Of a stretch of 64,000 nucleotides of DNA, positions 1 through 64,000 are shown piece by piece. The notes beneath the pieces were generated by a model that made no database searches, was not told the origin of the DNA, and saw nothing but the letters and a program-made list of their open reading frames with translations. Position 1 is the stretch's first letter. Each line of letters starts with the position of its first letter. The position numbers were made by a program, and so were the translations under genes. The stretch spans positions 331,957-395,956 of the forward strand of contig CP058896.1 in NCBI GenBank assembly GCA_013415865.1. Reading direction: 5' to 3'. The stretch comes from Methanomassiliicoccales archaeon (lineage in GTDB: Archaea > Thermoplasmatota > Thermoplasmata > Methanomassiliicoccales > UBA472).

Positions 1-17
1 CTGATACAAAGTTAAAG

Positions 18-39
18 GGTCGGGCGATGAGGTCCGACC
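18..39 (+). terminator. possible terminator hairpin at the window edge
   Basis: GGTCGG (18-23) pairs with CCGACC (34-39) across a 10-nt loop, and T-rich sequence follows. It could end transcription of a gene lying left of the window. The stem is short and the assignment is tentative. Confidence 0.3.
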
Positions 40-150
40 TCTCTTCTAATTTTTATTTATAAAATTATGTTTATAATATTATTTGCTCAATATCATGCTT
101 GAAAACCAGATGTGTATTTAATTATAGCCAAGTGTCGATCGGAGAATGAC

Positions 151-216
151 ATGAGGCCGTTCATCGCTCCTTATGAAAGAGCTGAGGCCATGGTAAAGAG
201 ATCAAGGGGTTGTTGA
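151..216 (+). CDS. possible 21-residue leader ORF before cheC
   Basis: An ATG at 151 follows a GGAG element seven bases upstream and opens 21 codons ending in TGA at 214-216. This is four bases before the cheC ATG, which has no clear ribosome-binding site of its own. The arrangement would allow translational coupling. AT-rich promoter-like sequence lies at about 50-120. No family is recognisable, and chance remains possible for an ORF this short. Confidence 0.3.
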   Translation: MRPFIAPYERAEAMVKRSRGC

Positions 217-220
217 CGGG

Positions 221-844
221 ATGACCGATGATGATGGGGGATTGGCATTCACCGAGATGCAGCTGGACGCTTTGAAAGAACTTGGGAACATAGGGGCATC
301 TCACGCCTCCGCCGCCCTGACGACGATGATCAAGAGGGACGTCATCATCGATGTCCCAGACTGTTTCGTATGTGCGGTCGAGCGCCTCAAGGATATGTTC
401 CATGATGAGTACGGAAGATACGTGGGGGCGTATTTCGACACTGTCGGCGAGAAGAAAGGGCATGTGCTGATAGTCTTCCCGGAAGATGTGTCGGTCATGC
501 TGACCGGGATGGTCATGGGCGATGGTCCCCAAGGCGGTAGGCCTTTCACCGATGAGGACAGGGAGATGGCGGCCGAGATCGGCAATATCCTGGTATCTGC
601 ATATCTGAGCTCGATATCCGATTTCACAGGAATCATGCTCCTTCCCTCGCCGCCACTGATGAGCGTCGGTCCATTGAGCGAGGTGCTTGCGGAGCCCGTG
701 CGCATCGTGTCGGAGTCCTTCAAGAACGTCGTGGTCGTCAAGACCGTGTTCAAGTATGAAGGCAACACATTCCCTGGATACATCTCCTACATCCCGGACG
801 TGGCGACCCGCTCGGCGCTGATGACCAAGTTCGGGATCGAATAA
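221..844 (+). CDS. cheC: chemotaxis protein CheC
   Basis: CheC proteins dephosphorylate CheY-P and partner with CheD in archaeal and Bacillus-type chemotaxis. The 207-residue protein carries both copies of the family signature: an E-x-x-N element at E20/N23 (context ELGNIGASHA) and a second at E119/N122 (context EIGNILVSA). This suggests both phosphatase half-sites are intact. The length is normal. cheD follows 9 bp downstream, so the two are probably co-transcribed. The ATG at 221 is kept because the match to CheC begins soon after it. No cheA, cheB, cheW or receptor gene is in the window. Confidence 0.93.
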   Translation: MTDDDGGLAFTEMQLDALKELGNIGASHASAALTTMIKRDVIIDVPDCFVCAVERLKDMFHDEYGRYVGAYFDTVGEKKGHVLIVFPEDVSVMLTGMVMGDGPQGGRPFTDEDREMAAEIGNILVSAYLSSISDFTGIMLLPSPPLMSVGPLSEVLAEPVRIVSESFKNVVVVKTVFKYEGNTFPGYISYIPDVATRSALMTKFGIE

Positions 845-853
845 GGTGAGCCC

Positions 854-1441
854 ATGGAGACAGAATTCCCTTCAGGCGCCATGCTGAGCAACAGAAGGGC
901 CGGGCCAGATGACTGCCTTAAGACGGCAGCATTTAGGGACCTCATGCCGAGGAGCGCCGTGGCATACGAGAATAAGCTTGTCGGACTTGGAGAGCATTAT
1001 CTCGTCACCTCTCCGGCCAAATTGATGTGCCTCGGGCTCGGCTCCTGCGTGGGCATAGCGATCTATGACATCCATACTGGTTTCGGCGGCATGGCGCATG
1101 CGATGCTCCCCCGCTTCGAGGAGGGGAGGGACAAAAGGAACGTCTCAAAGTACGCCGACAGCGCGGTCTATGTGATGGTGGACGACCTCCTGGAACTCGG
1201 TTGCTCCCGGTCCAACCTGAGGGCGAAACTTGCAGGAGGGGCGCAGATGTTCTCGTTCCTGGCCTCTGACTCGCTGAACATAGATCAGAGGAATGCGGAA
1301 TCCGCGAAGGAAGCGTTGAGAAATGAAAGGATCCCGGTCATCGGAGAGCACCTGGGGGGCAACAAGGGCAGGACATGCGTCTTTGACCCGTCGAGCGGAC
1401 AGTACACCGTCCAGATGGGATCGGAGATATTGATGATATAA
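854..1441 (+). CDS. cheD: chemoreceptor glutamine deamidase CheD
   Basis: CheD deamidates receptor glutamines and is modulated by CheC. The signature LGLGSCVG places the nucleophile at C65, and H82 lies 17 residues later (GGMAHAMLP), the spacing of C27/H44 in Thermotoga CheD. The position matching the third reported active-site residue (Thr, six before the Cys) is C59 here. The AGGTGA just upstream supports the ATG at 854, giving 195 residues with about 38 extra at the N-terminus. An internal ATG at 944 would give a more typical length. It sits directly after cheC. Confidence 0.93.
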   Translation: METEFPSGAMLSNRRAGPDDCLKTAAFRDLMPRSAVAYENKLVGLGEHYLVTSPAKLMCLGLGSCVGIAIYDIHTGFGGMAHAMLPRFEEGRDKRNVSKYADSAVYVMVDDLLELGCSRSNLRAKLAGGAQMFSFLASDSLNIDQRNAESAKEALRNERIPVIGEHLGGNKGRTCVFDPSSGQYTVQMGSEILMI

Positions 1442-1449
1442 AAGAACGC

Positions 1450-2274
1450 TCATTTTATGTATATCCTTTCTCTGGCCTTTAGCTGAACGAACTTTTTTAA
1501 GGCCGGGCCGACCAAGGACTCCGTGTTTCCCATTATGAAATATCCTCCTCGGTTCAGGACGTTGTAGAAATCCAGGTAGAGGCGCTCCTGCATCTCCTTC
1601 GTAAAGTATATCACGACGTTCCTGCAGAATATCATATCCCAACCTTTCCCCAGGGTCCCCTTGAAAAGGTCAAGGTGCCTGAACTCGACCATCTCGAGCA
1701 CCTCATCGCATAGATGATATTCCTTTCCGTCGAAGGTGAAATATTTTTCAAGATATGGCCTCGGAACATTCAGTACCTGACGGGGAAGATATGAGCCCGT
1801 ACGGGCCTTCTCAAGACATTCATCGTCTATGTCCGTTCCAATTATTGTGAGGTCGGCGCTCCCGATGTCCTCCCCGAAGAGCTCGCGAAGGATGATTGCC
1901 ACTGAGTAAGGCTCCTCTCCGGTAGAGCAGCCTGCACTCCAGATCCTGATCGAGCTGTTGCCCTCGGTGAACCTGTCGTAGATCAGCTTGGGCAGTACCT
2001 CCTCTTCTATGGTCTTGAAGACCGGGGCGTCCCTGAAGAACTGAGTGACATTGATGGTTATGTCCGCCATAAGCTTCCTATGCTCGTCTGGATCGGTCCT
2101 GAGATAAGACCTGTAACCAGCGTAGTCCTTGGTCCCGGTGGCCCTCATCCTTACGGCTATGCGTCTTTGGAGGTAAGGGTCCTTGTACTGGTCACAGTCC
2201 AGGGACATGATGTTGAAAATGTCCTTCTTTAGAGCTAAGAAATCCTTGTCCAGACATCTCTTGTCCATCGGCAT
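1450..2274 (-). CDS. cheR: chemotaxis methyltransferase CheR
   Basis: CheR methylates receptor glutamates using S-adenosylmethionine. The 274-residue protein has the N-terminal helical CheR domain (about residues 10-80, ending TINVTQFFRD) and a Rossmann-type methyltransferase domain. Its SAM motif IWSAGCSTGEEPYS starts near residue 111, and FCRNVVIYF comes later. The length is typical. It is convergent with cheD, with only eight bases between stop codons. A second ATG two codons in (2268) is possible. Confidence 0.95.
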   Translation of the reverse strand: MPMDKRCLDKDFLALKKDIFNIMSLDCDQYKDPYLQRRIAVRMRATGTKDYAGYRSYLRTDPDEHRKLMADITINVTQFFRDAPVFKTIEEEVLPKLIYDRFTEGNSSIRIWSAGCSTGEEPYSVAIILRELFGEDIGSADLTIIGTDIDDECLEKARTGSYLPRQVLNVPRPYLEKYFTFDGKEYHLCDEVLEMVEFRHLDLFKGTLGKGWDMIFCRNVVIYFTKEMQERLYLDFYNVLNRGGYFIMGNTESLVGPALKKFVQLKARERIYIK

Positions 2275-2754
2275 TCCGATCGCCGGGCTCTGAATAATAA
2301 TCCTTCGCTCTGGATATCAAAAAAGGAATTGGTTAATGGATTTCGCAGGGGCTCAACATCTTAGAACATCTTTGCCCAGAACCATAAGCATGCGAAGATG
2401 GGGCGGAATGTCTAAGCACGATGGGAACGTCTCCATCTGTATCATCATCTTCTTCTCCACGAGCTCGACCATCAGCTCAGATTTTATCTGAGAGGACCGA
2501 GGGGTCATTGCACGTCTCCCGCTCTCTATCATCATGATCACTGGTTTGAACGTCGAGAAATGAACATCGAGAAACACGACAATGTCTGGATAGTTGTAAT
2601 GCCTCCATCGAGATAAAAATGAGAATTTACAACGGTCGCTTTGGCCAGATGCTTTTATTTTTCCTCTAATTTGGTAAAATAATTATCAGCACTGATTATT
2701 GTATTGGCTTCTTTAAATAATTCAAAGTCGACTTCTGAAATAAGCTTCCCGAAA

Positions 2755-2772
2755 TGCACACGCTGGTGTGCA
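2755..2772 (+). promoter_or_regulatory. perfect stem-loop in the arlB upstream region
   Basis: TGCACAC (2755-2761) and GTGTGCA (2766-2772) form a perfect 7-bp stem with a GCTG tetraloop, about 85 nt before the archaellin start codon. It could be an RNA structure in the leader or a DNA palindrome bound by a regulator. Confidence 0.45.
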
Positions 2773-2809
2773 ATAAGATGGGAAGATAGGACAGAGGTTG
2801 TAGCAGTGC

Positions 2810-2824
2810 CCACTAGGTTAGTGG
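2810..2824 (+). promoter_or_regulatory. second perfect stem-loop before arlB
   Basis: CCACTA (2810-2815) and TAGTGG (2819-2824) pair perfectly over a three-base loop. This ends 20 nt before the GGAGGA ribosome-binding site of arlB (2845-2850), close enough to influence translation if transcribed. Confidence 0.4.
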
Positions 2825-2855
2825 AACGGCCAGACCTCAAGAGCGGAGGAATATG

Positions 2856-3443
2856 ATGAACTCGAAATGGATAAAAGCAAAGAGCGACAAGCGCGCCGAG
2901 ATGGGCGTCGGGACGATGATCATCTTCATCGCCATGGTACTTGTGGCCGCCGTCGCAGCATCGGTCATTATCAGCACGGCCAACTCGGTCAGGGAACAGG
3001 CAGAATCGACAGGCTCGGATGCTGTCAACAACATCGCGAGCGGATTCAAGGTGCAGGATGTCGTGGGCGAGATCAAGAGCAACAAGATGGTCAACATCAC
3101 GATCTACATGAGACTGTCCGCAGGCTCCCCGAACATCAACATGGACAATGTGATGGTCTCCGTCACCACCTCCGACAACTCCAACTATCTCAGCCTCGAC
3201 CCCAGTGACAGGGACACACCGGTTGCGAACACCACATATGGGTTCACCAAGACCCTTGATGTACAGAAGTACGATGAGTGGGTCCTGGGCCAGGGAGACC
3301 TCGCCAAGATAACCATAACCGGACTGTCCATCGGGTTCAACCAGCAGGTGATAATCAAGATCATCCCGGCCTACGGCCAGATGTCCTTGGTGACGTTCAC
3401 CACCCCCGAGCAGTACTCGTCCCAGTTCATCACCCTGAGCTGA
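2856..3443 (+). CDS. arlB: archaellin (archaellum filament protein)
   Basis: This is the structural filament subunit. The class III signal peptide ends in KRA, followed by EMGVGTMIIFIAMVLVAAVAA, the near-invariant hydrophobic start of mature archaellins. Cleavage by the archaellin peptidase is expected after Ala instead of the usual Gly. GGAGGA at 2845-2850 favours the ATG at 2856 over the one at 2853. The rest is a Thr/Ser/Asn-rich beta domain ending in an archaellin-like TFTTPEQ stretch. It is the only archaellin gene in the window and heads the arl cluster. The archaellin peptidase gene is not here. Confidence 0.95.
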   Translation: MNSKWIKAKSDKRAEMGVGTMIIFIAMVLVAAVAASVIISTANSVREQAESTGSDAVNNIASGFKVQDVVGEIKSNKMVNITIYMRLSAGSPNINMDNVMVSVTTSDNSNYLSLDPSDRDTPVANTTYGFTKTLDVQKYDEWVLGQGDLAKITITGLSIGFNQQVIIKIIPAYGQMSLVTFTTPEQYSSQFITLS

Positions 3444-3511
3444 AGGGGCTGAGTCAAACCCCATTAAACCCTTTCTTATCAACTTTCTTTGATGCTGAAA
3501 GAGTGATTCCG

Positions 3512-4399
3512 ATGGCCAAAATAACCGCATGTCATGTTCCAACGATCCTCCAGTCCCTGGCGATCATGTCATTCAGGAAAAAGAAAAAGGGAGAGCCGAC
3601 CGAATCCCTTGAAGACCTGATGGGCCAGAAGGACAACATCGTCATCCCGGAAGGGGATGGTCTACGGTCAAGCGGAGGTCTGGGGAACGTTCTTGAAAAT
3701 TCGACCGGGACGGACCTGGCGAAGGGACTTGACGGAGATGTTGCTATAGAGCCATCGTCGCTAGGTCCCTCATTGGGCGGCTCCATTGGAGGAGGGATCG
3801 ATGGCCTTGCTGAACTAGAGAACGATGGGCTCCTTGGCAACCTGAGGTCCAATGAAGAGGTCATCAACGGTCTCAGCGCACAGGTGGAGGACATGAAAGG
3901 TCAGATAGAGACCCTCGAGATACGGAGCCAAGGGCTCTCGACCGACATGGCCAATATCAAAGAGGAACTTTCCGGTCTGAACGAGTCTGTCAAGAGCCTG
4001 CTTTGCATATATGAGGCCGTCAGCAATCAATACAATCCCTTCGTTGACCCTTCCAAGAAGGATCCGAACAATGCAGGTCCATCAGGAGAGGCTGTACCAG
4101 GATCAGGTTCCGATAAAAAGGATGACCTTTTGGACCTTAAGACCCCGAATATGCGGGTAGGCAGCAAAGGCCAAGAACCAGACGTCTCCCCAGGACCGCG
4201 CTCGACGGTCACGGAAGCGCCATTGCCGGAGGGTTCCTATAATGCCGACCTCTACTGCCTTAACCAGGTCCACAAATTGATCGATTTCCAATTGGACAAG
4301 ATATATACTCGGAAGCAGAAGGGAGAGCGAGTTCCTGACGCTGAATTCGAGGCGGTCATCAGATGGCTTCATGAGATGAGGCGGATGGAAGTGAAGTGA
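3512..4399 (+). CDS. arlCDE: archaellum cytoplasmic ring/switch protein of the ArlC/D/E family
   Basis: Euryarchaeal ArlC/D/E proteins link the archaellum motor to CheF and the chemotaxis system. The central part (about residues 120-170) is a coiled-coil-like segment followed by a YEAVSNQYNPF-type motif typical of ArlC. The C-terminal about 50 residues (DLYCLNQVHKLIDFQ, then a short R/W-rich helix) match the ArlD/E end, so this looks like a C-D/E fusion. Low-complexity Gly/Ser and Pro/Ser linkers separate the parts. Starts at 3512 or 3566 (MSFRKKKKG) are possible. It lies between arlB and arlF. Confidence 0.85.
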   Translation: MAKITACHVPTILQSLAIMSFRKKKKGEPTESLEDLMGQKDNIVIPEGDGLRSSGGLGNVLENSTGTDLAKGLDGDVAIEPSSLGPSLGGSIGGGIDGLAELENDGLLGNLRSNEEVINGLSAQVEDMKGQIETLEIRSQGLSTDMANIKEELSGLNESVKSLLCIYEAVSNQYNPFVDPSKKDPNNAGPSGEAVPGSGSDKKDDLLDLKTPNMRVGSKGQEPDVSPGPRSTVTEAPLPEGSYNADLYCLNQVHKLIDFQLDKIYTRKQKGERVPDAEFEAVIRWLHEMRRMEVK

Positions 4400-4400
4400 G

Positions 4401-4823
4401 ATGGGCGTTGGTGTCTCGGCGGCCTCTGCAATAATGTTCACGACTTTCATACTCATATTCTCGACCGTATTCGTTGCGGTCGATGACCTCCAGGACACGA
4501 TGATAGAGACCCAGATGGAGCATTACGAGGATGAGCGATATCTTGACCGTCTGTCGATCTCGATCGTCTCGGTGGACGTCATAGGGAGGAGGGTCGATAT
4601 GATCAACGATGGCGGGGTCTGCATCGATGTCCGGGATGTGGATGTGCTTCTGAACGGAGTATACCTCAATGACCTGGAGCTTACGATCGATGTCCAAGGT
4701 GTAATCAATTCGACCATATGGGGGCCAGGTGAGATCGCGACCATCAGTTTCAAGCAGGATATAGACGGGGCAAGGATCAAGGTCTCAGTACTAGGCCAGA
4801 CCCCCGCATATTACGTCCCTTGA
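4401..4823 (+). CDS. arlF: archaellum stator-type protein ArlF
   Basis: The 140-residue protein has one N-terminal hydrophobic helix (about residues 5-28) followed by a beta-rich outer domain, as in ArlF, which with ArlG forms the archaellum stator in the pseudoperiplasm. The outer domain contains repeated 'NDGG..I' and 'WGPGE' patterns typical of the family. The ATG lies one base after the arlCDE stop. ArlF and ArlG diverge quickly, so the F rather than G call rests mainly on gene order and comparison with the next gene. Confidence 0.75.
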   Translation: MGVGVSAASAIMFTTFILIFSTVFVAVDDLQDTMIETQMEHYEDERYLDRLSISIVSVDVIGRRVDMINDGGVCIDVRDVDVLLNGVYLNDLELTIDVQGVINSTIWGPGEIATISFKQDIDGARIKVSVLGQTPAYYVP

Positions 4824-4832
4824 GGTGATAAG

Positions 4833-5270
4833 TTGGCATCTGAGTCCGTGTCCCACCTCATATTCTTCATCGCCGCCATAGTCGTCGCGAGCTCGATGGC
4901 CGCGATCTTCGTGGGCACTGGATACCAGATGGCAGAGAGCATCGGTCAGGAATCGGCCGACATGCAGAAAAGGCTGGAATCGAGGATAACGATAATCAAC
5001 GATCCCGTCATGATGCCATACCGAGATCATGTTCTCACCATATACGTGGAGAATATAGGTGATGGCGTTATCCCCACGTCCTCTCTTACCGTGCTCCTTG
5101 ATGGAACCTACATGGGCAATGTCGTGTTCACCGTGATCGGAGGGGGAGGGATATGGGGACCTTCGACCGTATTGCAGGTGGACATCGAAGAACCTCTCGC
5201 GGAGGGAGATCACTCTGTCAGGATCACGACCTCTGAGGGGGCCTCAGCAGAACTAAGGTTCAGGATCTGA
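4833..5270 (+). CDS. arlG: archaellum stator protein ArlG
   Basis: An N-terminal helix (SHLIFFIAAIVVASSMAAIF, about residues 6-25) precedes a beta-sandwich domain. This is the ArlG pattern, known to bind ArlF and extend toward the S-layer. The TTG start at 4833 is chosen because GAGGTGATAAG immediately precedes it and the hydrophobic helix begins five codons later. The length of 145 residues is normal. It is spaced nine bases from arlF and 22 from arlH. Confidence 0.82.
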   Translation: MASESVSHLIFFIAAIVVASSMAAIFVGTGYQMAESIGQESADMQKRLESRITIINDPVMMPYRDHVLTIYVENIGDGVIPTSSLTVLLDGTYMGNVVFTVIGGGGIWGPSTVLQVDIEEPLAEGDHSVRITTSEGASAELRFRI

Positions 5271-5292
5271 TCGGACATGTGGGGGTGGGGAC

Positions 5293-6009
5293 ATGGCTGG
5301 AATGGAGAACAACGGCAAGGGGAGAGGGGTGTTCCCCATCAACCTCAGGTCCGACGAGCTTCACCTGAAATTGGGAGGGGGCGTGCCAAAAGGCTCCGTT
5401 GTCTTCATCGAGGGCATGGAGGGTTCTGGAAGAAGCGTGATATCACAGAGGCTGGCCTATGGATTCCTCAACAATGGTGCGTCCGTGACGTTCATCTCGA
5501 CAGAGATGACGATAAAGGAGTTCATAGACCAGATGTACTCGCTTGAATACAAGATAGGGCCGTACCTTTTGAAGGAGAAACTGCGTTACGTGCCCGTCTA
5601 TCCCCTTCTGTCGGATAGCAGGCCAAGAGAGGATTTCCTTCAGAAATTGGTCAGCTCAAGCTCGTTGTGGGAGACGGATGTCCTCATAGTTGATTCCTTC
5701 TCCTCGTTGGTCAAGAAAGAGCTTGAGCCCAAGCAGACGGTCGAGCTTTTATCGTTCCTGAAAAAGGTGGTGAAAATGGACAAATCCGTGATACTGACCG
5801 CTGAATCTGGTATACCAGGACTCGAACCTTTGCGCCTGGCCTCTGACATCTACCTCTACCTTAACATGAAGAGCAGCGGGGGCAGCCTGGTCAGGGAGAT
5901 CCATGTGAAAAGGTTCCTGAGGGCGCGAGGGCAGGTTGACGATATCATGAAGTACAGGGTGGAGCCGCGCTCCGGGCTCGTCATAGAGATCACGGATGTC
6001 GCCGGTTGA
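5293..6009 (+). CDS. arlH: archaellum ATPase-like protein ArlH with altered Walker A
   Basis: ArlH is a KaiC-like RecA-fold protein that binds ATP and docks on the ArlI motor ring. The fold is clear: the GGGVPKGSVVFIEG strand-loop (28-41), a Walker A region G41-S48, and a Walker B-like VLIVDSFSS. The P-loop reads GMEGSGRS, with arginine R47 where the nucleotide-binding lysine is expected. The 238-residue length fits the family. It precedes arlI and arlJ, its usual partners. The start at 5293 or the ATG three codons later (5302) are equivalent choices. Confidence 0.92.
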   Translation: MAGMENNGKGRGVFPINLRSDELHLKLGGGVPKGSVVFIEGMEGSGRSVISQRLAYGFLNNGASVTFISTEMTIKEFIDQMYSLEYKIGPYLLKEKLRYVPVYPLLSDSRPREDFLQKLVSSSSLWETDVLIVDSFSSLVKKELEPKQTVELLSFLKKVVKMDKSVILTAESGIPGLEPLRLASDIYLYLNMKSSGGSLVREIHVKRFLRARGQVDDIMKYRVEPRSGLVIEITDVAG

Positions 6010-6064
6010 TATCCAGCAGGAAAAAGATAGGTATTTGGTCCGGATTTGAAGACAATAAGAACCG

Positions 6065-7741
6065 TTGACTGATAGAATGGACGATGAACTGAGGAAGCAG
6101 GCAAGCAAGAACGAATATCTCAGGAAATATCTCGACCACCTGAGCAAGACCACCGCAAGGCTTCCTCGTTACTACGAGACGTTGTCGGTCAAGGACCTTG
6201 CGGACCTGAGGAGGGAGTCGGTAAAGGACCCCAAATCATGCAATTTCATCTACAAGGTCGCCTCAGGCTACATCCACATCAATGCACACAAGAACGCATA
6301 TGTGGCCATTGAGAAGCAGCTCACGGACCTCGAGAAGGACAAGCTACGCCAGATAAAGGAGGCTATCCTTGACAAGGCCTCCAACGAGGAATCGTCGGAG
6401 ACGAGGGAGGACCTGGAGAGGATCCTTGATAAATTATATGACCAGGTGGTCGAGGTCCAGGGCAATGGGAATGGGAACAACATTTTGATGAAAATGCCTG
6501 TCACCAAGTTCCTCCTCGGAGGAGAGAGGATAAAACTTACAAAAACGGAGTATGAGCTCTACAAGACCTTCATCCACAGGGACATCGTAGGTTTCGGGCC
6601 CATCGAGCCCCTGATCGTTGACCAGTACATCGAGGACATACACCTGATAGGCACCTCGAAGATAAGGGTGTCCCACAAGGCGTTCCAATATGCGTTGGAG
6701 ACGAACATCAGGTTCGAAGACGAGATCTCCCTGAACGAGTTCTTCGTCTCGCTCTCTGAGAGGATGGGTAGACCTGTGTCCGCGTCGAAGCCTATCGTCG
6801 ATGGTACGCTCCCGGACGGTAGCCGTATCAACATCATCTACACGAACGAGATATCTGCCAGGGGGAGCTCCTGTACCATCCGTAAGTTCTCATCAGAGCC
6901 CCTGTCCCCGGTTCAATTGATGAAGTTCGGGACGTTCTCGCCTGAGATGGCCGCATATATCTGGCTTTGCCTTGAGAACAAGATCAACATAATGATATGC
7001 GGAGAGACGGCCTCAGGTAAGACATCGACGCTGAACAGCATCCTCACCTTCATCGACCACCGTGGAAAGATATATTCTGTCGAGGACACGCCAGAGGTGA
7101 AACCTTGCCAGAGGTCATGGCAGAGGTGCGTCACCCGTGAGTCAGGTCCTGATGAGGCGCGGGTCACCATGTTCGACCTTCTCAGGGCCGCGCTGAGGTC
7201 CCGACCGGATTACATCATCATCGGCGAGATCAGAGGCGAGGAGGCGAGGGTGGCCTTCCAGTGCATGCAGACCGGCATCCCTGTCATCGCCACGTTCCAC
7301 GCCTCCACCTCTTCGAAGTTCATCCAGAGGATGACAGGCCAGCCGGTGAACATCCCCCTCTCTTTCATCGACAACGTGAACGTCATCATCTTCCAGTCAG
7401 CGGTCAATGTCAATGGACGTTTCCTGAGGCGCGTGACACACGTCGAGGAGATAGTGGGATTCAACCGCGAGGTCGGGGGGATCATGACCAGGGTCGTCTT
7501 CAAATGGGACCCGGCGCGGGACGTGCATTTCTTCCGTGGGATGAACAACTCCCATATCCTGGAGAACAAGGTGGCCGCAGAACACGGTTACGCGGAGAAA
7601 AAGGACATCTACAAGGAGCTGAAAAAAAGGGAGCAGATCTTCAAGAAAATGTTAGAGCTCAACATCACTGGATACCAAGAGGTCGTCAAGATCTTCAATG
7701 ATTATTACGAAAAAGGGCCCGAGTCCCTTCCGTTCAGGTGA
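6065..7741 (+). CDS. arlI: archaellum motor ATPase ArlI
   Basis: ArlI is the hexameric type II/IV secretion-family ATPase that powers filament assembly and rotation. The protein has an N-terminal helical region (1-130), an N-terminal domain (about 140-290) and a RecA domain with Walker A GETASGKTS (313-321), Walker B IIIGEIRGEE (384-393) and a His box at TFHAS (410-414). The length of about 558 residues is typical. The start could be TTG 6065 or ATG 6077 four codons later. It overlaps the start of arlJ. Confidence 0.95.
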   Translation: MTDRMDDELRKQASKNEYLRKYLDHLSKTTARLPRYYETLSVKDLADLRRESVKDPKSCNFIYKVASGYIHINAHKNAYVAIEKQLTDLEKDKLRQIKEAILDKASNEESSETREDLERILDKLYDQVVEVQGNGNGNNILMKMPVTKFLLGGERIKLTKTEYELYKTFIHRDIVGFGPIEPLIVDQYIEDIHLIGTSKIRVSHKAFQYALETNIRFEDEISLNEFFVSLSERMGRPVSASKPIVDGTLPDGSRINIIYTNEISARGSSCTIRKFSSEPLSPVQLMKFGTFSPEMAAYIWLCLENKINIMICGETASGKTSTLNSILTFIDHRGKIYSVEDTPEVKPCQRSWQRCVTRESGPDEARVTMFDLLRAALRSRPDYIIIGEIRGEEARVAFQCMQTGIPVIATFHASTSSKFIQRMTGQPVNIPLSFIDNVNVIIFQSAVNVNGRFLRRVTHVEEIVGFNREVGGIMTRVVFKWDPARDVHFFRGMNNSHILENKVAAEHGYAEKKDIYKELKKREQIFKKMLELNITGYQEVVKIFNDYYEKGPESLPFR

Positions 7742-7746
7742 GCCGG

Positions 7747-9423
7747 ATGAAGTACAAGGATGCGCTGTCAACAATGGACATGGCCCCGAAGAAGTTCATG
7801 CTCATCTTGTTCTTTACTGTCATAGCATTTGGCATCGCTCTCCCTATGGTCTTATGGTTGTATCTCTCCCCACTTCTACAGGTCGGCACCATGGCGGTCG
7901 CGCTCGCCCTGCCGATGTTCTTGGTCCTCGTGGTCTTTATCTGGCCGCTCCTGATGGCATCCCAGAGGAGGATAAAGACCGACAGGCAGCTGCCTGCGTT
8001 CGTCACCGAGCTCGCAGCGCTTTCCACCTCTGATATGAGCTTTGACAAGATATTCTATATCCTCTCCCAGAAGAGCGAATATGGGCCGTTATCGGGCGAC
8101 GCGAAGAAGATCTATCGCCTCATCAAGCACTATAATGTGTCAGCGGCCGAGGCCTGCAGGTTCGTCTCGGCAAAGACCCCCAGCAAGATGGCGAAGGATT
8201 TCTATTCCAGACTTGCGCACTCTATCGAGGTCGGAGAACCTCTTGACAGGTTCATGAGGAACGAGCACGACATCATGATGGACGAGTTCATGCTCAAGTG
8301 CGAGACCGCATTGAAGGACGTCGACTTCATGAAGGAGATATTCACCGGCATAATCACATCTCTGATATTCGTATGCGTCTTCGTCGCGATAACCCCGATC
8401 CTAGGTTCCACAGCGGTCGAGGTCATGATCTACGGCGTGATCATCGCGTTCCTCTTCATGGAAGGATTGTTCGTATATCTCATCATCTCCAAGATGCCGA
8501 AGGATGATATCTGGTACTCCATTCTTCTAAAGATAAAGAACAGAAAGATAGGGGACAAGGACCGGATATTGATCGTCTCGATATTCGTCGCGATATTCGG
8601 GATGGTCGCCCTGACCTCCTTGCTCCTGCCCCTTCATCTGCCTTGGATGCTATTGGTGTCGAGCGTCTGCCTTCCCTCTTTGATCCCGGGCATCCTGATT
8701 TTCAGGGAAGAGAAAGGAATCGAGAAAAGGGATGCGGTCTTCGGCGCCCTCATCCGTTCGTTGGGGCGTTCCGCAAGCGTCAGCGGCCAAACGATGGCCG
8801 ACTCCGTCAAAAAGATAGCGATACATAAGTTCGGTCCTCTCACCAAGCCCGTCAGAAACCTGTCAAGGCGCCTGGCCATGTATATAGACCCAAGGGAGTC
8901 CTGGGCACATTTTGCGGCTGAGACGGGAAGCAACTCCATCAGGAGGTTCAGCAACATTTACATGGAGTGCATCCTTGCAGGATCTAAACCTGATGAGACA
9001 AGCCTGTTCATCAGCAACAACATATTCAAGATACTGGCGATAAGGAAGAAGAGGATCACTCTCAGCGGCAACTTCCTTGGGATGTTGTACGGGGTGGCCG
9101 TCGCCCTGGCCGTGACCCTTTGGGTGACGGTGGCGATAACCGAGTATATGGCGGACGTCATCGCCAACATCAACCTGTCCCATACTGGCTCTTTCGATAT
9201 CGGGTTCATAAGCTCGATATTCAACGCCAACTTCAACTCCGACCTGCTCACGATCATGGTCGTTTCCGTAGTGGTCATCCATTCTTTTTTTTCGGCCCTT
9301 ATGATACCGCTGATCAAGGGGGGGCATATCGCCAGCGCGGCCGTTCATTTTGTTGTTTTGGTCTGGATAGGTGCTTTTTGTGATTTTATCGTGGGAATAG
9401 TAATGAAGGGTGTCCTATCTTGA
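7747..9423 (+). CDS. arlJ: archaellum membrane platform protein ArlJ
   Basis: ArlJ is the polytopic membrane anchor of the motor and a TadC/PilC homologue. The roughly 558-residue protein has a membrane pair near the N-terminus (about 18-70), two cytoplasmic T2SSF-type helical domains and further membrane clusters near 200-245, 280-320 and the C-terminus. The ATG at 7747 is preferred over GTG 7738 because AGGTGA lies five bases before it and overlaps the arlI stop codon. It is the last gene of the arl operon. Confidence 0.93.
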   Translation: MKYKDALSTMDMAPKKFMLILFFTVIAFGIALPMVLWLYLSPLLQVGTMAVALALPMFLVLVVFIWPLLMASQRRIKTDRQLPAFVTELAALSTSDMSFDKIFYILSQKSEYGPLSGDAKKIYRLIKHYNVSAAEACRFVSAKTPSKMAKDFYSRLAHSIEVGEPLDRFMRNEHDIMMDEFMLKCETALKDVDFMKEIFTGIITSLIFVCVFVAITPILGSTAVEVMIYGVIIAFLFMEGLFVYLIISKMPKDDIWYSILLKIKNRKIGDKDRILIVSIFVAIFGMVALTSLLLPLHLPWMLLVSSVCLPSLIPGILIFREEKGIEKRDAVFGALIRSLGRSASVSGQTMADSVKKIAIHKFGPLTKPVRNLSRRLAMYIDPRESWAHFAAETGSNSIRRFSNIYMECILAGSKPDETSLFISNNIFKILAIRKKRITLSGNFLGMLYGVAVALAVTLWVTVAITEYMADVIANINLSHTGSFDIGFISSIFNANFNSDLLTIMVVSVVVIHSFFSALMIPLIKGGHIASAAVHFVVLVWIGAFCDFIVGIVMKGVLS

Positions 9424-9552
9424 GAGAAGGACATGTCACTATCCGGCCTACGACAGCACCTTCCATTGATATGGTCCAGGTGGATATCAGAATTGAGACC
9501 CGGACATCAGAAGTTATAAATTCGATCCACGTTTCAGAGATAAAGCGGGGAG

Positions 9553-9930
9553 ATGATGAGGTCGGCCCTTTATATTGATGACGATCCGTCCATGTTAGAT
9601 GTCGTCAAGACATACCTGGAATTCGTCGACGACCTCAAGGTGGACACAGTGGCATGTCCAAGAAGGGCGCTGGAGATCGTTGAGAATTATCGATATGATA
9701 CGATAATCTGCGACTATAGCATGCCTGGTATGAACGGGGTCGAATTCCTCAAAGAATTCAGGGAGCGGGACAGGGAGACGCCCTTCATCCTTTTCACCGC
9801 GTTGGACTATGATCGGCTGGAGGGTTGGCCTTTCCCTGCCTGCTTCTTTGTTCAGAAGGGTGCGGACATCTCGCGCGTCTTCGAGGACCTCGCATTGACC
9901 ATCGACCAAGTGATGAAGGATGGGCTCTGA
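9553..9930 (+). CDS. stand-alone response-regulator receiver protein
   Basis: The 125-residue protein is one receiver domain without an output domain. It has the acidic pair DDD at residues 9-11, the phosphoacceptor in IICDYSMPGMNG (Asp near residue 55), Thr in LFTA and Lys in QKG, all at expected spacing. A TATA-like GTTATAAAT at 9512-9520 gives it its own promoter after arlJ. It may be a CheY, given the location, but the kinase partner cannot be read from the sequence; the histidine kinase at 55.8 kb is another candidate. Confidence 0.88.
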   Translation: MMRSALYIDDDPSMLDVVKTYLEFVDDLKVDTVACPRRALEIVENYRYDTIICDYSMPGMNGVEFLKEFRERDRETPFILFTALDYDRLEGWPFPACFFVQKGADISRVFEDLALTIDQVMKDGL

Positions 9931-9959
9931 CCAGATGGTGTGTCAGATATGATCTTACC

Positions 9960-11828
9960 CTAGACCTTCTGCCAAAGGTCCATCTTGACCATATATGTGT
10001 CCTCGACCAGCTTCGTCTCCACCTTGAACCCTGTACGATAGAATATGTCGAGCATCTTGACGTTCTGCGCCAAGGTCTCGGCGGTGAACGCTTTGATAGA
10101 GCGGTCCCTGCCCGCCTTGATCATCTGCTCCATCAACTTGGTGCCGATGCCCTTCCCCTGCATCCTGTCAGCGACGATGAAAGACACCTCCGCGGTGTTC
10201 GTCGTCCTGTCCAGGTCGAATGTTGAGACCCCGACCGCCTTCCAGCTTCCTTTCTCCTTGATGAGGGCGATAAAGGTCATCCTATCGACATAATCGATAT
10301 CGACTATGCTCGACAGCTCGGTATGGGAGAATCGCTTGCGCGGCGCCATATACCTAGAGTAGACGGTGGTGTCGCTGAAGGAATAGAAAAGGTCTCTGAG
10401 CATTGCCTCATCAGATGCCTTGGCAGGTCTTATGTAGACGTCCAGGTCCGCCAATCTGGCAACCATCTCATATTGCTCCGGGTATACCGACTTGATCGAC
10501 GCCCCGATCTGGTCAGGATACACCAGATGAAGGGTCTTGGCATGGGCCAAGAGCTCATCCCTGAATTTGGGATGCGCTATCTCTATCAATGCGAGGGCGC
10601 GTTGCATGATGCTCTTTCCGTGCAGCTCCGCCACACCATACTCGGTAACGACATAATGAACGTCCCCCCTCGGTGTGGTCACGCTGTCCCCTTCCTCAAG
10701 ATGAGGGACGATCCTTGAGACCGACCCGTCCTTGGCCGTCGATGGCAATGCGATTATGGGTCTTCCGTTCCTTGAACGGGCAGCGCCACGTAGGAAATCA
10801 ACCTGACCCCCAAGGCCGGAGAAGAACTTGTGACCTATCTGGTCAGCGCAGACCTGGCCGGTCAGGTCCACCGACAATGCCGTGTTGATGGCGACCATGT
10901 CATCGTTGCGGGAGATCACGAAGGGGTCGTTGGTATAAGATGAGGGGTGCATCTCTATCATGTCGTTGTCATTGGCCCATTCATAGAGCCCTTTGGTCCC
11001 CATCAGGAACGATGCCACTATCTTCCCCTGATGGATGGTCTTTTTCCTACCGGTGACGACGCCTGACAGGACCAGTTGCATCAGGCCGTCCGAGAAGACC
11101 TCGGTGTGGACACCCAGGTCCCTTTTGCACCTCAGATATCTGAGCACGGCGTTCGGTGTCGTCCCATATCCGATCTGTATCGTCGAGCCGTCGTTTACCA
11201 GCTCTGATAGGTGCTTGCCTATCTTTGCGAGCACCTCTGGGTCCTCCTCCCTCTCCTGATGCCACTCGAGGAGCGGCTCGGTGAGATCGACCAGGTGATC
11301 GATCTCATCGACATGTATGAACGAGTCGCCCCTGGTCCTTGGCATGTTCTCGTTGACCTGCGCTATCACCACGTCCGCATGCTCTGCGGCGCTCTTCGTG
11401 ATGTCGACGCTCACCCCCAGCGAGCAATTGCCATCATCGTCAGGAGGGGAGACCTGTATCAGGGCCACCTCTATCGTTATCGCCCCTCTTTCGAAGAGCC
11501 CTTCGATCTCCGACAGGTAGATGGGCGTATAATCGGCCCTGCCGGTATTGACCGCCTGTCTAGTGCCAGGCCCTATGAAGAGGGCGTTGAGTCGGAACTG
11601 GTCTGAGTACTTCTCGTCGGCATATGGGGTGGCCCCCAGGGAGAGCGTCTGGATGATCTCATTGTCCGCCATCGAATCGGCCTCGGCCACCATCGCCCTC
11701 ACCAGGGCCTGGGGCTCCCCACATGCCGTACCGATGAAGACAGTGTCACCCCTCTTGATATGCTGGACGGCCTCCTGGGCAGTACATATCTTTGATCTGT
11801 ACCTCTGTCTCCAATCATTCAGTGCCAT
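9960..11828 (-). CDS. acetyl-CoA hydrolase/CoA-transferase fused to GNAT acetyltransferase
   Basis: Residues about 1-440 form a 4-hydroxybutyrate/acetate CoA-transferase-type protein (tandem alpha/beta domains with the late EYGVAELHGKS motif). Residues about 470-622 form a GNAT domain with the acetyl-CoA loop VADRMQGKGIGTKL. The GNAT part begins IRPAKASDE and resembles the Pat-like domains fused to acyl-CoA enzymes. It may interconvert acetyl-CoA with acetate or another acid and acetylate proteins. The stop codon is TAG. It is monocistronic and convergent with the receiver gene. Confidence 0.85.
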   Translation of the reverse strand: MALNDWRQRYRSKICTAQEAVQHIKRGDTVFIGTACGEPQALVRAMVAEADSMADNEIIQTLSLGATPYADEKYSDQFRLNALFIGPGTRQAVNTGRADYTPIYLSEIEGLFERGAITIEVALIQVSPPDDDGNCSLGVSVDITKSAAEHADVVIAQVNENMPRTRGDSFIHVDEIDHLVDLTEPLLEWHQEREEDPEVLAKIGKHLSELVNDGSTIQIGYGTTPNAVLRYLRCKRDLGVHTEVFSDGLMQLVLSGVVTGRKKTIHQGKIVASFLMGTKGLYEWANDNDMIEMHPSSYTNDPFVISRNDDMVAINTALSVDLTGQVCADQIGHKFFSGLGGQVDFLRGAARSRNGRPIIALPSTAKDGSVSRIVPHLEEGDSVTTPRGDVHYVVTEYGVAELHGKSIMQRALALIEIAHPKFRDELLAHAKTLHLVYPDQIGASIKSVYPEQYEMVARLADLDVYIRPAKASDEAMLRDLFYSFSDTTVYSRYMAPRKRFSHTELSSIVDIDYVDRMTFIALIKEKGSWKAVGVSTFDLDRTTNTAEVSFIVADRMQGKGIGTKLMEQMIKAGRDRSIKAFTAETLAQNVKMLDIFYRTGFKVETKLVEDTYMVKMDLWQKV

Positions 11829-12025
11829 GGGCCGACACCGTGATATGGTCCAGGGGGTTCATTAATCTCACTCTTTCGGACTTGGTTTTATGACGTCAGA
11901 TGTTTGTCTGAGAACTGTCTGTGAACGAGCGGACGGTAGCGCTCGGCCCGATAGTATAGGGCGTTAAATTTCATTTGAGCAAAAATATTAAAACCATAAA
12001 AAATCTATCTCATCGGAGGGATGCT

Positions 12026-12091
12026 ATGGCTATCGAACTAGCTACCACTGATATGAAGTCCGTCATAACGAAGGATATGGACGAAACGTAG
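12026..12091 (+). CDS. possible 21-residue ORF with strong ribosome-binding site
   Basis: GGAGGG at 12015-12020 sits six bases before an ATG opening 21 codons (starting MAIELATTDM), closed by TAG. An AATATTAAAA element near 11985 is suitably placed as promoter. The TAG overlaps the AGGT element that precedes the next ORF (12097). It may be a small protein or a leader peptide for that gene. No homology is recognisable. Confidence 0.35.
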   Translation: MAIELATTDMKSVITKDMDET

Positions 12092-12096
12092 GTCAG

Positions 12097-12309
12097 ATGA
12101 CAGGATGCGATATGAACACATCGACCTGGAAGGTCGACGAGCTGTTCGTTACCGTACCAAAGGCCACAGCGAAGGAGATGAAGATAAAGACCGGTCTTTT
12201 CAAGCGATCGGTCACCATCAAGGTGAAGACGGACCAGGTAGGGGTTGTGGGCGACGTCATTCAACTGAACATCGATTTCGCCACGCTACAGAAGCATCTG
12301 ACGTCTTAA
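12097..12309 (+). CDS. small basic hypothetical protein
   Basis: The 70-residue protein is lysine-rich in the middle, without membrane segments or Cys motifs, and predicted to be mostly beta (KRSVTIKVKTDQVGVVGDVIQLNID). I do not recognise a family. AGGT three bases before the ATG supports the start at 12097; an ATG at 12112 is the alternative. It follows the mini-ORF at 12026 by five bases, suggesting coupled translation, and converges with the zinc-ribbon gene. Confidence 0.55.
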   Translation: MTGCDMNTSTWKVDELFVTVPKATAKEMKIKTGLFKRSVTIKVKTDQVGVVGDVIQLNIDFATLQKHLTS

Positions 12310-12326
12310 TCATCCATAGGGGCATC

Positions 12327-12467
12327 TCAGATGCCTCTGGGCCTGCCGCATTTCCAACACTTTTCATTCTTTGATACGTTCATCACGCCACATTCGCACT
12401 GCCACATGCCCTTCATATTATAAGAGTCGCAGATCTGGCACTTCGACTCTTTCTTGACCTCTACCAT
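12327..12467 (-). CDS. tiny RanBP2-type zinc-finger protein
   Basis: The 46-residue protein has a CxxC pair (KCQICDS) followed by W-x-C-x-C-x3-N-x6-C-x2-C, the signature of RanBP2-type zinc fingers, which bind RNA or proteins. The ATG at 12467 is chosen over an upstream in-frame start at 12545 because AGGT lies seven bases upstream and the longer form overlaps the neighbouring flavoprotein gene. It is likely co-transcribed with that gene, 49 bp upstream. The function is unknown. Confidence 0.7.
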   Translation of the reverse strand: MVEVKKESKCQICDSYNMKGMWQCECGVMNVSKNEKCWKCGRPRGI

Positions 12468-12516
12468 ATGATGACCTATTGATCGACGTAGCAGCCGATA
12501 TTTTAATCTCGTCCTG

Positions 12517-13089
12517 TCATTTAAGCTTCTTGACCAACCATGCAAAGTTCTTTCCGAGCGTTCTCATGGTCTTGACGCCCTCTTCGTCCTTCTCAATATC
12601 GCCTGGATCGAGAGCGGTGATCACGTTCCAATAGCTGCTTCCAGGCACCACCATCTGACTTATCAGGAACAGGTTGTTGATGTCCTGGAAAGTTACCAAC
12701 GCCCCCGCGCGTCTGTTGACGGCCACAGCTGCCCCTACCTTTCTGGCGAACTTGTTGCCATTGGCCCTGGAGACATAACCGGTCCTGTCGATGAACGCCT
12801 TGGTGTGGGCGGACATGTTGCCAAAATAGGTCGGGGAACCGATCAAGAACCCGTCAGCGGCGTACATCTTTTCCAACCATCCGTTCAAAGGATCATCGTC
12901 GATGATGCACCGCCCGTCCTTGTTCCGTCCACATGCGCCACATGCCCTGCAGGGGGCCAAGGGCCCGTCCGCTATATCGATTAGCTCCGTCTCGATCCCT
13001 TCTTTTGATATTTCCTCAAGAACGATCTCCAACGCTCTCCTCGTGTTCCCATTTTTTCTTGGGCTTCCGTTGAACGCTAGCACTTTCAT
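12517..13089 (-). CDS. iron-sulfur flavoprotein (NADPH-dependent FMN reductase family)
   Basis: A flavodoxin-like fold begins MKVLAFNGSPRKNGNT, the FMN phosphate loop. A cysteine motif C-x2-C-x2-C-x7-C near residue 50 matches the compact 4Fe-4S motif of Methanosarcina Isf-type proteins. GSPTYFGNMSAHTKAFIDR is the family FMN-binding segment. Such proteins carry electrons or detoxify oxygen and peroxide in methanogens. The ATG at 13089 is chosen because the family starts exactly there; the upstream in-frame ATG adds 11 unrelated residues. Confidence 0.85.
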   Translation of the reverse strand: MKVLAFNGSPRKNGNTRRALEIVLEEISKEGIETELIDIADGPLAPCRACGACGRNKDGRCIIDDDPLNGWLEKMYAADGFLIGSPTYFGNMSAHTKAFIDRTGYVSRANGNKFARKVGAAVAVNRRAGALVTFQDINNLFLISQMVVPGSSYWNVITALDPGDIEKDEEGVKTMRTLGKNFAWLVKKLK

Positions 13090-13167
13090 CTCAACACCAT
13101 GGCCTGGAAGGCGGCTCCGCATTATTACTGTTTATGTCAATCGAGTTAATGAACTAAAATATACAAT

Positions 13168-13187
13168 AATGATTAAATATAATCATT
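13168..13187. promoter_or_regulatory. palindromic operator overlapping the trp TATA element
   Basis: AATGATTA (13168-13175) and TAATCATT (13180-13187) form a perfect 8-bp inverted repeat with a 4-bp spacer. The AT-rich centre (TTAAATAT, 13173-13180) is also the best TATA candidate, 25-30 bp before trpE ATG 13205. The trpE mRNA would then be essentially leaderless, which fits the lack of a ribosome-binding site. A repressor bound here would block TBP. The factor is unknown, and the site lacks the TGTACA core of Methanothermobacter TrpY boxes. Confidence 0.6.
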
Positions 13188-13204
13188 GATGTTCACTTCT
13201 TCAC

Positions 13205-14569
13205 ATGACAACCTCTCATAAATTGAGCATAGAACCGCTATCGACGGGCCTCGCACCTCTCGAGCTTTATTCCTACATCTCTTCCAGGTCAAGGAACTCG
13301 TTCCTGTTGGAGAGCGCCGTTGGTACCGACCGTGTCATCTCCTATTCTTTCCTTGGCTGCAGCCCTAAGTTCGTGCTGAGATGCGAGGACGGAGATGTTA
13401 CCGGCTGTCCGGAGATATCAGGCCTGGACCCGGTCACGGCCATAAGGAAGGTCATTGATGACAATCGCGTAGATGAGAACCCATTCCCATATGTTGGTGG
13501 ACTTGTCGGCTATTTCTCCTTCGAGTTCGCGAGATATCTAGAAAAAAAGGTGCCGTTCATGAAGGACAGGGATTTCCCTGACTTCGAGCTCGGGATGTAC
13601 AAAGAGGGCGTTGTCTACGACCATTCGAGGTTCAGGACCTATTACTTCTCTGTCGATGGGGCGGACTCTCTGAGAAAGATCCTTCCGAAGGCAGACCTGA
13701 AGGCAGGTGGGCAAAAGCTCATTTTCGGCGAAGCGAGGGAGATGTCACCGAGACATGACTTCGAGGACAGTGTAGCAAAAGCGGTGGGCAAGATCGGAGA
13801 GGGCGAGGCTTTCCAGATCGTTCTCTCGAGAGGTGTGGAGCGTAATATCTACGGCGACCCTTTCCCTCTGTATGTTGCCCTCCGGGAGGTAAACCCCTCG
13901 CCCTACATGTTCTACCTCGATTTCGGGGAAAGAAAGGTCCTGGGTTCCAGCCCAGAGACCTTGGTCACTGTGAGGTCCAGGGAGGTGTTCACACATCCGA
14001 TAGCAGGGACGAGACCGCTCGGCAGTGATACGCTCGAGAGGCGGAGATACAGGGAAGAGATGCTGTCCGACGAGAAGGAAAGGGCGGAGCATGCGATGCT
14101 CGTCGACCTTGCGAGGAATGACCTGGGCAAGGTGTGCAGGCCAGGATCGGTCTATGTCCCTGAGTTCATGAAGGTCGAGGAGTTCAGCCATGTCCAGCAT
14201 ATCGTCTCAAAGGTACAGGGCACCCTCGAGGAGGGAAAAGACGCCATAGATGCCTTCTGTGCCGTCTTCCCTGCCGGGACGGTGTCTGGAGCGCCTAAGC
14301 CCAGGGCCATGGAGATCATTACGGAGGAAGAGCGCTCTCCAAGGGGGCCTTATGCGGGGGCCGTCGGCTACCTTTCCCTGAACGGGAACCTGGATTCGGC
14401 CATCACCATACGTTCGGCATTTGTAAGGGGCGACAAGGTCCGGTTCCAGGCAGGGGCCGGGATAGTCTATGACTCGGTGCCAAAGAATGAGTACCGGGAG
14501 ACCGAGGGCAAGCTCAGGGCGATGGTGGCAGCCCTGGAGGCCACAGCAGCGAGGGGGGCAAGAGAATGA
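13205..14569 (+). CDS. trpE: anthranilate synthase component I
   Basis: TrpE converts chorismate to anthranilate using ammonia from TrpG. The 454-residue protein has the N-terminal feedback element LLES (34-37), where tryptophan normally binds, and the C-terminal chorismate-binding domain with SPETLV, HPIAGTRPLG, DLARNDLGKV and FPAGTVSGAPKPRAM. Length and motifs are complete. It is the first gene of a seven-gene trp operon in tight overlap; trpG starts on its last four bases. Confidence 0.97.
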   Translation: MTTSHKLSIEPLSTGLAPLELYSYISSRSRNSFLLESAVGTDRVISYSFLGCSPKFVLRCEDGDVTGCPEISGLDPVTAIRKVIDDNRVDENPFPYVGGLVGYFSFEFARYLEKKVPFMKDRDFPDFELGMYKEGVVYDHSRFRTYYFSVDGADSLRKILPKADLKAGGQKLIFGEAREMSPRHDFEDSVAKAVGKIGEGEAFQIVLSRGVERNIYGDPFPLYVALREVNPSPYMFYLDFGERKVLGSSPETLVTVRSREVFTHPIAGTRPLGSDTLERRRYREEMLSDEKERAEHAMLVDLARNDLGKVCRPGSVYVPEFMKVEEFSHVQHIVSKVQGTLEEGKDAIDAFCAVFPAGTVSGAPKPRAMEIITEEERSPRGPYAGAVGYLSLNGNLDSAITIRSAFVRGDKVRFQAGAGIVYDSVPKNEYRETEGKLRAMVAALEATAARGARE

Positions 14570-15141
14570 AGGTCCTGATGATAGACAACTACGACTCCTT
14601 CGTCTACAACCTGAAGCAGGCGTTCGAGGAAAGGGGGGCGAGATGCATCGTTAAAAGGAACGATGAGATCGATGCCAAGGGGATGGCCCGCATCGGTCCA
14701 GACGCCTTGGTCATATCTCCAGGACCCGGACATCCTATGAACAAGAGGGACTTCGGGGCCTGTGGCGAGCTGATAAAGGACGTCTCCCTCTCGGTCCCGA
14801 CGCTGGGGGTGTGCCTGGGACATCAGGGGATAGCCGCCGTTCATGGCTCACGGGTCGTCAGGGCAAGGATGCCGGTGCATGGCAAGACCTCGATGATATA
14901 TCATGACGGGAGAGGTCTCTTCGAAGGCCTGGAGAGCCCGATGCTTGTAGGAAGATACCACTCTCTCGTAGTTGAGACAAGGCCTGATGAGATGGAGGTG
15001 ACCGCAAGGACGGCCGAGGGTGAGATAATGGCCATCGAGCATCGTAAGAGACCTATCTATGGGGTCCAGTTCCATCCCGAATCCGTGCTCACACCGAAAG
15101 GGGGGGACCTGATATCGAATTTCATTAAGATGGCAAGGTGA
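14566..15141 (+). CDS. trpG: anthranilate synthase component II (glutamine amidotransferase)
   Basis: This class I amidotransferase supplies ammonia to TrpE. Motifs are MIDNYDSFVYNL at the N-terminus, the nucleophile in GVCLGHQ (C83) and the His/Glu pair in VQFHPESVLTP. The length of 191 residues is standard. It overlaps trpE by ATGA, and trpD follows after four bases. Confidence 0.97.
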   Translation: MKVLMIDNYDSFVYNLKQAFEERGARCIVKRNDEIDAKGMARIGPDALVISPGPGHPMNKRDFGACGELIKDVSLSVPTLGVCLGHQGIAAVHGSRVVRARMPVHGKTSMIYHDGRGLFEGLESPMLVGRYHSLVVETRPDEMEVTARTAEGEIMAIEHRKRPIYGVQFHPESVLTPKGGDLISNFIKMAR

Positions 15142-15145
15142 GAAC

Positions 15146-16135
15146 GTGTCAGATGGACCTAGTGGGATCATCACGCTTTCGGATATAGCGAGGGGCATGA
15201 GCATGGGCCTGGTCGAAGAGAGATTGGTCAAGGCCACGCTGATGGGGCTCACGGCGAGCGGTGAGACGGCCGATGATGTGCTGTCGTTCGCGAGACCGTT
15301 CCTGGAGGTCTCCGTTCGCGTCCCGACCAGACATCCCGTCGTACTAGACATGTGCGGGACCGGAGGTGCCCCTTTCAGGACGTTCAATGTTTCAACCTTG
15401 GCCTCGATCGTCGTCTCGTCATGTGGTGTCCCGGTCGCAAAGCACGGCAACCGTTCGAACGGCGGAAAGTGTGGAAGTGCGGACCTGATGGAGGCCCTTG
15501 GCTATGACATCATGATGGGCCCAGACCGGTCCCGTGAGATGTTAGACGAGGTGGGCTTCGCATTCCTCTTCGCTCCGAACTACCATCCTTCAATGCGGCA
15601 TGTCGTGCCGATGAGGAGGGAGATAGGCAAAAGGACGGTCTTCAACCTGCTCGGACCGCTGTTGAACCCAGTGATGGCAAGGAAACAGCAATTGGTCGGT
15701 GTAGCGGACCCTGATCTGATGGATGTCATCGCAGATTCCTTATCGATGCTCGGCATCGAGAGGGCCCTGGTCGTCCATGGATATCCGGGGATGGACGAGG
15801 TCTCGGCCCTCGGACCTACTATGTGCATCGAGGTCTGTGATGGAAGGAAGAACAAATTTGAAATTTCACCAAAGATGTTAGAGAAAAGAATGCCCGTCGC
15901 AGGAGACCTTGGGGAGATGGCGCCGAAGGAGGCCGCATCCCTCGCCTATGACATTCTTGACCACAAGGTAGAGGGCAGGTCCGAGATGGTGTCATTGAAC
16001 GCGGCCTGCGGCCTTTATGTCTTTGGGAAGGCAAGGTCGTTCCGCGAAGGTCTTGAGATGTCCAACAGCGCAATGTTCTCTGGAAAGGCATCCGCACAGC
16101 TGGGTAGGATATTGTCCCTAGGAGGGGTCAATTGA
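15146..16135 (+). CDS. trpD: anthranilate phosphoribosyltransferase
   Basis: TrpD transfers phosphoribosyl from PRPP to anthranilate. The protein (329 residues) has the DMCGTGGAPFRTFNVST phosphate loop, KHGNRSNGGKCGSAD, and PNYHPSMRHV.P..R.E.G.RTVFNLLGPL.NP, all diagnostic. The GTG start at 15146 is supported by AGGTGAGAAC directly upstream. trpC begins within its stop region. Confidence 0.96.
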   Translation: MSDGPSGIITLSDIARGMSMGLVEERLVKATLMGLTASGETADDVLSFARPFLEVSVRVPTRHPVVLDMCGTGGAPFRTFNVSTLASIVVSSCGVPVAKHGNRSNGGKCGSADLMEALGYDIMMGPDRSREMLDEVGFAFLFAPNYHPSMRHVVPMRREIGKRTVFNLLGPLLNPVMARKQQLVGVADPDLMDVIADSLSMLGIERALVVHGYPGMDEVSALGPTMCIEVCDGRKNKFEISPKMLEKRMPVAGDLGEMAPKEAASLAYDILDHKVEGRSEMVSLNAACGLYVFGKARSFREGLEMSNSAMFSGKASAQLGRILSLGGVN

Positions 16136-16917
16136 ACGAAGAGGATGACTTCCTAAGGATGCAGATCAGAAAAGTGAAGGAACTGGTCGCAAATGGATAT
16201 TATCATGCCAGGCCCAGACTTGCGGTCCCCGAGAGACCTGAGCTCTCATATGGCATCAAGATGTCCAACGATTTCCCGATAATCGCCGAGGTCAAGATAT
16301 CCTCTCCTTCGTCGGGTATGATATCGACCATGGGGGCCAGGCAGCTCATCGATGATTACATTACTGGCGGAGCCGCTGCTCTTTCGATAATCACCGAGCC
16401 GATCAGCTTTGAAGGCAGCCTAGGGATACTTGAGTGCGTGAGGGACCCTGATGTCCCAGTCCTGATGAAGGATTTCATCGTCTCGGTCCAACAGGTCGAG
16501 GCTGCCAAACATTTCGGTGCCAGCGCCATATTGCTGATACAGGGTATATTCGACATCGATGGCGGTAATATGATGCGTGACGAGCTGATCGCCAAAGCCC
16601 ATGAGATAGGTCTCGAGGTCGTTATCGAGGGGCATGACCAGTTCGAGCTCCAGCGCGCCATGGAAAGCGATGCTGACATATTGGCGATCAATCAGAGGAA
16701 CCTCCACACCCTCGAGGTTTTCCCGGGCCATGCATTGAGGCTCCTCCCCTATATCGGACGGGACGAAAGGCCGATAATCGTGATGAGCGGGATCCGTTCC
16801 CAGAGGGACATCATCGATATCAGGGACGCCTGGGGAGATGCCGTCCTCATAGGTACAGACCTCGTGTCGAGCGGAAGCCCCAAGGCAAGGCTCTTACAGC
16901 TGGCGGTCTCCAGATGA
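16132..16917 (+). CDS. trpC: indole-3-glycerol phosphate synthase
   Basis: TrpC closes the indole ring from CdRP. This TIM barrel shows PIIAEVKISSPSSG (catalytic Lys), VPVLMKDFIV, ASAILLIQGI and ILAINQRNLHTLEV, ending in IMSGIRSQRDI and VLIGTDLVSS. The start is TTG 16132, four bases inside the trpD end, with GGAGGGG just upstream. It is 261 residues, the usual size. Confidence 0.96.
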   Translation: MNEEDDFLRMQIRKVKELVANGYYHARPRLAVPERPELSYGIKMSNDFPIIAEVKISSPSSGMISTMGARQLIDDYITGGAAALSIITEPISFEGSLGILECVRDPDVPVLMKDFIVSVQQVEAAKHFGASAILLIQGIFDIDGGNMMRDELIAKAHEIGLEVVIEGHDQFELQRAMESDADILAINQRNLHTLEVFPGHALRLLPYIGRDERPIIVMSGIRSQRDIIDIRDAWGDAVLIGTDLVSSGSPKARLLQLAVSR

Positions 16918-17537
16918 CCGAGGTGAAGGTCTGTGGGATGATGAGGCGTCAGGACGTGGACGCCGGGTCCTGTGCGGATTACCTTGGATTCGTCGTTAGC
17001 TCAAGTTCGCGACGATGCCTTTCATCGTCACTGGCTAAGAAGCTCATGTCCATGGCCGTCCCCAAAAAGGTCATGGTGACGAACTGCCCGGACGTCCATG
17101 AGGTCGTACGGTTGGCGGACGAGCTGAGGCCAGATGTGGTCCAGGCGCATCGGGTTTATCCGGAGGGGGAGCTGGACCTGCTCCGGTCGTGCATCCCTTG
17201 CGAGCTCTGGCTCCTCATGCCGGTCTCTGACAGTTCGTGCAATGGCCTGGTGGAAAGGCTGCGCAGGAGCGCTGATAAGGTCGTGCTCGACACGCCCTCG
17301 GCCCAGGGAGGAGGTTCCGGACAGGTCCATGACTGGCGGCTGAGCTCTGCATTGAAGAGGTCCCTGAGGCCGGTCGGTACCGTGCTCGCAGGGGGACTGT
17401 GCCCCTCCAATGTCAGGGAGGCGATAAGGATGGTCCGACCAGATGTTGTGGACGTGTCCACCGGGGTCGAGGAGGGCGGGAGGAAATCCCCTAGGCTCAT
17501 AGCCGAGTTCATAAGCAATGTGAGAGGAGGAGATTAA
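16914..17537 (+). CDS. trpF: phosphoribosylanthranilate isomerase
   Basis: TrpF performs the Amadori rearrangement of PRA to CdRP. This small TIM barrel starts [10 protein letters not shown] (catalytic Cys), includes [13 protein letters not shown], a later DVVQAHR strand and the phosphate-binding end [11 protein letters not shown] and [12 protein letters not shown] (catalytic Asp in VLDTPSA). It overlaps trpC by four bases. The sequence is more divergent than the other Trp enzymes but complete at 207 residues. Confidence 0.94.
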
Positions 17538-17550
17538 GGAGGGCCCTGAG

Positions 17551-18729
17551 ATGAGGAGGAAAGGACGGTTCGGGGAGTTCGGCGGACAATATGTGCCTGA
17601 AGTGCTCATGCATGCGCTAATGGAGCTAGAGGATGCATATCTGAGGTGCAAGGGCGACGCGTCATTCAGGGAAGAGCTCCGTTGGTACCAACATAACTAT
17701 GGAGGAAGAGAGACCCCCTTGTATTTTGCCAGGAGGCTGACCGAACATTGCGGCGGGGCCAAGATCTATCTCAAGAGGGAGGACCTGTGCCACGGGGGGG
17801 CGCACAAGTTCAACAATGTCATGGGGCAGGCGCTCCTCGCCAAACGCATGGGCAAGAAGAGGCTCATTGCGGAGACAGGCGCCGGCCAACATGGTACCGC
17901 CGTGGCGATGGCCGCGGCCGTCCTTGGCCTGGAAGCGGAGATCTATATGGGCTCCGAGGATGTCGCGAGGCAGAAGATGAACGTCTTCAGGATGAGACTG
18001 ATGGGGGCAAAGGTCAACGAGGTGACGGCCGGCTCCCGTACGCTGAAGGATGCCATAAATGAGGCCCTCAGGGATTGGGCGAGGACCGTGGACCATACTC
18101 ATTATCTGCTGGGGACGGCCGCAGGACCTCATCCCTACCCCCGCATGGTAAGGGATTTCCAGAGCGTCATCGGCAAGGAGATAAGGTCGCAATTGAGGGC
18201 AAAAGAGGGCAGGGCACCAGACCTCCTTGTGGCCTGTGTTGGTGGAGGCTCGAACGCCATAGGGACCTTTCACCCTTTCGTCAAGGACAGGGGCGTAAGG
18301 TTGCTGGGCGCCGAGGCTGCAGGCCACGGCATCTCGACAGGCAAGCATTCCTCAACGCTGACCGCCGGCAGCAAGGGGGTCCTGCAAGGCTGCTATTCAT
18401 ATCTCCTTCAGGACCGCGACGGGATGATATCGGAGGCGCATAGCATAGCGCCGGGCCTGGACTACCCTGGCGTGGGTCCGGAGCATTCCTACCTGAAGGA
18501 CATCAGGAGGGCCGAGTATGTGGGCGTCACGGACGATGAGGCGCTCGATGCTTTCGTCAGGCTCTCCCGGCTTGAGGGGATCATACCCGCCCTTGAGTCC
18601 GCGCATGCTGTCCATGCTGCGATGTCAGAAGCTAAGCTGATGAAAAAGGACCAGATCGTGGTCATTACTATATCTGGGCGAGGCGACAAGGACCTCGATA
18701 CCGTGCATGGGATGGGGCTGATACGGTGA
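17551..18729 (+). CDS. trpB: tryptophan synthase beta subunit (TrpB1 type)
   Basis: TrpB joins indole and serine on PLP. The 392-residue protein opens with [17 protein letters not shown], as in TrpB1, and carries the PLP lysine in [18 protein letters not shown], the phosphate loop [10 protein letters not shown], and late motifs [13 protein letters not shown]-like (here [13 protein letters not shown]) and SGRGDKD. A GGAGG lies 12 bases before the ATG. It is paired with trpA by a four-base overlap, consistent with an alpha2-beta2 complex. Confidence 0.97.
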
Positions 18730-19520
18730 CCTCCATCAGCGACGCCTTCAGGAGGGCGGAGGAGGAGAGAAGGGCCGCTCTTATCGTCTATCTGACGGCA
18801 GGATATCCTGACCTGCAAAGTTCGGTCGATCATATGTTGGCATGTGTCGATGCGGGCGCGGACATGCTCGAGATCGGCATCCCCTTCTCTGACCCGGTCG
18901 CCGATGGGCCCGTGATCCAAGCGGCCTCCGATGCCGCCCTGAGGGCCGGTATGAGGCCACGGAATGTCGTTGAGCTGATAAGGAAGCTCCGAAAGAGCAC
19001 CGATGTGCCCCTCATCCCAATGGGTTACTACAACCCCATCCTCCAGTTCGGAGAGGAGGAGTTCATCGAAGAGATCGCGGCCGCCGGTGCCAACGGCCTC
19101 ATCGTTGCTGACCTGCCCCTGGAGGAATCGGTCTCGCTCTCCCGCCTTTGCCGGAAAAAAAGGGTGGACCTCATCCAATTGGCGGCCCCGACGTCAGGGA
19201 AAGAGAGGATAGGAAGGATCGCCAAGGCCTCACGAGGCTATCTATATCTCGTCAGCAGGCTTGGGACAACAGGGAGGTCCGAATGGTCTGAAGAAGGCAT
19301 CGGACCATTGATCAGGGACGCCAAATCTGTCTCAGGAGGTCTTCCAGTGGCGGTGGGATTTGGGATATCGTCGGGTTCGCAGGTCTTGAGGCTGGTCGGT
19401 CTGGGAGCGGACGGCGTCATCGTAGGAAGTTCGATTATAGAACGGATATCCAATGGAGAGGGCCCTGAGATGGTGTCCAGGTTCGTGAAGGACCTGAGAA
19501 GGGCATGCGAATGGAGATGA
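18726..19520 (+). CDS. trpA: tryptophan synthase alpha subunit
   Basis: TrpA cleaves indole-3-glycerol phosphate and channels indole to TrpB. Features include [28 protein letters not shown] (catalytic Glu and Asp), [19 protein letters not shown] and the phosphate loop VGFGIS plus [10 protein letters not shown]. The start is GTG 18726. It is the last gene of the trp operon. Confidence 0.96.
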
Positions 19521-19530
19521 TGGTCATCAG

Positions 19531-19555
19531 TAACACTTTTTTTTAATTCGTAATA
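19531..19555. promoter_or_regulatory. metal-responsive-type operator before cbiM (site 1)
   Basis: TAACAC (19531-19536), a 13-bp spacer and GTAATA (19550-19555) form an imperfect inverted repeat. It ends six bases before a TAAATACT TATA-like box at 19561-19568. The same 25-bp layout, including a T-run in the left spacer, recurs before cbiQ and before the methyltransferase at 36190. The total length and TATTA half-sites resemble NikR operators. The T8 run may also serve as the trp operon terminator. Confidence 0.6.
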
Positions 19556-19620
19556 ACATCTAAATACTCTGCAAAAAGATGCCCTATCCTAGGTTCATTC
19601 AACTATCGGAGGAGGAAAGA

Positions 19621-20295
19621 TTGCACATACCTGATGGGCTCATGGACCCGGTCGTCCTGTTGGCTGGCTGGGCCATATCTGTTCCTGTGATCGCCTATGC
19701 GGTCTCAAAGGTGAACAAGACTGTGGATGAGAAGAAGATGCCGTTCATGGCGATACTCGCTGCCGGAATCTTCGTTGCCCAGATGTTGAACTTTCCTGTG
19801 GGGGGAGGGACTACCGGACACCTCATAGGGGCGACCTTGGCGACGATCTTGCTCGGGGTGTATGGTTCGGTCGTGGTCATGACGGTCATATTGGTGATAC
19901 AGTGCCTCGTGTTCGGGGATGGGGGGCTGACGGCCCTTGGGCTGAACCTGCTCAATATGGCGGTGATAGCGCCGTTCGTAGCACATTTCATCTTGAAGAT
20001 AGCTGATGGAAAGAACAGGCCTGTCGCGACCTTTACGGCGTCCTGGGCCTCGGTGTTCATAGCGGCCACGGCCTGTGCTGTCCAGCTGGCCGTGAGCTTT
20101 GCGGTATCAGATGGGTCGTACGGGATCGATGGCATCGTGTCAATCCCTGCCATGATGGGCTGGCATGCCCTGATAGGGATCGGCGAGGCGATCATCACCG
20201 TGGGCGTGGTGAGCTTCCTGGCCAAGATCGCCCCAGAGATGCTAAAGATGAGACTAGGAGAGGCACGGGATGATGGTATGGAGGTGACCGCGTGA
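19621..20295 (+). CDS. cbiM: ECF-type cobalt/nickel transporter substrate-binding membrane protein CbiM/NikM
   Basis: CbiM/NikM is the metal-specific membrane component of Co/Ni ECF importers. Metal is held by the N-terminal amine, Met1, His2 and an internal His. The TTG at 19621 makes the protein start M-H-I-P-D-G, as the family requires, with GGAGGAGG upstream. The longer in-frame form from ATG 19579 would bury the metal site and starts before the predicted transcript. GGTTGHLIGA supplies the internal His, and about seven membrane segments follow. Cobalt versus nickel cannot be settled from sequence. Confidence 0.9.
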   Translation: MHIPDGLMDPVVLLAGWAISVPVIAYAVSKVNKTVDEKKMPFMAILAAGIFVAQMLNFPVGGGTTGHLIGATLATILLGVYGSVVVMTVILVIQCLVFGDGGLTALGLNLLNMAVIAPFVAHFILKIADGKNRPVATFTASWASVFIAATACAVQLAVSFAVSDGSYGIDGIVSIPAMMGWHALIGIGEAIITVGVVSFLAKIAPEMLKMRLGEARDDGMEVTA

Positions 20296-20573
20296 ACAAG
20301 AGATATGTCAAGGCGGTTATGGCGATACTTGTCGTCTTCGCCATAGGGCTTGTCGGTTACTACACCTTCTCTGCGGCCTACGGGGATGGGCTTGAGAAGA
20401 CAATGGAGGATAATGGTGTCAGCGAGGGAGAGCCCGTCTGGCAGGCCCCCCTTGACTACGGCGAGGACTATGTCGCCTCCCTTCTTATGGGGATCTTGGG
20501 CTTCGTTATCGTGCTCGCGGTCGTCCTGGCCTATCTCATGTTGGTCAAGGCAAGAAAGAGAAGGACCGATTGA
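20292..20573 (+). CDS. PDGLE-domain membrane subunit of the Co/Ni transporter
   Basis: The 93-residue protein has two membrane helices (about 8-26 and 62-84) flanking an outer loop with GDGLEKTMEDNG, matching the PDGLE domain of NikN/CbiN-type accessory subunits. These partner with CbiM/NikM and are needed for transport. The GTG start overlaps cbiM by four bases. The PDGLE type is commoner in nickel systems, which slightly favours nickel. Confidence 0.8.
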   Translation: MNKRYVKAVMAILVVFAIGLVGYYTFSAAYGDGLEKTMEDNGVSEGEPVWQAPLDYGEDYVASLLMGILGFVIVLAVVLAYLMLVKARKRRTD

Positions 20574-20583
20574 ATTTCTTTCC

Positions 20584-20621
20584 TGACGGGCAAAGTGACC
20601 CCGTCACGATAATACTTTTTT
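20584..20621 (+). terminator. hairpin plus T-run after the cbiM-PDGLE genes
   Basis: TGACGGG (20584-20590) pairs with CCCGTCA (20600-20606), and six Ts follow at 20616-20621. This could terminate the cbiM transcript. The T-run also belongs to the operator at 20610-20634. Confidence 0.45.
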
Positions 20622-20634
20622 CTTAAAAGTAACA
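20610..20634. promoter_or_regulatory. metal-responsive-type operator before cbiQ (site 2)
   Basis: TAATAC (20610-20615), 13 bp beginning TTTTT, then GTAACA (20629-20634). It lies directly before a GATATATA box at 20638-20645, the same operator-then-TATA order as before cbiM. It implies cbiQO has its own regulated promoter, with a leader of about 60 nt to the ATG at 20727. Confidence 0.55.
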
Positions 20635-20726
20635 AGAGATATATACTGGCGTATCGGTTCACAGCTTGCTCGATGCGCCCACCGCTATCGGAAGTGGTCT
20701 TTTACCGTTGGCTGAGGAGGTAAGAA

Positions 20727-21467
20727 ATGAGCCTGGATCATGATGAGGTCGACCGCTATGCAAAAAATTCACGTTTCTTTAAGTTCGACCCTCGAGTCAA
20801 GCTCGCCTCTGCCATCCTCTTCATATCTGCCGTGGCTTTGCTGAAGGACCTGACGGCATTATATCTGGCATTGATCTTCGCTATCATCATGGTCGAGCTG
20901 TCCGGGGTCCCGATGAGGCATATAGCGGAGGTCTATCTTCTGGCATTTCCGTTCGTCCTTTTTGCATTCATTACAATGTTGTTGACCTCTGGTATAGAGA
21001 ACGCCCTTGCCATGGCAATGAGGGTGTCCGCATCGGTCCTTGCCCTATTACTGGTGATATCTTCGACGCCGTTCTTCGGGACCTTGAGGGCATTAAGATG
21101 GTTCAAGGTGCCTCCGGTCATATGCAACCTTGTCCTTTTCACATACAGGTTCATATTCCTTCTGACGGACGAGCTATCAAGGATGAGGATGGCACGGAGG
21201 TCCCGAGGATTTCAGGGAGGAAGGAGCCTTCTCGACAAGGGTGCGTTCAAGACCATCTCATATACTATCGGCATGGTCTTTGTCAGGTCGAACTCCAGGG
21301 CCACCAGGATATATGATGCCCTCCTTTCAAGAGGCTATACAGGCGAGATAAGGACGATAGAGGACCTCAAGGTGGGGGCCAGGGATATCGCCCTAGCGGC
21401 CGTGTTCATATCCATCACGGTCATTTTGTTGGCGATCCAGATGGGGGCATTCAAATGGACGCTGTGA
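20727..21467 (+). CDS. cbiQ: ECF transporter energy-coupling membrane protein CbiQ (EcfT)
   Basis: CbiQ couples the ATPase to CbiM. The protein (246 residues) has about five membrane helices and the two EcfT coupling-helix motifs rich in Ala/Arg/Gly (MARRSRGFQGG and ALLSRGYTG). A strong GGAGGT lies seven bases before the ATG. It overlaps cbiO by 13 bases. Confidence 0.93.
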   Translation: MSLDHDEVDRYAKNSRFFKFDPRVKLASAILFISAVALLKDLTALYLALIFAIIMVELSGVPMRHIAEVYLLAFPFVLFAFITMLLTSGIENALAMAMRVSASVLALLLVISSTPFFGTLRALRWFKVPPVICNLVLFTYRFIFLLTDELSRMRMARRSRGFQGGRSLLDKGAFKTISYTIGMVFVRSNSRATRIYDALLSRGYTGEIRTIEDLKVGARDIALAAVFISITVILLAIQMGAFKWTL

Positions 21468-22270
21468 GGCTTCAGAACGTCTGGTACAGATATCCTGAGA
21501 GCCCGTATGCTCTCGAGGATATCAGCTTCACGTTGAGAGAGGGTGAGAGGGTGGCCCTCGTCGGCCCAAACGGGGCGGGAAAGAGCACCCTGCTGCACCT
21601 CATGGCAGGGCTCTATCTTCCAAGCAAAGGAACGGTGGAGATAGGCGGGACAAAGCTCACAAAACATGATGCGGTGAAGGCGAGACGGAAGGTCGGGTTC
21701 CTTTTCCAAGACCCTGACGACCAGATATTCATGCCCACTGTCTGGGAGGACGTCGCTTTTGGCCCTATCAACATGGGGCTTGCAGAAGAGGAGGTCAAGG
21801 ACCGTGTCGCGAGGGCGATGGAACAGGCGGGCATATCAGGGTTCTCGGACAGGGTGCCTCATAGGCTCTCTATCGGAGAGAAGAAACGTGTGGCGATCGC
21901 CGGCGTGCTGGCAATGTCACCCCCTATCTTATTGCTCGACGAACCGACGGCCAACCTCGACCCCCAAGGAAGAAGGGACCTTGTGAACATATTGCATTCC
22001 ATACCTCAAGGTTTCGTGTTGGCGACGCATGACCTGGGCGTGGCCTTCGAGCTAACCGAGCGGGTCGTGGTGCTCAAGAAAAAGGTGATCTACGACGGTG
22101 ATTTCCGCGGTCTTGTCGAGAACGATGAGGTGCTCAGGGAGGCGAACCTTGAGCTCCCGTCGTTCTCAAGGCTCATGATGAGATGGCGTGATGCGACAAA
22201 AAAGAACTTCAGACCCCCGATGACCGTCGAGGAATCGTTGGAGCTGTTGCTCAAGGACGACTGGGCCTGA
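21455..22270 (+). CDS. cbiO: ECF transporter ATPase CbiO
   Basis: This ABC ATPase powers metal uptake. Walker A GPNGAGKST, Q-loop FLFQDPDDQIF (EcfA type), signature LSIGEKKRVAIAG, Walker B ILLLDEPTANLD and a switch His in ATHD are all present. The length is 271 residues. Only one ATPase gene is present, so a homodimer is expected. It converges with hemD. Confidence 0.95.
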   Translation: MDAVRLQNVWYRYPESPYALEDISFTLREGERVALVGPNGAGKSTLLHLMAGLYLPSKGTVEIGGTKLTKHDAVKARRKVGFLFQDPDDQIFMPTVWEDVAFGPINMGLAEEEVKDRVARAMEQAGISGFSDRVPHRLSIGEKKRVAIAGVLAMSPPILLLDEPTANLDPQGRRDLVNILHSIPQGFVLATHDLGVAFELTERVVVLKKKVIYDGDFRGLVENDEVLREANLELPSFSRLMMRWRDATKKNFRPPMTVEESLELLLKDDWA

Positions 22271-22291
22271 GGTCGGGGATGACATCTGCCC

Positions 22292-23086
22292 TCATTCCCT
22301 TTGCCGGATATGGTCCATCAGGGCCTTTAGGAGCCCCTCGAAGGTCGCATCCTTCGGCATGACGTCGACGTCTATGCCCATCGATTCCAGCGTCCTCTTC
22401 GTTGGCTCCCCTATCGCACCTATGATGGCGGCGTTCAGCGATGTCCCGAACTCCCTGACGCCATATTTCCGCTCGCCCTCCTCGATGAACGCCTTTGCGG
22501 ACATGGAGCTTGTGAAGGCAAAGGCATCAATGCCTCCATGCACAGTGAAATAGTACATGTCCAGCAGCGCACGGTCCGGTTCGGACCTCCTCAACGCATA
22601 CACAGGTACCTCCTCGACCTTCGCCCCCATCGCCTCCAGCCCTTTCCTTATGACATCGGAGCCTTGGTCCGACCTGATGACCCAGACCGTCTCGTCCTTC
22701 GAGACCTTTCCCTCAAGCAGTCTCACCAGGCCATCGGAGGTGAACTTCTCCGGCACGGCCTCGACCTTGAGCCATTTGGCCTTGGCGGCATCTGCCGTGA
22801 CGGGCCCGATGGCTATCACACCTCTTCTGTTCAACAAGGTGAAGACGGACGTGGCCTTCCCCCTTTTCTCCAAGAGCTTGAACATGTACTTCACTGCGGT
22901 AGAGCTTGTGACCATGACCCTGCCCACCCTCCCCGCCTCGAGCTCTTCTACGAACCGCCAGAAGGCAGGTGTGTCAAGCTCCTCCAGCTCCAGGGGAGAT
23001 GCGAACATCACCTCGAAGCCCATCTCCCTAGCCATCGCGACCGATTCCTCGGCCTTGTCCTTGGTCCTCATTATAGCAAGCTTCAT
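22292..23086 (-). CDS. hemD: uroporphyrinogen-III synthase
   Basis: HemD inverts ring D and closes hydroxymethylbilane to uroporphyrinogen III. The sequence is weakly conserved, as usual for this family, but has the two-domain layout and VMVTSSTAVKYMF, VIAIGPVTADAAK and FAFTSSMSAKAFIEE motifs. The ATG at 23086 overlaps the cobA stop by four bases and has GGGGGA upstream; eight upstream in-frame residues are dropped. It is last of the minus-strand operon. Confidence 0.88.
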   Translation of the reverse strand: MKLAIMRTKDKAEESVAMAREMGFEVMFASPLELEELDTPAFWRFVEELEAGRVGRVMVTSSTAVKYMFKLLEKRGKATSVFTLLNRRGVIAIGPVTADAAKAKWLKVEAVPEKFTSDGLVRLLEGKVSKDETVWVIRSDQGSDVIRKGLEAMGAKVEEVPVYALRRSEPDRALLDMYYFTVHGGIDAFAFTSSMSAKAFIEEGERKYGVREFGTSLNAAIIGAIGEPTKRTLESMGIDVDVMPKDATFEGLLKALMDHIRQRE

Positions 23087-23841
23087 GAAAGGTCCCCCAA
23101 GGTCTTCCACAGCGATGCGACCCCCCCGACCACCACTACCGCGGGGGCACCGACCCCGAGGCTCTTACATCTCTGTGCTATGGTGGCGACATCGGCGGAC
23201 ACCATCCTCTGTTCCGGTGTGCTCCCTTTCTCGATCACAGACACTGGCGTTGTAGGGTCCATCCCTCCCTCGATGAGGCGGGACATGTTCTTTTCCAGAT
23301 TTGACATGCCCATCATGATGACTATCGTACCGCCGAGCCTTGCGAGCAAAGAATAATCGATGACCTCCTCATCCTTGTGCAGGCCCTCGTGCCCGGTCAT
23401 TATCGTCACCATCGACGCATGGTCCCTGTGAGTGAGGGGTATCCCCGCCAGCCCAGGCACGGCGATGGAGGAAGTGACGCCAGGGACCAGATGAACCCTG
23501 ATCCCATGCCTGACCAGCTCCTCGGCCTCCTCACCTCCCCTGCCGAATAGGAATGGATCACCTCCCTTGAGACGGACCACCATTTTTCCTTCCAAGGCCT
23601 TCTCGATCAGCAACCTGTTGATATCTGGCTGTTCGGCCTTGTGATGGGCGCCCCTCTTTCCAACGTCGATGACCTCGGCGTCCTCCCTCGCAGCTTCCAG
23701 TAGCTCCATCCCTATGAGCGAATCGTGCACTATCACGTCCGCCTTTGTTATGAGCTCCCGGCCCCTGACCGTGATCAGGCCGGGGTCGCCTGGGCCCGCG
23801 CCCACCAGGTAGACCTCTCCTGTCCTTTCGCAAGATCTCAT
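23083..23841 (-). CDS. cobA: uroporphyrinogen-III C-methyltransferase (SUMT)
   Basis: This enzyme methylates uroporphyrinogen III at C2 and C7 to make precorrin-2, the common precursor of cobalamin and F430. Diagnostic motifs are VYLVGAGPGDPGLITVRG, VVRLKGGDPFLFGRGGEEAE and VPGVTSSIAVPGLAGIPLTHRD. The ATG at 23841 overlaps hemC by four bases. It is about 252 residues. Confidence 0.96.
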   Translation of the reverse strand: MRSCERTGEVYLVGAGPGDPGLITVRGRELITKADVIVHDSLIGMELLEAAREDAEVIDVGKRGAHHKAEQPDINRLLIEKALEGKMVVRLKGGDPFLFGRGGEEAEELVRHGIRVHLVPGVTSSIAVPGLAGIPLTHRDHASMVTIMTGHEGLHKDEEVIDYSLLARLGGTIVIMMGMSNLEKNMSRLIEGGMDPTTPVSVIEKGSTPEQRMVSADVATIAQRCKSLGVGAPAVVVVGGVASLWKTLGDLS

Positions 23842-24719
23842 CTGATGTCCTCCCAACCCATCATCATCTCCTTCACAAACCTGTCTAGCCCGACCTTCAG
23901 GTTCTCCACGTCCAGGTGCCTGTCGAGCCTGAACGCCCTTGAACCGTCCTCAGCGAGCACGATGCCCCTCATGCGCAGAGCGTCGAGCTCCTTCACGGCC
24001 CATATCCCGATGGGGACCGAGCATCCGCCGCCCATTCCGGACAGCACATATCTTTCCGCCTCCACGCAGAGCCTTGTCTCAGTGTCATTGAGCGCTGACA
24101 GGGTCTCAAAATGCTTCGAGCCGTTTGCACAACTTATAGCGATGGCGCCCTGTCCCACTGCCGGTATGAAGATCGTGGGGTCCAGGACAAAGGCCTCACA
24201 ATCGACCTCCAATCGTTCGAGCCCGGCCTTGGCCAGGACTATCGCGTCAAATTTTCCCTCTCTCAACCTGGACAGCCTGGTCGTGACATTGCCGCGGAGG
24301 TCTTTGATGACGAGGTCCGGCCTGACGTTGAGCAACATCGCCCTTCTCCTCACGCTAGAGGTACCGACGACGGCCCCTCTGGGAAGCTCTTCCAATGGGC
24401 GTTTTGAGATGATGACGTCCTCCACCGGCCCCCTAGGGAGCACTGCGGCGATCCTTGTTCCCTCGGTACAGACCACCGGCATGTCCTTGAGCGAATTGAC
24501 GCTGGCATCGATCTCGCCTGACAGGATCCTGTCATCCAGCTCTTTTACGAAGGCCCCGAACCCTCCCAGCGACCTCAATGGTCTGTCCCGCACCCTGTCG
24601 CCCGTGGTCGATATGAGCCTTACCTCGATCTGCAGGTCTGGAAATTTTTTTCCGAGCTTCGAGGTGACGATCTCTGTCTGAGAGACCGCCAACCTGGACC
24701 CCCTCGTCCCGATGATCAT
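23838..24719 (-). CDS. hemC: hydroxymethylbilane synthase (porphobilinogen deaminase)
   Basis: HemC polymerises four porphobilinogens. The dipyrromethane cofactor cysteine is C233 in GGGCSVPIG. GTRGSRLAVSQTE at the N-terminus and HSLKDMP-equivalent VNSLKDMP (71-81 region, Asn where His is common) are seen, with GTSSVRRRA and DLRGNVTTR. The length of 293 residues is normal. It overlaps hemL and cobA by four bases each. Confidence 0.96.
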   Translation of the reverse strand: MIIGTRGSRLAVSQTEIVTSKLGKKFPDLQIEVRLISTTGDRVRDRPLRSLGGFGAFVKELDDRILSGEIDASVNSLKDMPVVCTEGTRIAAVLPRGPVEDVIISKRPLEELPRGAVVGTSSVRRRAMLLNVRPDLVIKDLRGNVTTRLSRLREGKFDAIVLAKAGLERLEVDCEAFVLDPTIFIPAVGQGAIAISCANGSKHFETLSALNDTETRLCVEAERYVLSGMGGGCSVPIGIWAVKELDALRMRGIVLAEDGSRAFRLDRHLDVENLKVGLDRFVKEMMMGWEDIR

Positions 24720-25993
24720 CGGAATACCTCGCTGAGCGCCTCTGCGAAGCCATCAAGGGTACGGTCGATGACCTCCGCCGTGTGCGCTGTGGAAAGGAAG
24801 TTCGTCTCGTATTGCGACGGCGGAAGGTAGATGCCCTTTTCCAGAAGGTGGTCGAACATCTTCTTGAACAACGACGGGTCACACCTTTTCGCATCGGCAT
24901 AATCATTGACCTCCTGTTCCGTGAAGAAGATCTGGAACATCGAACCGATGCCGACGACCTGGAAACCGAGATGAAGCTCGTCCAGGATGGACCTCAGGCC
25001 ATTTCTCATCCTCTCTCCCTGATGGGACAGTCCATCGTGTCCTTCCTTTTCCAGGACCGATATTGTCTCGATGCCGGCAGTAAGGCTGAGAGGGTTGCCT
25101 GAGAAGGTGCCTGCCTGATAGACCTTGCCCAATGGCGAGACGCTCGACATGATCTCGGACGATGCCCCGAAGGCCCCGAAGGGAAGCCCCCCACCTGCGA
25201 TCTTGCCTAGGACCGTGATGTCCGGTCTTACGTTGAAGTACTGCTGCGCCCCACCCATCGCAAGGCGGAAACCTGTGATCACCTCGTCGAATATCAGAAG
25301 GACGTCATGCTGCGATGTCAGCTCCCTCAGCTCCTGAAGATACCCATCTTTCGGAAGGATCGGGCCGGCATTCCCGATCACGGGCTCCAATATCATTGCC
25401 GCGACCTCGCCCTTGTTCTCGAGGAGAGTCCTTCTCACAGCCCTGATGTCATTGTAGGGGACCAGCAATGTGTTCCTCGTCACCTCATCAGGGATCCCTA
25501 GCGAGTCAGGGGCGCAGTGCGTGGTGGCGCCTGACCCCGCTCTCACGAGCACGGGGTCGTGGGCGCCATGAAAGGCCCCCTCGACCTTAATCAACTTTTT
25601 TCTGCCAGTGTGACCCCTTGCCAGGCGTATCGCGTGCATGGTGGCCTCGGTACCGGAGCTGACGAACCGCATCATCTCCATGGATGGGTAGTGACGATGC
25701 AGCAACCTTGCCATATGAAGCTCCTTCTCTACCGGTGCGCCGTAGAGCGTCCCGAGGTCCAGCTGGGCCCTGAGGGCATCGACGACCTCCTTTCTGGCAT
25801 GACCTAGTATGAGGGGGCCGAAGCCCATGCAATAATCTATGTACTCATTCCCATCCACATCGTAGATCATTGGGCCTTTACCGGCCTTTATGTACAGGGG
25901 ATAGGGGCCATAAGCCCTCACGGGGCTGGAAACCCCGCCTGGTAGGTATCTCTTGGCCTCGGAATATAACGCAGCCGACCCTTCCGACCTCAT
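24716..25993 (-). CDS. hemL: glutamate-1-semialdehyde 2,1-aminomutase
   Basis: HemL makes 5-aminolevulinate from glutamate semialdehyde. This class III PLP enzyme has the PLP lysine K264 in [37 protein letters not shown] and [10 protein letters not shown]. The ATG at 25993 overlaps the hemB stop. The size is about 425 residues. The downstream genes use its product in order. Confidence 0.97.
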
Positions 25994-26952
25994 CCTTCGC
26001 CCTCCAGGAGCCACCTGGCCGCATCTTTGGCATGGTAGGTTATGATCATATCTGCTCCAGCCCTCCTTATCGAGGTCAACGTCTCCATGACGACCCTTTT
26101 CTCATCGATCCAGCCTTTGGCGGAAGCGGCTTTTACCATCGAGTATTCCCCGCTCACGTTGTAGGCCGCGATCGGGACGTCGAACCTATTCCTCGCCATA
26201 GCTATGATATCCAGATATGCAAGGGCCGGCTTGACCATCAATATGTCCGCCCCCTCGGACAGGTCGAGCTCCATCTCTCTCATGGCCTCGCGTGCGTTGC
26301 CTGGGTCCATCTGATGGGTCCGCCTGTCCCCGAACTTAGGGGCGCTCTCCGCGGCATCTCTGAAGGGGCCATAATAGGCAGAGGCGTACTTGGCAGAATA
26401 GGCCATTATCGGCACCATATCGAGGCCGGCCTCGTCCAGGCCCTCCCTGATCGCCTTAACCTGCCCGTCCATCATACCGGACGGGGCGACCATGTCAGCG
26501 CCGGCCTCCGCCTGGGAGATCGCCGTCAGGGCATATAGGTCATTGGTGGCGTCGTTGTCCACATTTCCGGACCTCAGCACCCCGCAATGGCCATGGGAGG
26601 TGTACTCACATAAGCAAAGATCGGTGATGACGATGAGGCCGGGGACCTCCGCCTTGATCTCTCTCACCGCCCTTTGCACTACGCCCTGCTCGTCAAAGGC
26701 CGCGCTCCCCCTCTCGTCCTTTACCTTTGGGATCCCGAAAAGGAGGACGGCAGGTATCCCGAGGTCGTGAGCCGACCTGGCCTCCCCTGCTATGAGCGAT
26801 AGGGGGTGCGCCATCACCCCTGGCATCGAGGTGATCGCCCTAGGCTTTTTTACATTCTCGTCGACGAACAGCGGATAGATGAGGTCGTCTGCGGCTAGGG
26901 CCGTCTCTGAGACCATCCTTCTCAGTCCTTGCTGTCCCCTAAGCCTTCTCAT
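25990..26952 (-). CDS. hemB: porphobilinogen synthase (delta-aminolevulinate dehydratase)
   Basis: HemB condenses two aminolevulinates. A metal site with three cysteines ([13 protein letters not shown]) indicates a zinc enzyme. The two active-site lysines lie in [18 protein letters not shown] and [10 protein letters not shown]. The start at 26952 (MRRLRG) is preferred; an ATG six codons upstream (26970) is also open. It overlaps the end of hemA by about 14 bases. Confidence 0.96.
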
Positions 26953-28231
26953 CCTGCTCTGCGGGTACATCTCCTTCCTCCTCCTTGAGCTCGAACATCT
27001 GTCTGGCTGCTTCGAAGAAACGGTCGTCCCCGTTCCTGGCCGCGGCCTTGAGGGACTCGGTCGGGCAGGCCAGGAACCTCCCCATCAGCGCGGTCCCGAA
27101 TTCCTCCATCACCTTCTCGATCGGGTCCTGACCGCATTTGGCCCTTGCTATCGCCTTACGGACCTCCTTGTCCTTGATGGACGAATACTTGCCGAACATC
27201 ATCTTCACTATCCTTGAGGCCTCCATCTCGTCCAGCTTCCTGTCAAGAAGTGCCAGCTCCTCGATGATGATCCGCTCGGCCTTCTTCATCTCCTCCCTGC
27301 GCCTGAGGATGTTCGCCTCGGAGACGCCCCGGAGGCCGTCAATATCATACAGTTCAACGCCTTCCAGATCGCGGACGTCCAAGGAAACGTTCCTAGGGAA
27401 GGAGACGTCGATTATCAGCATCCTCTTGTCGGCCCGGGCCTCCATGGCCTTCTTTATATGCCGGCTCTCAAGGATCATATGCGTCGCGGACGTCGCGCAA
27501 AGGACGACGTCCGCCTGGGCAAGGAACTCGTGCAGGAAGTCAAACTTGACCGCCTTACCGTTCAACACCCAGGCCAGCTCGACCGCCCTGGCATAGGTCC
27601 TGTTCGATACGAAGACCGCCTCCGGCGATTTGCCCACCAGGTGCTTGGCTATCAATGTGGCCATCTCGCCCGCCCCTATCACAAGGACCTTCTTTCCGGA
27701 CAGGGTGCCCAGCTTCTCCTCCGCCAGCTCGACCGCCGCGGAGCCTATGGAGACGCATCCTTTGTTGACCTTCGTCTCGGTCCTTACCTTCTTCCCAACG
27801 CTGATGGCCTTCCTGAACACCACCGAAAGGACCGGACCTATGTGGCCGGCCCTCTCCGCATGCTCGAACGCCTCTTTCACCTGGGACTGGATCTGGTCCT
27901 CACCTATTATCATCGACTCCAGCCCTGACGACACCCTGAGGAGGTGGCGGACGGAGTCCGACCCTGTGAGGAACTGCACCAGGTTCTGGTCTGAATCGAA
28001 GGGGATGAAGGAGGAGACCATCGCCTCCATGGCCTTCCTCGTCTTCTCCCAATCTTTCGTCGCCACATACATCTCGACGCGGTTGCAGGTCTTGAGCACA
28101 ACGCATTCAGTGACCCCATCCAGCTTGCTCAATGTCAAAAGAAGGTGGTCAACATTCTGCGACCCGATCAGTTCAAGCTTACCTATGTCGACCTGCTTGT
28201 GGGTGATGTGCACGCTAAGGATCTTGTCCAT
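26939..28231 (-). CDS. hemA: glutamyl-tRNA reductase
   Basis: HemA reduces glutamyl-tRNA to glutamate semialdehyde, the committed step. The catalytic C49 sits in [10 protein letters not shown]. The NADPH domain has [16 protein letters not shown], followed by the helical dimerisation domain. The length of 430 residues is standard. The stop is TAG. It overlaps sirC by 17 bases. Confidence 0.97.
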
Positions 28232-28847
28232 CCCCTTTCACCATCCTCCTTCTTGCGGCCGTCATGGCCTTCTTCATCTCCCCCTCCCTCACGAGCTGCC
28301 ATATCCTCTCGTCCTTCAGGACATCCCATAGCAGCTGTTCTCTCCTCTTCTGGTCGGGGATGAGCCGTTTGGCCTCCTCCCTCAGTGTCTCCTGCAGGAG
28401 GACCATCCTGCCATGCTCAGGTCCAAGCTCCTCATCCAGGAGGGTCCGGAGATATTTGGCCATCGCCGGGCTCCTTCCAAAGGTCGATATGGCGACCGTA
28501 TAACCGTCCCTCTCGACGACCGAGGGGATCAAGAAGTTCGACCTGCCGTCTGAACAATTATACAGTTTCCCGGTTGCGACGGCCTGGTTCACGATCGCGC
28601 TGTTCACCGCATCGTCATCTGTGCACGCGATGACGACATCGGCCCAGCCGACCCATTCCACAAGTCGTTCGAGGGCGTCCTCTTCCACGATCTGGACCTC
28701 AGAGGTATCGAACCCTTCGCAAAAATGACGGCTCACCACCACGACGTCGGCCTCTTTTGCAAAGAACCTCGCCTTCCTGAGGCCTACCTGACCTCCCCCG
28801 AAGACGACTACCTTTCGTAATCTCATATCTATGAAGAGCGGCAACAT
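28215..28847 (-). CDS. sirC: precorrin-2 dehydrogenase (sirohydrochlorin synthase)
   Basis: This enzyme oxidises precorrin-2 to sirohydrochlorin. The core starts MLPLFIDMRLRKVVVFGGGQVGLRKARFF, the CysG-N/Met8p NAD-binding pattern, followed by DVVIACTDDDAVNS and IPSVVERDGYTVAISTFGRSP. An in-frame ATG at 28922 could add 25 residues and lies just after the predicted transcription start; the ORF-open ATG at 28950-28952 lies inside the operator and is unlikely. First gene of the sirC-hem operon; TAG stop. Confidence 0.9.
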   Translation of the reverse strand: MLPLFIDMRLRKVVVFGGGQVGLRKARFFAKEADVVVVSRHFCEGFDTSEVQIVEEDALERLVEWVGWADVVIACTDDDAVNSAIVNQAVATGKLYNCSDGRSNFLIPSVVERDGYTVAISTFGRSPAMAKYLRTLLDEELGPEHGRMVLLQETLREEAKRLIPDQKRREQLLWDVLKDERIWQLVREGEMKKAMTAARRRMVKGDGQDP

Positions 28848-28939
28848 GCTATGAACGCCCCTAGGCGATGGCCTTCTCACTATGTGAAATATGCGGGATA
28901 GATAGGAGGCGGTATCATCCATGTTAGTATTTAATTTAG

Positions 28940-28956
28940 TTGGATTATACATCCAA
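28940..28956. promoter_or_regulatory. tetrapyrrole operator, copy 1
   Basis: TTGGATTATACATCCAA is an inverted repeat (TTGGAT/ATCCAA, 5-bp spacer), identical to the copy at 28974. It lies between the shared TATA element and the predicted start of the minus-strand sirC-hem transcript. Confidence 0.75.
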
Positions 28957-28958
28957 TA

Positions 28959-28970
28959 GATATAAATAAA
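28959..28970. promoter_or_regulatory. shared TATA element between the sirC-hem and cbi operons
   Basis: GATATAAATAAA is the only strong TATA-like element between the two divergent operons and can be read in both directions. It is centred between two identical 17-bp palindromes. From it, plus-strand transcription would start near 28988 and minus-strand near 28938. Confidence 0.55.
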
Positions 28971-28973
28971 AAA

Positions 28974-28990
28974 TTGGATTATACATCCAA
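28974..28990. promoter_or_regulatory. tetrapyrrole operator, copy 2
   Basis: This is the second exact copy of TTGGATTATACATCCAA, 34 bp from the first. It covers the predicted transcription start of cbiT (ATG 29000). Flanking bases extend one half-site to ATCCAACT, mirrored by AGTTGGAT at copy 1. Confidence 0.75.
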
Positions 28991-28999
28991 CTAGTTCGT

Positions 29000-29524
29000 A
29001 TGAAAGTGAGCGGGGGACCTACTCAGGATGAAGTAATGGCCGTTTCCCTCTTCAAGCTGGGGCTGAAGAAGGGGGACAGGATCGTCGATGTCGGCTGCGG
29101 TACGGGAAAGGTCTCGGTCCATGCTGCGAGGACCTGTGAAAAGGTGTTCGCCGTCGACAACCGCGATGAGGCCATAACGGCCACCAGAGCAAATGTCATA
29201 GAGAGCGGATCGGACAACGTCGAGGTGATCAAGGGTCATGCGAAAGACGTGATCCCCTCCCTTGGTGCACTTGACGGGGCATTTGTAGGAGGGTCGAAGG
29301 ACCTTGAGCTTGTCCTTGAGGCATTGGTCCGCAATGTCAAAGGGAGGGTCGTCATGAACGCTGTGATGGTGAGCACGCTCAGCAGGGCGATCGATGCGAT
29401 GAAGGAGCTCGAAATCTTTGAAGAGGTGGTCCAGGTCAGCGTTGCGAGGTCCCATGAGATCGGCGGGTCGGTGATGTTCAGGCCGATAGACCCTGTTTTT
29501 GTGATAGTCGGAAAGGTGAGATGA
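29000..29524 (+). CDS. cbiT: cobalt-precorrin-6B C15-methyltransferase (decarboxylating)
   Basis: CbiT methylates C15 and removes the C12 acetate carboxyl. Motifs are SGGPTQDEVMA at the N-terminus and the SAM loop IVDVGCGTGKVSVHAA, then AVDNRDEA. It has 174 residues. It is the first gene of the cbi operon, about 10 nt after the operator, and overlaps cbiL by four bases. Confidence 0.94.
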   Translation: MKVSGGPTQDEVMAVSLFKLGLKKGDRIVDVGCGTGKVSVHAARTCEKVFAVDNRDEAITATRANVIESGSDNVEVIKGHAKDVIPSLGALDGAFVGGSKDLELVLEALVRNVKGRVVMNAVMVSTLSRAIDAMKELEIFEEVVQVSVARSHEIGGSVMFRPIDPVFVIVGKVR

Positions 29525-30129
29525 TGCTGGTGGCGTTGGGGCTTGGGCCCGGGGACAGCGAGCTGATAACGGTCAGGGGCGCTAGATTGTTGAGAACGGC
29601 CGACAAGGTGTTCGTCCCTGGTGAGATTGCCAGAAGGATAGTGCTCCCCTATGTCGACCCTGAGCTTTTGGACTTCCCGATGACCAATGATGAGGATGCG
29701 ATAACCAAGGCCATGGAGCGCAACTCCGACAGGATAGCAAAGTACGCCCTTAACGGGACGGCCGTGCTCGGGATCCTTGGCGACCCGAGCTTCTTTTCCA
29801 CATATGGCAGGCTCTATACCATTTTGAAGCAAAGGTATCCCTCCATCGAGTGCACGGTCGAACCTGGAATAAGCTCGATAACGGCCTTTGCAGCGAAGAT
29901 GGGCGTGGCCGTAAACTCTGGGCTGGAGGTGTCAGATGGCTCGGAGAAGGCGTGCAGGGTGCTGTTGAAGGTGAGAAGACCGAGGGAGACGGTCGAAAAG
30001 CTCAGGAAGGAGGGTTTCAAGGAATTCGTCCTCGCCGAGAGGATGTATATGGATGGTGAAAAGATCTACGGTGAGTCCGATATGCCAGAGGTATGTGATT
30101 ATATGTCGGTCCTATTTGCGAGGCGGTGA
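29521..30129 (+). CDS. cbiL: cobalt-precorrin-2 C20-methyltransferase
   Basis: This precorrin methylase starts LVALGLGPGDSELITVRGARLL. LDFPMTNDED, LGDPSFFSTYGRLYTIL and VEPGISSITAFAAKMGVAV match CbiL rather than the other methylases of the family. At 202 residues it is slightly short. CbiL acts first in the anaerobic corrin branch after cobalt insertion. Confidence 0.85.
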   Translation: MMLVALGLGPGDSELITVRGARLLRTADKVFVPGEIARRIVLPYVDPELLDFPMTNDEDAITKAMERNSDRIAKYALNGTAVLGILGDPSFFSTYGRLYTILKQRYPSIECTVEPGISSITAFAAKMGVAVNSGLEVSDGSEKACRVLLKVRRPRETVEKLRKEGFKEFVLAERMYMDGEKIYGESDMPEVCDYMSVLFARR

Positions 30130-30845
30130 CCGTGCCAAGGGTCCATTTCGTCGGAGCTGGCCCGGGCGATCCCGACCTCATTACACTGAAAGGCAACGAC
30201 CTGCTCGTCAACGCAGATGTTCTGGTCTATGCCGGCTCCCTGGTCAATCCTGAGCTTGTAAGAAGGTCAAGGGCATCGGTCAAATTGGACAGCTGGGGGA
30301 TGTCGATCGAGGAGATGGTGCCACTCATGGCCAATGCCGCCAAGGAAGGAAAGCTGGTCGTAAGGCTCCATTCTGGCGACCCATCTATCTATGGTTCGAT
30401 AGTCGAGCAGATCGCGGAGCTTCAGAAGCTCGGGGTCGATGTGGAGGTCGTGCCAGGCGTCAGCTCGATGTTCGCGGCGGCGGCCGCGCTGAAGACGCAG
30501 TACACCCTGAAGGGCGTCTCGGAGTCGTTGATAGTCACCAGACCGGCCGGTGACACCCTGGACAAGGACGACATAGCCGCATTTTCGAAGATGGGGGCGT
30601 CCATGGTCATCTTCCTGGGGACGGACAAGCTCCCTGAGATCGTAGAAAAGCTGGAATGTCCTAGGGAGACGCCAGCGGCGGTCATCTATCATGCCTCATG
30701 GCCAGACCAGGTCATCGTCAAAGGATGTGTCGGCGATATAGCGGAGAAGGCGATGAGGGCGGGCATAACCCGGTCCGCGCTCATTTTGATCGGAGGCATA
30801 GTCGACCCGATGGAAAGGTACGAGAGGTCGGTGCTGTACTCATGA
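30126..30845 (+). CDS. cbiF: cobalt-precorrin-4 C11-methyltransferase
   Basis: CbiF is recognised from VHFVGAGPGDPDLITLKG, VYAGSLVNPELV, RLHSGDPSIYGSIVEQ, VPGVSSMFAAAAALKTQYTLKGVSES and TRPAGDT. The start is GTG 30126 or GTG 30132 two codons on. cbiG begins on its final bases. Confidence 0.95.
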   Translation: MTVPRVHFVGAGPGDPDLITLKGNDLLVNADVLVYAGSLVNPELVRRSRASVKLDSWGMSIEEMVPLMANAAKEGKLVVRLHSGDPSIYGSIVEQIAELQKLGVDVEVVPGVSSMFAAAAALKTQYTLKGVSESLIVTRPAGDTLDKDDIAAFSKMGASMVIFLGTDKLPEIVEKLECPRETPAAVIYHASWPDQVIVKGCVGDIAEKAMRAGITRSALILIGGIVDPMERYERSVLYS

Positions 30846-31708
30846 GAACGGCCGTCGTCCATATCAAAAGGCCTGAGGAGGCTGCCAAGGTCGCAAAGGT
30901 ATTGGACGCCGATGTGCTGGATTATTCTGAGGACGTTTTTGAGGAGATGTTCGATGAGCGCAAGGTGATCGTTGCCATCATGGCCTGCGGCATCGTGGTC
31001 CGCAAGATCTCCCCCTTGATGAAGGACAAATGGTCCGACCCCGCCGTGGTCGTGGTATCTCCAGACCTGCGCTTTGCCATCCCGATCGCAGGTGGCCATC
31101 ACGGAGGGAACGAGACCGCCAAGAAGCTAGCATCCATAGGAGTAGAGCCAGTAATCACGACGGCGACGGATGCGCTCGGAAAGGACTCGGTGGAGGATAT
31201 AGCGAGAAGGCATGGTGGCTCGGTGGTGAACACGTCCTCCACGGTCAAGGTCAACGCCTCTTTTCTGCAGGGCGATGTGCCCGTTTACAGGATCGCTGGA
31301 CCGTCGGTCGTCCTTATCGACGGTGGGGTCTCGGTCATCGCCGGTCATGGCGACCATGTCGTCGGCATAGGTTGTAACAGAGGTACAGATGCCGACGAGA
31401 TTGTCCAGGCGGTGGACGCATCCCTTTTATCGAAAGGACTTGGCAGGTCAGACGTGCTGGCGTATGCCACGACGGTAAAAAAGTACGACGAGAAGGGAAT
31501 TACCGATGCGGCGAGGACCTTGGGGGGGCCCTTGTTCTTCATCGATGACGATACCATCAACAGGCAGGATGTAGCGTCAAGGTCCAAGGCGGCCGCGATA
31601 GGCCTTATCGGTGTCGCCGAACCGGCAGCTCTGGCCCTTGCGAAAAGGAAGGAACTGATCTTGGAGAGGAGAGCTTATGGAAATGTCACGGTCGCGATCG
31701 CAAGATGA
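30842..31708 (+). CDS. cbiG: cobalt-precorrin-5A hydrolase
   Basis: CbiG opens the delta-lactone and releases acetaldehyde, the ring-contraction step of the anaerobic route. Key segments are VAIMACGIVVRKISPLMKDKWSDPAVVVV, PIAGGHHGGNETAK and the C-terminal VVGIGCNRGTDADEI. The ATG at 30842 overlaps the cbiF stop, giving 288 residues; further upstream in-frame sequence only shadows cbiF. Confidence 0.94.
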   Translation: MRTAVVHIKRPEEAAKVAKVLDADVLDYSEDVFEEMFDERKVIVAIMACGIVVRKISPLMKDKWSDPAVVVVSPDLRFAIPIAGGHHGGNETAKKLASIGVEPVITTATDALGKDSVEDIARRHGGSVVNTSSTVKVNASFLQGDVPVYRIAGPSVVLIDGGVSVIAGHGDHVVGIGCNRGTDADEIVQAVDASLLSKGLGRSDVLAYATTVKKYDEKGITDAARTLGGPLFFIDDDTINRQDVASRSKAAAIGLIGVAEPAALALAKRKELILERRAYGNVTVAIAR

Positions 31709-32471
31709 GGGCGCGTCATTGTATATAGTCAGCACCGGCCCAGGAGACATGGCGAACCTTACGCCCATGGCCAGGGAGGCCATAGAGTCGGCAGAGGTCA
31801 TCATAGGGAACAGGATGTACCTGGACCAGATGTCCTCCCTTCTCAATGATAAGGTGGTCATAAGCTCTGCCATGGGAAAAGAGGTCGAAAGGGCAAAACA
31901 GGCCGTCCGTCTGGCAAAGGAGAAAAAGGTCGCGATGCTCAGCGGCGGGGACGCCGGCGTGTACGGGATGGCGAGCATAATCCTTGAGGTTGCCGAGAGC
32001 GAGTGCCCCGGTCTCAAGGTAAAGGTCGTCCCGGGCGTGACCGCGGCGACCGCGGCGGCATCCCTCATGGGGTCGCCGCTGTCAGGGGACTTCGTCGTGA
32101 TCTCGCTCTCTGACCTGCTGACCCCCCATGACGTGATGATGAGGCGGGCCGACCTCGCATTCCAGATGGGAGTGCCTGTGGCCATCTATAACCCAAAGAG
32201 CAGGAACCGGCCAGATAATCTTCGGGAGGCGTTGACGCTCGCAATACGTCATGCAGGGCCAGACCGTCCTGTGGGCATAGTCAGGAATGCTTACAGAGAG
32301 GGACAAAGCGTCACCTATACCACGCTCGGTCGTCTATTGGAGGACGATAGCGCCGTCGACATGCATTCGATCGTCATCGTGGGCGGGGAGGGGACGAGGA
32401 TGATCAAGGAGGGAGACCATGTCAAAGGATTCATCACGCCAAGGGGCTACCACAGAAAGTACGTATATTGA
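31677..32471 (+). CDS. cbiH: cobalt-factor III (precorrin-3B) C17-methyltransferase
   Basis: CbiH methylates C17 with ring contraction. Motifs: LYIVSTGPGDMANLTPMAREAI, IIGNRMYLDQM, AMLSGGDAGVYGMASI, VVPGVTAATAAASLMG and ISLSDLLTP. The ATG at 31677 follows GGAGAG; an ATG two codons later is equivalent. It overlaps the end of cbiG by 32 bases and is itself overlapped 53 bases by cbiC. Confidence 0.94.
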   Translation: MEMSRSRSQDEGASLYIVSTGPGDMANLTPMAREAIESAEVIIGNRMYLDQMSSLLNDKVVISSAMGKEVERAKQAVRLAKEKKVAMLSGGDAGVYGMASIILEVAESECPGLKVKVVPGVTAATAAASLMGSPLSGDFVVISLSDLLTPHDVMMRRADLAFQMGVPVAIYNPKSRNRPDNLREALTLAIRHAGPDRPVGIVRNAYREGQSVTYTTLGRLLEDDSAVDMHSIVIVGGEGTRMIKEGDHVKGFITPRGYHRKYVY

Positions 32472-33084
32472 TCTGGGTGCGGACACGGCAGAAGGCTACA
32501 GCATTTCGAGCAGGAGCAGGGCCTTGGCGAGAAGGACCATTGGGGATTCGACGCCTGAGGACAGGATCAGGCAGAGGTGCTCGGTCGCGGTTGGGGATTT
32601 TTCAATGGCCGAACTTCTGAGGTTCGAGAACGGTCCGGTCTCAGCGGGCATCGACGCCCTTGAGCGCGGAGCGGTAATATATGCCGACATCCGCATGGTA
32701 CAGGTAGGGATCCAGAAAAAAGGTCATTCCTCCAGGGTGGATTGCCTGTTGGACCATGGAGGGGAGATCTCCTTAAGAACAGGGATGACGAGGACGAGCG
32801 CAGGCATGCTTGCTTTGAGGGACAAGCTGGATGGTTCCATAATCGTGGTTGGCAACGCCCCTTCCTGCCTGTTGAGCCTGTGCGAGATCATCGATTCGGG
32901 GACGGTCCCCGGCCTGGTGGTCGGTTGTCCTGTCGGGTTCGTTAACGCGGCGGAATCGAAAGAGGAGCTGAGAAGGAGGAAGGTCCCATCGATCTCCACC
33001 TTTGGGACTAGGGGCGGGACCCCGGTCGCCGTCGCGGCGATGAACGAGATCATCACGATGTACGCAGAGCGGAGAATGACATGA
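32419..33084 (+). CDS. cbiC: precorrin-8X methylmutase CbiC, catalytic His replaced
   Basis: CbiC moves the methyl from C11 to C12 to form cobyrinate. The 221-residue sequence matches along its length (SRALARRTIG, DFSMAELLRFENGPVSAG, GAVIYADIRMVQVGI, VGNAPSCLL, VGCPVGFVNAAESKEEL). In the segment where other CbiC/CobH proteins read R-x-I-H-x-x-x-D, this one reads R-C-S-V-A-V-G-D, so V56 stands in for the catalytic histidine. AGGAGGGA before ATG 32419 supports the start despite the 53-base overlap with cbiH. Confidence 0.88.
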   Translation: MSKDSSRQGATTESTYIDLGADTAEGYSISSRSRALARRTIGDSTPEDRIRQRCSVAVGDFSMAELLRFENGPVSAGIDALERGAVIYADIRMVQVGIQKKGHSSRVDCLLDHGGEISLRTGMTRTSAGMLALRDKLDGSIIVVGNAPSCLLSLCEIIDSGTVPGLVVGCPVGFVNAAESKEELRRRKVPSISTFGTRGGTPVAVAAMNEIITMYAERRMT

Positions 33085-34085
33085 AGGACCCGGTATCAGG
33101 ATTCGAATATCCAGAGGAATGGGTGTCGAGATGCAAGGACGATGAGGCCCTGGCAGATGTGAAAAGAGGGCTTGCGGTCCTTCTCTCCGATGGCTCGGTC
33201 AAGCTGCGAGGGTTCACCACAGGAACGACCGCGGCGGCGGCGTGCAAGGCCGCTGTCCTGTCGACGACGAAGGATGTTGACATGGTAGATGTGAAGCTCG
33301 CCTGTTCTTTGAGGTTCGAGGTCCCGGCCATAGGCTGGAAAGGGACGGGTATTTGCGCAAAGTTCCCCGGAGATTATCCTGAAGACGCAACGGCCAATCT
33401 GTTGTTCAGGGCGAGGTTCGAAGGGCCTTCAAATGAGGTGATGCTAGAGACAGGGACCGGCATCGGACGGTGGGACCGGGACACCCCTCGCTTCAAGAAA
33501 GGGGAACCAGCTATAAGTCATTCGGCGAGGACCTGCATCATCAACGCCATCTCAGAGGCCTGCGAGGCCATCGGAATGCGAGGGGCAAAGGTCCACCTCG
33601 AGGTGCCGGAGGGAGAGGTCAGGGCCGAAAGGACCCTGAACCCTAGGATGGGCATCATCGGTGGGATATCGGTGCTCGGCTCGACCGGCCTGGTCGAGCC
33701 TTGGGACGACCACCTTGGCCAGGATGCCATGGCAAGGGTCGCTCAAGGGGGGGACGTCGTGATCACCACAGGACGGGTCGGTCTCAGGTTCGCGAGGATG
33801 GCCTTTCCAGGTTCAGAGGTGGTGCTGGTGGGGGCCAACATCTCCGAGGCGTTCGCCGCCGCATCGGGTCGCCTGACCTTGTACGGCCTCCCCGCGCTCA
33901 TCATGAAGTTCATAGAACCAGATGTCCTTGAGGGCACGGGTTTTATGACCGTTGAGGAGCTGGTCTGCTCCGAGAGGGGGCATGTGGCCATCCGCAAGGC
34001 GCTTGCAAGGTTCAAGGAGGTGCATCCAGGCCACAGGGTGGTCATCATCGACAGGGATGGAAGGGTTATGGGGGACAGCGGATGA
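33081..34085 (+). CDS. cbiD: cobalt-precorrin-5B C1-methyltransferase
   Basis: CbiD methylates C1 in the anaerobic pathway. The signature LRGFTTGTTAAAACKAAV is followed by GTGIGRW, PAISHSARTCIINAI, NPRMGIIGGISVLGSTG and VLVGANISEAFAAAS. The 334-residue length is normal. It overlaps cbiC and cbiE by four bases each. Confidence 0.95.
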   Translation: MKDPVSGFEYPEEWVSRCKDDEALADVKRGLAVLLSDGSVKLRGFTTGTTAAAACKAAVLSTTKDVDMVDVKLACSLRFEVPAIGWKGTGICAKFPGDYPEDATANLLFRARFEGPSNEVMLETGTGIGRWDRDTPRFKKGEPAISHSARTCIINAISEACEAIGMRGAKVHLEVPEGEVRAERTLNPRMGIIGGISVLGSTGLVEPWDDHLGQDAMARVAQGGDVVITTGRVGLRFARMAFPGSEVVLVGANISEAFAAASGRLTLYGLPALIMKFIEPDVLEGTGFMTVEELVCSERGHVAIRKALARFKEVHPGHRVVIIDRDGRVMGDSG

Positions 34086-34663
34086 TCGTCGTAGGTGTTG
34101 GTTGTGGTCCTGGTATGATGACCGAGGAGGCGGTCGCTAGGATAAAGGCCGCGAAAAATGTCTACGGCTCCCGAAGGGCGATAGAGATCGCATCCACATA
34201 CATCCCTTCAGACTGTGAGGTGCACCCTGTGACGGACTTCTCCGACCTTTCAGGTCTCCCGGAGGATTCGGTGGTCCTTTCCACCGGAGATCCGATGCTG
34301 GCAGGTCTTGGCCACCTAGGCCTCGAGGTCGTGCCAGGGATTTCCTCATTACAGTTGGCATTCTCGAGGCTGAAGCTCCCCTTGACAAGGGCGGTCGTGA
34401 TCGATGCCCATGGCGATAAGGACATGGACGTCTCGGATGAAGTGATGAAGGAGATGAGCAAGGGGAGGATCGCCTTCATCCTGACCTCTCCTGATTTCAA
34501 GGTGGACAAGCTCGCATCTGACCTGATGCTCTTTGGAGCGGACTGCGAGATCGCGATATGCGAGGACCTCGGTTATCCTAGCGAGTGCATCTCTGTCGGT
34601 ACCCCTTCCCGTCCGCCCGTCCCCGGTTCGGGCCTCTTCTCGGTCGTAGTGGTAAAGGTGTGA
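34082..34663 (+). CDS. cbiE: cobalt-precorrin-7 C5-methyltransferase
   Basis: A short precorrin methylase (193 residues) starting MIVVGVGCGPGMMTEEAVARI, with LSTGDPMLAGLGHLG, VPGISSLQLAFSRLKLP and IDAHGDKD, matching CbiE. CbiT, its usual partner or fusion domain, is a separate gene at the operon head. It overlaps cbiD by four bases. Confidence 0.92.
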   Translation: MIVVGVGCGPGMMTEEAVARIKAAKNVYGSRRAIEIASTYIPSDCEVHPVTDFSDLSGLPEDSVVLSTGDPMLAGLGHLGLEVVPGISSLQLAFSRLKLPLTRAVVIDAHGDKDMDVSDEVMKEMSKGRIAFILTSPDFKVDKLASDLMLFGADCEIAICEDLGYPSECISVGTPSRPPVPGSGLFSVVVVKV

Positions 34664-34666
34664 GCA

Positions 34667-36013
34667 ATGAGGCCAAGGGTGATGATCGCAGGGGAAAGGA
34701 GCGGGGTCGGGAAGACGACCGTGACCCTCGGTCTCCTCGCGGCGCTCAAGGCCAGAGGTCTCGAAGTGCAGCCATTCAAGGTCGGCCCCGACTTCCTAGA
34801 CCCGATGCACCATGACATGGTGTGCTCTCGAAGGTCGAGGAACCTCGATACCTGGATGTTCCCTTCTTATGTCATGAGCTCTTTCCTACGGGCCTCAAAA
34901 GGCGCGGACATCTCGGTCATCGAGGGGGTGATGGGGTTCTATGATGGATACGATGGCATCTCGGAGGAGGGCAGCAGCGCACACCTGTCAAAGCTCCTCT
35001 CCTGCCCTGTGGTGCTGGTGCTCAACGCCTCATCATCGGCCAGGAGCCTTGGTGCCGTGGCGATGGGCTTCAAAGAGTATGACAAGGATGTCGAGATCGC
35101 CGGGGTCGTCTTCAACAATGTGGGCGGCCGTAGACATCTTTCGATGTTGGAATCTTCATTGAGGGGGGTCGAGTGCCTTGGAGGACTTCCTAAGGCCAAG
35201 GACATCGGGCTGGAGAGCAGGCACCTGGGCCTCATACCTGCCAGGGAGGGGGACAATTCTCCTGCCTACGAGGGCATGAGAGCATTGGTCGAGGAGCATC
35301 TGGATGTCAAAAGGATCATTGAGATAGCGAGGTCCGCAAAGAACATCGAAGATGTGGTAGATGACATGCCGTCAGGACTGAAGAGATGCAGGATCGGCGT
35401 AGCGTTGGATGCAGCGTTCAACTTCTATTACGTGGATAATTTTGAGATACTTCGGTCGTTGGGGGCGGAGATCATCGAGTTCTCACCTTTGGCGGATGAG
35501 CTTCCGGATGTGGACGGCCTTTATTTCGGGGGAGGATATCCCGAGGTCTTCGCTCAGGGTCTTTCCTCCAACCTTAGGATGATGGCCGGAGTGAGGAGGG
35601 CCGCTGATGATGGGATGCCGATATATGCCGAATGCGGTGGCCTTATGTACATGTGCTCATCCCTGAGGGACCTGCATGGACGTACCTACAAGATGACGGG
35701 CATCTTTGATGCCGAGGTGGAGATGACAGAAAGGCTCCAGGCGCTCGGATACGTGAGGGCTAGGACATTGAGGCCCAACCTGCTCTCAGACCCGGGTGAA
35801 GAGCTCAGGGGGCATGTGTTCCACTACTCCAGGGTGACCAGGGTGGAGGGCGAGATGAGCTACGAGCTGGACAAGGACAAGGGGATCGTCGGGGGGCTCG
35901 ACGGGCTGTGCCATGAGAACATCCTTGCTTCATACCTTCACCTCCATTTTGGTTCGGCGCCCAAGGCTGCGAGAAGGTTCGTTGAAAGATGCGTTGAGCA
36001 CTCAAGACGATGA
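34667..36013 (+). CDS. cbiA: cobyrinate a,c-diamide synthase
   Basis: CbiA amidates the a and c side chains of cobyrinate with glutamine and ATP. P-loop GERSGVGKTTVTLG is at the N-terminus, FKVGPDFLDPMHH follows, and the C-terminal amidotransferase domain has GGGYPEVFA and the nucleophile in YAECGGLMYM. It has 448 residues. It is paralogous to CfbB at 40.7 kb. Assignment to the corrin rather than F430 branch rests on operon context. Last gene of the cbi operon. Confidence 0.92.
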   Translation: MRPRVMIAGERSGVGKTTVTLGLLAALKARGLEVQPFKVGPDFLDPMHHDMVCSRRSRNLDTWMFPSYVMSSFLRASKGADISVIEGVMGFYDGYDGISEEGSSAHLSKLLSCPVVLVLNASSSARSLGAVAMGFKEYDKDVEIAGVVFNNVGGRRHLSMLESSLRGVECLGGLPKAKDIGLESRHLGLIPAREGDNSPAYEGMRALVEEHLDVKRIIEIARSAKNIEDVVDDMPSGLKRCRIGVALDAAFNFYYVDNFEILRSLGAEIIEFSPLADELPDVDGLYFGGGYPEVFAQGLSSNLRMMAGVRRAADDGMPIYAECGGLMYMCSSLRDLHGRTYKMTGIFDAEVEMTERLQALGYVRARTLRPNLLSDPGEELRGHVFHYSRVTRVEGEMSYELDKDKGIVGGLDGLCHENILASYLHLHFGSAPKAARRFVERCVEHSRR

Positions 36014-36139
36014 GCCTTGAAAAATGTGCCAGATGGGGGTTGCGATCGGAGCTGTTCTCGTCCATGATGGACACTGAGACCGTCGTAAATGGGATCTGTT
36101 AACATCCATCGTGATCAGAACAGGCCCTGGTTATAATTT

Positions 36140-36164
36140 TATTACGAATTTTCAAAAAGTAATA
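36140..36164. promoter_or_regulatory. metal-responsive-type operator, perfect copy (site 3)
   Basis: TATTAC (36140-36145), 13 bp, GTAATA (36159-36164): a perfect 6-bp inverted repeat. Read on the minus strand it shares an AATTCGTAAT core and TTTTT run with the cbiM site. It lies immediately after a TTATAATTTT TATA element (36131-36140) and covers the predicted transcription start, a repressor position. Confidence 0.6.
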
Positions 36165-36189
36165 CTCTAATAATTTGAAATGCCTATGC

Positions 36190-37020
36190 ATGGCGGAAAG
36201 GTCGGTTCATTTGGATGCCTGGCAAAGGGAATGGATGGAAAAGGGGGAATTGTTGCCCGACCATCTGTTGGGCCGGACACCGATGGATATTGCTTCATTC
36301 TGGGATGGGGAAGCGGACCATTACGTATCTGGCCCCGGCTCGCTAAGTGAGGTGGACAAGGCCATCCTGACCTTGCTCGCACAGAACGGCGATCTCAAGG
36401 AGGAAGACCTCGTCCTCGACATCGGATGTGGTCCTGGCCAATATTCGAATTTTTTCGCTGGACTTGTGCGAGGCGTTGTGGCTTTGGATATCTCTAGCAA
36501 GATGATAGGGCATGCTATGGACCTATGCAGGAAAAACGGTCGGAACAACGTCGAATTCATGAACATGCCATGGGAGGACTTCAGCTCAGAGAGGTCTTTT
36601 GACCTTGTGTTCGCATCATTCTGCCCTGCGATATGCAACCTTGACGCATTGATAAAAATGGAATCGCTGTCAAGAAGGAGCTGTTGCATCGTTACAAGAG
36701 GAGGTCCGTGCCATGTGGACGAACATCTTCAGGCATTGGGCCTGTTACTCGGCATGAGGTTCTCCGACGAGGCGTATATGGCCCCCCTCATCATCGAAGC
36801 ACTGGAAGGACTGGGAAGAAGACCACGTTTGCATCATTTCAAGATCGATCGCCCTAAGGCCATTGACCGGAAGCTCTCCATGTCGATCCAGCGTTTCATC
36901 GCGGCTTACTCAAGGGGGATCGGGGAGGGCGATAAGGAGCTTTTTCATAGGATACTTTCCTCGATAAAATGCCCTCAGAGCATCGTCATGACCGTGATAA
37001 TTTGGTCCCCGCGCTTGTGA
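36190..37020 (+). CDS. class I SAM-dependent methyltransferase of unknown substrate
   Basis: The 276-residue protein has a Rossmann SAM-binding core: LVLDIGCGPGQYSNFFAG (motif I), VVALDIS, and FDLVFASFCPAI. A cysteine pair (SRRSCCIVTRGG) and a C-terminal helical extension are unusual. The ATG at 36190 is preferred over TTG 36175. It lies between the cobalamin and F430 operons, and its promoter carries the operator shared with the metal importer. That suggests a role in metal or tetrapyrrole metabolism, which is inference. The substrate cannot be read from the sequence. Confidence 0.75.
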   Translation: MAERSVHLDAWQREWMEKGELLPDHLLGRTPMDIASFWDGEADHYVSGPGSLSEVDKAILTLLAQNGDLKEEDLVLDIGCGPGQYSNFFAGLVRGVVALDISSKMIGHAMDLCRKNGRNNVEFMNMPWEDFSSERSFDLVFASFCPAICNLDALIKMESLSRRSCCIVTRGGPCHVDEHLQALGLLLGMRFSDEAYMAPLIIEALEGLGRRPRLHHFKIDRPKAIDRKLSMSIQRFIAAYSRGIGEGDKELFHRILSSIKCPQSIVMTVIIWSPRL

Positions 37021-37122
37021 TCCGAGGGTTCTCAGGGCTCATATTGCTCGATCTCTCATTTTTGAAAAATCTTTTATTTACTGAGGTCTTACCGTTCTGA
37101 TTTTCACCGATAGGTGGTCTAA

Positions 37123-37521
37123 ATGACAAAAGGAGTGCTAGTGGTAGGGCATGGGAGCAAGCTGCAGTTCAACAGGGACCTGGTTGTGCACATGGCCGAC
37201 GTCCTGGACCGTAGGAAGGAGTTCGGACCGGTGACAGCCGCCTTCATGCAGCTGAACGAGCCGACGATCAAGCAGGGCATAGAGAAGCTCGTAAGGATGG
37301 GGGTGGACGAGATCTACGTGCAACCGTGCTTCCTGGCATCAGGGATACATCTCACTGAGGACATCCCTGGGGAACTAGGGTTCAAGAAAGGGGATACAGC
37401 GGGTTCGATGGTGGTCGAAGGGAAGACCATCCAACTGAAGTATTGCGGACCGATCGGCGCAGATGACAGGATAGCAGATATCCTGGCCGACCGTATCAGA
37501 GAAAGGGTCAAGAAGGGTTGA
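37123..37521 (+). CDS. cfbA: sirohydrochlorin nickel/cobalt chelatase
   Basis: CfbA (CbiX-S) inserts nickel into sirohydrochlorin for F430 and can insert cobalt for cobalamin. The 132-residue short form has metal-binding H10 (VVGHGS) and H76 (ASGIHLTEDIP). TAGGTGG lies nine bases before the ATG, and TTTTATTT near 37071 is a TATA candidate. It heads the cfb operon and overlaps cfbE by four bases. No second chelatase is in the window. Confidence 0.95.
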   Translation: MTKGVLVVGHGSKLQFNRDLVVHMADVLDRRKEFGPVTAAFMQLNEPTIKQGIEKLVRMGVDEIYVQPCFLASGIHLTEDIPGELGFKKGDTAGSMVVEGKTIQLKYCGPIGADDRIADILADRIRERVKKG

Positions 37522-38816
37522 ACTTGAAAGTGTTGGTCCTCGACCAGACCCACGGCGGAGACAGGATCGGCCGGGAGCACAGGAGGCTCGGCCATGATGT
37601 CACTCTGGTGGACGTATACGGCACGATGAGCGCCGAGGAGAGGCGGGCGCTCAGGGACGAGGGGATCAGATGCGAGGTCAGGGCACCTCCAGAAAAGTTC
37701 GACCTGGCCATAGTACCCGTGCATTGTCCTGATAGGTTCCTGGCCGATGCCAGGTACGATGAGAGGATAACCCATCATGAGGCGGTAGGACGCCTGGTCA
37801 GGTTCAAGATGCCGGTCATCGAGGTGACGGGGGTCAGCGGCAAGACCTCGGCATGCCACATCATTGCGCATATGCTTTCCATGACAGGAAGGACCGTGCT
37901 GCTGCACACATCCCGCGGGGATCTACGCCTAAAAGGAGACAAGATAGAGGTAATAAAAGAGAAGACGAGCATCGCCCCCGCCTCGCTCATCGAACTTGCG
38001 GGTCTGGAAGGGTTCGATGTCGCAGTGCTGGAGGAAAGTCTAGGCGGTTGCGGCATCGGCGATGTATGTTGCATAACGAACCTGAACGATGACTATGGCA
38101 TCGCGGGCGGCACGAGGAAGGCCCTCGACGGCAAGGTCCAAATGGTCCGACTTGCGAAGAAGAAGGTCGTTTTCCCCGAGAGGGAGAGGGACCTTTGGTC
38201 CCCATATCTTCCAGAAGGGGTCGAGGACACCACCTTTGGGAGCGAGGGGGATGTCCATGTCGAGTTCGGCAGGGAACTTCAGCTGGGAGTGCCGCTGGAG
38301 TTGAGGGTCTTCGATGGTGGCTCAGTATACTCTGTCAGCCTTTCCAGCATGTTCTTGGCACCTGCATATACGAATGCTTTCGAGACATCTCTGGCCGCCA
38401 TGAAGGCCTTGGGGATCGACATGGAGGCCACCGTCAGGTCCCTCAGCTCGTTCAAGGGCGTACCTGGGAGGGGGGAGATAGAGCGAGAAGGCATGTGGTA
38501 CATGGTCCGCGAGAGGAATCCGGGGGTCGGGGCCAGGAGCATCGGCTGGAACATCTCGATACTTGAGGACCTGTACGGGATCTCGGACATAGGGCTCGTC
38601 ATCGACCCGGTCAATGCAAAGGTATGCGAGAAATTGGACATGCATGCGGTCCTGCGTGTTGTGGCCGAGAAACATTCGGTAAAGAAGGTCTATCTCTTCG
38701 AGAGAAGGTGTGGTGAGGGCAGACGATGGCCGGACCTAGAGAGGATCAAGAACGCCTATGAGGTCTGGGGGAAGCACAAGGTGGTTCTATGGTGCACCAA
38801 GGAGGGGTTCCTTTGA
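37518..38816 (+). CDS. cfbE: coenzyme F430 synthetase (Mur ligase-like)
   Basis: CfbE forms the cyclohexanone ring of F430 from 15,17(3)-seco-F430-17(3)-acid using ATP. It is a Mur-ligase relative with P-loop VTGVSGKTSACH (about residues 94-105), the central EESLGGCGIGDVCCITNLNDDY segment and a C-terminal ligase domain. The start is TTG 37518, in the cfbA stop. Identification rests on the Mur-like fold plus position among cfbA, D, C and B. Confidence 0.92.
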   Translation: MNLKVLVLDQTHGGDRIGREHRRLGHDVTLVDVYGTMSAEERRALRDEGIRCEVRAPPEKFDLAIVPVHCPDRFLADARYDERITHHEAVGRLVRFKMPVIEVTGVSGKTSACHIIAHMLSMTGRTVLLHTSRGDLRLKGDKIEVIKEKTSIAPASLIELAGLEGFDVAVLEESLGGCGIGDVCCITNLNDDYGIAGGTRKALDGKVQMVRLAKKKVVFPERERDLWSPYLPEGVEDTTFGSEGDVHVEFGRELQLGVPLELRVFDGGSVYSVSLSSMFLAPAYTNAFETSLAAMKALGIDMEATVRSLSSFKGVPGRGEIEREGMWYMVRERNPGVGARSIGWNISILEDLYGISDIGLVIDPVNAKVCEKLDMHAVLRVVAEKHSVKKVYLFERRCGEGRRWPDLERIKNAYEVWGKHKVVLWCTKEGFL

Positions 38817-39898
38817 ACGACATCCTGCACCCAAGGCCGAACCCGATAATAGCGGCGATGTACACCCTCCGTGACCTTGATGTGGACGTCATAATCATGC
38901 ATGGCCCTGCTGGCTGCGGCTTCATGGCCTCCAGGAGACTTGAGGAGGCGGGCGTGAGGGTCATCACGACCGGCATGCAGGAGAACGATCTGATCTTCGG
39001 GGCGGAGGACAAGCTCGCGAGGATACTCAAGAAGGTCGAGGAGGACTTCAGGCCCAAGCTCGTCGGTATCGTCGGCACCTGTGCCAGCATGATAATCGGA
39101 GAGAACCTCGACGGCGCGATAAAAAAGGCAGGGCTCAGAGCGAAGGTCATCCCCGTCGATACGCATGGATGTTCCGGACCTAATACCAGCGGGGCGATAA
39201 GGACGCTCGAGGTCGCGGCCGAGAGAGGCATCATCTCCAATGAGGAGTTCCTCAGACAGAAGGAGATGTTGGTCAGGGCCACCCTCATCGAAAAGGACAG
39301 GGGGATCACCTCCAAACAATACCTTGAACCTCATCCAGGCGTGACAAAGCTGACGGTCGCCCTCAGGATCGTCGATGCGCTGAGGCAGGGCAAGCGGGTC
39401 GCGGTGGTGCTCAACGCAAAGAAGGAGACCGCCTATGGCTTCGCTGACATCATGAGGGCCATGGAGGAGGCAAGGTCGAAGTTAGGTGGGGAGGTCGTCC
39501 ACATAGGAAACCTTGATCCGGATGTCGGACTGCCAAGGATCAGACGTTACGCCAGGAACATACTGAGGGACCTGGAGGCCGCCAATGTCAAGGTCGTGGA
39601 GCTGACCGGAGGCCTGGACGAGTACCCCGTGGCGGCCGAAAAGGCCTCGATGCTCCTACAGCAGGGCGGATATGACCTGAGGATAATCGCTGGCCTTCCT
39701 CACCATCTTACTGGTCTCCGGAAGGACGATGTGCTCGTGACCGACCAGCCCAGAGAGCTCAGGAACTACATACAGAACGGTTTCGAGCTGTCGGTCGGCG
39801 AGGTCACCACGCATGCGGACGTGATGAGGACGGACAAGGTCATCAGGAACGAGCTGGGGAACACCATCAGGGAGGTAGCGGAGAAGGGATACCGATGA
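38813..39898 (+). CDS. cfbD: Ni-sirohydrochlorin a,c-diamide reductive cyclase, catalytic subunit
   Basis: CfbD, a NifD-like protein, performs the six-electron reduction and lactam-ring formation in F430 synthesis. Nitrogenase-like segments include MHGPAGCGFMASRR, GIVGTCASMIIGENL and PVDTHGCSGPNTSGA. TTG 38813 is favoured: AAGGAGGGG lies four bases before it and it overlaps the cfbE stop as TTGA. An ATG at 38789 would add eight residues. Followed by its reductase cfbC. This is not a nitrogenase. Confidence 0.94.
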   Translation: MNDILHPRPNPIIAAMYTLRDLDVDVIIMHGPAGCGFMASRRLEEAGVRVITTGMQENDLIFGAEDKLARILKKVEEDFRPKLVGIVGTCASMIIGENLDGAIKKAGLRAKVIPVDTHGCSGPNTSGAIRTLEVAAERGIISNEEFLRQKEMLVRATLIEKDRGITSKQYLEPHPGVTKLTVALRIVDALRQGKRVAVVLNAKKETAYGFADIMRAMEEARSKLGGEVVHIGNLDPDVGLPRIRRYARNILRDLEAANVKVVELTGGLDEYPVAAEKASMLLQQGGYDLRIIAGLPHHLTGLRKDDVLVTDQPRELRNYIQNGFELSVGEVTTHADVMRTDKVIRNELGNTIREVAEKGYR

Positions 39899-40686
39899 GA
39901 CAGATCGCAATATACGGAAAGGGAGGGATCGGGAAGAGCACGATATCTGCGAACCTCGCGGCCTGCTTCGCCGAGATGGGCAAACGGACGTGGTATATTG
40001 GATGCGACCCAAAGGCCGACGGCTCGATGACGCTGCTGGGAGGAAGGAAGGTGCCTACGTTCCTCGAACAGATGAAGGACGGCCTTCGGCCAAAGGACTA
40101 CGAGGTCTCAGTGGGCTATAAGGGCGTCAGATGCATAGAGGTCGGCGGACCAATGGCTGGGGTAGGGTGCGCTGGAAGGGGGATAATCGTTGCAGTGCAG
40201 GCCCTTTCGAGGGACCACTTCAATGAGGAGATCGATGTCATCATCTACGATGTTCCTGGGGATGTCGTGTGCGGGGGCTTTGCCGTACCTCTCAGAGAGA
40301 AGTACGCCAATGAGGTCTACATCGTCACCTCGGGAGAGTACTTGGCCATGTATGCGGCCAATAACATCGCAAGGGGCCTTAACAACCTTGGCGTCAACCT
40401 TGGCGGGCTGATCTGCAATTCAAGAGAGGTCTTGAAGGAAAGGGAGGCGGTAGAGGCCTTCGCGTCACATATTGGTTCAAGGATGATCGGTTTCATCCCC
40501 AGGGACCCTATGGTCAGGGTCTGCGAGAACAAGGGAAGGACGGTCATTGAGTGCGAGCCCTACAGTGCCCAGGCCGAAGAGTATCGCAGACTGTCCAGGG
40601 CGGTCTGGGAAAATGACAGGTTCTCTGTCCCGAGCCCGATGGACCCGGAATCCCTCAGGCAGCTCCTCAGGGAGGTCTCAGGATGA
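39895..40686 (+). CDS. cfbC: Ni-sirohydrochlorin a,c-diamide reductive cyclase, reductase (NifH-like)
   Basis: CfbC delivers electrons to CfbD with ATP hydrolysis. NifH features are intact: P-loop GKGGIGKST (8-16), 4Fe-4S ligands C92 (GVGCAGRG) and C126 (GDVVCGGF), and switch DPKADGSM. The length of 263 residues is normal. It overlaps cfbD and cfbB by four bases each. Confidence 0.95.
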   Translation: MRQIAIYGKGGIGKSTISANLAACFAEMGKRTWYIGCDPKADGSMTLLGGRKVPTFLEQMKDGLRPKDYEVSVGYKGVRCIEVGGPMAGVGCAGRGIIVAVQALSRDHFNEEIDVIIYDVPGDVVCGGFAVPLREKYANEVYIVTSGEYLAMYAANNIARGLNNLGVNLGGLICNSREVLKEREAVEAFASHIGSRMIGFIPRDPMVRVCENKGRTVIECEPYSAQAEEYRRLSRAVWENDRFSVPSPMDPESLRQLLREVSG

Positions 40687-42032
40687 CATCGAGAAGGATC
40701 GTGATCGCTGGGGCGGGAAGCGGTGTCGGGAAGACGACGATAGCCACGGGCATAATGTCATTGCTCTCGAAGAGGATGAAGGTCCAGGCGTTCAAGGTCG
40801 GCCCGGACTTCATCGATCCCATGTTCCATTCCGCGGCCACAGGCAGACCGTCGAGGAATTTGGACTCGTTCTTCATGGATGAGAAGACCTTGAAGAACCT
40901 TTATGGATGGGCCACAAGGGACGCGGACATGGCAGTGATAGAGGGCGTGAGAGGATTGTATGATGGCCTCACCTCAACCGGTGACATTGGGAGCACGGCC
41001 GAGATCGCGAAGCTGCTCAGGGCGCCTGTCGTGCTCGTCGTCAACGCAAGGAGTCTTGCGAAGAGCGCCGCGGCACATGTGCTCGGCTTCAAGATGCTGG
41101 ACCCTGAGGTCCGGATCGACGGTGTCATCCTGAACCATGTTGCCGGGGCGCGTCATCGCGAGAAGGCCAAGGAGGCCGTCGAAAGGCTGACGGGAACAAA
41201 GGTCATCGGATGCATAGAAAGAAGGAGGGAGAGGCTGCCAGAGCGGCATCTTGGACTTGTCACGGTCCCAGAGAAGGAGGATGTCGGGGCGACGATGAGG
41301 CAGGTCGAGGAGCTTGCCATGGAGGTCGATATGGACTCTCTCCTGGCCATCGCTGAAGGTGCCCCTGACATACAGCTTGACGAGAGATGTCCCTACCCAA
41401 AGGCATCGAGGGCCGGCGTCAAGGTCGCGGTCCCCAGGGACAGGGCATTCTCTTTCTACTATCACGAGAACATAGAATCGATACAGATGGCCGGTGGGGA
41501 GGTCGTGTTCTTCCGGCCGACGGAGGGCGATAGGCTGCCAGATGCTGATGCCTATTACATCGGCGGTGGCTACCCTGAGATCTACGCGGGACAGATATCC
41601 AGGAACAAGGATTTCAGGGATGGGCTCCTTGCGGCCTCAGAAGAGGGGAAACTGATATATGGAGAGTGCGGAGGCCTGATGACCCTTTGCAAGAGGATCA
41701 TCGACGGGCCATCTGGCGCCCCGATGGCCGGGGTCTTCGATGTCGATGCCGAGCTGACCGTCGACAGGCAAGGACTGGCATATGTCAGGGCGAAGGCCAC
41801 CGAGAAGAACTTCCTGTTCCCAGGCATGGACATAAGGGGGCACGAGTTCCATTACTCGAGGTTGGTGCCCCTGCCGACTGGGCCCTATGCGTTCGATGTG
41901 CAGAGGGGCACGGGCATCGACGGGTCGCACGATGGCCTCATCAAGAGGAGGACGATAGGGACCTATATGCACCAGCATGCCCTGGCGAACAAGGCGTGGG
42001 GCGGAGCGTTCGTGCGAGAGGCCGCTTTGTGA
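40683..42032 (+). CDS. cfbB: Ni-sirohydrochlorin a,c-diamide synthase
   Basis: CfbB amidates the a and c side chains of Ni-sirohydrochlorin. It has the CbiA architecture: P-loop GAGSGVGKTTIATG, FKVGPDFIDPMFHSAATG, and an amidotransferase domain with GGGYPEIYA and nucleophile YGECGGLMTL. The 449 residues parallel CbiA at 34.7 kb. Placement with cfbA, C, D and E makes the F430 assignment. It ends the cfb operon and converges with a methyltransferase. Confidence 0.94.
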   Translation: MTSRRIVIAGAGSGVGKTTIATGIMSLLSKRMKVQAFKVGPDFIDPMFHSAATGRPSRNLDSFFMDEKTLKNLYGWATRDADMAVIEGVRGLYDGLTSTGDIGSTAEIAKLLRAPVVLVVNARSLAKSAAAHVLGFKMLDPEVRIDGVILNHVAGARHREKAKEAVERLTGTKVIGCIERRRERLPERHLGLVTVPEKEDVGATMRQVEELAMEVDMDSLLAIAEGAPDIQLDERCPYPKASRAGVKVAVPRDRAFSFYYHENIESIQMAGGEVVFFRPTEGDRLPDADAYYIGGGYPEIYAGQISRNKDFRDGLLAASEEGKLIYGECGGLMTLCKRIIDGPSGAPMAGVFDVDAELTVDRQGLAYVRAKATEKNFLFPGMDIRGHEFHYSRLVPLPTGPYAFDVQRGTGIDGSHDGLIKRRTIGTYMHQHALANKAWGGAFVREAAL

Positions 42033-42035
42033 TGA

Positions 42036-42701
42036 TCATCGCGGTCTTCTCATTGTGACCTCATAAAGGTACTTATCGAAAGGGTACGAGCCTTCGACCG
42101 ATTGACGGATGGAAAGTATCTCCCATCCCTTCGACAGCCTCTTGATCTTCTCTTCAGTAAAGAAGTGCACGATGAATCCCATCTGGTTCTGATACATGTC
42201 CTCTCCACAGTGCTTTCCCTTGCCATAGTGCGGGTCCTTGTCGCTACGGACGGAATATATGTTATAACCACCTGGCCTGAGCACCCTTTTCACCTCATCC
42301 ATGATCCTTCCCATCTCCTCCTCGGTGAACTCCATCGTGAAGAACATGTGACTGTATACAGCATCAAATGAGGAATCCGGGAATGGAAGGCCGGCCTTGG
42401 CGTCTATCCTGCACAATCTCAGGTTCTTGATCAATCCATTGCAGGATGTGCACTCCTGAAGTTGGTCCAATCCCGTCTGGCAATAATCTATGGCAGTGAC
42501 CTCAAAGCCATTCTTCAGGAACATGACCGTGTCCCTGCCCTGCCCACATCCCAGTTCCAGCAGTTTTTTGAGATTGTGCCTCTTAAGGACCTCCGCGGAG
42601 CGTATGCCGAACTCGCTCGGCTCGTTCCCAAAGAAGTCCCTCTTCGAGGAGTAGCTCTTCTCCCATATCATCTCCTGCGTCGGCCCCTTGTCCTCGACCA
42701 T
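42036..42701 (-). CDS. class I SAM-dependent methyltransferase
   Basis: This methyltransferase-11-type protein has LLELGCGQGRDTVMFLKNGFEVTAIDY (motifs I-II) and LPFPDSSFDAVYSHMFF (post II). An insert with CNGLIKNLRLC and a late GKGKHCGEDMYQNQMGFIVHFFT segment resembles tellurite-resistance/TehB-like methyltransferases. The substrate is unknown. It is convergent with cfbB, three bases apart. A link to F430 modification would be pure speculation. Confidence 0.8.
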   Translation of the reverse strand: MVEDKGPTQEMIWEKSYSSKRDFFGNEPSEFGIRSAEVLKRHNLKKLLELGCGQGRDTVMFLKNGFEVTAIDYCQTGLDQLQECTSCNGLIKNLRLCRIDAKAGLPFPDSSFDAVYSHMFFTMEFTEEEMGRIMDEVKRVLRPGGYNIYSVRSDKDPHYGKGKHCGEDMYQNQMGFIVHFFTEEKIKRLSKGWEILSIRQSVEGSYPFDKYLYEVTMRRPR

Positions 42702-42759
42702 TTCATCACCATATCCTCCAGGGGGTTCTCCCTGATTTATTGTTGACGGTATTTATCCT

Positions 42760-43278
42760 TCACAGCCCTACCACTTTCAATCCGAGAGACGACTCTAAGG
42801 TCCTGGCGAGCTTGACCAGGTCCTCCTCGTTCCTGCGATGGACCACCTGGACCTTCTTGTTCTTCAAAAAGATAGCTACGGCCTTTCCCTTCCCCCTTCC
42901 CTCATGAGCTACCAGCTCTATCCTGTCGATCTCGTCCTTAGGGATGAGGCCTGGCAGTCCCATTTTCGCTCCTAGCCACGTCGACCTGAACTCTATCCCT
43001 TCCGGGAAAACCATGATGGGGTATGCGAAAGGCGTCGATATGGCCATTGAAAAAATGTATGCGAATATCGCCATTGGCACTAGGAGGGCCAAGAGGAAAA
43101 GCATCTCGAGCGGGACCTGCCCATCATAGATTTGGTAAAATACGAATGCGGTGGCGCATATGGCGATCGAGGACGCAAATGGATAGGCCAGCTTCATGAT
43201 CTTATGTATCTTCACATCCATCCCATCGGGCCGTATCTCCACCAGCAGATCTCTTTTCCTCGCCCCTCCGCCGACCAT
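42760..43278 (-). CDS. membrane protein with PH-like domain
   Basis: The 172-residue protein has an N-terminal beta segment, two membrane helices (about 30-50 and 55-75) and a C-terminal cytoplasmic domain (FPEGIEFRSTWLG ... IPKDEIDRIEL ... FLKNKKVQVVHRRNEEDLVKLARTL). That is the strand-helix pattern of bacterial PH-like (YdbT/bPH) domains. The function is unknown. The ATG at 43278 is chosen; a TTG at 43308 is open. It is divergent from the VOC gene. Confidence 0.6.
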   Translation of the reverse strand: MVGGGARKRDLLVEIRPDGMDVKIHKIMKLAYPFASSIAICATAFVFYQIYDGQVPLEMLFLLALLVPMAIFAYIFSMAISTPFAYPIMVFPEGIEFRSTWLGAKMGLPGLIPKDEIDRIELVAHEGRGKGKAVAIFLKNKKVQVVHRRNEEDLVKLARTLESSLGLKVVGL

Positions 43279-43389
43279 GAAGTGCTGATGGACGAGGGAG
43301 GATATCAACGATGTCCCGTCCTACCGTTGGTGGAGAAAAGGGCATCACCTGGAAACAATATTATATGGTCCCCGTGCGTTCAAAGGTTC

Positions 43390-43818
43390 ATGCCGATAGG
43401 CGACCCCATGGGCGGTGAATCGTATGACCTCGGCAGAGGTAAGCTCAAGAGGGTGTGGATGGTAAAGGTCCCGGTGAACGACCTTAAAAGGGCCGTGGAT
43501 TGGTACACAGGGGCCCTTGGTCTAGGTCTTGTCCATGACCGTTCCGCCGATAATTGGGTAGAGGTGGGCCTTGTCGATGAGAATGTGAGGATAGTGCTCT
43601 TCGTCCCAGACCCAAGGGAAGATAAGAGGCCAGGGACCGATACGGGCATCATCTTCGCCACTGATAGCATCTTTGAGGTCCACAGAAGGCTGGTCGATGA
43701 GGGGGTCGATTTCATCATTAAACCTGAGAGGCAGGCGTGGGGGGGCCTCATGGCCGTGTTCCTCGACCCGTTCGGGAACAAGCTCGGCATCCTGGAGGAA
43801 TCTGAAAGGCCGAGCTAG
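43390..43818 (+). CDS. VOC-family (glyoxalase/extradiol dioxygenase fold) protein
   Basis: The protein (142 residues) has two beta-alpha-beta-beta-beta modules of the vicinal-oxygen-chelate fold: VKVPVNDLKRAVDWYTGALGL and HRRLVDEGVDFIIKPERQAWGGLMAVFLDPFGNKLGILE. The latter ends with the usual metal-ligand Glu. Glyoxalase I or methylmalonyl-CoA epimerase-like activity is possible but not decidable. ATATTATATGG at 43355-43365 places transcription start near ATG 43390. The upstream in-frame extension is non-coding. TAG stop. Confidence 0.8.
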   Translation: MPIGDPMGGESYDLGRGKLKRVWMVKVPVNDLKRAVDWYTGALGLGLVHDRSADNWVEVGLVDENVRIVLFVPDPREDKRPGTDTGIIFATDSIFEVHRRLVDEGVDFIIKPERQAWGGLMAVFLDPFGNKLGILEESERPS

Positions 43819-43895
43819 GTCTCCTTGGCCATGATCGGTTCGAAGGGACGGCCTTTGACCTCATTCAAAAGACCATGATGCCAAGGTGAGCGAAT

Positions 43896-44924
43896 TTACT
43901 TTCCAAGATATCTCCTGACGTCGGCCGCGCTGCATCTGGCATGAGAGATCGTGTCCCTTATGTCCTTGGGCGCCTCCATCGATCCGGCCAGGAAGATACC
44001 ATCGGCCCTAGATGTTGATATGGCCATGATCTCATCAGACGTCAAGGGGAGACCGTCCCTGTCCATCCCGACACCACAGGAGGAAAAGAGCGTCCGCTCC
44101 TCCTTGGATGTCCTGAGGCCCACGCTCAGGACCACGAGGTCGGCCTCGATCTCATATAGTTCTTTCAACAATGTGTTCTCCCCGCACACCGATAAAGAGC
44201 TGTCCTTTTGGAGGACCATTGAAGGCTGCCCCCTGATGAAAACGACGCCTTTCCTCCTCGCTTCCTTGTACGCATCCTCATAGCCCTTGCCATGTGTCCT
44301 TATGTCGATGTAAAGCACGAAGCACCTCGTTCCAGGGTGCATCTCCCTGATCAAAGACGAGTTCTTGATGGCGTTCATGCAACAGATGTTGCTACAATAT
44401 CTGACGCCTCTTCTCTCCACCCTCGACCCCACACATTGCACAAAGACCACCGTCCTTGGTATCGAACCATCCGATGGTCTCTTCACCTTACCAGAGGAGA
44501 GCATCATCTCGAGGTCCAAGGAGGTGATGACATCAGCGAACCTTCCGAGCCCGAACTCGCGGATAATGCTGGCGTCTATCGGCTCCAGACCAGTCGCCAG
44601 CACCACAGCCTTTGAGCGGACGGTAAGCTCGTTTTCGCCTGAGTTCACTTCGGCCAGGAACGCAACGTCATCTCTTGAGATGCGGACGACGGTCGATGAG
44701 GTCAGGATATCGACCATATCCCTGTCGATCTTAGAGGATAATTCAGCTATTATCTGATGTCCAGATACCTTTGAGGGGAAGACGTGCGAGATGAGAGATG
44801 TCCTTCCGCCCGGCCTGTCTCCCTTTTCGACGATCACCGACCTTATCCCATCCCGGGCGAGCTCCTTCGCAACGGTCAGGCCCGCGACTCCTCCCCCCAC
44901 GATCAATACATCGGTCACCCTCAT
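43896..44924 (-). CDS. FAD-only HdrA-like oxidoreductase
   Basis: This is the thioredoxin-reductase-like FAD core of heterodisulfide reductase HdrA, without its N-terminal domain or ferredoxin domains. The FAD motif is VLIVGGGVAGLTVAKEL (6-22), and HdrA hallmarks are VQCVGSR (C164), RYCSNICCMNAIK (C177, C181, C182) and YIDIRTHGKGYEDAYKEARRKGVVFIRG. At 342 residues it is about half of HdrA. The missing parts occur, without the FAD domain, in the protein at 57455-58585. It is divergent from sufC. Confidence 0.87.
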   Translation of the reverse strand: MRVTDVLIVGGGVAGLTVAKELARDGIRSVIVEKGDRPGGRTSLISHVFPSKVSGHQIIAELSSKIDRDMVDILTSSTVVRISRDDVAFLAEVNSGENELTVRSKAVVLATGLEPIDASIIREFGLGRFADVITSLDLEMMLSSGKVKRPSDGSIPRTVVFVQCVGSRVERRGVRYCSNICCMNAIKNSSLIREMHPGTRCFVLYIDIRTHGKGYEDAYKEARRKGVVFIRGQPSMVLQKDSSLSVCGENTLLKELYEIEADLVVLSVGLRTSKEERTLFSSCGVGMDRDGLPLTSDEIMAISTSRADGIFLAGSMEAPKDIRDTISHARCSAADVRRYLGK

Positions 44925-45045
44925 CCTAGCCCGCTCTATGACCGTATCTTTTCCTGAATAATTGAATCTTGCATCCTCGGATGGCCGGCGTGACTGGGCC
45001 GATACTCTTAAATGGTTTCCTTTGGAATCGAGGAATGGTGTTCCA

Positions 45046-45822
45046 ATGTTAGAGATAGAGGATCTGTCCGTCGAGGTCGGTGGGAGAGAGGTGCTTCATG
45101 ACGTGAACCTCTCTGTCATGGCCGGTTATACCAATGTCCTGTTCGGACCAAACGGCTCGGGGAAGTCGACCTTGTTGATGACAATAATGGGTTTCAGCGG
45201 TTACAAGGTGACCAAGGGGAGGATAATATTCAATGATGAGGACATCACGCACAAATCAGTGTCGGACAGGGCCAAGGCAGGCATTGGCCTCATGATGCAA
45301 AGGCCGCCGAACCTTGTGGGCGTCCAGCTCGGGAACCTTCTCAAGATCATGAGCAAAGGGAGGGTCAGGCCAGAGGCCCTAGCGGCGGACCTAAATATGA
45401 CCAATTTCCTGACCAGAGATGTCAATGTCGGGTTCAGCGGAGGGGAGATCAAGAGGTCGGAGCTCCTGCAGCTGGAGGCGCAGAACCCGTGCTTCATCAT
45501 GCTTGATGAGCCGGAAAGCGGCGTCGATATCGTCTCGATAGAAAGGGTGGGAAAAAAGATCCATGACCTGTTGCAAGGAACCTCCTGCGCAGGTAAGAGG
45601 GAATCCACTGGAAAGGGGGCGCTTGTGATCACCCATACTGGACAGATCCTTGATTATGTGAACGCTGACAGAGGGTATGTGATGTGCAAAGGGACGGTGG
45701 CCTGCACTGGAAACCCTAGAGAGCTGCTGCATGAGATCAGAACGAAGGGATATGATGAGTGCATCAGTTGCAACATCAGAAAGAGGAACGTCAGGCACAT
45801 CGAGGTAGAGGGGGCCGAGTGA
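45046..45822 (+). CDS. sufC: Fe-S cluster assembly ATPase SufC
   Basis: SufC is the ABC-type ATPase of the SUF system. It shows Walker A GPNGSGKSTLL, LMMQRPPNLVGVQ, signature FSGGEIKRSELLQL and Walker B CFIMLDEPESGVD; the Ser-Gly-Val-Asp after DEPE is typical of SufC. The ATG at 45046 begins the domain (MLEIEDL); upstream in-frame sequence holds the promoter (CTTAAATG near 45007). With sufB it is the minimal SUF system of methanogens. Confidence 0.94.
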   Translation: MLEIEDLSVEVGGREVLHDVNLSVMAGYTNVLFGPNGSGKSTLLMTIMGFSGYKVTKGRIIFNDEDITHKSVSDRAKAGIGLMMQRPPNLVGVQLGNLLKIMSKGRVRPEALAADLNMTNFLTRDVNVGFSGGEIKRSELLQLEAQNPCFIMLDEPESGVDIVSIERVGKKIHDLLQGTSCAGKRESTGKGALVITHTGQILDYVNADRGYVMCKGTVACTGNPRELLHEIRTKGYDECISCNIRKRNVRHIEVEGAE

Positions 45823-47045
45823 TGGCGGACGACCAAGATGTGAGAAAAAAGGCCGAGATGGCAAAGGAGAAGAAGGCCGCCTTTGGTCAGGACATAGAGC
45901 TAGAGAAGTTCTCATCCGCAAGGAAGGACCTGGCAAAGGCCAGCAACCTGACCGAGCTAAGTGATGAGGACAAAAGGACCCTTCTGAATGTCGGCGTCCT
46001 TCCCAACGAGGAGGGGCGCTCCGGCTCGTTCGTGCTCATGGACAACACCGTTGTCCATGAGAGGCAGATGGGGACCGGGGTGGAGGTGATGTCCCTCCAG
46101 AAGGCACTAGGTGTACATGACTGGCTCAAGGAATATAGCTGGAAGGCGGTCCAGCCAGATGCTGATAAGTACACCTCAAGGACCTTTCTTGAGGAGGCGG
46201 ACGGTTATTTCATCCATGCTCTTCCAGGTCAGAAGGTCAGGATGCCCGTCCAGACCTGCCTCATGTTGAAGTCGAAGGACTCTGCGCAGACGGTCCATAA
46301 TGTCATAGTCGTCGAGGAAGGGGCCGAGCTAGAGGTGGTCACTGGGTGCAGCACGAGCAAACATGTAGACCGAGCGTTGCATCTGGGCATATCCGAGTTC
46401 TACCTTAAGAGGAACGCCAAGCTCACCTTCACTATGATACACAACTGGGCGGAGAATATCGGTGTCCGCCCAAGGACCGTTATCGAGATGGACGAGGGCG
46501 CCATCTTCATCAACAACTATGTTGCACTTAAGCCTGTCAGGTCTATCCAAACGTACCCCACGTGCAGGATGAACGGCCCGAACGGGGTCTGTGTGTTCAA
46601 CTCGGTCGCGGTAGCTCATCCTGGAAGCGAGATGGACATGGGTTCCAGGGTCATCATGAACGCGCCGGGGTGCAAGGCGGAGATAACCTCGAGGACGATC
46701 ACCACAGGTGGGGTCATGATAGCGAGGGGGCAGATGGTCGGGGCCGCTCCGAACGTGAAGGGACATCTCGAATGCAAGGGCCTGATCCTATCGGACAAGG
46801 GGACGCAGATCGCCATACCGGAGCTGGAGGCCAGGGTGCCAGATGTCGAGATGACGCATGAGGCGGCGGTCGGGAAGATAGCTCAGGACCAGGTGGAATA
46901 CCTGATGTCGCGCGGGCTGACGGAGGAGGAGGCGGTCGGGATAATAGTCAAGGGATTCCTTGATGTGGGCATCAGGGGCCTTCCCCCACAGCTCAAGGCG
47001 GAGATCGATGCCACATTGGAACAGGTGGACCTTTCCAACATGTGA
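45822..47045 (+). CDS. sufB: Fe-S cluster scaffold SufB/SufD
   Basis: The 407-residue SufBD protein builds 4Fe-4S clusters with SufC. It has the N-terminal helical part and the parallel beta-helix core with VVEEGAELEVVTGCSTSK, FTMIHNWAENIGVRP, DMGSRVIMNAPGCKAEITSRTITTGG and HLECKGLILSDKGTQIAIPELEA. The C-terminus has HEAAVGKIAQDQVEYLMSRGL. The ATG overlaps the sufC stop by one base (TGATG). No sufD or sufE paralogue is present. Confidence 0.94.
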   Translation: MADDQDVRKKAEMAKEKKAAFGQDIELEKFSSARKDLAKASNLTELSDEDKRTLLNVGVLPNEEGRSGSFVLMDNTVVHERQMGTGVEVMSLQKALGVHDWLKEYSWKAVQPDADKYTSRTFLEEADGYFIHALPGQKVRMPVQTCLMLKSKDSAQTVHNVIVVEEGAELEVVTGCSTSKHVDRALHLGISEFYLKRNAKLTFTMIHNWAENIGVRPRTVIEMDEGAIFINNYVALKPVRSIQTYPTCRMNGPNGVCVFNSVAVAHPGSEMDMGSRVIMNAPGCKAEITSRTITTGGVMIARGQMVGAAPNVKGHLECKGLILSDKGTQIAIPELEARVPDVEMTHEAAVGKIAQDQVEYLMSRGLTEEEAVGIIVKGFLDVGIRGLPPQLKAEIDATLEQVDLSNM

Positions 47046-47391
47046 ACGAGGAGGGCCATCGGGGCGGTGGTACACTCGGTCCTTTTGATCCACTATCGCA
47101 GTAAAGGTCAGACCGAAATACAGGAAGAATTTAAGGTCGGTACCTGCCCTTTCAAATCAAACTCCGATGATAGATGAACGATCACATCTCAAGATATCTA
47201 TGTCAATAGTTAATTGGACGATGTGGGCTTCGAATCAGTGCCCATGGTCATAGGTGTATGTGACAGCAGAGGGCGGATAAATGACGGTCCGTTATTTTTA
47301 TTAAAATATTATATAATTATATAACATATTTTATAGACCTCGGTCCTTTTTATGTTAATGTATTAAGTCTTGGGTCTGCAATTCCCGGCGC
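47046..47391. other. 346-bp AT-rich intergenic region before the hydantoinase-like gene
   Basis: No gene is seen. A small hairpin (TGGGC/GCCCA) lies near 47225-47245; its loop reads TTCGAAT but it has no tRNA architecture. A perfect 16-bp AT palindrome TTATATAATTATATAA is at 47309-47324, and TATA candidates lie at 47330-47360. Confidence 0.5.
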
Positions 47392-49344
47392 ATGACCGTT
47401 AGACTCGGACTTGGCATTGACAATGGTGGTACTTTCACTGATGCGGTCATCGTCGATCTGGACACGAAGAAGATAATATCGAAGGCAAAGAGCCCCACAA
47501 CCTACGACGACCTATCGGTCGGTATACTTGGGGCAGTGGACGGCGCCTTATCGGGATGCGATGTGGACAGGTCTTTGATCAAGCTTGTAGGTATATCCAC
47601 GACCCTTGCCACAAATTCCATCCTCCAAGGAAAGGGGGGTCATGTCGGCCTGATAGGCATCGGCTGGAGACCTGACCCAGAATGGGACCTTGGCGCCAGT
47701 AAGATGCGTTTCATCAAAGGTGGGTGCGACTCGGTCGGTCGGGTGCTCCAGAGCATAGATGAGAGCGAGCTGGATGATGCCATAGAAGAGGTCACGAAAG
47801 AGGTCGATGCCGTTGTGGTGTCCGGCATGTTCAGCGTCTGTAACGGTCATCAGGAGATACGTGTGAGGGACGCGGTCAGGAAAAAGGCGGGGCTACCGGT
47901 CCTGATGGGGCAGTCCTTCACTTCTGAGCTTGGCATCTATGAGCGCACGGTAACGGCCGTACTGAACGGCAAGTTGCTTCCGATAATCAATGACTTCTTT
48001 GACGGTATTGAGAGCTCCATGAGGGCAAGGGAGATCACTGGTAGGATCTTCGTCTTCAAAGGAGATGGGGGCATGATGAGCATATCCCATGCAAGAGAGG
48101 TGCCTATCGAGATGGTGTTATCCGGCCCAGCGGCTAGCCTCATGGGAGGAAAGGTCCTATCAGGACTGGACGAGTGCTGGGTCATCGATATGGGCGGGAC
48201 ATCCACCGACATCGCCTGCCTTGATGGAGGGTTCCCCCGCCTCAATATGGAAGGGGCGATGGTGGGCAATTGGAGGACGAGGGTCAAAGGCATCGATATC
48301 TGGACCTGCGGTCTCGGTGGGGATTCGATCATAAGATTGGACAAGGACCGAGGTCTGGTCGTTGGGCCTGAAAAGGTGATGCCTTTGGCAATCGCATCCG
48401 TGAGATATCCCGGCTTCAAGGCCAAATTGGAAGCGAGCAAGGACCTTGAACATTACACGCCAGTCAAGGCGGACATAAGCCGCCTGACAGAAAAGGAGAG
48501 GACGGTCTATGACTTCGTCAAAGGACATGCCCCCTGTTCCTGGTTCGACATGATAATGGGCCTCGAGGGAAAAGCGATGGTCACATCCACCCTTTTGGAA
48601 AGCATGAGGCTTAGAGGTCTGCTTATGAGGACTGGACTGACGCCGACAGATGCTCTTCACTTCCTAGGGAAATTCAGGTCTGGGGACGTCGAAGCGTCCC
48701 GGGTGGGGATGTCCTTGATGTCCGAGAGGATGAGCGAGGACGCGGAAACACTTGCGAAGATGATCCTGAAACTGATGGTCACCAGGGTGGGGGAGGAACT
48801 TTTAAAGAAGGCCTTGGTGGACTCGGGCTCGAAATTGGATGGGGGAGGCGCATTCCATAAGCTCTTGAGAGGAGCGACAGGCCATGAGAGCGTCGGAGGG
48901 TACAATATCAAGATGTCCCCTGGGCGCCCCATAGTTGGGATAGGGGCCCCGGCCAAGGAATTTATCCTTCCGCTCAGAGAGCGGATCGACGGGGATGTCG
49001 TGGTACCGGAGGGCCATGATGTGGGAAACGCCCTGGGCGCCGTATGCAGCGAGGTCTCAGAGATGTTCTCCGCACAGGTCTATGCCAGGGACGACAAATA
49101 TCTGGTGTTCAGCCCTATGTCGTCACCATCACAGTATTCCAGATTAGAGGAGGCGATATCATCGGCAAGGGCTTACACTTCCAGCGTGGTCAGGGACAGG
49201 ATCGCCAAGCAGGACGTGGAGGACGTCCGCATACGTGTTGATGTGATCGAAAAGAAGTTCCCTGATGGGTTTGGAAGGGAGATGAAGTTCGTCAATTGGG
49301 TGGATGTAAGGGCTTTGGCTCTCGCAAGACCGAGGCTTAGATGA
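47392..49344 (+). CDS. hydantoinase/oxoprolinase (HyuA-like) family protein
   Basis: The 650-residue protein has the HyuA N-terminal phosphate loop LGIDNGGTFTDAVI, GISTTLATNSILQGKG, the central domain VFKGDGGMMSISHAREVPIEMVLSGPAASLMGG and DMGGTSTDIA. These form the ATP-binding actin-like fold of ATP-dependent hydantoinases and acetone carboxylases. No HyuB partner is adjacent, which is common in methanogens. The substrate is unknown. It has its own promoter region. Confidence 0.88.
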   Translation: MTVRLGLGIDNGGTFTDAVIVDLDTKKIISKAKSPTTYDDLSVGILGAVDGALSGCDVDRSLIKLVGISTTLATNSILQGKGGHVGLIGIGWRPDPEWDLGASKMRFIKGGCDSVGRVLQSIDESELDDAIEEVTKEVDAVVVSGMFSVCNGHQEIRVRDAVRKKAGLPVLMGQSFTSELGIYERTVTAVLNGKLLPIINDFFDGIESSMRAREITGRIFVFKGDGGMMSISHAREVPIEMVLSGPAASLMGGKVLSGLDECWVIDMGGTSTDIACLDGGFPRLNMEGAMVGNWRTRVKGIDIWTCGLGGDSIIRLDKDRGLVVGPEKVMPLAIASVRYPGFKAKLEASKDLEHYTPVKADISRLTEKERTVYDFVKGHAPCSWFDMIMGLEGKAMVTSTLLESMRLRGLLMRTGLTPTDALHFLGKFRSGDVEASRVGMSLMSERMSEDAETLAKMILKLMVTRVGEELLKKALVDSGSKLDGGGAFHKLLRGATGHESVGGYNIKMSPGRPIVGIGAPAKEFILPLRERIDGDVVVPEGHDVGNALGAVCSEVSEMFSAQVYARDDKYLVFSPMSSPSQYSRLEEAISSARAYTSSVVRDRIAKQDVEDVRIRVDVIEKKFPDGFGREMKFVNWVDVRALALARPRLR

Positions 49345-49441
49345 TGTCTCATTGATGAACAACAATGTACATATTGAAGCAATTACAGTCGCTTGAATCG
49401 GCCGGTTTTAACAGTATATAGAAAGTTTTATGGTCAATCCC

Positions 49442-49771
49442 ATGATTCATATATGGGAATTCAAGGTGGGCATTTACGAAGGAGAAGGAAGAACAACCGA
49501 GCTTGCGGTGCTGGACGCTATCGAAAAATTGAACAAGCAGGACAGGAAGGAGATCGCGCATATCGTGATCGATCCTGTTGCGATGTTCATCCTGAGCATC
49601 ACCTCACGCAGGTGCATGACGGTGAGCGACATCTCGCCAGCAGTGAACCTTCCTATAGCTACATGCTACAAGATCGCCCCACAGACGACCATTGACATTA
49701 CAAAGGTCGACGAGGTCAACGAGCTAGAACCTGATGCGTCCTTGTTCGGGAAGAGGGCCAAGGTCTTTTGA
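49442..49771 (+). CDS. small HTH-like regulator
   Basis: The 109-residue protein has a helical part (ELAVLDAIEKLNKQDRKEIAHIVIDP) and a segment MTVSDISPAVNLPIATCYKIA that reads as a helix-turn-helix with a recognition-helix S/T-x-x-Y pattern. I infer a DNA-binding regulator. AGTATATAG at 49413-49421 would start transcription around 49440, favouring leaderless ATG 49442 over ATG 49430. It precedes the ATP-cone/Mrr gene. No close family is recognised. Confidence 0.5.
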   Translation: MIHIWEFKVGIYEGEGRTTELAVLDAIEKLNKQDRKEIAHIVIDPVAMFILSITSRRCMTVSDISPAVNLPIATCYKIAPQTTIDITKVDEVNELEPDASLFGKRAKVF

Positions 49772-49806
49772 ACCACGGACAATGATTATCCGTCCTCAAG
49801 GCATTG

Positions 49807-50610
49807 ATGACCATTGATCATATTATGATAGTCGTAAAACGGTCGGGAGAGAGGGAGCGTTATGACCCTTCAAAGACCAAGGCCTCCCTGCTCAGGGCTG
49901 GTGTTTCCGCCGCAGAGGCGGACCGAATAGTTGAAAGGTTGCGGCCAGAACTATATGATGGCATCACGACCGAGGAAATATATCGCAAGGTCAATATGAT
50001 GCTCGATTCGGAGCGAAAGGCCAAGTTCGGGCTGAAGAAGGCGATCATGAACCTAGGTCCAGACGGCTATGCCTTCGAGACATTCATCGCCAAGCTTTTC
50101 GAGGCCATGGGATATGAGACCAAGTTACGTCAGGTCCTGCAAGGACAGTGCATCCAACACGAGGTCGATGTGATCCTTCTGAAAGACCGCGCCAGCGAGA
50201 TAGTGGAATGCAAGTTCCACAACTCACAGGGTATCAAATGCTCGGTCCAGACGGCCCTATATACCTATGGGAGGTTCCTGGACCTTCAGTCCATAGATGG
50301 TCATCAGGCGATCTGGCTCGTCACCAACACCAGATTCTCGAGCGATGTGGTGAGATACGCTGAGTGCATGGGCATGAAATTATTAGGCTGGAGATACCCA
50401 GATGGAAGAGGCCTGGAAGAGCTTGTCGAAGAGCACAGGCTTTATCCCATGACCGTAATGGATATCAGGAGGGCCGATATGAGGGCGCTCCTTGAACATG
50501 ATTTCGTCCTGGCCAAAGACCTGCTCGATAGAAAGGAGGAAATACGCAGGACGCTTCCATGGGTCGACATCCGGAGTGCGTCCAAGAGCGCTGAGGCGTT
50601 GTTACATTGA
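49807..50610 (+). CDS. ATP-cone domain fused to Mrr-like PD-(D/E)xK nuclease
   Basis: Residues about 8-90 form an ATP-cone (VVKRSGERERYDPSKTKASLLRAGV ... ITTEEIYRKV), the nucleotide-sensing domain of ribonucleotide reductases and NrdR. Residues about 100-210 form an Mrr-type endonuclease: GYAFETFIAKLFEAMGYET, catalytic D in HEVDVILL and E-x-K in VECKFHN. The fusion suggests a nuclease controlled by ATP or dATP level. No methylase is adjacent, so a classical restriction-modification role is unlikely. ATG 49807 or 49825 may be used. Confidence 0.75.
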   Translation: MTIDHIMIVVKRSGERERYDPSKTKASLLRAGVSAAEADRIVERLRPELYDGITTEEIYRKVNMMLDSERKAKFGLKKAIMNLGPDGYAFETFIAKLFEAMGYETKLRQVLQGQCIQHEVDVILLKDRASEIVECKFHNSQGIKCSVQTALYTYGRFLDLQSIDGHQAIWLVTNTRFSSDVVRYAECMGMKLLGWRYPDGRGLEELVEEHRLYPMTVMDIRRADMRALLEHDFVLAKDLLDRKEEIRRTLPWVDIRSASKSAEALLH

Positions 50611-50619
50611 GGTTTTCAA

Positions 50620-51702
50620 ATGAAGATATGCTTGGTGCTGGGCACAAGACCTGAGATCATAAAAATGGCGCCCGTCGTCCGTGAGCTGAAGACGAGGGGG
50701 CTGGACCATTATGTGGTGCATACTGGTCAGCACTACTCTTATGAGATGGACAGGGTCTTCTTCAAAGACCTTGAACTGCAGGATGCGAAGTACAATCTCA
50801 ACGTCGGCTCAGGGACGCATGGTAAACAGACAGCGGCCATCCTTGCCGGGGTGGAGAAGGTCCTCATGCAGGAGAGGCCGGATGTCGTTCTGGTCCAAGG
50901 TGATACCAATACAGTGCTGGCAGGGGCCCTGGCCGCCGCAAAGATGGGCATAGACATAGGACATGTCGAGGCCGGTCTGCGCTCTTATGACCGTCGGATG
51001 CCAGAGGAGATAAACAGGGTCATGGCAGACCATATATCAGACATCCTGTACCCCCCGACCGAGAGGTCGAGGTCAAATCTTTTGGCCGAGGGCATATCAT
51101 CAGAAAAGATGGTTGTTACAGGAAATACGGTCGTTGATGCGGTGATCCAGAACCTTGAGATTTCCCGGAGGAGGTCCAAGATCTTGGAGGCCCTCGAACT
51201 CCGTTCGGACGCATATATCCTGGCGACGGCACATAGACAGGAGAACGTCGATGACAAGAGAAGGATGTGGGCCATCGTGGAGGGCCTGAAGAACGCCTCG
51301 AACGAATCCGGCCTTCCAGTGATCTTCCCCATCCATCCTAGGACAAGGAAGAATATTGAGAGCTTCGGGATCGTTCTTCCTGAGGAGATCAGGCCAGTAG
51401 AACCATTAGGATATCTGGACTTCCTACAGCTCGAGGCCAACGCCAGACTTCTCATGACAGATTCTGGTGGTGTTCAAGAGGAGGGGTGCATACTTCACGT
51501 CCCATGTGTGACCATGAGGGGCTCGACCGAGAGGCCTGAGACGGTCGAGGTCGGCGCGAACACCCTCGCGGGCATCGACGCGGTCGCGATGGCTGAGGCC
51601 GCCGGGCAAATGTTAATGAAGAAACGGGATTGGCCTAACCCTCTTGGGGATGGGATGGCCGCGAAGAGGATCGTGGAAGACCTGATGCAAAGGTACTTCT
51701 GA
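50620..51702 (+). CDS. wecB: UDP-N-acetylglucosamine 2-epimerase (non-hydrolysing)
   Basis: This enzyme makes UDP-ManNAc for surface glycans, including archaellin N-glycans in methanogens. Signatures are [68 protein letters not shown] and DSGGVQEEG. The length of 360 residues is normal. It starts nine bases after the nuclease gene, perhaps incidentally. WecC, the next enzyme, is not in the window. Confidence 0.95.
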
Positions 51703-51806
51703 TAGACGGTCCACGGATTGCAAGGGAATTAGCCATCTCTTTTATAGAGAATAATGTTCTTAAGCGACAAGCTCAGATGGCTTATTGGCCGATAGGATGT
51801 GACAAG

Positions 51807-52670
51807 ATGGAGCAGGCAGACGAGATCGATGTTCAGACCGTCAAAGGGGAGGATGTCAAACTGTTGAAGAAGCTTGGAAAGATAAAGCACAAGATCATCG
51901 TGATGAGCGGGAAGGGAGGGGTTGGAAAAAGCACGGTGGCAACCAATCTTGCCATGTGCATATCGATGCGAGGGCTGAACACGGGCATCATGGATGCCGA
52001 TATACATGGCCCTAATATCCCAAAGATGCTGGGCGTGGAGGATGCGCCCTTGATGGCGGACGGGGAGGGGATATTTCCGGTCGATGTCACACCGCACCTC
52101 AGAACGATATCCATGGCATTCCTTCTGTCCGATAAGGACTCCCCGGTCGTCTGGAGGGGACCGGCCAAGATGGGTGCGATAAGGCAGTTCCTCTCGGATG
52201 TTAACTGGGGGGACCTCGACTATCTCGTGGTCGACCTGCCACCGGGCACTGGTGATGAACCGCTCAGCGTCGCCCAGCTCATCCCTGAGGCGGACGGCGC
52301 GATCATCGTGACCACGCCACAGGACGTGGCCCTCCTCGATTCCAGGAAGTCCGTCATGTTCGCCAAGAAGTTAGGGCTGCCAGTACTAGGGATCGTTGAG
52401 AACATGTCGGGGTTCAAGTGCCCTCATTGCGGTGAACAGATCGACCTGTTCAAGGTAGGGGGAGGGGAGAGGGCCGCCAAGGACCTTGCGGTGCCTTTCC
52501 TGGGAAGGGTCCCTATAGACCAGGCGATGGTCATATCTGGAGATGAGGGTAGGCCCATCGTCCTGAGCGCCCCTGATTCCCCTGGGGCAAAGGCATTCGA
52601 GGAGATCGCAGAGAAGGTCATTAGCACGATCGAGTCGCAGTCGCCAAGGAGACCGACCAAGAGGATGTGA
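51807..52670 (+). CDS. Mrp/NBP35-family Fe-S cluster carrier ATPase
   Basis: This P-loop protein transfers Fe-S clusters to target apoproteins. It has [46 protein letters not shown] and the C-terminal cluster ligands in FKCPHCGEQ. It is about 287 residues from ATG 51807; an ATG at 51777 adds ten residues. TTTTATAG near 51738 is the likely TATA box. The NifX-like gene follows in overlap, a pairing common in methanogens. Confidence 0.92.
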
Positions 52671-52672
52671 GC

Positions 52673-52999
52673 ATGAGGGTCTGCGTGACAGCAGAGGGCA
52701 CCGACTGGGACGCCTTGGTGGCCGAGGAGTTCGGTCATGCGCCGTACCTTTTGATCATCGAGACGGACACCATGTCCTTGGACGTGTTCGACAACGTCCT
52801 CGTCGACACGGATATAGGATACGGTATCCAGACCGCAGAGAATATCGTGAAGCTAAGGCCTGACGTCGTCATCACCGGGTTCATCGGGCCCCATGGTGTC
52901 AAGAAGCTTGAATCGAAAGGTATCAAGATCGTGACCGATGAGGAAGGGACAGTCTCGCAAGCGATCGCCTCCTTCAGACGGAGACAGGCGCGAGGATGA
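52673..52999 (+). CDS. NifX/dinitrogenase cofactor-type small protein
   Basis: The 108-residue protein has the NifX/NifB-C fold pattern: MRVCVTAEG, EFGHAPYLLIIE, YGIQTAENIVKLRPDVVITGFIGPHGVKKLESKGIKIV. Stand-alone members next to Mrp are thought to bind metal clusters, not to be nitrogenase-specific. ATG 52673 is chosen over GTG 52667. It is translationally coupled to the Mrp gene. Confidence 0.88.
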   Translation: MRVCVTAEGTDWDALVAEEFGHAPYLLIIETDTMSLDVFDNVLVDTDIGYGIQTAENIVKLRPDVVITGFIGPHGVKKLESKGIKIVTDEEGTVSQAIASFRRRQARG

Positions 53000-53042
53000 T
53001 CTATGATCTTTCTGCGCCTCCACATATATTTTGCCTTTCGCA

Positions 53043-53068
53043 CGATGAACAGAATTGATTGTTCATCG
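53043..53068. promoter_or_regulatory. 9-bp inverted repeat downstream of the NifX-like gene
   Basis: CGATGAACA (53043-53051) pairs perfectly with TGTTCATCG (53060-53068) around an 8-base centre. It could be a terminator stem, though no T-run follows, or an operator for the UspA-ActP transcription unit. Confidence 0.4.
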
Positions 53069-53082
53069 ACGAATTATCGTCG
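53067..53082. promoter_or_regulatory. second inverted repeat sharing bases with the first
   Basis: CGACGA-ATTA-TCGTCG is a perfect 6-bp inverted repeat starting on the last two bases of the preceding one. The two palindromes cannot both fold as RNA hairpins using those bases, so they may be alternative structures or adjacent protein sites. Confidence 0.35.
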
Positions 53083-53232
53083 TTTATCGTTGTGGACCGA
53101 CGGCATATGTTAATTTATTATCTAATTCTCAAAGAATAATTTCGATAATCGTTAAAATCAATGGTTAATTCGTCAAATATCGTAGAGTAAATAACATAGT
53201 TTTAAGTACCCTTCCGCGAGTAGCTGCCTCCC

Positions 53233-53418
53233 ATGCAGGATGCATTCGACCATCCAGGCAGGAAAAGGAGGAAACGCTCCCCCACCGGGGCCCCTCCGCC
53301 ACTCTGTGGTAAGATCTCGAGGTGGAAGGTCATACCCCGGACCTATACAATGACCAGGACGTGGAACGACCTTGGTGCGCCCAGCATGACGAACGATGGA
53401 AAAGGAGGATGGGGCTGA
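53233..53418 (+). CDS. possible 61-residue protein coupled to the UspA-DUF485 gene
   Basis: This ORF starts about 30 bases after a TTTTAAGTA TATA-like element (53201-53209), so it would be nearly leaderless. It ends in TGA overlapping the next ATG as TGATG. Codon use is G/C-rich at third positions, like the neighbours. The product is basic, with an RKRRKR-type cluster near residue 10 and several Trp, but I recognise no family. The alternative is an untranslated leader. Confidence 0.4.
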   Translation: MQDAFDHPGRKRRKRSPTGAPPPLCGKISRWKVIPRTYTMTRTWNDLGAPSMTNDGKGGWG

Positions 53419-54143
53419 TGGAGAAAAAGGTCCTTTTGCCCACGGACAGTTCCCTCCCGGCCCTGGTGGCGACTATCGAGGCGGTCAAGATGGCAAAGGA
53501 GAGGAATGCCAAATTGATCATCCTCAACGTCGTGGAGATGACCCCGGTCACCGGTGTCGAGGAGCAGGCGGAGAATGTTGCTCTGAAGAGATGCTCTGAC
53601 ATTGATGGGATGGCCTTTGCGAAGGCGCTCGCGATGAGAGACGGAGTACCTTATGAGGAGGTCATCAGAGAAGGGCCGGTCTCTGGCGAGATAGTCAACG
53701 TCGCGAACACGATGGGAGCTGAGGTCATTGTCATGGGGAGCTCGGCCCCCAGCGGCCTCAGGGGATTATATCTCGGCGATGTCGCGAGGGCGGTGGCCAA
53801 GCATGCCAAGTGCGAGGTGGTCACCATCAACCCGACGAAGGAGCAGGGCATGAGCGCACTTGAGCTCGCAAGGTCCCTTGATGGTCGTAGGAAGCCCGTG
53901 ACGGTCAAGCATCTGACCTCGACAAAACAGTTCAAGGTGGGGCTTGCGCTCTTCGGGATATATGTGGCGTTCTATGCGGCCCTCATGATCATGGGAAGTT
54001 TCGAACGGGACCTGATGTCTGAGAGGTTCCTCGGACTCAATGTCGGTCTCGTGATGGGGATACTGGCTATCTTCATAGCGATAATAATGGCGATCTTGTT
54101 CAATTGGTATGCGGTAAAGATGGAGAAGGCCCAGGAGGGCTGA
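53418..54143 (+). CDS. UspA domain fused to DUF485 membrane domain
   Basis: Residues about 1-140 form a universal-stress-protein domain (MEKKVLLPTDSS ... VIVMGSSAPSGLRGLYLGDVARAVAKHA). The ATP-loop is atypical: the second Gly of G-x-x-G is Ala and the final Ser/Thr is Asp. Residues about 168-241 hold two membrane helices and match DUF485 (YjcH), the small partner of acetate permease ActP. An ActP-like gene follows two bases later. The fusion probably tethers a stress sensor to the symporter. GGAGG eight bases upstream supports ATG 53418. Confidence 0.78.
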   Translation: MEKKVLLPTDSSLPALVATIEAVKMAKERNAKLIILNVVEMTPVTGVEEQAENVALKRCSDIDGMAFAKALAMRDGVPYEEVIREGPVSGEIVNVANTMGAEVIVMGSSAPSGLRGLYLGDVARAVAKHAKCEVVTINPTKEQGMSALELARSLDGRRKPVTVKHLTSTKQFKVGLALFGIYVAFYAALMIMGSFERDLMSERFLGLNVGLVMGILAIFIAIIMAILFNWYAVKMEKAQEG

Positions 54144-54145
54144 GC

Positions 54146-55642
54146 ATGACCGAGGCGTTGACCAACGACTTTAAACCTTTAGCCTTCGGGCTGTTCGTGG
54201 TGATCGTGATAGCGACCCTCGCGATCTCGATCTATTTCTCTAGGAGGGTGCGTACGGCAGGCCACTACTACACTGCTGGCGGTGGCGTTAAATGGTTCGT
54301 GAACGGGGTTGCCTTCGCAGGCGACTACCTCAGCGCGGCATCCTTCCTCGGCATAGCCGGCATCATAGCCTTCAGCGGGTTCGATGGCTTCATCTACGGC
54401 ATCGGATTCCTGGCCGGATGGATCGTGGCGCTCTTCCTCATAGCGGAGCCGCTCAGGGTGATGGGCAAGTTCACGTTCGCGGACGCCCTGGTGTCGAAGT
54501 TCAAGAGCAAATATGTCAGACTGGCGGCGGCCATCAGCACCCTTGTGGTGAGCATATTCTATCTCATACCGCAGATGGTAGGGGCCGGTACGATCATCCA
54601 ACCATTGATCGGGTTCCCTTATGAATGGGGGGTGCTGATCGTCGGGGGCATCGTGATACTGATAGTGGCCACCGCAGGGATGGTCAGCACCACGTGGGTG
54701 CAGTTCATCAAGGCCCTTCTGCTGGTGATAGCTGTCATCACATTGACCGTCGGTGTACTGGCCGTTTCTGGGTTTGGGCCTATTGAGTTCATCCAGGAAT
54801 TCCTGGACAACGGGGCCGTCAATCCATCGACAGGTAACTTCGCGCATACCGGTGACGCGTTCATGTCACCAGGTCTGAAGTTCAAGGACCCGTGGGACTT
54901 TGCGTCACTATGCCTGGCATTGCTGCTCGGGACGGCCGCGCTGCCGCACATCCTGATCAGGTACTATACTGTACCGAAGCCATCGGATGCCAGAAAATCC
55001 ACCGTGGTAGCGATCATGATGATGGGGCTGTTCTATGTCCTGATACTCTACCTAGGACTGGGTGCCAACTATTTCGCGGGCCAGGGAGAGTTCGTAGTGA
55101 AGGACTCGAACCTTGCCGCTCCTACGCTGGCCAACTTCATTGGGGGCGAGGTGTTCTTCGCGATAATATCCTCAATAGCGTTCGCTACCATCCTTGGTAC
55201 TGTTTCAGGGCTGATCATGGCATCGGCAGGAGCTATCGCTCACGATATATACACCGAGATCCTTGGTAAAAAAAGGTCTGACAAGGCCGCGCTGAGGGTC
55301 TCCAAGCTGACGGCGGTAGGGGTCGGTCTGCTGGCGATCATGCTTGGCATACTCATGAAGGGCGAGAACGTCGCATTCCTTGTGGGCTTGGCCTTTGCCA
55401 TAGCGGCCTCGGCGAACATACCTGCATTGATAGGGACGCTTTTCTGGAAGAGGGCGACGGACAAGGGCATCATCGCCGGGATCATCGTCGGTCTGGTGAG
55501 CGCGCTTGTGCTGATCTGGTTCAGCCCCACCTATCAGGACGACCCGTTGTTCCCACTGACCAACCCTGGGATTGTGAGCGTACCATTAGGGTTTGTATCG
55601 ATGATAGGCGTCTCGCTATTGACAGGAAAGAAGGGCGATTGA
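54146..55642 (+). CDS. actP: ActP-like sodium:solute symporter (probable acetate permease)
   Basis: This SSS-family transporter (498 residues, about 13 membrane segments) has AGGGVKWFVNGVAFAGDYLSAASFLGIAG, typical of the ActP branch, and LPHILIRYYTVPKPSDARKS. AGGAGGGC precedes ATG 54146. Adjacent DUF485 sequence, the ActP partner, makes acetate or another short monocarboxylate the best substrate guess. Acetate uptake would suit a methanogen that needs acetate as carbon source; that is inference. Confidence 0.85.
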   Translation: MTEALTNDFKPLAFGLFVVIVIATLAISIYFSRRVRTAGHYYTAGGGVKWFVNGVAFAGDYLSAASFLGIAGIIAFSGFDGFIYGIGFLAGWIVALFLIAEPLRVMGKFTFADALVSKFKSKYVRLAAAISTLVVSIFYLIPQMVGAGTIIQPLIGFPYEWGVLIVGGIVILIVATAGMVSTTWVQFIKALLLVIAVITLTVGVLAVSGFGPIEFIQEFLDNGAVNPSTGNFAHTGDAFMSPGLKFKDPWDFASLCLALLLGTAALPHILIRYYTVPKPSDARKSTVVAIMMMGLFYVLILYLGLGANYFAGQGEFVVKDSNLAAPTLANFIGGEVFFAIISSIAFATILGTVSGLIMASAGAIAHDIYTEILGKKRSDKAALRVSKLTAVGVGLLAIMLGILMKGENVAFLVGLAFAIAASANIPALIGTLFWKRATDKGIIAGIIVGLVSALVLIWFSPTYQDDPLFPLTNPGIVSVPLGFVSMIGVSLLTGKKGD

Positions 55643-55658
55643 ACGGCCAGTTAAAACC

Positions 55659-55665
55659 TTTTTTT
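55659..55665 (+). terminator. T-run terminator after the ActP-like gene
   Basis: A T7 run 17 bases after the stop, followed by more T-rich sequence, fits the archaeal U-tract termination signal. No stable stem is required or seen. Confidence 0.4.
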
Positions 55666-55679
55666 CATATTTTTAATTC

Positions 55680-55707
55680 TTTGATACTTTTTTTAATGAT
55701 TATCAAA
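55680..55707. promoter_or_regulatory. inverted repeat upstream of the histidine kinase
   Basis: TTTGATA (55680-55686) and TATCAAA (55701-55707) are perfect inverted arms 14 bp apart. They end about 22 bp before the TTTTTATAT TATA element (55729-55737) that serves GTG 55761. The position suits an activator or repressor site. Confidence 0.4.
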
Positions 55708-55760
55708 ATCTACCGCCAATATGGAGCGTTTTTATATCCTGAGATAAATCATCTCCTTCC

Positions 55761-57446
55761 GTGGATGAGCTTATCCTCCTTGGGCTCGCGGCGCTTGCCA
55801 TGACGGTGACCGCGGTTGTCCTATCCTATCTCAGCCTGAGCGGGAGCAAGCAGGACCTCAAGATCGTTTTCATCGCCCTGATGTTCTTCGAGGTCTTGAT
55901 AGGATGGTCATATTATCTTGACACTGCATCATCGACCATTGAGGAGAAGCTTTTCTGGAACAACCTGGAATATGCTGGGTATCTGGGAGCCACGGTCACT
56001 TTTCTCCTTTTCGCATTATTCTTCACCGGCAATAAGTATGCTGGCAAAAAGGTCGCGATGCTTTTGGTGGTCCTAGCCATCATTTTCCAGGCCATTGTGG
56101 TGAGCAACGATCTTCATGGTCTCTTCTATGGTGATGTGAGCTTACCAGAGGATGTCTATACCACATTCGATGCGGAATATGGGCCTTTGTTCTATGCGTT
56201 CGCATCGTTCGACATGCTGGTAATCATAATTGGGAATGCCGTTTTGATCAAACATTATATAAGCTCGACCAAGGCGCACAGGCGGGGCGCTGGTCTGGTG
56301 ATGGTCGCTGGCGCCATCTCCCTTCTGGCCGTCATATTGAACTTTTCTCTGTTGGGCCACGCCCCAGGCGGATTTATCGTCATGATAGGGCTCATCTTTG
56401 CAAGCATACCTCTCTTCATCGGTGCGTTCAGCTTTGAGCTCTTCGATATGCTGCCTTTCGCAATGGACCGTGTCATGGACACCATGCAGGACAGCGTGCT
56501 TGTCCTGGATGAGAAGAGCAGAGTGATGTTCATGAACCGTTCTGCAGAGAGGCTCAGCGGTCTGATCTCCAAGGATGCTTATGGTCTGCCCATAGAACGC
56601 GTCCTTGCGAGGTTCCCGACCAATGCCTTCGATGTTCCCGATGATATTGAAGAGGGTCGGTCATCAAGACCGGTGTTCGAGGTGGGTGATGAGCATTTTG
56701 AGGTCGAGGTCAGCCCGATCCTCGATCAAAGGAATTCTCTAGTGGGGAGGATGGTCTTGATCAGGGACATCACCCTCCGAAAGGTCTTCGAAAAGGATGC
56801 AAAGATGACGCATGAGAAGCTGGACCTCCTGAACAGCATAACAAGACATGATATCAAGAACCAGCTTGTCATCCTCGATGGCAGGATAAATCTGGCCAGG
56901 TCCAAGGTCTCAGACCCAGAGGTCCTGAGGCATCTCGATGAGGGCCTGCGGGCCATAGGGAACATCGAGAAGCAGACCTCCTTCGCAAAAGATTATCAAG
57001 AATTGGGAAAAAGGGCCCCGACATGGCAGTCGCTTGAAAGTATCTTCAGAAACATCGTCCAGGTCCAGGACATGAGAGGTGTAAAGGTATCGATGGACAC
57101 GGATGGTGTCGAGGTATTCGCCGACCCCCTTTTGACCAAGGTCTTTTACAACCTTGTCAACAACTCTCTTTCGCACGGGGGGGAGCTGAGCAATATCACC
57201 GTCGATGCCAAGGAGACCGATGGGCACCTCGAGATCATCTATAGGGATGATGGGGTGGGCATTCCTATCGATGAAAAGAAGGCCATCTTTGAAAAGGGAA
57301 GAGGTCGCCACTCAGGTTATGGGCTGTTCCTGTCGAATGAGATCCTCCACATAGGTGGGATGGAGATGATCGAGGATGGTGAGCCTGGGTCCGGTGCAAG
57401 GTTCAGGATCACCATCCCAAAGGGCTCATATCGTTTCGTCGGGTAA
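55761..57446 (+). CDS. 7TM sensor histidine kinase with PAS domain
   Basis: Residues about 1-225 contain seven membrane helices of the HisKA_7TM type. A PAS domain (about 235-335) follows, then a dimerisation segment with phosphoacceptor His in NSITRHDIKNQL and the ATPase domain (N box NLVNNSLSHG, G1 DDGVGIP, G2 GYGLFLS). The C-terminus is intact. GTG 55761 is about 25 bases after the TATA box, so the mRNA is probably leaderless. No response regulator is adjacent; the lone receiver at 9.6 kb is a distant candidate. Confidence 0.9.
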   Translation: MDELILLGLAALAMTVTAVVLSYLSLSGSKQDLKIVFIALMFFEVLIGWSYYLDTASSTIEEKLFWNNLEYAGYLGATVTFLLFALFFTGNKYAGKKVAMLLVVLAIIFQAIVVSNDLHGLFYGDVSLPEDVYTTFDAEYGPLFYAFASFDMLVIIIGNAVLIKHYISSTKAHRRGAGLVMVAGAISLLAVILNFSLLGHAPGGFIVMIGLIFASIPLFIGAFSFELFDMLPFAMDRVMDTMQDSVLVLDEKSRVMFMNRSAERLSGLISKDAYGLPIERVLARFPTNAFDVPDDIEEGRSSRPVFEVGDEHFEVEVSPILDQRNSLVGRMVLIRDITLRKVFEKDAKMTHEKLDLLNSITRHDIKNQLVILDGRINLARSKVSDPEVLRHLDEGLRAIGNIEKQTSFAKDYQELGKRAPTWQSLESIFRNIVQVQDMRGVKVSMDTDGVEVFADPLLTKVFYNLVNNSLSHGGELSNITVDAKETDGHLEIIYRDDGVGIPIDEKKAIFEKGRGRHSGYGLFLSNEILHIGGMEMIEDGEPGSGARFRITIPKGSYRFVG

Positions 57447-57454
57447 GGAGGACC

Positions 57455-58585
57455 TTATAATTTCAGGTAAGGTAGCTCTACCCTTACTGGGTCCACTATG
57501 GTGGTGGGCTCGATCGGGTTCGGCCCCAGCTCCCTGATGGTCTGCACATATTCGTTTATCGTCCTCGCATAGATGTCAGGTTGCTCAGAATCGACGAACT
57601 TGATCTGGAACCTGTTCTCGTCGAACCCATATTCTTTAAAGACCATCTTTAGGAGGGTCATTCTCTTACGTGTCCTCATGTTGCCGATGTCATAATGGCA
57701 CCTGCCAGGTTTCCCAGCTAGCACAAGGACGCCGTCGGCGCCCAGGGACATCGCCTTGATGATCCATTCAGGGTCCACCCTTGCAGAGCACATGACCCTT
57801 ATTGTTCTGAATCCGGTATCGATAGGCATCCTCATGAGACCTGCCTGGTCAGCGGATGAATATGAGCACCAGTTACAAGTGAAGACAATGATGTTGGGGA
57901 ACGACCCCTTTTCATCTTTGTGGGAGAGCAGGTCCTCGATCTGGGCGACCATCTGCCTGTTGGAGAAATAGGTCTGGTCCAAGGCCGAGGTAGGGCAGGC
58001 CGAGACGCAAGCCCCACAACCCACGCAGGCCTTGGGGTTCACGGTCGCCCTGCGTTTCCCTTCATGATCCTTATCTGGAAGCACGTGGACAGCGTTCACG
58101 TTGCAGACCGATTCGCACACCCCACAGCCCGTACAGCGCTTCTTATTGACAAAGGCCACGTTCCCGAGGTCGCTCGGCTGCTGAAGGGCCACCTTAGCAA
58201 CGGCCATGGAGATCATGTCCCCCGCCTTTCTCGTCGCCCCCTCCCTGTCCTCGAAGTGCACCCAGGCGACCTGTTCCCTTATATTCGCCATCTCTATCAT
58301 CATGCGGTTTAGACCCGCACTTTGGACCGTATCCTGGAACTCGTTAAGATATAGCCTCGGCGTGCAGGCCGCCACCACCACCCTGTCCAAACTTTCTTTC
58401 TTGATGATGTCGACCATTTCTTTCCTTGACCTCTCATGGCACAGATAATCGACCAATTTGACCGTGACGACATCCGACGATCCTTCGATCCTTGAGACGA
58501 TCTTGTCCATGTCCAAACTAAGGTCTTGCTGGCCACCGCATCTGCAAACGAATACGCCGATCCTTGAACCGTTGTCCTCTGTCAT
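57455..58585 (-). CDS. HdrA N-terminal domain/2x[4Fe-4S]/MvhD fusion lacking the FAD domain
   Basis: Residues 1-135 match the HdrA N-terminal domain (GVFVCRCGG, VVVAACTPR, GLNRMMIEMANIREQVAWVH). Two ferredoxin clusters follow: C151/154/157/161 and C187/190/193/197. Residues about 230-350 form an MvhD-type [2Fe-2S] domain (C237, C240, C266, C296). In HdrA an FAD domain sits between the first two parts; here it is absent and the junction is clean. MvhD links hydrogenase or formate dehydrogenase to HdrA. ATG 58585 is preferred over TTG 58588. Confidence 0.88.
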   Translation of the reverse strand: MTEDNGSRIGVFVCRCGGQQDLSLDMDKIVSRIEGSSDVVTVKLVDYLCHERSRKEMVDIIKKESLDRVVVAACTPRLYLNEFQDTVQSAGLNRMMIEMANIREQVAWVHFEDREGATRKAGDMISMAVAKVALQQPSDLGNVAFVNKKRCTGCGVCESVCNVNAVHVLPDKDHEGKRRATVNPKACVGCGACVSACPTSALDQTYFSNRQMVAQIEDLLSHKDEKGSFPNIIVFTCNWCSYSSADQAGLMRMPIDTGFRTIRVMCSARVDPEWIIKAMSLGADGVLVLAGKPGRCHYDIGNMRTRKRMTLLKMVFKEYGFDENRFQIKFVDSEQPDIYARTINEYVQTIRELGPNPIEPTTIVDPVRVELPYLKL

Positions 58586-58697
58586 CAAGATCTACCGTTC
58601 CCATTTCTTATTCCGAGCGCACGACCGGGAAAAAAACGAACCGCCGCGTATTTATTGCATTCGCTGGGGTCCTCCATGTGGACGAAGAAAATGTATA

Positions 58698-59588
58698 TCA
58701 AGCAGTTCTTCGGGCCCTCATATCCTTGACCCCGTCCCTGAAACACATCATCTCCATGTCCAGCTCCGCCCTTACTTTTTCGATATTGAGGCAGGAGCTC
58801 CCTGGTCTTCTGGCGATCAATCCTGCCTCCTGCATTGTGATAGGTTCGATCAAGGACGGGTCCAAGGAAAATACCTCGGCCACGATCAAAGCCATTTCAT
58901 AACGGTTCATGCAATCAGGTCCGGATGTATGATATGTTCCCTTTTTACCTGACCTCATCAGTCTGCTCATCACAGAGGCGCAATGTGGCGCATAGGTCGG
59001 GGACACATACTGGTCTCTGAAGACCCTTACCCTATTCCCCTTCCCGAGCTCTCCGACCAGCCAAGTGACGAAGTCCGGTTTCAGAGGACGGTCGGGACCA
59101 TACAGGACCGAGACCCGGCAGACAAGGTTGTCCCTGCCTGCATCCAATGTACATCTCTCACCCTCAAGCTTGGTCATGCCGTAGATGTTTATCGGATCTG
59201 GGTCATCGAACTCATAATATCTTGAGCCCTTCATCCCATTGAAGACATAATCGGTGCTGATGTAAAGGAGCTTCGCACCGGTCTTGGAACATGCCTTGGC
59301 CACATTCATCGTCCCGACGGCGTTCACCTCCCAAGCGGTCGTCGGCGACCTTTCGCACTGGTCAACGTTCGTCATGGCGGCTGAGAGATAGACATGGTCT
59401 GGACGAAGGGATGAAATGACCGTTTCGACCGCATCGTTGATCCTGATGTCAAGATGCAATCCTCCTTCTTCATCGCTCCCCTTCGAGGAGCTGTATGTCC
59501 AATGGACCTCGTCCCCTTCTGCCCTGAGCTGTCGCACAAGAGAGCGCCCCAACAGCCCGCTGCCGCCGATCACAAGCGCGATGGACAT
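58698..59588 (-). CDS. RmlD-like dTDP-4-dehydrorhamnose reductase/NAD-dependent sugar reductase
   Basis: This extended SDR protein has the NAD(P) loop VIGGSGLLGRSLV, a LSAAMTNVDQCE segment, STDYVFNG (catalytic Thr/Asp region) and Y-x-x-x-K in NIYGMTKLEGE, all matching RmlD. The length of 296 residues is normal. No other rml genes are nearby, so sugar identity is uncertain; related archaeal proteins are also annotated as methionine adenosyltransferase regulatory-like. Divergent from the MFS gene. Confidence 0.85.
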   Translation of the reverse strand: MSIALVIGGSGLLGRSLVRQLRAEGDEVHWTYSSSKGSDEEGGLHLDIRINDAVETVISSLRPDHVYLSAAMTNVDQCERSPTTAWEVNAVGTMNVAKACSKTGAKLLYISTDYVFNGMKGSRYYEFDDPDPINIYGMTKLEGERCTLDAGRDNLVCRVSVLYGPDRPLKPDFVTWLVGELGKGNRVRVFRDQYVSPTYAPHCASVMSRLMRSGKKGTYHTSGPDCMNRYEMALIVAEVFSLDPSLIEPITMQEAGLIARRPGSSCLNIEKVRAELDMEMMCFRDGVKDMRARRTA

Positions 59589-59699
59589 GGAGATGTGAGA
59601 TGAGTGAAGCGACTAATAAAATATCTATAAAAAATTGTCAAGACTTAAATATGGTCTCGATTTTGAGAGCCTTCCATCGCTTGCTGCGAGGATGGAACT

Positions 59700-61145
59700 A
59701 TGTCGAACCTAGGTCCTAAAAAGGAAGGTCTGAACATAAAGGGAAATGGGATCATCCTTTTACTGCTGGCCTCCATGGCCATGATGGTCATGTTCATAGA
59801 GATCATGCTGGTGCCTGCGCTCCCAGGGATAGCGATGGAGTATCCTCAGGACGCGGAATGGGTATCATGGATAATGTCGGCATATCTGCTCGTTGGAGCG
59901 GTGGCGACCCCCCTCCTTGGGCGTTTGGGGGATATGTACGGAAAGAAGAAGGTCATGATACTGTCGATGATCGCGTACGTCGCGGGATTGATGGGATGCG
60001 CCTTCTCATGGTCGATACCCTCACTGATAATGTTCAGGGCCATCCAAGGGATAGGCATGGGCATATTCCCGCTCGCGTTCGGTATCGTTCGGGACACCTT
60101 CCCCCGTAGAATGGTCCCGATGGCGATAGGAATCATAAGTGCGATGTTCTCCGTCGGTGTGAGCATAGGTCTGCTGGGAGGAGGATGGGTCGTGTCCAAT
60201 TATGATTGGAGAACGGCCTTCGATATCGTCTGGCCGTTGATGGCCTTCATGACCGTGGTAGTGTATTTGACCATCAAGGAATCGTCCGTGAGGGTGTCCG
60301 TGAAGCTCGATTATGCAGGTACCCTCCTTTTGGCGGGGGGTGTTTTTACGCTGCTCTTCGGCCTTACCCAGGGCGAAGAATGGGGATGGGGCAGCTGGCT
60401 GTTCATAGGTTCCTTGGTGCTATCTCTGCTCCTTTTGACCTCCTTTGTGGCGCTCGAGAGGAGGATCCCGAACCCGATAGTCTCGATGAGACTGATGTCC
60501 TGCAGAGGGATAGCTGGTGCGAACTTTGCCGCCCTGTTCATCGGACTCAGCATGTTCATGATGTTCCAGACCCTGCCGTTCTTCCTTATGGCCCCTGATA
60601 TCGCGGGAGGTCTGGGCCTCAAGGACACCTTCACGGTCGGTGTTTACATGTTCCCAAGCGCCATCGCGCAGCTGATAGTGGCACCACTTGTCGGCAAGTT
60701 CTCGAAGGAGATCGGCGCGGACAGGATCTTGATGGCAGGATTGGCACTGGTCTCGGCCGGCTATGCCATGCTGATCTTCTTCCATGGTTCAGAGCTGGAG
60801 ATCATGGCCTCGATGTTCGTAAGCGGATCAGGGTTCGGATGTGCGATGGTATCGTTGATCAGTGTCGTCGCCATGGCATCACCGAGAGAGGAGTTCGGTA
60901 TCGCCTCTGGCATGAACACGCTATTCCGGGTCGTGGGCGGGTCGATCGGGCCGGTCTTTGCATCGGTGATCATGGCCAGCTACACCATCGATGTTGGCCC
61001 GATGACCTTGACCGGGGAGGATGGATATATTTGGACCTGGGTCGCAGGGATCATTTTCTCGTTCCTAGGCTTCCTTGTAGTGATGACGATGAGACCTGGA
61101 AGGGGGCTGGACTTTGAGAATGAATGCGCCGGGCCTGTGGATTGA
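59700..61145 (+). CDS. MFS transporter of the 14-TM DHA2 (EmrB/QacA) drug-export family
   Basis: The 481-residue protein has about 14 membrane helices. It has the DHA2 motif A region LLGRLGDMYGKKKV and motif C-like GVSIGLLGGGWVVSNYDWRTAF. It probably exports drugs or metabolites by proton antiport. TTAAATATGG at 59646-59655 is the TATA candidate, leaving a leader of about 28 nt. It shares a 111-bp divergent promoter region with the RmlD-like gene. Confidence 0.88.
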   Translation: MSNLGPKKEGLNIKGNGIILLLLASMAMMVMFIEIMLVPALPGIAMEYPQDAEWVSWIMSAYLLVGAVATPLLGRLGDMYGKKKVMILSMIAYVAGLMGCAFSWSIPSLIMFRAIQGIGMGIFPLAFGIVRDTFPRRMVPMAIGIISAMFSVGVSIGLLGGGWVVSNYDWRTAFDIVWPLMAFMTVVVYLTIKESSVRVSVKLDYAGTLLLAGGVFTLLFGLTQGEEWGWGSWLFIGSLVLSLLLLTSFVALERRIPNPIVSMRLMSCRGIAGANFAALFIGLSMFMMFQTLPFFLMAPDIAGGLGLKDTFTVGVYMFPSAIAQLIVAPLVGKFSKEIGADRILMAGLALVSAGYAMLIFFHGSELEIMASMFVSGSGFGCAMVSLISVVAMASPREEFGIASGMNTLFRVVGGSIGPVFASVIMASYTIDVGPMTLTGEDGYIWTWVAGIIFSFLGFLVVMTMRPGRGLDFENECAGPVD

Positions 61146-61217
61146 GGGGCTGATAAGACCGCCCCAACCCTTATCGGGCCCTCATGCGTTCCTCCTTGAT
61201 ATTGTGAAGAGGGTGAC

Positions 61218-61793
61218 ATGATGAAGGTCCTTTTCATCTGCTCAAGCCCCAACAGGAACGGGAACACGGCGAAGATACTTGGAGAGCTGGCACGGAGATG
61301 CGAAGAGAAGGGTGCCGAAGTGTCATGGCATTTCATAGCTGAGATGAAGATCGCCGGGTGCAAAGGGTGCAGGTCGTGCAGAGGTACCGGGGTCTGCAGT
61401 ATCGAAGATGATATGACCCTTGTCAAAGAGAGCATCATGTCATCGGACGTCGTGGTACTTGGTTCACCTATATATATGGGCGCGGAGACCGGTCAGACCA
61501 AGTGCTTCATCGATAGACTGTATAGCCTGTTCCAGCCTGATCCCTCAGGAAGGCCGGGGAGTCTTGTCCCCAAGGGGAAGCTGGCCGTCACGATATTGAC
61601 ATGTGGTCTGAAGGATGGAGATAAGATATACAATTACGAGAACACCAAGTTCTTCAAGGTGTTCGTCAACCTTCTGGGATTTGATATGGTGCTATCACAT
61701 ATAATACCGGGCATGACCCGCCCCGAGGACGCGTTGAATAACACATACGCCGTCCGAGCGCTCGATGATGCGATGAGCTTCATGTTCCCTTGA
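61218..61793 (+). CDS. iron-sulfur flavoprotein
   Basis: A second Isf-type protein: FMN loop CSSPNRNGNT and cysteine motif C-x2-C-x2-C-x5-C (GCKGCRSCRGTGVC) near residue 50 for a 4Fe-4S cluster, then LGSPIYMGAETGQTKCFIDR. The length is 191 residues. GGTGAC precedes the ATG pair at 61218/61221. It is only loosely similar to the flavoprotein at 12.5 kb, so the two are not a recent duplication. Confidence 0.86.
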   Translation: MMKVLFICSSPNRNGNTAKILGELARRCEEKGAEVSWHFIAEMKIAGCKGCRSCRGTGVCSIEDDMTLVKESIMSSDVVVLGSPIYMGAETGQTKCFIDRLYSLFQPDPSGRPGSLVPKGKLAVTILTCGLKDGDKIYNYENTKFFKVFVNLLGFDMVLSHIIPGMTRPEDALNNTYAVRALDDAMSFMFP

Positions 61794-61816
61794 ACGTATC
61801 AGGGTGAGGGGAAGAG

Positions 61817-62752
61817 ATGGATAACGGTGAGAATAGGGAACAACGCATCAGGGTGTGCCCATATTGTCTTAGCCACGACATAGAGGAGAGGGTCCTGATA
61901 GGTGGCCCCATGGCCCAACTGGACAATGACGATGGTACATTCATCTGCCATAAGTGCAGGCGTGTGGCAGTACCGCTGGAGTTCAGCAATTGGGAGGAAT
62001 ACATGGCCTTCACGTGGGAGAAGGATGTCATTCCGTCAAAAAAATTTAGGACCCTCCCTATGATGCCTGTGATCTGGGATGATATCTCGGGGGACGCGCT
62101 GGTCACGAGCATCTCTTGGACGGACAGGTTGGTGCAGGGTCCGGACGTTGCCCCGTTCAAAGATTATTGGAACGCCGCTATGAAAGAGGCCTACCAGGCC
62201 AAAGAGGCGTTCATCATCGATGTGACGGGGACCGTGACAGGGAACCCCAGGGTGAACGAGCTCCAGAGGTTGATGAAACGTAAAGCGGAGATAAGCCTTG
62301 ATGTTGGGATAAGGAGTGAACACGATGTCTATGATTGTTTCACCCTCGGGGCCTGGGAAGTGATCGCTTGCTCGTGGGCGATGCCGTCTATAAAGATCTT
62401 CGAGCAGGTGGTCGAGATGACGGACCGTTGCATACCCTGTCTCTGCCATTCTAAGAAAATCGTTTGGGGCAAAGAGAAGGACAACCCCCTGAAGATAGAA
62501 GAGGCCGTTAGACAACTGAAGGATTATGGATATCGCAAGGTCGCCATCATGGACCTATGGTCACTTGGAAAGAAAAAATATTCCGGAGAGGACATTGTGC
62601 TCCGCGCGCTCGGACAGGGTGTCGACGTGATGGCGGGAGGAGGTATCACGGACGAGGCCCTGGACAAGATCAGGGAGATCGGTGCGGTCGGTGCGATCCT
62701 AGACCCTTTCTCACCAACTGTAATGTCGCATCTGGTCAAGAGGGTCGGTTGA
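61817..62752 (+). CDS. zinc-ribbon protein fused to HisA/HisF-like TIM barrel
   Basis: The N-terminal about 50 residues form a zinc ribbon (CPYC ... CHKC). The rest resembles the phosphate-binding half-barrels of HisA/HisF: FIIDVTGTVTGNP, AEISLDVGIRSEHDVYD and MAGGGITDEALDKIREIGAVGAILDPFS. The latter carries the glycine phosphate loop. It is unlikely to be HisA itself given the added ribbon and low similarity. The function is unknown. Followed by two PrsW-like genes. Confidence 0.65.
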   Translation: MDNGENREQRIRVCPYCLSHDIEERVLIGGPMAQLDNDDGTFICHKCRRVAVPLEFSNWEEYMAFTWEKDVIPSKKFRTLPMMPVIWDDISGDALVTSISWTDRLVQGPDVAPFKDYWNAAMKEAYQAKEAFIIDVTGTVTGNPRVNELQRLMKRKAEISLDVGIRSEHDVYDCFTLGAWEVIACSWAMPSIKIFEQVVEMTDRCIPCLCHSKKIVWGKEKDNPLKIEEAVRQLKDYGYRKVAIMDLWSLGKKKYSGEDIVLRALGQGVDVMAGGGITDEALDKIREIGAVGAILDPFSPTVMSHLVKRVG

Positions 62753-62819
62753 GGATGAGGCTCTCGGCCGAGATCGGGAGACGGTGGCCATCGACCGTGA
62801 CGATCTGCGAGGGGGACCT

Positions 62820-63608
62820 TTGACCTGGTATACCGACCTCCCGGTCATTGTTACGCTGTCGGTGCTCCCACCTCTGCTGTACCTTTGGTGGTTCACCAAG
62901 GCGGAGACTTACCAGCCGGTCGAGAGGTCGGACGTGGTGAAGGCATTTTTGACTGGCGCTTCGCTAGGGGTCATCGGCGGGGCCATGCTCACACTAATGA
63001 TCGTGATCCCATTTGTCATCCTATCAGATGACCCGGACGGTCCGGCCGTGATGCTCATGACGGCGGTGATAGCTGCGCCGATCGCGGAAGAGGCCATGAA
63101 GGGCGCTTGCCTGTTGCTTTTCAAGAGCAGGCTCGATAGGCTCGCATCTGGCCTTGTCCTAGGTGTTTCGGTCGGATTGGGCTTCGCCACCGTAGAGAAC
63201 TTGTTATATGGCATTACTGCAGCCTTTGAGGGGCTGTTCATGGCCATTTTGCTGGTGGGGGTAAGGTCGTTGACCGCGGCGTTTGCGCACGCATCATTCA
63301 CCGGGATATTGGGCTATGGGGTCGCAAGATCGAAAAGGCAAAGAAACGATGCCATATGGTTGCCATTTTACATCCTTGCTGTGACCTTGCATGCTTTTTT
63401 CAATCTTGTCGCCTCTTACTCTGAGATCTTTGATATAAGCACATTCCTGCTCGTGTCCTCGACCATAGTGCTCGGTGCCATGACCTTCATTTTGTTCTTC
63501 ATCCTTAGGAAGAGGGTGGTTCAATTGAATGACATGGAAAGGGACGAGGAAGAGAAGCTTGCGATAAAAGAGGCCCAAATGATATATCTTGGCGGTTCCA
63601 ATGGGTAA
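62820..63608 (+). CDS. PrsW-like intramembrane protease
   Basis: PrsW/CPBP-type membrane proteases carry glutamate active sites. This 262-residue protein has about eight helices with the motifs APIAEEAMKG (E-E-x-x-K), GLGFATVENLLYG, AFAHASFTGILGYG and TLHAFFN, in PrsW order. TTG 62820 is chosen because GAGGGGG lies just upstream and the first helix begins soon after; GTG 62784 is an in-frame alternative. A related gene overlaps its end. Confidence 0.82.
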   Translation: MTWYTDLPVIVTLSVLPPLLYLWWFTKAETYQPVERSDVVKAFLTGASLGVIGGAMLTLMIVIPFVILSDDPDGPAVMLMTAVIAAPIAEEAMKGACLLLFKSRLDRLASGLVLGVSVGLGFATVENLLYGITAAFEGLFMAILLVGVRSLTAAFAHASFTGILGYGVARSKRQRNDAIWLPFYILAVTLHAFFNLVASYSEIFDISTFLLVSSTIVLGAMTFILFFILRKRVVQLNDMERDEEEKLAIKEAQMIYLGGSNG

Positions 63609-64000
63609 AAGCATGGCCTTGTCCATGCTCGACATCGTCCTAGTGCTGTTCGCGGCCGTGTCCCCTCCGATATTGTATGCCCTTTGGATAAGGAATGCCG
63701 AGACCTGTGACAGGGAGACGCTGCCCTCGGTGATGCGTGCATTTCTGTTGGGGGCCTTCTTCACCTTAGGTCTCGCCATCGTGATAGAGACGGTCGTCCT
63801 GACAGTGCTCTATTCAGATGGTGGGATATTCACCAGGCCATTCTGGTCATTGGACCTCAAAGACCCGGACATGCAGCTTTTCATCATAGCCTGCGTGGTG
63901 GCGCCCCTGGTCGAGGAGATGACCAAAGGCCTTGGCATCTTTGGCATGAGGGCAAGGATCAGAGAGCTTGAGGATGGCATAGTCTACGGGGCGGCTGTAG
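63601..64000 (+). CDS. second PrsW-like intramembrane protease (5' part, runs off the window)
   Basis: From ATG 63601, overlapping the previous stop by eight bases, the reading frame stays open to the window end (133 codons). It repeats the paralogue's layout: a helix with SPPILYALWIRNAETCDRE, a second with RAFLLGAFFTLGLAIVIETVV, then APLVEEMTKGLGIF (E-E-x-x-K) and DGIVYGAAV, the start of the next PrsW motif. The two genes appear to be a tandem duplication that has diverged. Confidence 0.82.
   Translation, partial: MGKSMALSMLDIVLVLFAAVSPPILYALWIRNAETCDRETLPSVMRAFLLGAFFTLGLAIVIETVVLTVLYSDGGIFTRPFWSLDLKDPDMQLFIIACVVAPLVEEMTKGLGIFGMRARIRELEDGIVYGAAV

Follow-up and report, generated by a model that had tools for sequence, protein, structure and literature searches.

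A probable NikR-type regulon in the Methanomassiliicoccales, with palindromic sites before a cobalt/nickel importer and, in one species, before a string of F430 genes

Across the archaeal order Methanomassiliicoccales, cbiM is immediately preceded by a 25-bp palindrome, which together with related sites very probably marks a NikR-type regulon, a regulatory switch of a familiar kind. Our starting point was a 64-kb window (the whole stretch of DNA that was analysed) from a 1.82-Mb genome, here called G000, which encodes McrA and is therefore that of a methanogen. We consider it quite likely that the sites are operators of NikR1, the canonical NikR of this genome, and that they serve to repress the Co/Ni importer (Table 1). 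What may be new here is a possible link between NikR and F430, as well as a possible move of the operator from one side of the TATA box to the other.

Table 1. Genes, predicted operators and promoter elements discussed in the text. Positions are those of the window unless a contig is given.
Feature	Position	Strand	Evidence and remarks
Operator 1, TAACAC-N13-GTAATA, before cbiM	19531..19555	+	Rank 1 by matrix from other genera and families; G001 and G004 have similar sequence at same position
TATA-like box CTAAATA, just 3′ of operator 1	19560..19566	+	Sequence; CTAAATA follows the operator in G004 too
cbiM, Co/Ni ECF importer S component	19621..20295	+	PF01891 E=1.1e-60; TTG start, MHIPDG...
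cbiN-like small membrane protein	20292..20573	+	Weak NCBIfam CbiN match; between cbiM and cbiQ; tblastn orthologs in relatives
Operator 2, putative, weak, between cbiN and cbiQ	20610..20634	+	Rank 3, score 11.8; 9/5000 shuffles; G004 lacks left half
TATA-like box GATATATA after operator 2	20638..20645	+	Sequence; GATAAATA at equivalent place in G004
cbiQ, ECF transporter T component	20727..21467	+	PF02361 E=3.1e-24
cbiO, ECF transporter ATPase	21455..22270	+	PF00005 E=2.4e-37
Operator 3, perfect TATTAC-N13-GTAATA	36140..36164	+	Rank 2 in window; 0/5000 shuffles
TATA-like CTAATAATT, 3′ of operator 3	36167..36175	+	Sequence only
Second TATA-like candidate TTATAATTT, touching left edge of operator 3	36131-36139		Sequence only
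SAM-dependent methyltransferase, first gene behind operator 3	36190..37020	+	PF13649 E=2.2e-13
cfbA, sirohydrochlorin nickelochelatase	37123..37521	+	NF033198 above cut-off
cfbE, coenzyme F430 synthase	37518..38816	+	NF033197 above cut-off
cfbD, Ni-sirohydrochlorin a,c-diamide reductive cyclase	38789..39898	+	TIGR03282 above cut-off
cfbC, reductase subunit	39895..40686	+	Top NCBIfam hit NF033200, short of its strict cut-off; PF00142
cfbB, Ni-sirohydrochlorin a,c-diamide synthase	40683..42032	+	Top NCBIfam hit NF033195, short of its strict cut-off; passes the cut-off of TIGR00379 cobB
nikR1	G000:C1:1710912-1711397	-	162 aa; outside window
nikR2, divergent NikR-like protein	G000:C1:609655-610023 (locus L183)		127 aa; separate divergent clade; beside ZnuA-like gene

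A preliminary description of this DNA had proposed TATTAC-N13-GTAATA as an operator shared by three places, the one at 36140 being a perfect copy, with a TATA-like box shortly after each of the other two. Sites with the 13-bp spacing are indeed present at all three. They read TAACACTTTTTTTTAATTCGTAATA (19531), TAATACTTTTTTCTTAAAAGTAACA (20610) and TATTACGAATTTTCAAAAAGTAATA (36140); the last is the sole exact copy in the window, the other two having two mismatches each, and every one is followed within a few bp by a TATA-like box. The palindrome is real, but its consensus is longer than the proposed one and different: the cbiM promoters of relatives carry TAACACGAAT-N5-ATTCGTGTTA, of which TATTAC-N13-GTAATA is a variant.

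For scoring, a 25-position matrix was built from 22 cbiM-promoter sites of relatives, with the window's own genus left out. The half-sites of these 22 form the inverted repeat TAACAC-N13-GTGTTA, at a fixed spacing. Conservation before orthologous cbiM genes had been suggested as a check, and it extends over the order: 25 of 28 cbiM upstream regions, most of which had served to train the matrix, contain the palindrome. A matrix restricted in training to families f5 and f6 puts the best position of the whole locus within the 150 nt that precede cbiM for every one of the 15 loci of the window's family, ten of which score at least 19.8. Regulon sites in relatives were also found with a covariance model (R1) based on sequence only, which under strict filters missed the sites of G000.

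A NikR-like regulator, with its gene somewhere in the genome, was the leading idea of the preliminary description, and it is borne out by two NikR_C proteins encoded in G000, NikR1 and NikR2, the first of which is canonical. NikR1 joins an N-terminal ribbon-helix-helix to a C-terminal, ACT-like NikR_C domain (E=7.5e-29), scores 166 bits against an NCBIfam NikR cut-off of 105, and aligns over its full length with the solved NikRs 2bj1 of Pyrococcus (E=1.9e-32) and 1q5v of E. coli. The residues aligned with E. coli His76, His87, His89 and Cys95, the square-planar nickel ligands, are kept in NikR1 and its orthologs (QH, HIH and C), and within the order there is hardly any variation in the DNA-reading strand, TRIG[VI]S[LI]EP.

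The arrangement of genes in outgroups is informative as well. At loci L041, L043, L044, L048 and L055, nikR is divergent from cbiM and the palindrome, imperfect in L043, L044 and L055, lies between them. A sister form of the operator, TATTACGAA with N14 spacing, is found at L051, L053, L056, L061 and L062. Two NikR subtypes accompany the two operator forms, N13 TAACACG versus N14 TATTACGAA, and differ in the DNA-reading beta-strand, which is R[VI]SLS rather than R[VFI]G[VI]S in NikRs adjacent to the N14 form.

In delta-proteobacteria the published NikR signals take the form GTGTTAC-N13/14-GTAACAC or, reversed, GTAACAC-N13-GTGTTAC (PMC545781). Our sites resemble them in the TAACAC/GTGTTA half-sites, in the N13 spacing, in their place upstream of Nik/CbiMNQO-type importers and in having nikR beside the importer in some genomes. 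Unlike them, they are set in archaeal TATA/BRE promoters, contain a conserved inner GAAT/ATTC, and extend to a methyltransferase-F430 gene string. The E. coli NikR operator of nikABCDE is GTATGA-N16-TCATAC (PMC7055735). It too is a long inverted repeat, in which each of two ribbon-helix-helix dimers has its half-site, targets a Ni importer and is read by a protein of the same family with the same metal ligands, whereas its half-site letters are different, its importer is of the ABC peptide type and its promoter is bacterial. NikR sites were also predicted in eight methanogens by Rodionov et al. 2006, as cited in PMC10617489; as far as that citation goes, the likeness lies in the pairing of NikR with Cbi/NikMNQO importers in methanogens.

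The adjacency of nikR in outgroups, the score above the cut-off, the metal ligands and the delta-proteobacterial signals together make NikR1 the best candidate regulator, and the idea of a NikR regulon is further supported by the conservation at cbiM, by the Ni/Co-type genes that follow the sites and by the McrA of this genome. Several observations point the other way. In G000, nikR1 has neither a metal gene beside it nor a site of its own, and a site is likewise absent from the second NikM-type importer. In genus g21 the motif sits between convergent genes, in a gap where no downstream gene is evident. Moreover, four draft genomes of 110-240 contigs (G031, G038, G047 and G053) have the site, and NikR2 alone was detected in them. 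The operator might thus be read by NikR2, whose genes occur in all four of these drafts, or by a metal regulator of another kind, for instance one of the Fur family, a gene for which stands directly 5′ of the second NikM importer. We think this improbable, since the NikRs adjoining cbiM at L041 and L048 cluster in the tree with NikR1 and not with NikR2, and in G000 neither the NikR2-znuA gap nor the second NikM locus contains the motif. Autoregulation of nikR1 was considered and rejected, as by half-site criteria no site lies within ~1.5 kb of nikR1 in 30 genomes.

Not every site is equally convincing. A loose half-site pattern with up to three mismatches occurs 8 times in the window where 6.5 are expected, which is no enrichment. 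The strict frame TANNAC-N13-GTNNTA gives three places against 0.16 expected; this trio includes an unrelated place at 12043, and 20610 does not fit the frame. In the genome, 23 places match the half-site pattern with at most one mismatch, an unremarkable number. With no excess in the loose count or in the genome count, the half-site pattern alone would have failed the refutation test set by the preliminary description, a scan for more copies than expected. Matrix scoring on the genome scale covered pattern-selected places of G000, and two of them were discarded: G000:C1:1760702, which fits the half-sites but lies inside a long FeoB-like ORF and has a low matrix score (9.7), and 548663, which falls within an ORF. 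A search of the plasmid collection gave no match.

It is the full matrix that decides the matter. Among the ~64,000 positions of the window, 19531, 36140 and 20610 take ranks 1, 2 and 3 (scores 26.2, 22.5 and 11.8), and a third-order Markov null predicts 0, 0 and 0.12 positions per 64 kb at these scores. Shuffles of the intergenic gaps reached the score of the site in none of 5000 cases for 19531 and 36140 and in 9 of 5000 for 20610. With the matrix from f5 and f6 alone, 19531 and 36140 keep ranks 1 and 2, and 20610 falls to rank 6. On the ranks, the null and the shuffles, 19531 and 36140 are very strong and 20610 is marginal.

One could still argue that the sites are AT-rich BRE/TATA promoter context that mimics a palindrome, and that only the cbiM site is meaningful, as raw half-site patterns are not enriched in the window or genome and the cbiQ gap of G004 has a right half and TATA only. 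As a general account this is very improbable, given that 19531 and 36140 exceed all 5000 gap shuffles with a matrix derived from other genera and families. For 20610 specifically it may hold: in G004, the closest relative with a similar cbiN-cbiQ gap, the palindrome is not conserved. Of the two operators that had been proposed for the Co/Ni importer, the one before cbiM is strong and certainly a conserved element, and the one before cbiQ is weak and doubtful as an operator. Site 36140 is very likely such an element as well.

The position of the operator in the promoter differs between lineages. In most relatives a TATA-like box stands ~15-20 nt before the operator, and in many 13-15 nt separate the end of the operator from the start codon, so that in most relatives it would overlie the transcription start. 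G000 and G004 instead have the TATA-like box after the operator, and in G001 the distance from operator to start codon equals that in these two genomes. That the palindrome is an RNA hairpin or leader riboswitch is barely credible: although it is a 10-bp inverted repeat close to the start codon in many relatives, it shows no excess covariation (77.3% of cells paired versus 76.3% when shuffled, and 65 of 500 shuffles gave a covariation score as high), it would be left out of the transcript in the window's own genus, where it lies upstream of the TATA-like box, and the window has no Rfam match.

Both geometries are compatible with metal-dependent repression by NikR. In the scheme that we propose, the binding, the repression, the effector metal and the cotranscription of the cfb genes are all deduced from sequence. 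A NikR tetramer loaded with Ni(II), or perhaps Co(II), would grip both TAACACG-type half-sites through its two ribbon-helix-helix dimers, and on the 25-bp palindrome it would repress transcription. At cbiM of G000 the operator abuts the TFB-recognition/TATA region, where bound NikR may exclude TBP and TFB; in most relatives, just after the TATA box and over the transcription start, it may block RNA polymerase. When metal is scarce, apo-NikR would release the operator and the importer would be made. An operator on either side of the TATA box offers a natural comparison of two geometries of repression.

Site 36140 would place the same switch before the methyltransferase and, via read-through, probably cfbA-cfbE-cfbD-cfbC-cfbB, the string of F430 pathway genes that follows. 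Control of the cfb genes by NikR1 would depend on read-through past the 102-bp gap between methyltransferase and cfbA, which contains a TATA-like stretch of its own. The methyltransferase itself is a plausible target, because its distant homologs in relatives lie beside motif-carrying genes of metal-type ABC importers. In the relatives tested, the surroundings of cfbA contained no site, which leaves NikR control of the F430 genes as a suggestion for one species. MCR needs F430, and nickel therefore limits methane formation. If the proposal is true, the switch ties cofactor synthesis to metal supply, and F430 production in this species tracks that supply. We found no description of a NikR switch before F430 genes in the literature searched, a search whose scope excluded most subscription journals.

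The genes behind the motif in relatives suggest a wider regulon. They include CooC-like P-loop ATPases, substrate-binding proteins of the Peripla_BP_2 or dockerin type, a FecCD permease, SAM methyltransferases and a cbiT-like gene, and the motif also lies between divergent FmdE and substrate-binding genes. Genes of the kinds that had been expected behind the motif, those for Ni/Co, F430 and B12, are thus found among these and in the F430 string, although the raw genome scan shows no excess. More tentatively, and with the odds against it as a whole, one NikR could govern ECF import, methyltransferase-linked importers of metal (possibly a metal chelate), nickel insertion into CODH and, here, F430 synthesis, the operator having moved in the window's lineage from a place over the transcription start to one beyond the TATA box. 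The order-wide consensus is a ready tool for finding the Ni/Co regulons of uncultured methanogens.

Some further observations were made along the way. The second NikM/CbiM-type importer (G000:C1:509272-509916, minus strand, L182) lies directly 3′ of a Fur-family gene of the same direction, as read by eye, and this arrangement, likewise without a NikR motif, recurs in G001 and G002; the Fur-family gene is possibly a Nur-like nickel switch. The intergenic region between the NikR2 gene and the ZnuA-like gene is AT-rich and holds a long inverted repeat, TTAGAATATTA...TAATATTCTAA. In genus g21, which belongs to another family, the motif is found beside topA and near nikR1 (L231 7005-7029, L232 7474-7498 and L233 5941-5965). 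The window's species has the whole cfb string, yet eight McrA-positive relatives with genomes 91-99% complete (G001, G002, G003, G007, G008, G009, G012 and G023) gave no match to CbiX/CfbA or CfbD, which reflects either a loss in the search or an F430 source not yet recognised; G002 has a CfbE-like gene near cbiM. Finally, at L234, L238, L243 and L250 the motif recurs in clusters that combine an ABC ATPase and a SAM methyltransferase with substrate-binding proteins bearing dockerin/EF-like repeats, and these clusters may import a metal chelate.

Follow-up and report, generated by a model that had tools for sequence, protein, structure and literature searches.

How are the heme-trunk and corrin operons controlled that diverge from one short gap in the window, i.e., the whole stretch of 64,000 nucleotides analysed from a Methanomassiliicoccales archaeon? 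The sequence-only reading had proposed that two identical palindromes around one bidirectional TATA element could let a single regulator shut both operons symmetrically, in place of a B12 riboswitch.

The palindrome pair of the window

The heme-trunk operon on the minus strand begins with sirC, of which the longest frame (28215..28952) starts inside the first palindrome copy. The true start is probably near 28847, as the relatives start at MLPL. Downstream of sirC lie genes which, by their sequence, we take to be hemA, hemB, hemL, hemC, sumT/cobA, and hemD (22292..28231, minus strand). The corrin operon on the plus strand begins with cbiT (29000..29524, start codon at 29000), followed by a run of presumed cbiL, cbiF, cbiG, cbiH, cbiC, cbiD, cbiE, and cbiA (29521..36013). 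After the cbi run, presumed look-alikes of the coenzyme F430 synthesis genes cfbA, cfbE, cfbD, and cfbC were placed at 37123-40686.

Two exact copies of the 17-mer TTGGATTATACATCCAA, as had been claimed, were located in the gap, 34 bp apart from start to start and without strand assignment. Copy 1 (28940..28956) lies between a TATA-like stretch and sirC, and copy 2 (28974..28990) between the same stretch and the start of cbiT. The bracketed stretch, TAGATATAAATAAAAAA (28957..28973), is AT-rich and TATA-like on both strands, i.e., ATATAAATAA on the plus strand and TTATTTATAT on the minus strand. The 6-bp arms, TTGGAT and ATCCAA, are a perfect inverted match, and the 5-bp spacer TATAC has no self-complementarity. 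Therefore, the palindrome is interrupted in each copy, and the two copies lie in the same orientation. Among 100 dinucleotide-shuffled versions of the window, none contained two matches at up to three mismatches. The Rfam covariance search of the window gave no match at the gathering score for any family, the cobalamin riboswitch included, in agreement with the earlier reading.

Sites and target genes across the order

The pattern TTGGATN5ATCCAA, searched with a free spacer, was found at nine exact places at seven loci in the window's genome (G000, a single contig of 1,818,080 bases), and the reversed pattern at none. This genome scan had been proposed together with the window pair. Apart from that pair, between sirC-hem (-) and cbiT-cbi (+), sites were found before cobT, before cbiP, before a run of btuF-btuC-btuD-cobD-cbiB-cbiZ-like-cobS-cobY, and 538 bp before mtaC-mtaB. 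One more separates the operon of a beta-propeller/DUF4430 ECF-type transporter from a double-Lrp regulator gene. The last two, 26 bp from each other, stand as a pair ahead of a Zn-alcohol-dehydrogenase gene and a TrpD-like gene. Pathway genes that are not linked to one another thus share the site, as expected of a corrinoid transcriptional regulon. The mtaC gene (L021:3379-4158) is split by an in-frame TAG, and it is possibly read through with pyrrolysine or possibly broken.

In 41 genomes of the order Methanomassiliicoccales, 160 sites were counted against one for the reversed control, and the site is present in 36 of these genomes. Target counts cover the 111 sites that were fetched and read; the other 49 belong to G003, G012, G013, G015-G021, G032, G036, and G039, with two of G038. 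Four of the 111 (L144, L150, L157, and L194) are anticodon arms of tRNA-Ser or tRNA-Glu. The arms of tRNA-Ser(gct) and tRNA-Glu match the palindrome by chance and make a trap for motif scans. They lend something to the idea that the window copies are a chance repeat, a tRNA arm, or a mobile repeat. However, the window copies are part of a promoter, the targets are conserved, and such an origin is refuted by the order-wide excess and by the conservation of the pair at the cbiT promoter; we give it a vanishingly small probability. The claim that the repeat is not chance was therefore borne out.

After removal of the four tRNA arms, 107 sites were classified. Corrinoid synthesis or uptake genes follow 60 of them, Zn-alcohol-dehydrogenase family genes 12, a radical SAM protein gene 4, and other labelled genes 11. 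Two precede corrinoid-using enzymes, i.e., one corrinoid protein and one ribonucleotide reductase with a TSCPD tail, and 18 had no recognised target. Grouped into 98 clusters, the sites gave 56 core clusters and 18 without target. The reference set for these labels also took in proteins encoded next to the sites, and the loci concerned are therefore matched against their own proteins; of the 60 core labels, 6 hinge on this extension (L176, L178, L180, L181, L207, and one site of L215). These six are divergent substrate-binding-protein-like genes labelled by hand. A Pfam match above the cut-off was obtained for L178 and L207, and L176 and L180 were labelled from the btuC/btuD genes next to them.

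Several of the less expected targets deserve separate mention. The ribonucleotide reductase with the TSCPD domain (G022, L173:545-3043) has the site at its promoter and is probably of the B12-dependent class II. The Zn-alcohol-dehydrogenase carries the site in many genomes (L022:3507-5765 in G000, L136, L143, L148, L156, L163, L168, L201, and L212), and in G000 it is followed by a gene for a TrpD-like phosphoribosyltransferase (L022). In G029, a presumed cfbA gene has a site that is located beside sirC (L202:12112).

The position of the sites was measured in 79 site-gene pairs. The distance from the end of the site to the start codon has a median of 23 bp (range 3 to 75). A TATA-like 8-mer, matched at 7 of 8 positions and starting between 36 and 8 bp ahead of the site, was found in 33 of the 79, against a mean of 8 and a maximum of 16 in 500 sets of shuffled upstreams. 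The placement of the window copies downstream of TATA, noted earlier, is thus shared by sites elsewhere in the order. At the most frequent distances, about 23-29 and 9 bp, the site would overlap the expected transcription start or immediately precede it. Archaeal repressors usually sit downstream of TATA, over the start. With a TATA-like element immediately 5' of the site and the start codon a short way behind it, TTGGATN5ATCCAA would be a transcriptional operator, most probably that of a repressor.

The pair itself was followed in relatives through CbiT, which was found in 14 of the 41 genomes; six of these encode it by a stand-alone gene, with an identity of at least 46%. In all six, two palindromes bracket a TATA-like stretch, so that the expected conservation in relatives was found at this promoter as well. 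The spacing is 34 bp in G000, G029, and G032, 33 bp in G005 and G006, and 29 bp in G035, where it was counted by eye after the search pattern had missed that genome. In G000 and G005 neither copy departs from the motif; G006 and G029 have one degenerate copy, and G032 and G035 two. The sirC gene diverges from cbiT only in G000, G005, and G006 and is not next door in the other three. Because the pair is kept there without an adjacent sirC, the symmetry between the sirC and cbi operons is secondary. Judged from these arrangements, the pair would belong to the cbi promoter and be shared by the sirC operon where the two diverge. In the relatives without detected CbiT, sites remain at salvage and uptake genes.

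The idea of a shared switch was thus right in kind, as a site common to corrinoid genes is repeated in G000 and kept in relatives; what did not stand is the symmetric control of sirC-hem and cbi as its purpose. By its sequence, the window pair is one instance of an order-wide putative corrinoid operator.

Candidate regulators

Two proteins with the DUF4443 domain (Pfam PF14544) were recognized, i.e., a short one of 194 aa, usually encoded after metK, and a long one with an added DUF2111 domain. The domain was matched at 6.1e-31 in the short copy and 5.9e-29 in the long copy. In G000, the short gene is located on the minus strand (G000:C1:123528-124082), after the archaeal SAM synthetase gene (metK), and the nearest named relatives of the G000 DUF4443 protein are Methanomassiliicoccales records, which agrees with a placement of the window in that order. 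We consider it likely that TTGGATN5ATCCAA is the corrinoid-regulon operator of Methanomassiliicoccales, with DUF4443-short as the most likely putative winged-helix repressor.

DUF4443 was found in 16 of 16 sampled order members versus 6 of 101 other members of the phylum, and the sites numbered 67 in the former and 24 in the latter, of which 6 carry tRNA-Ser arm sequence. The DUF4443-short gene borders a site in seven genomes. In six of the order (G005, G034, G037, G025, G028, and G031), the site lies between this gene and the beta-propeller/DUF4430/ECF transporter operon, drifted to TGGGAT in G025, G028, and G031. The seventh, G056, is outside the order; its only site has metK-DUF4443-short on one side and, on the other, a DUF4430-like gene with a membrane gene after it, and a random place would fall within 100 bp of the DUF4443-short gene with a chance of about 5 in 10,000. 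In G045, also outside the order, the single site is at a beta-propeller/DUF4430 gene.

The association is not complete. Outside the order, four of the six DUF4443 genomes showed no site at a corrinoid gene: G053 and G071 each have a single site, respectively a tRNA-Ser-like sequence and a position within a reading frame, and G049 and G058 (the latter with a weak DUF4443 match) have no site. In G000, DUF4443-short is beside none of the sites, and its own operon is not preceded by one. In G023, DUF4443-short and another gene converge on a perfect site (L124:4058) with no target seen; the site may be a relic of a lost transporter operon or the promoter of an unseen transcript. G036 has eight DUF4443 matches but only two sites, a local family expansion.

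The operator may also be real and corrinoid-related but read by another factor, e.g., the XRE regulator encoded beside metK or the double-Lrp protein encoded beside the ECF site of G000. The XRE gene is a frequent neighbour of metK-DUF4443 and adjoins it in most of the loci read, and in G000, 46 bp separate a site from the start of the double-Lrp gene. However, of the loci read, only that of G000 has the double-Lrp gene next to a site, and its relatives (E<=1e-20) were found in 18 of the 41 genomes, half as many as carry sites; the double-Lrp regulator was rejected on these grounds. No paralogue of either factor was noticed with a sister palindrome at its promoter. Taken together, another reader, such as the XRE or double-Lrp protein, is unlikely.

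The long paralogue has a palindrome of its own. Directly after its own TATA, an ATGGAT..ATCCAT-type palindrome was found in 27 of 30 loci, exact in 21 (L025:4622-5606 and L056-L082 are examples of the arrangement), and the gene apparently regulates itself. This sister palindrome, GATGGATN5ATCCATC, is rare elsewhere; in several f1 genomes, a second one is placed 7-9 kb away. The recognition helices of the two paralogues, GEGS(M/I)RTIL, are near-identical, as are the half-sites, so that both proteins might share the job and either read the site. Such sharing would explain the genomes in which only one type was found. G027 (99% complete, three sites) yielded only the long type, and G004 and G040, which are less complete, gave no DUF4443-short either. 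Conversely, G029 (11 sites) and G032 (10 sites) yielded only the short type, and the long protein as sole regulator was rejected for this reason. Neither paralogue alone covers every genome. However, the outer bases differ consistently, TTGGAT at corrinoid genes and GATGGAT at the promoter of the long gene, and we regard a shared job as rather improbable. In the preferred reading, the short protein would act on the corrinoid site, and the longer paralogue would read the sister site at its own promoter.

The fold of the protein is consistent with a regulator. The AlphaFold2 model of a DUF4443 protein had a mean pLDDT of 88.6 and matched PH0730 (2p8t) with a Z of 19.4 and an rmsd of 2.6 over 169 residues. 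The N-terminal half matches winged-helix regulators of the CggR-like type. The C-terminal half matches the insertion regions of bacterial AspRS (Z about 11), which we take to be the GAD domain. A middling Z in a fold search reveals no function.

Proposed mechanism and known systems

A dimeric winged-helix protein, most likely DUF4443-short, would bind the two half-sites, whose centres are 11 bp, i.e., one DNA turn, apart. Its binding at the transcription start or a little ahead of it would prevent initiation, probably under corrinoid sufficiency. Two such dimers would bracket the TATA box of the cbiT promoter. Cobalamin sensing is plausible. SAM comes into question as the ligand because of the metK linkage, and corrinoid by feedback logic.

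The linkage to metK, found within 5 kb of DUF4443-short in 72 of 80 loci, also fits a protein that responds to SAM, or to cobalt, instead of corrinoid, or that activates instead of represses. We think this rather improbable. The sites occupy the usual place of archaeal repressors, and the targets span corrinoid synthesis, salvage, uptake, and use rather than SAM or cobalt genes alone. Repression in response to corrinoid is thus kept as the preferred reading.

Methanogenesis of methyl-using methanogens depends on corrinoid proteins, and the regulon spans synthesis, salvage, uptake, and use genes in such organisms. B12 sensing in archaea is largely open, and a precise operator, a regulon, and one candidate protein family are now combined. 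The Zn-alcohol-dehydrogenase with the TrpD-like enzyme, the radical SAM protein, and an APC-type permease are possible new corrinoid genes. The literature search found no function for DUF4443, only a family name in a table for PH0730, and no description of the TTGGATN5ATCCAA motif.

In many bacteria, the cobalamin riboswitch controls the B12 synthesis and uptake genes. The site described here differs from it as a DNA palindrome over a promoter, in a window without Rfam matches. According to the excerpted text of PMC3794607, riboswitches are found in few archaea, and TrmB acts on the cob/cbi genes of Halobacterium salinarum. TrmB is similar as a transcription factor on archaeal cobalamin genes. 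However, the same excerpt describes it as a sugar-nutrient regulator and an activator of cob/cbi (PMC3794607), and no TrmB-like gene was seen beside the sites read.

The closest likeness in protein is to the PH0730-like/DUF4443 family and the CggR-type winged helix, in fold and in recognition helix. In regulon, the likeness is to RegPrecise 'CblR', given in an excerpt of PMC10746257 as a predicted cobalamin regulon of Pyrococcus furiosus with its regulator listed as unknown. Both are predicted archaeal cobalamin regulons with a protein regulator, a likeness by description. Pyrococcus belongs to another phylum, but it has the DUF4443 relative PH0730. A tentative extension, to which we give somewhat less than even credence, is that the DUF4443/PH0730 proteins are corrinoid-responsive repressors of archaea, the missing B12 sensor where riboswitches are absent, and also stand behind the orphan Pyrococcus regulon. 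If so, the C-terminal domain, with its AspRS-insertion-related fold, would represent a novel type of sensor for corrinoid (or SAM).
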